Source: Planctomycetes bacterium UBA2386
GTDB lineage: Bacteria; Planctomycetota; UBA1135; UBA2386
Assembly: GCA_002343845.1 (NCBI GenBank)
Contig: DDSQ01000165.1
Location: 5,611 to 22,464 of the forward strand
Direction of reading: 5' to 3'
Length of the DNA stretch: 16,854 nt
Within the stretch, counting starts at the first letter, position 1. The number at the start of each line of letters is the position of its first letter. A program made the position numbers and the translations under genes. Below are positions 1-16,854 of this stretch, one piece after another. The notes under the pieces are model-generated. The model was not told the DNA's origin. It saw only the letters and a list, made by a program, of their open reading frames with translations, and searched no databases.

Positions 1-633
1 GACTTCCAGATCGACATCATGATCGGCGAAGGCCCGGCGGCGCGTTCGGTCAAGCTCGACCTGCCGCCGTTCACGCTGGTCGGCGCGACGACGCGCGAAG
101 GCCTGCTGACCGCGGCGTTCCGTTCGCGTTTCGGCATCGTCGAGCGACTCGAGCCGTACCCGACCAAGGACATCGAGCAGATCCTCCGTCGCGCCGCCAC
201 GCGCCTGCAGGTCGCGATCGACGACGCGGCCGCGACGTTGTGCGCCGAACGCAGCCGCGGCACGCCGCGCATGAGCCTGCGCATCCTGCGCCGCGTGCGC
301 GACCTCGCCCAGGTGCAGCAGCGGCCGCGCATCGACGCCGAGGTCGCCACCGAAGCGCTCGGCCGGCTGCGCATCGACCACCTCGGCCTCGAGGAAGTCG
401 ATCGACGGCTGCTGCGGGCGCTGGTGCAACGCAACGACGCGGTCGGCCTCAAGACCCTGGCGGCGATGATCGACGAGGCCGAGGACACCCTCGAGGACGT
501 GCTCGAACCGCACCTGATCCGCCAGGGCTTGCTGGCGCGCACACCGCGTGGCCGCGTCGCGACGCCGCGCACCTACGAACACCTCGGCATCGAGCCGCCG
601 AAGACCCGCCCGGGCGAGCTGCCCTTCGCGTGA
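1..633 (+). CDS. ruvB: Holliday junction DNA helicase RuvB (3' part, 5' end outside window)
   Basis: RuvB is the hexameric AAA+ motor that drives branch migration of Holliday junctions with RuvA in recombination repair. The reading frame is open from base 1, so the start and the Walker A and B boxes lie upstream; 210 residues are visible. They include the RuvB-specific stretch IGEGPAARS, the sensor-1-type GATTR, the arginine-finger region RSRFG, the sensor-2 GTPR (visible residues 87-90), and the C-terminal winged-helix segment with EVDRRLL and RTPRGRVAT. Downstream, tgt starts 4 bp after the stop codon, so the two are probably co-transcribed, a common ruv/tgt neighbourhood. The winged helix lacks the glycine-rich insertion usual before VGL, a small variation. 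The family assignment is very secure. Confidence 0.97.
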   Translation, partial: DFQIDIMIGEGPAARSVKLDLPPFTLVGATTREGLLTAAFRSRFGIVERLEPYPTKDIEQILRRAATRLQVAIDDAAATLCAERSRGTPRMSLRILRRVRDLAQVQQRPRIDAEVATEALGRLRIDHLGLEEVDRRLLRALVQRNDAVGLKTLAAMIDEAEDTLEDVLEPHLIRQGLLARTPRGRVATPRTYEHLGIEPPKTRPGELPFA

Positions 634-637
634 TCGT

Positions 638-1720
638 GTGAGCGCCTTCCGCTTCGAACTGCTCGCGCAGCGCGGCTCGCTGCGTCGAGGTCGCTACCAC
701 ACGCCGCACGGCACATTCGAGACGCCGTGCTTCGCGCCGGTCGGCACCTACGCGACGTTGAAGGGCCTGACGCCCGAACAGGTCCGCGCGACCGGCGCCG
801 AGCTGATCCTCGCCAACAGCTACCACCTGCACGTGCGGCCCGGCGCCGAACGCATCGAGCGGCTCGGCGGCCTGCACCGCTTCATGGGCTGGGACGGACC
901 GATCCTGACCGACAGCGGCGGCTACCAGGTGTTCTCGCTCGGCGGCAAGGTCAAGATCGACGACGGCGGCGTGACGTTCCAGTCGGTGATCGACGGCAGC
1001 ACGCACCGCTGCACGCCGGAGTCGGTGCTGACGTTCCAGAAGCAGCTCGGCCCCGACATCGCGATGGTGCTCGACCACTGCCCGCCCGGCGACGCGCCGC
1101 GCGACCAGCAGCGCGACGCGCATGAACGCACGCTGCGCTGGGCCCGGGCGGCGCGCGACGTGCACGACCGCTGGGGTGGATCGGCGCGCGGCCAGGCCGT
1201 CTTCGCGATCTGCCAGGGCGGCATCGATGCCGAACTGCGCGCGCAGAGTGCCGAGGCCCTCGCCGCGATGGACTTCGACGGCTACGCGATCGGCGGGCTG
1301 TCGGTCGGCGAGACCAAGGCGCAGATGGCGGTGGCGCTCGACGCCTGCATCGGACACCTGCCCGCCGGCAAGCTGCGCTACATGATGGGCGTCGGCATGC
1401 CCGAGGACCTGCTCGCCGCGACGGCGCAAGGTGTGGACCTGTTCGACTGCGTGATCCCGACGCGGCACGGTCGCAACCACACGGCCTTCGGCAAGGACGG
1501 CACGTCGCTCAAGCTGCGCAACGCCCAGTACGCCGACGACCCGGCCCCGCTCGTCGACGGGTGCACCTGCTACTGCTGCCGCAAGTACTCACGCGCCTAC
1601 CTGCGGCATCTCGCCGTCGCCGACGAGATGCTGGCCGGCATCCTGCTCTCCATCCACAACATCCACTTCCTCCAGGACGTGATGCGCGGGATCCGCGCGC
1701 GCGCCGAAGGCTCCGCATGA
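638..1720 (+). CDS. tgt: tRNA-guanine transglycosylase (queuosine biosynthesis)
   Basis: Tgt exchanges guanine at the wobble position of GUN-anticodon tRNAs for preQ1, the committed step of queuosine synthesis. The 360-residue protein has TDSGGYQVF (D92, general acid/base region), DIAMVLDHC (140-148), GGLSVGET (219-226), MMGVGMPEDL (249-258), the presumed nucleophile D270 in FDCVIPTR, and zinc ligands C309, C311, C314 and H340 with the family spacing. I chose the GTG at 638 because it begins MSAFRFELL, matching the usual N-terminus; extending the frame upstream only adds residues overlapping ruvB. The nucleophile motif continues RHGRNHTAF where the family usually has RN(A/G)RNG, a conservative oddity. 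The stop codon overlaps the next start (ATGA), suggesting translational coupling. Confidence 0.97.
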   Translation: MSAFRFELLAQRGSLRRGRYHTPHGTFETPCFAPVGTYATLKGLTPEQVRATGAELILANSYHLHVRPGAERIERLGGLHRFMGWDGPILTDSGGYQVFSLGGKVKIDDGGVTFQSVIDGSTHRCTPESVLTFQKQLGPDIAMVLDHCPPGDAPRDQQRDAHERTLRWARAARDVHDRWGGSARGQAVFAICQGGIDAELRAQSAEALAAMDFDGYAIGGLSVGETKAQMAVALDACIGHLPAGKLRYMMGVGMPEDLLAATAQGVDLFDCVIPTRHGRNHTAFGKDGTSLKLRNAQYADDPAPLVDGCTCYCCRKYSRAYLRHLAVADEMLAGILLSIHNIHFLQDVMRGIRARAEGSA

Positions 1721-2838
1721 AGTCCTATTCGCTGTCGTTCCTGCTGCTGGCGGCGCTGCTGCCGGCCCAGGCCGAGTCCACGTTCCGCGTTGGCACCTGG
1801 AACCTCGAGTTCCTCGGCGCGCCTGGCAACTTCCGCAACAACCTGCCGCCGCGCACCAAGGCGGACCACGCCGCGATCGGCAAGAAGCTCGGCGAACTCG
1901 GCGTCGCGGTGGTCGCCGTGCAGGAAGTGAACGACGAGGCCTCGCTGCGCGAAGTCGCTGCCGGTGCGGGTGCCGACTGGAACGTGCTGCTCGGCACGTC
2001 CGGAGGCTGGGACGACGGCAAGACCGCGCAGCGCATCGGCTTCGTCTACGACACGGCGCAGGTCGCGCTGCTGCACGCCGAGGAACTGCTCGCGTTGCCG
2101 CGCACGTTCGAGGGGCAGCCGATCTTCCACCGCGTGCCGGTCACCGCGTGCTTCAAGCACAAGGCGAGCGGCTGCGACTTCCGGCTCGTCACGGTGCACC
2201 TGAAGGCCGGGCAGAAGGCGCAGGACGAGCAGAAGCGGCGCGGCGAAGCCGGCGCCCTGGCGGCGTGGCTCGACGCCGTGCAGCAGGCACCCGGTGAGGA
2301 TCCCGATGTCATCCTGCTCGGCGACTTCAACAGCACCTACGGCACGGATCCGCAGCGGCTGTTCGAACAGAGCCGGCTGCGCCGCTACCTGCCGCAGCCA
2401 GCCCCGGCGCCGACCATCCAGCACTTCCCCGAGCCGATCGACCAGGTGGTGGTCGGCGTCGGTTGCGCCGAGGTGCGCCTCGAATCGTACGCCGTCGACA
2501 GCGACCACGATGGCATGGCGAAGGAGGCGTGGCGGCAGGTCTACAGCGACCACTATCCCGTCACGGTGGCGTTGGTCGCGCGCGGCGACGACGATCCCGA
2601 CGCGACGTTCGCGCGTGGGCCGGCCAGCCAGGTGCTGCCGGTCCGCTTGCGGCCCGCGTCGGCATGGCCGTTCGTCGCCGGCGCGTCGGTGCAGGTGGTG
2701 ACGGCGAAGGGACCCTACGTGGGCAAGCTGCTGTTCGGCGTGCCCGAGACCGGGCAGGGCTTCGTCACGCTGGTGACGGAGAGCGGCACGGTGGCGATCG
2801 CGTGCGAGCAGGTGCAGGCGATGTACCTGCAGCGCTAG
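1717..2838 (+). CDS. Exported endonuclease/exonuclease/phosphatase-family protein with C-terminal extension
   Basis: This 373-residue protein starts with a signal peptide (about 1-19, ending LPAQA) and continues with an endonuclease/exonuclease/phosphatase (DNase I-like) fold. The metal-dependent phosphodiesterase motifs are in order: GTWNLEFLG (N29), VVAVQEVND (E70), TVHLKAG (H161), LLGDFNSTYG (D203, N205) and YSDHYPVTV (D278, H279). It is therefore likely an active secreted or periplasmic nuclease or phosphodiesterase; the substrate cannot be told from sequence. Residues about 288-373 lie beyond the catalytic domain; 321-371 alternate short hydrophobic strands and look like a small beta-barrel. 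The ATG overlaps the tgt stop by 4 bp, but a functional link with tgt is unlikely. The next gene converges with a 2-bp gap. Confidence 0.88.
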   Translation: MKSYSLSFLLLAALLPAQAESTFRVGTWNLEFLGAPGNFRNNLPPRTKADHAAIGKKLGELGVAVVAVQEVNDEASLREVAAGAGADWNVLLGTSGGWDDGKTAQRIGFVYDTAQVALLHAEELLALPRTFEGQPIFHRVPVTACFKHKASGCDFRLVTVHLKAGQKAQDEQKRRGEAGALAAWLDAVQQAPGEDPDVILLGDFNSTYGTDPQRLFEQSRLRRYLPQPAPAPTIQHFPEPIDQVVVGVGCAEVRLESYAVDSDHDGMAKEAWRQVYSDHYPVTVALVARGDDDPDATFARGPASQVLPVRLRPASAWPFVAGASVQVVTAKGPYVGKLLFGVPETGQGFVTLVTESGTVAIACEQVQAMYLQR

Positions 2839-2840
2839 CG

Positions 2841-3125
2841 TCAGAAGAACGCCCACACGCCCGTCACGCTGGCGATCATCACCGCCGCCACCACGAGGGC
2901 GGTGACGACGACCCAGCGCGGCACGCGGCTCGGCGGCAGTTCGTCGCCAACGGCGTCGTCGCGGTAGCCGTCCGGCAGATCGACCTGCGCGTAGTCGATC
3001 TCGGCATCGTCCTGCCAACCGGTGTTCGCGTCGCTGCCGCACTCCCGGCACGCCAGCGCGCCGACCCTCACTCCTGCCCCGCAGTTCGGGCAGCGGAACA
3101 CGCCCCGTTGCGCGCGATTGCTCAC
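2841..3125 (-). CDS. Small zinc-ribbon protein with C-terminal membrane anchor
   Basis: A 94-residue protein. Near its N-terminus is a zinc-ribbon, CPNCG (12-16) paired with CRECG (26-30), followed by an acidic middle region and one hydrophobic C-terminal segment (about 70-94) that should anchor it in the membrane with the ribbon in the cytoplasm. The function is unknown; such proteins are common in large bacterial genomes. The GTG start at 3125 overlaps the stop of the upstream DUF2961 gene (GTGA), and a GGAGAAGG-like purine stretch lies just before it inside that gene, which supports the start and suggests coupling. The assignment rests only on the two C-x2-C knuckles and hydropathy. Confidence 0.8.
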   Translation of the reverse strand: MSNRAQRGVFRCPNCGAGVRVGALACRECGSDANTGWQDDAEIDYAQVDLPDGYRDDAVGDELPPSRVPRWVVVTALVVAAVMIASVTGVWAFF

Positions 3126-5089
3126 TCGACCTTCTCCAGCCGGATCCAGTCGAGCCCGACCATCATCGCCGGCTTGCTGCGTGGGTTGTTGCCGCGCAGG
3201 ACGAACACCAACTCGGCGGTGCCGGCCGGCAACGCCACCACGCCGAGGTCCAGCGGCCCGGTGGTCGCGACGCGTTCGTTCCAACCATCGAACTCGCCGA
3301 GGTCGTGGCCGCCGAGCGACCGCGCGACGATCGCGTAGTCGTCCGCGCGGGTCAGCGCCATCGTCACGCGGTAGCGGCCCCCGGCAGCGACCGGCACCGC
3401 GAGCACCAGCCGATCGCCGACCTTGCCGTTCCGCCACCAACGCTGCATGTCGCGCGAGAACGTGTTCTCGAGGAACGTCATGTCCTGCACGAGGTGCTCG
3501 CCGCCCGTGCACGACACGACGTGCAGCGCCTCGCCTTCGAGCGCGTTCTCGGCGACGAACATCGGCGGCGACGGCAGGCGCGGCAGTTCGCGGTCGGCGG
3601 CCTTCGGCACGGGCGGCAGCCCCGACGTCGCCCCCAGCGCGCCGTACCAGTAGGCGACGGTCGCGTAGTCGATCGTCGTGTCCTGCACCCAGTGCCAGCG
3701 TTCGAGGTCGAAGCGGAACGACTGCTGGAACGGGACCGAGTCGAGCACGTGCGTGCGGTGGAGCTGCGTGAAGCCGAAGTTGTGCGGGCCCTGGCACTCG
3801 ATCTGCGCATGGAACGCCGCGGCGAACGGCGTCGGATCGCACCACGCGTAACCGAAGTAGTCCTCGGTGCCGGTCCCGAACCACGACGGGAACGCCTCGC
3901 CGTCGACCGTGAACTTCTCGTCGCCTTCGCCCCACCAGATGCGCGACGGGTTGCGCACCAGCAGCGAGCAGCCGACGAAGCGGCCCTTGCCTTTGGCGTC
4001 GAGCACGAGGTGGTCGGTGAAGGGGCGCGTCTTCGTTCCCTTCACCAGGTGGTAGCTCGCGCGGAACAGCAGAGGCGGCTCCGCACTCGCCGGCAGCGGC
4101 TCGGTGAACACCATGCCGAGGTACGGCAATTCGTCGCCGACCGCCTGCTTCGTGTCGATGCGGATCGACCCGCCGTCGGGCATCGGCATGGGGAACGTGC
4201 AGAACCCCGATGCTCCGGCGACCCCGAGGAAGCGAGTGTTGTGGGGCTCCCAACCATGCGAAGCCGCGAAGAAGTCGGCGAGCGGCACGCGCACGGTCTC
4301 CTCGGCGCCGCACCGGATGACCAGCAGGCAGGCGCGGGCAAGTTCGCTGCGCTTCTCCGCCGACAGCCCGGCTGGAAAGTCGACGTGCAGAGCACGAACG
4401 ACCCGACCCCGATCGATGCCTTCACGCCGCGCGCGCAGGCCGACGTCCGACGTCCACACGGGCCCGGCAAGAGGCAGCGCTTGGCACCGTTCGCGGATCG
4501 TGCCGGCATGCGCCGCCAGCAGGGCTGGCGTGAAGCTCTGCACCGCCTGGCCAGCCGGCCACTGCACCACATCGAACGCGTAGTAGGTCTCGCCCGACGT
4601 GCACGACACCACGAGCGACTTGCCGAACGGGAGCGGCAGGTAGCAGTTGGCGCCGCGCGCCCGCACGCCCGCCAGCGGCTCGGGAACACCCTCGAGCAGA
4701 CCGCTGCACAGCAGCGCGAAGTCGACGCTCCACACCCGCGCGCCGTCGATGTCGAAGTGCAGCGTGCCCTGCGGATTCGCCGACCAGATCCTGGCGACGC
4801 AGCCCGGCCCCGCCACGTCGACCATCACGAACTCCTTGCCGCCGTCCTTCTCGACGACGCGCAGGTGCTTGCCGCGATCGTCGTTGGCGTACCACGCGCC
4901 GTGATCGCCCGGCCCGCGGTGCGACGCGCGGTCGTAGCTCGAGAACTGCACGCAACGTTCGCCGGCCGGTGGCGAGCGCCACAGCCAGTCGGGAGCGACG
5001 AGCCGGTCCAGCAATGCCGGCAGGTCGAACGGCTGCTGCGCTGGAACGAACGCGGCGAGCGCGAGCGCCAGAACGCATCGGAGGACCAT
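3122..5089 (-). CDS. Secreted DUF2961-family (GH172-like) glycoside hydrolase
   Basis: A 655-residue exported protein with a signal peptide at 1-19 (ending VPAQQ). The body matches DUF2961, whose characterised members form glycoside hydrolase family 172 and act on fructo- or arabinofuranosides. Family hallmarks are SSYDR (50-54), a GDHGAWYAND segment, RIWSANPQG (100-108), the stretch EGDEKFTVDGE (388-398) and GTGTEDYFGYAW (405-416), which carries the conserved acidic residues. Residues about 540-655 form a separate beta-rich module like an appended carbohydrate-binding jelly roll. The ATG at 5089 has GGTGGA about 8 bases upstream; an in-frame GTG at 5107 would add six residues but spoils the signal peptide. 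The exact sugar target is unknown. The gene is divergent from the outer-membrane barrel gene with a 76-bp gap. Confidence 0.88.
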   Translation of the reverse strand: MVLRCVLALALAAFVPAQQPFDLPALLDRLVAPDWLWRSPPAGERCVQFSSYDRASHRGPGDHGAWYANDDRGKHLRVVEKDGGKEFVMVDVAGPGCVARIWSANPQGTLHFDIDGARVWSVDFALLCSGLLEGVPEPLAGVRARGANCYLPLPFGKSLVVSCTSGETYYAFDVVQWPAGQAVQSFTPALLAAHAGTIRERCQALPLAGPVWTSDVGLRARREGIDRGRVVRALHVDFPAGLSAEKRSELARACLLVIRCGAEETVRVPLADFFAASHGWEPHNTRFLGVAGASGFCTFPMPMPDGGSIRIDTKQAVGDELPYLGMVFTEPLPASAEPPLLFRASYHLVKGTKTRPFTDHLVLDAKGKGRFVGCSLLVRNPSRIWWGEGDEKFTVDGEAFPSWFGTGTEDYFGYAWCDPTPFAAAFHAQIECQGPHNFGFTQLHRTHVLDSVPFQQSFRFDLERWHWVQDTTIDYATVAYWYGALGATSGLPPVPKAADRELPRLPSPPMFVAENALEGEALHVVSCTGGEHLVQDMTFLENTFSRDMQRWWRNGKVGDRLVLAVPVAAGGRYRVTMALTRADDYAIVARSLGGHDLGEFDGWNERVATTGPLDLGVVALPAGTAELVFVLRGNNPRSKPAMMVGLDWIRLEKVE

Positions 5090-5165
5090 CCGGGCATTCC
5101 ACCGCACGCGGCCGCCGACGGCCAGACGGTTGCGCGCGCTGCGCCGTTCGCGACGATCGCCACGC

Positions 5166-6482
5166 GTGACGTTTCGCCGCTGCCTGCTGCTCGTGCTCGC
5201 CCTGACGCCCCTGTGCGCCCAGGAGCGCCGCGCCTACGACCCGATGCACGGCATGGATCCCGACGGCCGCATCCCCAAACCCCAGATCCCGACCGACCTC
5301 GCCCACCCCGAGCGCTGGCGCTACACGCCCGAGGCGCGCATGAAGCCGGGCAGCATCTTCGATCGCTTCCTGGTCAGTTCGTTCGTCTCGCCGATCCTGT
5401 TCCGCGAGGAGGACATCGGGTTCGGCGGCGGCATGGCGATCACCGACGTCGACTTCCGCGACCAGCGTTACCGCGAGTTCGCGAACATTCTGCTCACCCA
5501 CTCCGAGGAAGGGCAGCAGGCCTACAAGATCAACTGGTCGCGCTGGCTGCACCACCGCGAGCTGCCGGGCGGCGGCGTGTTGCGCGAGGAACGCGGGCGC
5601 CTCTACGGGCGGCTCGGCTACGAGAAGACGCTGACGCGGCGCTTCTATGGCTTCGGCAGCCGCACGCCTCGAGCCGCCGAGACCAGCTACACCGAAGAGG
5701 TCACCGGGCTGGGCTTCGGCGTGCGTGTGTCGCTGCCCGACCCCGGCAGCGATTTCGTCCTGCGCAGCGACCTGCAGCTCGAACACCACGGCCTGTCGGC
5801 GGGACGCGTGTCGACGGTGCCGAGCACCGAGCAGGTGTTCCCCGCCGAAGTGCGCGACGGCGACGGCGTCGACCAGGCCTGGCTGCTGACCAGCTTCGGC
5901 TGGGACACACGCGACAGCATGCACCAGCCGTACGGCGGCATCCGCATCGGCGGCACCGCCAACGTCGCCGTCGGCACCGGCGGCGAGGTCGGCGCGATCC
6001 TGGGCCTCGACGGCCAGCACGTGTTCGCGCTGCCGCCCCTGCTGCACCGCGGCGGGGTCGGCGACGAGGAGAATCCGCCGACCGACGTGCTGGCGTTCGG
6101 CGTGTTCGTGCAGGACACCGTCGGCGACCTGCCGTTCTACAGCCTGCCGACGCTCGGCGGCACGCACACGCTGCGCGGCTACATCCAGAACCGCTTCACC
6201 GACCGCGCCGCGGCGCACGCCGCCGCCGAGTACCGCGTCAACCTGATCCCGCGCGGCATCGCCTTCACCGACACCGTGCGCATCGAACGCATCGGGCTCG
6301 GCGTGTTCTACGAGTTCGGCACCGTCGCCAGCGGCATCGAGGACCTCCACGACGGACGCTTCCTCGACAGCGTCGGCGTGGGCTTCCGGGTCGCGTTCTC
6401 GCGCGAGGCGGTGTTCCGCATCGACTGGGGCTGGTCCGACGAAGGGCCGAACTTCACGCTCGGCTTCGGCAACCCGTTCTGA
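5166..6482 (+). CDS. Outer-membrane beta-barrel protein, Omp85/BamA-TamA-like without POTRA domains
   Basis: A 438-residue protein with a signal peptide (1-19, TPLCAQ) followed by a short proline-rich linker and alternating amphipathic strands. The segment TLGGTHTLRGYIQNRF carries the LRGY tetrad (336-339) that corresponds to the (V/L)RG(F/Y) motif in the loop-6 hairpin of Omp85 barrels, and the protein ends in an aromatic residue (FGNPF), as outer-membrane barrels do. Length and N-terminus leave no room for POTRA repeats, so it resembles the short barrel-only surface-antigen (Bac_surface_Ag) proteins rather than BamA. Its role may be secretion or surface exposure; no substrate is visible. 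The GTG at 5166 gives the cleanest signal peptide; an upstream in-frame TTG at 5130 would add 12 mostly basic residues. Confidence 0.75.
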   Translation: MTFRRCLLLVLALTPLCAQERRAYDPMHGMDPDGRIPKPQIPTDLAHPERWRYTPEARMKPGSIFDRFLVSSFVSPILFREEDIGFGGGMAITDVDFRDQRYREFANILLTHSEEGQQAYKINWSRWLHHRELPGGGVLREERGRLYGRLGYEKTLTRRFYGFGSRTPRAAETSYTEEVTGLGFGVRVSLPDPGSDFVLRSDLQLEHHGLSAGRVSTVPSTEQVFPAEVRDGDGVDQAWLLTSFGWDTRDSMHQPYGGIRIGGTANVAVGTGGEVGAILGLDGQHVFALPPLLHRGGVGDEENPPTDVLAFGVFVQDTVGDLPFYSLPTLGGTHTLRGYIQNRFTDRAAAHAAAEYRVNLIPRGIAFTDTVRIERIGLGVFYEFGTVASGIEDLHDGRFLDSVGVGFRVAFSREAVFRIDWGWSDEGPNFTLGFGNPF

Positions 6483-6540
6483 AACCGAGCGGGTCGCGAG
6501 CCGCGGCAGCGCGCACGCGAACGGGCGCCGCGCGATCGAG

Positions 6541-6573
6541 GCGCCGCGACGCCGAGCGGCGTCACGGCGGCGC
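6541..6573. terminator. Hairpin between convergent genes, probable bidirectional terminator
   Basis: Nested inverted repeats: outer arms GCGCCGC (6541-6547) and GCGGCGC (6567-6573), inner arms GACGCC (6548-6553) and GGCGTC (6558-6563), loop GAGC, with a 3-base bulge on one side. It abuts the stop codon of the selenoprotein gene and lies 58 bp past the stop of the barrel gene. There is no T-tract on either side, so it is not a canonical intrinsic terminator. Confidence 0.5.
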
Positions 6574-7599
6574 TCACTTCTTCTTGCCGAGCCACTTCTC
6601 CGCGAACGCCTTGTTGTGGCGCTCGACGACGTCCAGGTCCGCGGCCTGCAGCCGCTTGCCGGTGCGTTCGAGCATCGTCCGGAACCACGCGATCTCCTCG
6701 GGCTGCGCCGGACAACCGACGTTGCCGTTCGGCCCATTGGCGGTGACCAGTTCCTTGCCGTCGCCATCGAGGATCGTCATCCACGGGATGCCGCCGCCGC
6801 GGTGGCCGGCGCGCAGCTTCTGGATCACGGGGGCCGCGTTCGTGTGCTTGCCGCTGTCGAGCGACAGCAGCACGTAGTCCTTCTCCAGCAGCGCGTGCAC
6901 TTCGGGGTGCTCGAGGAACTCCTCGAGCCTCGTGCACCAGCCTCAACCCGGCCCGTGCACGTGCACGAGCAGCTTGCGGTCGCTGGCCTTCGCGGCGGCG
7001 AGCCCGGCGTCGAGCCGCTTCTGCGCGTCACGCTCCCCGGCCGCAGCAGCAGCGACTGGCGGCGCCTTCTCGGCGAGCAATGCGGTGATCGCGCCGTCGA
7101 GCGCCGCGTTCTGCAGGTCGGCGACACGCAGGTTGCCGGCGCGGTCGATCAGGTAGTAGTCGGGATACGAATCGACCGCGAACGCCGTCGTCGTCGCGTT
7201 GTCGACGTCGATGCACACCGGATAGGTGATCTTCTGCTCGTCGACGAACGCCGGCATGCGGTCGGCTCCGTTCGTGGTGTGGACCCCGATGACGACGAGG
7301 CCCGCGTCCTTGTGCTTGCTGGCCAGCTCGAGGAGGTGCGGCACGGCACCCCTGCAGGGCCCTCACCAGACGCCCCAGAAGTCGAGCAGCACGACCTTGC
7401 CGCGCAGATCCGCGAGAGCGAGCGGTTGGTCGGTGTTGCGCCAGCTGCCGACGACGAGAGGCGGCGGTGCTTTGCCTTCGAGCGGGTCCTTCTTCGCGCG
7501 CTGCGCGGGATTGCCTTCGCGCGGGAACGGATCCTGCGCCGGCTCCTGGGCGAACATGGCCCCGCAGAGGGCCAACGGGAACAGCCATCGAGCGGTCAT
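6574..7599 (-). CDS. Exported tandem thioredoxin-like selenoprotein (TlpA domain plus thioredoxin domain) with two selenocysteines
   Basis: The frame codes for 341 residues if two in-frame TGA codons (7363-7365 and 6943-6945) are read as selenocysteine. Order: signal peptide 1-18 (ending MFAQ); a TlpA/AhpC-type thioredoxin fold about 43-178 with redox motif WUGPC (U79, C82) and cis-proline P146 in YPDYYLID; an alanine-rich linker 179-189; a second thioredoxin-like domain about 190-341 with GUGWC (U219, C222) followed by TRLEEFL, and cis-proline P272 in GIPW. Homologues have CxxC at both sites, so each TGA replaces the attacking cysteine. Sequence similarity and frame run unbroken across both TGAs. 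The ATG at 7599 is fixed by AGGAGG five bases upstream and by the signal peptide. It is probably a periplasmic thiol/disulfide or peroxide-linked oxidoreductase; its partner is unknown. The gene stands alone, convergent with the barrel gene and divergent from the hydrolase. The alternative is a pseudogene with two nonsense mutations, unlikely given their exact positions and the hairpins downstream. Confidence 0.88.
6906..6938 (-). promoter_or_regulatory. SECIS-like hairpin for the second selenocysteine codon (U219)
   Basis: On the coding strand, beginning 5 bases after the TGA at 6943-6945, arms GGTGC and CGAGG pair with CCTCG and GCACC: two 5-bp helices separated by one A-A mismatch. The 11-base apical loop is CTCGAGGAGTT and starts 16 bases after the TGA; it contains GG. 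Position and form fit bacterial SECIS elements recognised by SelB, which lie inside the coding region just past the UGA. Stem stability also follows partly from high GC, so this is a prediction. Confidence 0.72.
7331..7353 (-). promoter_or_regulatory. SECIS-like hairpin for the first selenocysteine codon (U79)
   Basis: On the coding strand, 10 bases after the TGA at 7363-7365, arm AGGGGTGC pairs with GCACC-T-CCT to make an 8-bp stem with one bulged U in the 3' arm. The 6-base loop CGTGCC has GU at its second and third positions and begins 18 bases after the TGA. A GU in the apical loop and a bulged U are features of the experimentally studied E. coli fdhF SECIS, though there the bulge is on the 5' arm. 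An additional outer GGCC/GGCC helix is possible. Confidence 0.75.
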
Positions 7600-7604
7600 G
7601 AGTA

Positions 7605-7610
7605 CCTCCT
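7605..7610 (-). promoter_or_regulatory. Strong Shine-Dalgarno site of the selenoprotein gene
   Basis: AGGAGG on the minus strand, separated by TACTC from the ATG at 7599. It is the clearest ribosome-binding site in the window. It decides the start of the selenoprotein against upstream in-frame codons and shows that the gene is actively maintained rather than a remnant. Confidence 0.85.
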
Positions 7611-7673
7611 GGGACAGGACCGCAACGTAACCGACCTCCGCCGGGTTCGGGACGGACCGATGTCGTGGGCACT

Positions 7674-7701
7674 TTGCACCGCCAAGTAAACGCGGTAGCG
7701 T
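7674..7701 (+). promoter_or_regulatory. Possible sigma-70-type promoter of the hydrolase gene
   Basis: TTGCAC (7674-7679) and TAGCGT (7696-7701) are separated by 16 bases. Transcription would begin about at the ATG at 7709, giving a leaderless mRNA, which agrees with the absence of a Shine-Dalgarno site there. Both boxes match the consensus only partly; the prediction is weak. Confidence 0.3.
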
Positions 7702-7708
7702 GGCCTGC

Positions 7709-9214
7709 ATGCGCCGCCTGTCACTCCCTCTGGTCTTGCTGCCCTGCCCGACCGCGATCGCGATCGCCCAAGGCGCGGACGGCACCCGCCGCGACCCCGC
7801 GGCGCCCGTTCCCGCGACCGTGGTGCGCGACCTGCAGTACCACGACGGCTTCGCCAGGAGCCCACGCCGCAACGAACTCGACCTCTACTTGCCGCGTGAC
7901 GTCCAGAGCCCGCCGCTCGTGATGTTCGTGCATGGCGGCGCGTGGACCGGCGGGAGCAAGGACTTCGGCGCCCCGCTGGCGCACGCGCTGGCGCAGCACG
8001 GCATCGCGTGTGCGTGCATCAACACGCAGCAGTTCCCGTTCGGCAAGCCGGCGGCGATGGTCATGGACTGCGGGCACGCACTCGCGTGGTTGCACCGGAA
8101 CGCCAAGCAGTACGGCTACGACGGCGATCGCCTGTTCATGCTCGGGCATTCGTCCGGTGGGCATCTCGTCAGTTGGCTCGCGCTCGACGGCGAGCGGCTG
8201 GCGTCGGCAGGCGTGCCGCGCTCGAGCCTGCGTGGGGCCGTCGCCCTGTCGGGCGTGTACGAGGTGCGCACCCGCCACGTGGTGCTCGAGAAGGTGTTCG
8301 GCAACGACCTGAGCGTGCGCAGGGATGGTTCGCCGCTCACCCACGCTTCGGCCGGCGACCCGCCGATGCTGCTGCTGTGGGGCGAACGTGATCTGGCGGG
8401 CCTGTCGTTGTGCGGGCGCATGCTCCGCGACCGGCTGCGCGACAGCGATGTCTCCGTCGTCGCCGAAGAACTCGCGGGGCGCGATCACATCGACTACGTG
8501 CTCGGCCTCGGCAATCCCCGCGACGCGGTGCTGTCGCGCATCGTCGCCTTCGTGCAGGCGCCACCCGGCGCGCCACCGGCGGCGATCGAGCGCCGGCGGC
8601 CAGCAGCACCCGTGTCCCTGCGGCTCGCCGGTGCCGATGTGGTGGTGCAGCGGCCCGAGGGGCCGGTCGCCCTGGCGACCGTGGTCTGGGTCGTGACCGA
8701 TCCCGCGGAACAAGCGCTCGCGACGGCGGTCGGCAATGCACTCGTCCCGTTCGGCGCCGCGTTCGTCCGGGTCGCGGGCGCCGCGGATGCCGGCAGGGTG
8801 GCAGCGCTCTGGCGCCAGTTGCGGATGCAGGCAGCGATCTTGGGCGTGCCGGCCCCAACGTGCCTGGGCGGGACAGCACGGGGCGGCGCGTTGGTGCTGG
8901 CGGCGGATCTGGCGCGGCGTGACGGACTGCACGGCCGCGTCGTGCTGGGCGGCGCGCTCGGTCAGGCCCCGGACCTGCTGGCGAAGCTCGCGATCAGCAA
9001 GGAGCAGCGCCCCTCGCTCCTGCTGGCGCAGGGCGACGGCGACCCGAAGGCGCAACGCGACATCACGGCGGCGTTCGCGACCCAACTCGTGATCCAGCAG
9101 TTCGACGTGCACCTGATCGACTCCCATCGCGGCTCGACGGCACGAGCGATCGCCGGTCTCGGCGATACCGACGATGTGCTGCTGCCGGCGTTGCGCGCAT
9201 TCGCGTTGCCGTGA
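7709..9214 (+). CDS. Exported alpha/beta hydrolase (esterase/lipase type) with a second, degenerate hydrolase-like domain
   Basis: A 501-residue protein with a signal peptide (about 1-21, ending AIAQ). Residues about 40-285 are an alpha/beta hydrolase of the BD-FAE/carboxylesterase type: oxyanion-hole HGGAW (75-79), nucleophile elbow GHSSGG with S148, and likely triad partners D228 (in GERD) and H260 (in GRDHIDYV). It probably hydrolyses an ester outside the cytoplasm. Residues about 300-501 look like a second alpha/beta unit (strands VVWVV, RVVLGG, PSLLLAQGDGD) with an elbow-like GGTARGG that lacks the serine, so it is probably non-catalytic. The ATG at 7709 is chosen over a GTG at 7700 because it starts the signal peptide directly. 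The gene is divergent from the selenoprotein gene with a 109-bp gap. Confidence 0.85.
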   Translation: MRRLSLPLVLLPCPTAIAIAQGADGTRRDPAAPVPATVVRDLQYHDGFARSPRRNELDLYLPRDVQSPPLVMFVHGGAWTGGSKDFGAPLAHALAQHGIACACINTQQFPFGKPAAMVMDCGHALAWLHRNAKQYGYDGDRLFMLGHSSGGHLVSWLALDGERLASAGVPRSSLRGAVALSGVYEVRTRHVVLEKVFGNDLSVRRDGSPLTHASAGDPPMLLLWGERDLAGLSLCGRMLRDRLRDSDVSVVAEELAGRDHIDYVLGLGNPRDAVLSRIVAFVQAPPGAPPAAIERRRPAAPVSLRLAGADVVVQRPEGPVALATVVWVVTDPAEQALATAVGNALVPFGAAFVRVAGAADAGRVAALWRQLRMQAAILGVPAPTCLGGTARGGALVLAADLARRDGLHGRVVLGGALGQAPDLLAKLAISKEQRPSLLLAQGDGDPKAQRDITAAFATQLVIQQFDVHLIDSHRGSTARAIAGLGDTDDVLLPALRAFALP

Positions 9215-9221
9215 TCGTCGC

Positions 9222-9247
9222 GGCGTCGGACGACGGTCGCCGACGCC
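9222..9247 (+). terminator. Hairpin after the hydrolase gene, probable terminator
   Basis: A perfect 8-bp inverted repeat, GGCGTCGG (9222-9229) and CCGACGCC (9240-9247), with a 10-base loop starts 7 bases after the hydrolase stop codon. No T-run follows, so termination may be Rho-dependent or hairpin-only. Confidence 0.5.
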
Positions 9248-9412
9248 CCTGCCGACGAACGACCGAATTTCACTCGCAGCGCGGTATTCCGTTCGGATGC
9301 GGGGACCGCTCGCCCGCCGCTTGCGACGGCGCCGGATCCGACCTGTTCGCCACCCGCGACTCGCGTACACTCCAACGTCCCCGCATCGCGTTCCCCTGGA
9401 GGCCATCCGCCG

Positions 9413-10279
9413 ATGACGATCCTGGTTGCCACGGACTTCTCGCCCGCCACGAACACGCTCTGCGCCGAGGCAGCACGCTGGGCCGCCCGGCTCGGCGGCG
9501 AGACGACCCTGCTGCACGTCGTGCACGATCCGGTCTTGGCCCCGGCCCTCACCCACGATGTGCCCGGCGACGTCGCGCGGGCGAAGGCGAAGCTGCGCGG
9601 CTTCGCCGATGCAATGCCGGTCGGCACCAAGGTGACCACGGAAGTGCAGGCCGCGGACGACGTCGCGGCGGCGATCCTGGCGCGGGTGGCGAAGGCCGAC
9701 GTCCGGTTCGTGTTCTTGTGCTCGAGCAACAAGTCGATGCTCGACACCCTTCGGCTCGGGTCGGTCGCCGCCAAGGTCGTGCGCAAGAGCCCGGTGCCCG
9801 TGGTCTGCTTCCCACCCACGGCACAGACGCGCAATCCGGCCGCGACCGGCGGCATCCTGCTCACGACCGATCGCTCGGACGAGTCGCAGCGTGCGTTCGG
9901 CCCCACGTTCGCGCTGGCGCGCCAGCTCGGGCTGCCGGTCACCCTCTGCGGCGTGGCCGAGCTCGCGGTTGCCGAGCCCCTCGTCGGCGTCAGCATGGGC
10001 GGGGACATCTGGCCGGGGTTGGCGACCGAATGGAAGGAGGCGCTGACGCGGCTCGTGGCCACGACGGGCGCCAATCCCCCCCCGCGGGTCGTCGTCGAAG
10101 CCGGCGTCGGTGCGGCTTCGGCGATCTGCGAGTGCATCGGGCGCGAAGGCGTGGCCTACGTCGCGATGGCGACCCATGGGCGCTCGGGCCTGCGGCGGTT
10201 CCTGCTCGGCTCGGTGACCGAGGCCGTGCTCGCCCGATCCCCGGTGCCGGTGATCGTGTTCCCGCCGGCATCGAAGTGA
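9413..10279 (+). CDS. Tandem-domain universal stress protein (UspA family)
   Basis: A cytoplasmic 288-residue protein made of two UspA domains (about 1-136 and 146-285), each starting with a beta-strand plus aspartate ([17 protein letters not shown]) and ending with the conserved SPVPV(I/V) strand. The second domain has THGRSG and LLGSV (G266, S267), close to the ATP-binding pattern G-x2-G-x9-G(S/T) but with the first glycine replaced by alanine. The first domain has LRLGSV (116-117) but lacks both earlier glycines, so its nucleotide site looks degenerate. These proteins support survival under starvation, oxidative or respiratory stress; the specific role is unknown. GGAGG lies 10 bases before the ATG, which supports the start. 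Confidence 0.93.
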
Positions 10280-10285
10280 GCGGGA

Positions 10286-10316
10286 GGCTCGGCGCCCCGC
10301 GGCGACGGCGGGAGCC
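10286..10316 (+). terminator. Weak hairpin after the universal stress protein gene
   Basis: GGCTC (10286-10290) can pair with GAGCC (10312-10316), enclosing a smaller CGCC/GGCG stem. It starts 7 bases after the stop codon. There is no T-tract, and GC-rich DNA often forms such stems by chance. Confidence 0.28.
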
Positions 10317-10370
10317 ACGCGCACTCATGTCGTGGAAGTATGCGTCTCGACAGGCGTTCCCATCCCCAGC

Positions 10371-11396
<1,026 letters not shown>

Positions 11397-11399
11397 CGG

Positions 11400-12221
11400 T
11401 CACGGCCCCTTGGCGCCGATCGGCAGCAATCCGTGCTCCTTCAGGATCGCCTGCCCATCGGCGCCGAGCGCCAGCGCCCGGAACGCCGCCGCGCCGCGGG
11501 GTTCCTTGGCCTCGCGGGTCTCCGAGATCGAGTAGAGCACCGGCGTGTTCTCGGCCTCTGGCACCGTCACCGTCACCACGCCGTCGACGCCGCGGCACGT
11601 CGTCGTGTAGACGATCGCGGCGTCGGCCTCGCCGGCGACGAGTCTCGCCAGCACCGCAGCCGCGCTGTCGCCTTCCGCGGCGGGCGTCACTTCGAGCTGC
11701 TGCCGCGACAACACCCAGCGTCCGTGCCGGCCGATCGAGGACGAACGTGCGCCGAGCGCGACCCGCACATCGGGACGCGCGAGGTCGCGCAGCGAGCGGA
11801 TGCCCTTGGCATCGCCTGCGCGCACGGCGATCGCGATGCGGCTGCGCGCGAGCTCGGTCGGACTGTGGGCAGCGAGCAGGGCCGACGCGGCGAAGCGCGA
11901 CATCAGCGACGAGTCGCCGATGGCGACGACGTCGGCGCGTTCGCCGGCGTTCATGCGCGCCAACAGACGCGCGCCGCCCGCGACGACGAGTTCGACCCGC
12001 CCCCCAGGATGGTCGGCCTCGTAGCGACGCGCGAGGGCCTGGAACGCAGGCCCGAGCGAGGCCGTGGCGAAGACGACGACGGTGTGGGGACCGGCCGGCG
12101 CGTCGGCGGACGGGGCGACGGCGGCTGGTGCAGCCTCGGCACCGCGACTGCCGCATGCTGCGGCGACGACGGCGACGGCGACCCCGAGGACGAACGGGGA
12201 GGTCCAGCGCCGAGCGTTCAT
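11400..12221 (-). CDS. ModA-like periplasmic substrate-binding protein at the end of the nos operon
   Basis: A 273-residue exported protein, possibly a lipoprotein: a hydrophobic leader ends VAAAC (C23), a weak lipobox. From about residue 47 it follows the type II binding-protein layout of molybdate-binding ModA: VFATASLGPAFQALARRYE, AGGARLLARMNAG, ADVVAIGD and GEADAAIVYTTT (197-208). The ligand is unknown; molybdate, tungstate, another oxyanion or a nos-related factor are all possible. No ABC permease of the Mod type adjoins it. It is coupled to the preceding membrane-protein gene by a 4-bp ATGA overlap, so it is expressed with the nos genes and probably serves them. The fold assignment is secure; the function is not. 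Confidence 0.82.
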   Translation of the reverse strand: MNARRWTSPFVLGVAVAVVAAACGSRGAEAAPAAVAPSADAPAGPHTVVVFATASLGPAFQALARRYEADHPGGRVELVVAGGARLLARMNAGERADVVAIGDSSLMSRFAASALLAAHSPTELARSRIAIAVRAGDAKGIRSLRDLARPDVRVALGARSSSIGRHGRWVLSRQQLEVTPAAEGDSAAAVLARLVAGEADAAIVYTTTCRGVDGVVTVTVPEAENTPVLYSISETREAKEPRGAAAFRALALGADGQAILKEHGLLPIGAKGP

Positions 12222-12868
12222 GCCGGCACCACCGCGAGCGACCTCGCTTGCCGTCGACCCACCCACAGGTGCCACAACGTGAGTGCCCACACGCCGGCGG
12301 TGAACGCGCCGAGCAGCAGCGAGCCGCCCTGCGGCATGCTCCAGGTCAGGAAGTTGGCGATCTGCTTTTCCCCGAAGATCACGGGCATGAACGGTTCGAT
12401 CCGCACCGGGGCCTTCGGGTCGAGCTGGTGGCCGAACTCGTACAGCATCCAGACGAACCGCACGAAGGCGATGCCCGACACGTAGGCGGCGATCATCGAC
12501 AGGTCGATCAGCGCGCGCACGTTGCCGAGCAGCGCGGCCCGCAGCGAGAGCAGCGCCATGGCCACCAGCGCGAACGGAATCCAGTCGAGATCCCGCAGCT
12601 CGTCGCGCGTGATCGTGCGCATGCCGATGTAGTGGTTGAGCGTGTTGATCTCCTGGATGTCGTGCCCGTCGTTGCCGCCGACGACCTGGTAGGAGTAGAT
12701 GTCCATCTTCAGGCCCTCGGGGTACTGCGGGGCCTTCATGCTGATCCGCCACAGCGGGAACAGAAAACTCAGCACGAGCGGGACGACCAGCACGACCAGC
12801 AACCAGCGCGAACGCACGCGCAGCGGCGCATCGAGGAACTCCCAGAAGTTGTCAGCAGGCGGGCGCAT
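12218..12868 (-). CDS. nos-operon-associated integral membrane protein of unknown function
   Basis: A 216-residue protein with about four membrane segments (22-40, 97-115, 120-141 and 180-203) and a sizeable non-membrane loop after the first. That loop has distinctive, conserved-looking motifs: KAPQYPEGL (45-53) and NTLNHYIGM (75-83); a later segment EPFMPVIFGEKQIANF (158-173) precedes the last helix. I recall similar proteins beside nos genes of clade II N2O reducers, but cannot verify that here. The histidine and methionines in the loop could bind copper; that is inference. A GGAG six bases before the ATG supports the start. It sits 12 bp after nosY and overlaps the ModA-like gene, so it is a nos operon member. 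Confidence 0.75.
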   Translation of the reverse strand: MRPPADNFWEFLDAPLRVRSRWLLVVLVVPLVLSFLFPLWRISMKAPQYPEGLKMDIYSYQVVGGNDGHDIQEINTLNHYIGMRTITRDELRDLDWIPFALVAMALLSLRAALLGNVRALIDLSMIAAYVSGIAFVRFVWMLYEFGHQLDPKAPVRIEPFMPVIFGEKQIANFLTWSMPQGGSLLLGAFTAGVWALTLWHLWVGRRQARSLAVVPA

Positions 12869-12880
12869 CAGGGTCTCCGT

Positions 12881-13720
12881 TCACACGAGGTCGTGGCGGC
12901 GGAACGCGCCGAGGCTCCACGACCAGGCAGTGAGTCCGAGCAACAACGGCCAGCCGATGCCGATACACAGCATCGCGGTGCCGCCGATCTTGTTGGCGAG
13001 GAAGAAGCCGACCGGACCGAAGGTCGACAGTTCGGGCTGTGCTGCCGACAGCAGGGCCAGCCGCGCGCACTGCACCGGGTTCAGCGCGGCCAGGGCCACG
13101 ACCGCGGACGGCGGCAGTTCCCACTGCAGCATCACGCCGACCAACGCGAAGTCGATCAACGCCACGCCGAGCGCCCAGATCAGGATCGTCAGCATCAGCG
13201 CCTTCGCCTGGTTGCGCACCAGCGTCGACACCAGCAGGCCCAGCGAGACGAAACACAGCAGCAACGCCGTGCTCACCGCCATGCCCCGCAGCAGGAAGTC
13301 CCAGGGCACGTCCTGGCCGAACGCCATCGCCCCGACCAACCCCATCACCGGCATCGCCACCAGCAAGGGCAGGCAGAGGGCGCCGATCCGCACCAGGCTC
13401 GTGCCGACGAAGTAGCCGGTGCGGCTGACCGGGTTCGCGAGCAGCAACTCGAGCGAGCCGTCGTCGCGCGCGGTGTTGACGACCTGGCCGGTCGCCGACA
13501 GCGCCAGCAGCGGCAGCAGGAACAGCAGCGCGTGGCTCCACGACATCAGGGCGCGCCCCATGCCGGTGAAGCCGATCACGCCCGACTCACGCAGGCCGAC
13601 CAGGACGAACAGGCCGGCGAGGATCGCGTGCACGCAGAGGCAGAAGATGAGCCACCGCGACCGCAGCACCTCGGCGAAGTCGAGCCGGGCGACGACGGCG
13701 ATCTCGCGCGTGAGCTTCAT
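12881..13720 (-). CDS. nosY: NosY, ABC-2 type permease for N2O reductase maturation
   Basis: NosY is the membrane part of the NosDFY ABC complex, which supports assembly of the copper-sulfide site of nitrous-oxide reductase. The 279-residue protein has an N-terminal amphipathic stretch and about six membrane segments (22-42, 62-80, 107-131, 145-168, 174-196, 250-272). The sequence DDGSLELLLANPVSRTGYF after the second helix is the ABC-2/NosY coupling region. The ATG overlaps the nosL stop by 4 bp. The placement next to nosF and nosL makes the specific name reliable. Confidence 0.93.
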   Translation of the reverse strand: MKLTREIAVVARLDFAEVLRSRWLIFCLCVHAILAGLFVLVGLRESGVIGFTGMGRALMSWSHALLFLLPLLALSATGQVVNTARDDGSLELLLANPVSRTGYFVGTSLVRIGALCLPLLVAMPVMGLVGAMAFGQDVPWDFLLRGMAVSTALLLCFVSLGLLVSTLVRNQAKALMLTILIWALGVALIDFALVGVMLQWELPPSAVVALAALNPVQCARLALLSAAQPELSTFGPVGFFLANKIGGTAMLCIGIGWPLLLGLTAWSWSLGAFRRHDLV

Positions 13721-14187
13721 CGCTTGTCCCCGTGGCCGGTGGTCCGCTGCAGGCAACGCTGCCGGCATTCGTCGTGGTCGATCGCGCCCGGGGTGCCGGC
13801 GTCCACGGCGCCGAAGCCGAACCCCATCGGCGTCGGCGACACCGACACGAAGGCCACGCGATCGCGCGCGATCCAGCGGGCTTCCTGGTGGTGTCGGAAG
13901 AACACCGAGTGCAGGTCCGGGTGCTGTTCCTCGATCCAGAGGAACAGGCAGCCCGGGTCGTCGAACGCGTGAACACGCCCGTCCTTGGTCGTCGCCTGGG
14001 CCGCGAACGGCGGCTCGCCGACGTGCATGCCGCACGCCACGCACGCCGCCTTGTCCCAGACGAGTTCGGCGGGGCCGTCGGGCAGCTTCCCCGACGCCAG
14101 CACCGACCAGCCGATCGCCGTGCCGACGATCGCCAGCACGAGCGCGAGCAGGGTCAGCGGCAGGAAGCGGGTCACCAGTGCGTTCAT
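13717..14187 (-). CDS. nosL: NosL-like copper chaperone, membrane-anchored
   Basis: NosL binds Cu(I) and helps deliver it to apo-NosZ with NosDFY. The 156-residue protein carries the NosL signature CVACGMHVGEPPFAAQ (C49, C52, M54) and the following F(D)DPGCLFLW block (75-84). Instead of a lipobox it has one uncleaved-looking hydrophobic helix (about 8-30), so it is probably tethered to the inner membrane facing the periplasm. The C-terminus has an extra C141-x3-C145 pair that could bind another metal ion or form a disulfide. Its start overlaps the nosF stop and its stop overlaps the nosY start (both ATGA), showing tight coupling. Confidence 0.9.
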   Translation of the reverse strand: MNALVTRFLPLTLLALVLAIVGTAIGWSVLASGKLPDGPAELVWDKAACVACGMHVGEPPFAAQATTKDGRVHAFDDPGCLFLWIEEQHPDLHSVFFRHHQEARWIARDRVAFVSVSPTPMGFGFGAVDAGTPGAIDHDECRQRCLQRTTGHGDKR

Positions 14188-15068
14188 GGCTGTGGTCTCC
14201 GGGTGCCGAGATCGAGACGTTCGACGTCGCGCGCGACGACGTCCTGTACCTGGCCGTCCAGCGAGCGGCCGATTTCGGCGAGCAGCCGCGCGCGCTCGGC
14301 CACCGGCAACGACTTGTTCCACCAGCCCCCGGCCCCCCGCGAGAACCCGCGGTCGCGCAACCACCCATCGGCGCCGTCGCCGGCCGCGCGCACCTCGATC
14401 ACCGCCTCGGCGTGTTCGTCGAGCCAGGCGTTCGCCGCGCCCTGCCAGGCGACCTGGCCGTCGGCCAGCACGACGACGGCCTCGACCAGCCTGCGGATCT
14501 CGTCGAGCCGATGCGAGCAGAGCAACACCGAGGTCGCCGCGGGCAAGCGCTCGACGAGCCGGAAGAACGCGCTCCGGCTGCGCGGATCCATGCTCGCCGT
14601 CGGTTCGTCGAGGACGAGCAGTTCCGCCCCGGACGCCAGCGCCAGCGCCGCCAGCACCTTCTGGCGCTGGCCGCCCGACAACGCCCGGAACGGTCGCCGC
14701 GCCAGTTCGCCGAGGTCGACCCCGAGCTCGGCGGCGATCGCGCCGACTTCTTCGACGCTGCGACCGCGCAGACCGCTCACCGCCCGCACGACGTCGCGCA
14801 CCGGGGCGGCGAAGCGCGGCGCGACCTGCGGCACGTAGGCGATGCGGTGCGCGAGGCCCGAGCGCTCTTCGCCGACCCGCACGCCATCGCACCGGACTTC
14901 GCCCGCAGCCCCGAGCGAGCCCATCAGCACGCGGACGAGCGTCGACTTGCCCGACCCGTTGGGGCCGATCAACGCCGTGCGGCTGCCGGCGGGCAGGCGC
15001 ATCGTGACGTCGCGCAGGGCTTCGACCCGACCGAAGCGCTTGCCGATGCGGTGCAGTTCAACGTCCAC
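14184..15068 (-). CDS. nosF: NosF, ABC transporter ATPase for N2O reductase maturation
   Basis: The cytoplasmic ATPase of the NosDFY complex, 294 residues. Visible motifs in order are Walker A GPNGSGKST, Q-loop YVPQ, signature LSGGQRQKV, Walker B LLVLDEPTASMD and the H-loop in CSHRLDE. The last 70 residues form the C-terminal extension usual in NosF-type ATPases. The GTG at 15068 is chosen because GGAGG lies six bases upstream and the protein then begins with the normal VELHRIGKRFG; this makes it overlap the end of nosD by 11 bp. Position between nosD and nosL/nosY supports the name over a general ABC ATPase. Confidence 0.93.
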   Translation of the reverse strand: MDVELHRIGKRFGRVEALRDVTMRLPAGSRTALIGPNGSGKSTLVRVLMGSLGAAGEVRCDGVRVGEERSGLAHRIAYVPQVAPRFAAPVRDVVRAVSGLRGRSVEEVGAIAAELGVDLGELARRPFRALSGGQRQKVLAALALASGAELLVLDEPTASMDPRSRSAFFRLVERLPAATSVLLCSHRLDEIRRLVEAVVVLADGQVAWQGAANAWLDEHAEAVIEVRAAGDGADGWLRDRGFSRGAGGWWNKSLPVAERARLLAEIGRSLDGQVQDVVARDVERLDLGTRRPQP

Positions 15069-16365
15069 GGTGCGCCTCCGGGGTCCAGGCCATGGCGATC
15101 GGAGCCATTCGCGGCGTCGCGTCGTGCAACAGGCGCCGCGGCGCGAACAGGGGCATGACCTCGCCGACCACGTCGACGAGCCCCATCGCCGGCGAACCAT
15201 GCAGCAGCGCCAGTTCGGGATACCGCCCCTCGAGCTGCGTCGACAACCGGCGGAACTCGAACGGCACGTCGCCGCGGCCGTCGCCGTCGAAGTCGTAGCC
15301 CTGGTAGCTGTCGTAGTAGTTGCCGCGGAAGTCGCAGGCGAGCGCATCGCCCTGGCCGCCGACCTTGATCACGGCGCCGTTGTCGCGGAACTCGTTGTCC
15401 ACGAACTCGCTGCGCTGCGCGCGGCTGTGCAGCGACACTGCGTTCTCGGCGAACCGCAGCACGTTGCGTCGGTAGCGGTTGTGGTGCGCGGGATCGAGCG
15501 GCGACGCATCGACGTAGATGCCGGTCGTGTTGGCCAGCAGCCAGCAGTCCTCGACCGTGATGTTGCCGGCCTCCTTGAGGCCGATGCCGATGCCGGCAGC
15601 ACCACCGGCCTTGGCCAGCAGGTTGCGCGCCAGGGTGATGTCGCGCGAGTACATCACGAACACTCCGACCTCGTCCTCGACGTAGCGGCTGTCCTCGACC
15701 ACGTTCTCGTGGCTGTACATGAAGTGCGTGCCGTAACGGCAGCGCATCACGGTGTTGCGGCGCAGGTGGTTGCGCGACGAGTACCACACGACGATGTCGC
15801 GCGCGTCCGTCACCATGTTGTCGGTGATCTCGGAGTCGTTGGTCTCCCACAGGCGGATGCCGTCGCCGCGCAGGCCCATCGCCGGCAAGCCGGTGCCCAC
15901 CACCGTGTTGCCGCGCACGACCGCGCGGCGGCACTTCTCGAGCAGGATGCCGAACAGGGCGTCCCGGACGGTGAGGCCCTCCACCACCAGGTCGTTGCCC
16001 TGCAGGTGCACGCCGCCGTCCATCATGTCGAACCGCTGGCCGCTGCCGACGACCGTGAAGCCGCGCAGCTGCACGCCGTCGGCCTGCACGCGCACGGTCG
16101 AACCGTTCTCTGCGTGCACCACCGCGTCGGCTGGGCCGTGGATCACCAGCGGCTTGTCGATCCGCAGCGGACCCTGGTGCCGCCCCGGCAGCAGGCGCAG
16201 CGTGGCGCCTGGTGCTGCGGCGGCGATCGCCGCTGTCAGGGCATCACCGGCAGGGACCGGCGTGCCGTCCGTCGACGGCGTGAGCCACGAAGGCGCCGTC
16301 GGCGGGGTCACGTCGCTGCGGCAAGCAGCGAACGCAAGCAGCAGGAGTGCGGCGCGTCGGGGCAT
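15058..16365 (-). CDS. nosD: NosD, periplasmic beta-helix maturation protein
   Basis: NosD is the periplasmic partner of NosFY and contacts NosZ during copper-site assembly. The 435-residue protein has a leader that may end in a lipobox-like AFAAC (C15), then about 75-335 a right-handed beta-helix of the CASH type, seen as repeated N-x-(V/I) strand turns such as RGNTVVG, TDNMVTD, RRNTVMR and RRNVLRF. The C-terminal NYYDSYQGYDFDGDG followed by RGDVPF (349-368) is the calcium-like GDGxGDxP signature typical of NosD proteins. It starts 39 bp after the nosZ stop, with only a weak purine-rich site, and overlaps nosF. The identification is firm from fold and context. Confidence 0.94.
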   Translation of the reverse strand: MPRRAALLLLAFAACRSDVTPPTAPSWLTPSTDGTPVPAGDALTAAIAAAAPGATLRLLPGRHQGPLRIDKPLVIHGPADAVVHAENGSTVRVQADGVQLRGFTVVGSGQRFDMMDGGVHLQGNDLVVEGLTVRDALFGILLEKCRRAVVRGNTVVGTGLPAMGLRGDGIRLWETNDSEITDNMVTDARDIVVWYSSRNHLRRNTVMRCRYGTHFMYSHENVVEDSRYVEDEVGVFVMYSRDITLARNLLAKAGGAAGIGIGLKEAGNITVEDCWLLANTTGIYVDASPLDPAHHNRYRRNVLRFAENAVSLHSRAQRSEFVDNEFRDNGAVIKVGGQGDALACDFRGNYYDSYQGYDFDGDGRGDVPFEFRRLSTQLEGRYPELALLHGSPAMGLVDVVGEVMPLFAPRRLLHDATPRMAPIAMAWTPEAHRGR

Positions 16366-16404
16366 GGTGGCTCGTCTTCACGGGAGTGGCGGCAGCGCGT
16401 GACG

Positions 16405-16854
16405 TCACTTCGGCTCGACCAGCAGGTAGCCGGCCATCTCGAGGTGCAGGGCCGAGCAGAACTCGGTGCAGTAGAACGGGAAGACGCCGGCCTTGTCGAC
16501 CTTGAACACGATGTTGCAGTGCTTGCCGGGTTCGAGGCTGACGTTGATGTTCTGGCCGCCGATCGCGATGCCGTGCGTGGCGTCCTTCGCCTGCTCGACG
16601 CTGGTCACGTGCAGGTGCACGGTGTCGCCTTGCTTCACGCGCACGATGTCGGGCGTGAAGTGGCTGCGCACCGCCGTCATGTAGACGTGCACGCCGTCGT
16701 CCTTGCGCTCGATGCGCTCCTTGCCGGCCACGGTCGCGTTCGGATCGACCGCGTGCGTGTAGGGGTTGGTCCCGATCGGCTTGTAGACCTCGATCGGCTT
16801 GATCTTGCCGACCTTGATCATCTGCGCGTTGTGCGGCTCGCCGAGCGGCAGCGG
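16405..16854 (-). CDS. nosZ: Nitrous-oxide reductase NosZ, C-terminal CuA domain (5' part outside window)
   Basis: NosZ reduces N2O to N2 in the periplasm. Only the last 149 residues are visible; the frame is open to the window edge, so the CuZ propeller, the export signal and the promoter are not seen. The segment LGEPHNAQMIK, conserved in the linker before the cupredoxin domain, is present. The CuA site is complete: an upstream histidine in ATHGIAIGG and then CTEFCSALHLEM, giving the two cysteines, histidine and methionine at the known spacing. The residue between the cysteines whose carbonyl binds copper is glutamate rather than the tryptophan of Pseudomonas NosZ; I associate CTEFC with clade II enzymes. 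It is the first gene of the nos operon visible here. Confidence 0.96.
   Translation of the reverse strand, partial: PLPLGEPHNAQMIKVGKIKPIEVYKPIGTNPYTHAVDPNATVAGKERIERKDDGVHVYMTAVRSHFTPDIVRVKQGDTVHLHVTSVEQAKDATHGIAIGGQNINVSLEPGKHCNIVFKVDKAGVFPFYCTEFCSALHLEMAGYLLVEPK

Follow-up and report, generated by a model that had tools for sequence, protein, structure and literature searches.

A planctomycete gene predicted to encode an exported thioredoxin-fold selenoprotein with two selenocysteine sites

Gene, reading frame and predicted domains

The window analysed here, the whole stretch of 16,854 nucleotides from Planctomycetes bacterium UBA2386, carries on its minus strand a putative gene in which three open segments are separated by two in-frame TGA codons (Table 1). 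Translation of the complete interval with both internal TGAs read as selenocysteine (Sec, U) gives one product of 341 residues. The first-pass annotation had proposed that the three segments share one frame and that both TGAs replace the first Cys of a CxxC motif while the second Cys is kept; translation bore this out, since the coordinates are right, the frame is single and the motifs read WUGPC and GUGWC. The chance that two in-frame codons picked at random would hit the first Cys position of both motifs is approximately 1.7e-5. The third-position GC content is high throughout (0.85, 0.91 and 0.94 in segments one to three), and the frame shows no sign of decay in the window. The Tgt protein of the window is up to 92% identical to metagenome proteins; most of the 120 matches listed carry no taxon name, and all names that are given there read Planctomycetota or Planctomycetes, which makes an origin of the window in this phylum almost certain.

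Table 1. Features of the putative two-Sec gene (positions of the window; all on the minus strand)
Feature	Position	Strand	Remarks
Putative two-Sec selenoprotein gene	6574..7599	-	ATG 7597-7599, terminator TGA 6574-6576
Shine-Dalgarno-like AGGAGG	7605..7610	-	5 nt upstream of ATG
Apparent signal peptide, about residues 1-17	7549..7599	-	judged by eye
TlpA/ResA-like thioredoxin domain, residues 57-159	7123..7431	-	Pfam AhpC-TSA 4.4e-18; Foldseek: DipZ C-terminal domain, ResA
TGA1, read as U79, motif WUGPC	7363..7365	-	TGA or Cys codon at the equivalent site in relatives
Candidate bacterial SECIS 1	7333..7352	-	7-bp stem GGGGUGC/GCACCUC, loop CGUGCC starting 17 nt after TGA1
Thioredoxin_7 domain, residues 192-278	6766..7026	-	Pfam 6.1e-14; AF2 domain model; Foldseek
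TGA2, read as U219, motif GUGWC	6943..6945	-	TGA or Cys codon at the equivalent site in relatives
Candidate bacterial SECIS 2	6909..6928	-	8-bp stem GCUCGAGG/CCUCGAGC, loop AGUU starting 22 nt after TGA2
Third conserved Cys, C296 of GNxGCP	6712..6714	-	between last strand and next helix

The annotation had also described a protein led by a signal peptide with a TlpA-like and a second thioredoxin-like domain. Pfam and the fold predictions agree with the two domains, and export of the protein is suggested by a leader that was read by eye; hydrophobic leaders are also present at the N-terminus of the relatives in the alignment. Within residues 55-159 both the Redoxin and the AhpC-TSA models of Pfam matched above their gathering scores. 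This profile match, the W-C/U-xx-C motif at the start of a helix and a conserved Pro in a later loop, which by analogy would be in the cis form, characterize domain 1 as TlpA/ResA-like. The specific NCBIfam models for this domain all remained below cut-off (ResA 73.9 vs 170 bits, DsbE 39 vs 123.15, TlpA 52.5 vs 230), and the model of the ResA-like WAxxUGC selenoprotein NF041054 reached 47.8 bits against a cut-off of 300, the motif here being WUGPC and not UGC. Among all models of NCBIfam 20.0 none scored above its cut-off with the window protein. Domain 2 matched PF13899 with 52.3 bits (gathering score 27) and gave an AF2 model with a pLDDT of 88 and a pTM of 0.86, for which Foldseek listed 3fk8 as best hit and the DsbD C-terminal domain next. 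However, DsbD-gamma was not singled out, because the VIA-align ranking was led by 3fk8 and ordinary thioredoxins followed within 1 Z. A thioredoxin fold is predicted for both domains, with each U situated just ahead of the active-site helix.

A third cysteine, C296, precedes the penultimate helix in the motif GNxGCP and does not vary among the eight two-Sec proteins of alignment A1. A Cys at this position was found in 19 of 22 Sec forms versus five of 16 Cys forms; the enrichment (Fisher 0.0015, calculated with 19/22 vs 5/15 as counted by eye) is unsupported once kinship is considered. In thioredoxins the equivalent loop lies near the active site, hence C296 is a candidate resolving thiol.

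Relatives and selenocysteine machinery

At matching codons, both TGAs recur in 13 further genomes of the Planctomycetota; three of these encode two-domain proteins and ten encode proteins with an extra central domain. At least seven of 392 Planctomycetota genomes, scored with few candidates per genome, contain a full-length two-TGA relative. The two-domain layout of the window is shared by L042 (WUGPC/WUGWC), L043 (WUPPC/WUGYC) and L044 (WUGPC/WUGYC), which represent three of the 12 genomes of their class in this set, and the extra central domain is found in L048, L049, L050 and L052; the seven relatives aligned in A1 are 47-52% identical to the window protein. A search of 154 genomes from the class of G394 with L048 as query gave matches in 13, comprising ten two-TGA genomes, six of them new (L140-L145) and four common to the first set, and three with one TGA. 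Two of the latter, the three-domain loci L146 (G445) and L147 (G442), kept TGA1 while the second site is decayed to FSGWS and WQDKC, respectively, and judging from these sequences they are natural one-Sec derivatives; the third match with one TGA lies in G443. In the homologues compared at residues 79 and 219, as the earlier annotation had recommended, Cys or TGA is found exactly there, and the frames of the relatives run on past both sites. Moreover, 17 metagenome ORFs of 230-244 residues among the 120 homologues listed start a short way past the first site and terminate with HLGAPW, exactly ahead of the second site; judged from these protein sequences, their stop codons are presumably TGA.

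Each domain also occurs on its own. One-Sec TlpA domains with WUGPC are encoded in eight genomes, three of them in combination with another C-terminal part, and seven genomes of the set that was read first carry one-Sec Trx7 proteins with the motif WUGWC. That either domain is found without its counterpart in one-Sec proteins speaks for an additional, independent function of each site. In the three fused loci (L054, L055, L056) the C-terminal part after the TlpA domain is about 220 residues long, and the metagenome ORFs P0087 and P0108, which begin after a TlpA first site, likewise have a long C-terminal part. The one-Sec TlpA locus L045 (G072) has an in-frame TAG between YPD and YY beyond which homology continues, reflecting either a sequencing error or recent decay. 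An all-Cys three-domain homologue, P0242 (WCGPC and APWCGWC), is 44% identical to L048 over 425 columns and is the only such fusion among the 318 sequences compared. After a scan of the genome contigs with Cys-spelled peptide patterns, the 11 loci that were translated proved to be Cys forms, and a motif scan retrieved no Sec form among 33 loci.

The protein-coding character of the region was evaluated with three pairs among L049, L050 and L052, in which dN/dS amounted to 0.13-0.27 in the segment ahead of TGA1, 0.16-0.24 in the middle segment and 0.18-0.26 in the segment beyond TGA2. These low values in all segments indicate that selection maintains the protein encoded 3' of both TGAs. The two-Sec forms do not make up one clade in the best tree of either the TlpA or the Trx7 domain; a single origin was not rejected with the TlpA-domain tree (p-AU 0.108). 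Since separate one-Sec TlpA and Trx7 proteins exist and the two-Sec forms are ungrouped in the best trees, it is conceivable that the TlpA-Trx7 fusion arose repeatedly.

The machinery for Sec insertion is well represented in the genomes with two-Sec genes. Among the seven first found, to which the following counts refer (the six later ones of the G394 class stand outside them), selB was above cut-off in all seven, and selA, selD and a tRNA-Sec with the anticodon TCA (ARAGORN) were each found in six. All misses come from G180, in which selA, selC and selD gave no matches; its two-Sec gene is located on a 6.4-kb contig and its selB match is partial and near a contig start. All six selD genes above cut-off contain an in-frame TGA of their own in the context GUAAK, which fits the SelD motif UxxK in the table of a 2026 review (PMC13188914). 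Across the 392 Planctomycetota genomes selB was above cut-off in 235, comprising all 22 genomes first read with a Sec form of either domain and 213 of the 370 others (Fisher 1.4e-5, uncorrected for kinship); the Sec-form genomes read later (G308, G313, G214, G116, G253 and G034) are also selB carriers. The gene selD adjoins selA in G135:C111, G206:C774, G147:C48 and G394:C1, and in G135 and G206 the tRNA-Sec gene adjoins selD as well.

Stem-loops downstream of the two TGA codons

According to the model given in the same review (PMC13188914), a bacterial SECIS element has an apical loop of 3-9 nt with a G in the first two loop positions, a stem of 4-16 bp and a spacing of 16-37 nt. The window hairpins after TGA1 and TGA2 both fit this model. 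At site 2 the AGUU loop at +22 is present in 26 of 28 Sec sites and the full 6-bp inner stem in 20 of 22, compared with none of 21 Cys sites, which are as GC-rich as the Sec sites (0.65 vs 0.62). In an alignment of the 26 hairpin-bearing Sec sites (the two without the hairpin left out), 94% of the cells pair versus 35-62% when the partner strand is slid; the covariation score reaches 0.162 versus 0.027-0.058. Double-sided changes occur at three pairs, in one sequence each; the same number is obtained with the partner slid by -1, hence such changes alone decide nothing. The association of Sec with the hairpin on the tree comprises two independent switch pairs, too few for a test. The proteins L061, L064, L068, L071, L108 and L110 have all-Cys N-terminal copies without the hairpin, and their own WUGWC copies have it. 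The codons of the hairpin region specify LEEFL or close variants in Sec forms, and LEDW, LEGW, LEAW, LDAF and similar sequences in the single-copy Cys forms. The RNA element appears to dictate the protein sequence after the second Sec, a position at which the Cys forms vary.

A generic hairpin of -5 kcal/mol or below was found at site 2 in all 28 Sec sites versus 12 of 21 Cys sites (p 4e-4; p 0.005 against the 17 GC-rich Cys sites alone), which separates the two groups less sharply than the fixed stem. Two Thioredoxin_7 loci with TGA at UGWC, L106 (G214) and L107 (G116), lack the AGUU hairpin at +22; alternative hairpins fit there at +25 and +33, possibly reflecting a different SECIS placement.

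The hairpin after TGA1 gave a more varied picture. Here, at least six of the seven stem pairs are kept in nine of 16 Sec sites versus one of 37 Cys sites; these Cys sites have a lower GC content (0.49 vs 0.64) and come in many cases from other phyla. Among eight further Sec sites from two-TGA and one-TGA loci of the G394 class none keeps six pairs. In alignment A4, 74% of the cells pair as compared to 32-54% with the partner slid, and RNAalifold returned no consensus structure after TGA1. A looser scan (-5 kcal/mol or below; L143 falls outside its filter) found a hairpin in 14 of 24 Sec sites versus three of 37 Cys sites, or three of the 14 GC-rich Cys sites (p 0.0016), and three of the 24 Sec sites had no fitting hairpin at all. 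Folding of the single sequence after TGA1 is unremarkable (z +0.97), the hairpin emerging under the constrained scan, and Rfam had no matches in the window. When ranked against other codons of their own gene the window hairpins score modestly (0.20 and 0.05) because the genes are GC-rich, so that the assignment draws on the constant position of the hairpin, on paired changes and on the contrast between Sec and Cys forms. In the window a hairpin of the bacterial SECIS type follows both TGAs, but across the family only the one at site 2 is conserved: SECIS 1 is probably real in the window and no more than a candidate for the family.

Reading of the gene and its place among selenoproteins

Collectively, the comparative sequence data strongly support the selenoprotein reading, and we are highly confident that the gene encodes one exported protein with two redox centres, with Sec at both TGAs, that would act as thiol/disulfide oxidoreductase. 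The homologous sites, the predicted folds and the Sec machinery of the relatives are all in line with the earlier proposal of one Sec per thioredoxin-fold domain at the first active-site Cys. SelB would bring Sec-tRNA-Sec twice per mRNA, once at each TGA, which would each be directed by an own stem-loop just 3' of it. The finished chain would then combine a TlpA/ResA-like domain with UGPC and a Thioredoxin_7 (DsbD-gamma/DsbH-like) domain with UGWC, with Sec in place of the attacking Cys in both, and may work outside the cytoplasm as thiol/disulfide or selenenylsulfide oxidoreductase. By analogy with ResA/TlpA, domain 1 might work on disulfides of its substrates, and domain 2 might accept or hand on electrons as DsbD-gamma does. 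We infer the Sec insertion itself, the export, the role of the TGA1 hairpin, the catalytic direction, the substrate and the electron flow between the domains.

Each of the other possible readings meets evidence from the relatives. An all-Cys TlpA-Trx7 gene could have received two nonsense changes, either as pseudogene or by sequencing error, given that TGA is one base away from the Cys codons TGC and TGT and that an all-Cys fusion exists in P0242. The same two TGAs are, however, present in 13 other genomes, a recurrence that places the two-TGA pattern beyond chance or sequencing error; together with the otherwise intact window frame, the dN/dS of 0.13-0.27 in every segment of three close relatives and a TGA2 hairpin that none of the 21 Cys sites read possesses, this makes such an origin very improbable. 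It is also hard to believe that the TGAs are real stops and that two or three short proteins are made with restarts at GTG 7342-7344 and 6898-6900. Under translation table 11 ORFs do start at these GTGs, and metagenome gene callers give such fragments, but the fragments would be leaderless and start inside the thioredoxin fold, past the active-site Cys. Furthermore, one-Sec TlpA and Trx7 homologues carry TGA at the identical catalytic site, Cys-containing TlpA homologues continue through site 1, and P0242 continues through both sites.

A genome-wide reassignment of TGA to another residue would likewise leave the codon open in the frame of the gene. Nevertheless, TGA terminates the gene itself and nine of the ten other trusted ORFs of the window (one ends at TAG; a spurious frame was left out), and this ordinary use as stop speaks against a code change; the internal TGAs align to Cys rather than to Trp or Gly, and a tRNA-Sec with the anticodon TCA is present in six relatives, which leaves this reading hardly any chance. 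Finally, the weak conservation of SECIS 1 could mean that the protein is a real selenoprotein in which TGA2 is recoded efficiently, while TGA1 mostly terminates translation or is recoded under special conditions. We regard this as improbable, because TGA1 lies upstream of TGA2, so that from ATG 7597-7599 the second domain depends on read-through of TGA1. In addition, proteins with TGA1 only are kept in eight genomes, one of which (with L045) has the extra in-frame TAG, and L146 and L147 retain TGA1 although their second site is decayed.

With Sec at both sites as the preferred reading, a dual-selenol relay is conceivable, in which U219, aided by C296, passes electrons from a membrane partner to U79, or the reverse. 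The first-pass annotation had named a relay or a peroxide/disulfide reductase as possible functions. The relay is a tentative and rather unlikely extension. If it were true, these planctomycetes would possess a self-contained, fast reductase outside the cytoplasm.

For comparison with known selenoproteins, we take the entry cd02966 to be the TlpA-like family. The 2026 review lists 119 prokaryotic selenoprotein families or subfamilies, the vast majority of which contain a single Sec and a small subset two to three (PMC13188914), in agreement with the earlier assumption that one Sec per chain is the usual case. Among the table entries, the thiol-disulfide isomerase-like selenoprotein (cd02966, UxxC) and the Prx-like thiol:disulfide oxidoreductase (PF00578, UxxC/UxxU) resemble domain 1 in having Sec as first residue of CxxC, but they are given with one and one to two Sec, respectively, and neither has a second Trx7 UxxC domain (PMC13188914); as we read the table, the two-Sec variant of the PF00578 entry is the UxxU form. 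Sec-containing folds of the Thioredoxin_2/_7 type are also found in the thiol:disulfide interchange selenoprotein PF13098 (UxxC, single Sec) and in the Trx7/PDZ selenoprotein NF041199, which has a single Sec in a CxxU motif and another partner domain (PMC13188914). TsoB (NF045694, rhodanese/DsbD fusion-like) contains two Sec like the window protein (PMC13188914) but differs in its UxxxxU spacing and architecture, its C-terminal part resembling domain 2 with 28.4 bits against a cut-off of 805. The multi-Sec fusions HUGP/GUXX-star (NF041212, two Sec) and arsenite methyltransferase/AhpD (NF041537, three Sec) show that such bacterial proteins are already on record, but consist of other domains (PMC13188914). 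DsbD-gamma, DsbH, the C-terminal domain of M. tuberculosis DipZ and ResA have the same folds; their entries are not titled selenoproteins, and a fold alone specifies no function. P0242, annotated as redoxin family protein of a Planctomycetota MAG, has the domain order TlpA, central, Trx7 of the three-domain relatives but differs in that both active sites carry Cys, site 2 is followed by LEAFL rather than LEEFL, and Phe takes the place of the third Cys.

Fused selenoproteins have been reported with Prx, Prx-like, SelD, UGSC, deiodinase-like and MucD parts (PMC2398784, PMC9402790), and a study on planctomycete selenoproteins lists its candidates in a supplement (PMC4807772). A TlpA-Trx7 protein with one Sec per domain is absent from the family list of the review (PMC13188914), and the two-Sec architecture was not found in the open literature searched, including the texts of PMC4807772, PMC9312934, PMC2398784 and PMC9402790, with supplementary lists lying outside that search; a text search of PMC12013277 gave nothing matching. 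Hence, as the first-pass annotation had supposed, no prior description came up in this literature or above cut-off in NCBIfam: the parts are known, and the two-Sec two-site architecture is undescribed in the literature searched.

Two recoding events must succeed for each finished molecule. In vivo, Sec recoding has been reported with an efficiency of 30-40% (PMC4513850), and if this applied to both sites about one tenth of the initiations would be completed; this cost suggests that Sec is beneficial at both sites. The natural Cys/Cys fusion and the relatives with Sec at one site make the benefit of each Sec directly testable. Standard gene callers split such a gene into pieces.

To compare the surroundings of the gene, ORFs of 90 aa or longer from the window and from the flanks, a few kb long, of 13 relatives (three with two domains, ten with three) were aligned by blastp. 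Outside the gene and its overlapping frames the sole match listed is an ABC ATPase (31-34%, L123 and L124), so that no partner can be inferred from the shared flanks. On the minus strand at 11403-16854 of the window, Pfam matches comprise a cupredoxin-domain C-terminal fragment resembling NosZ, NosD, a NosF-like ABC ATPase and a solute-binding protein of the SBP_bac_11 type. This looks like a maturation cluster for N2O reductase; the Nos names except NosD are our own reading.
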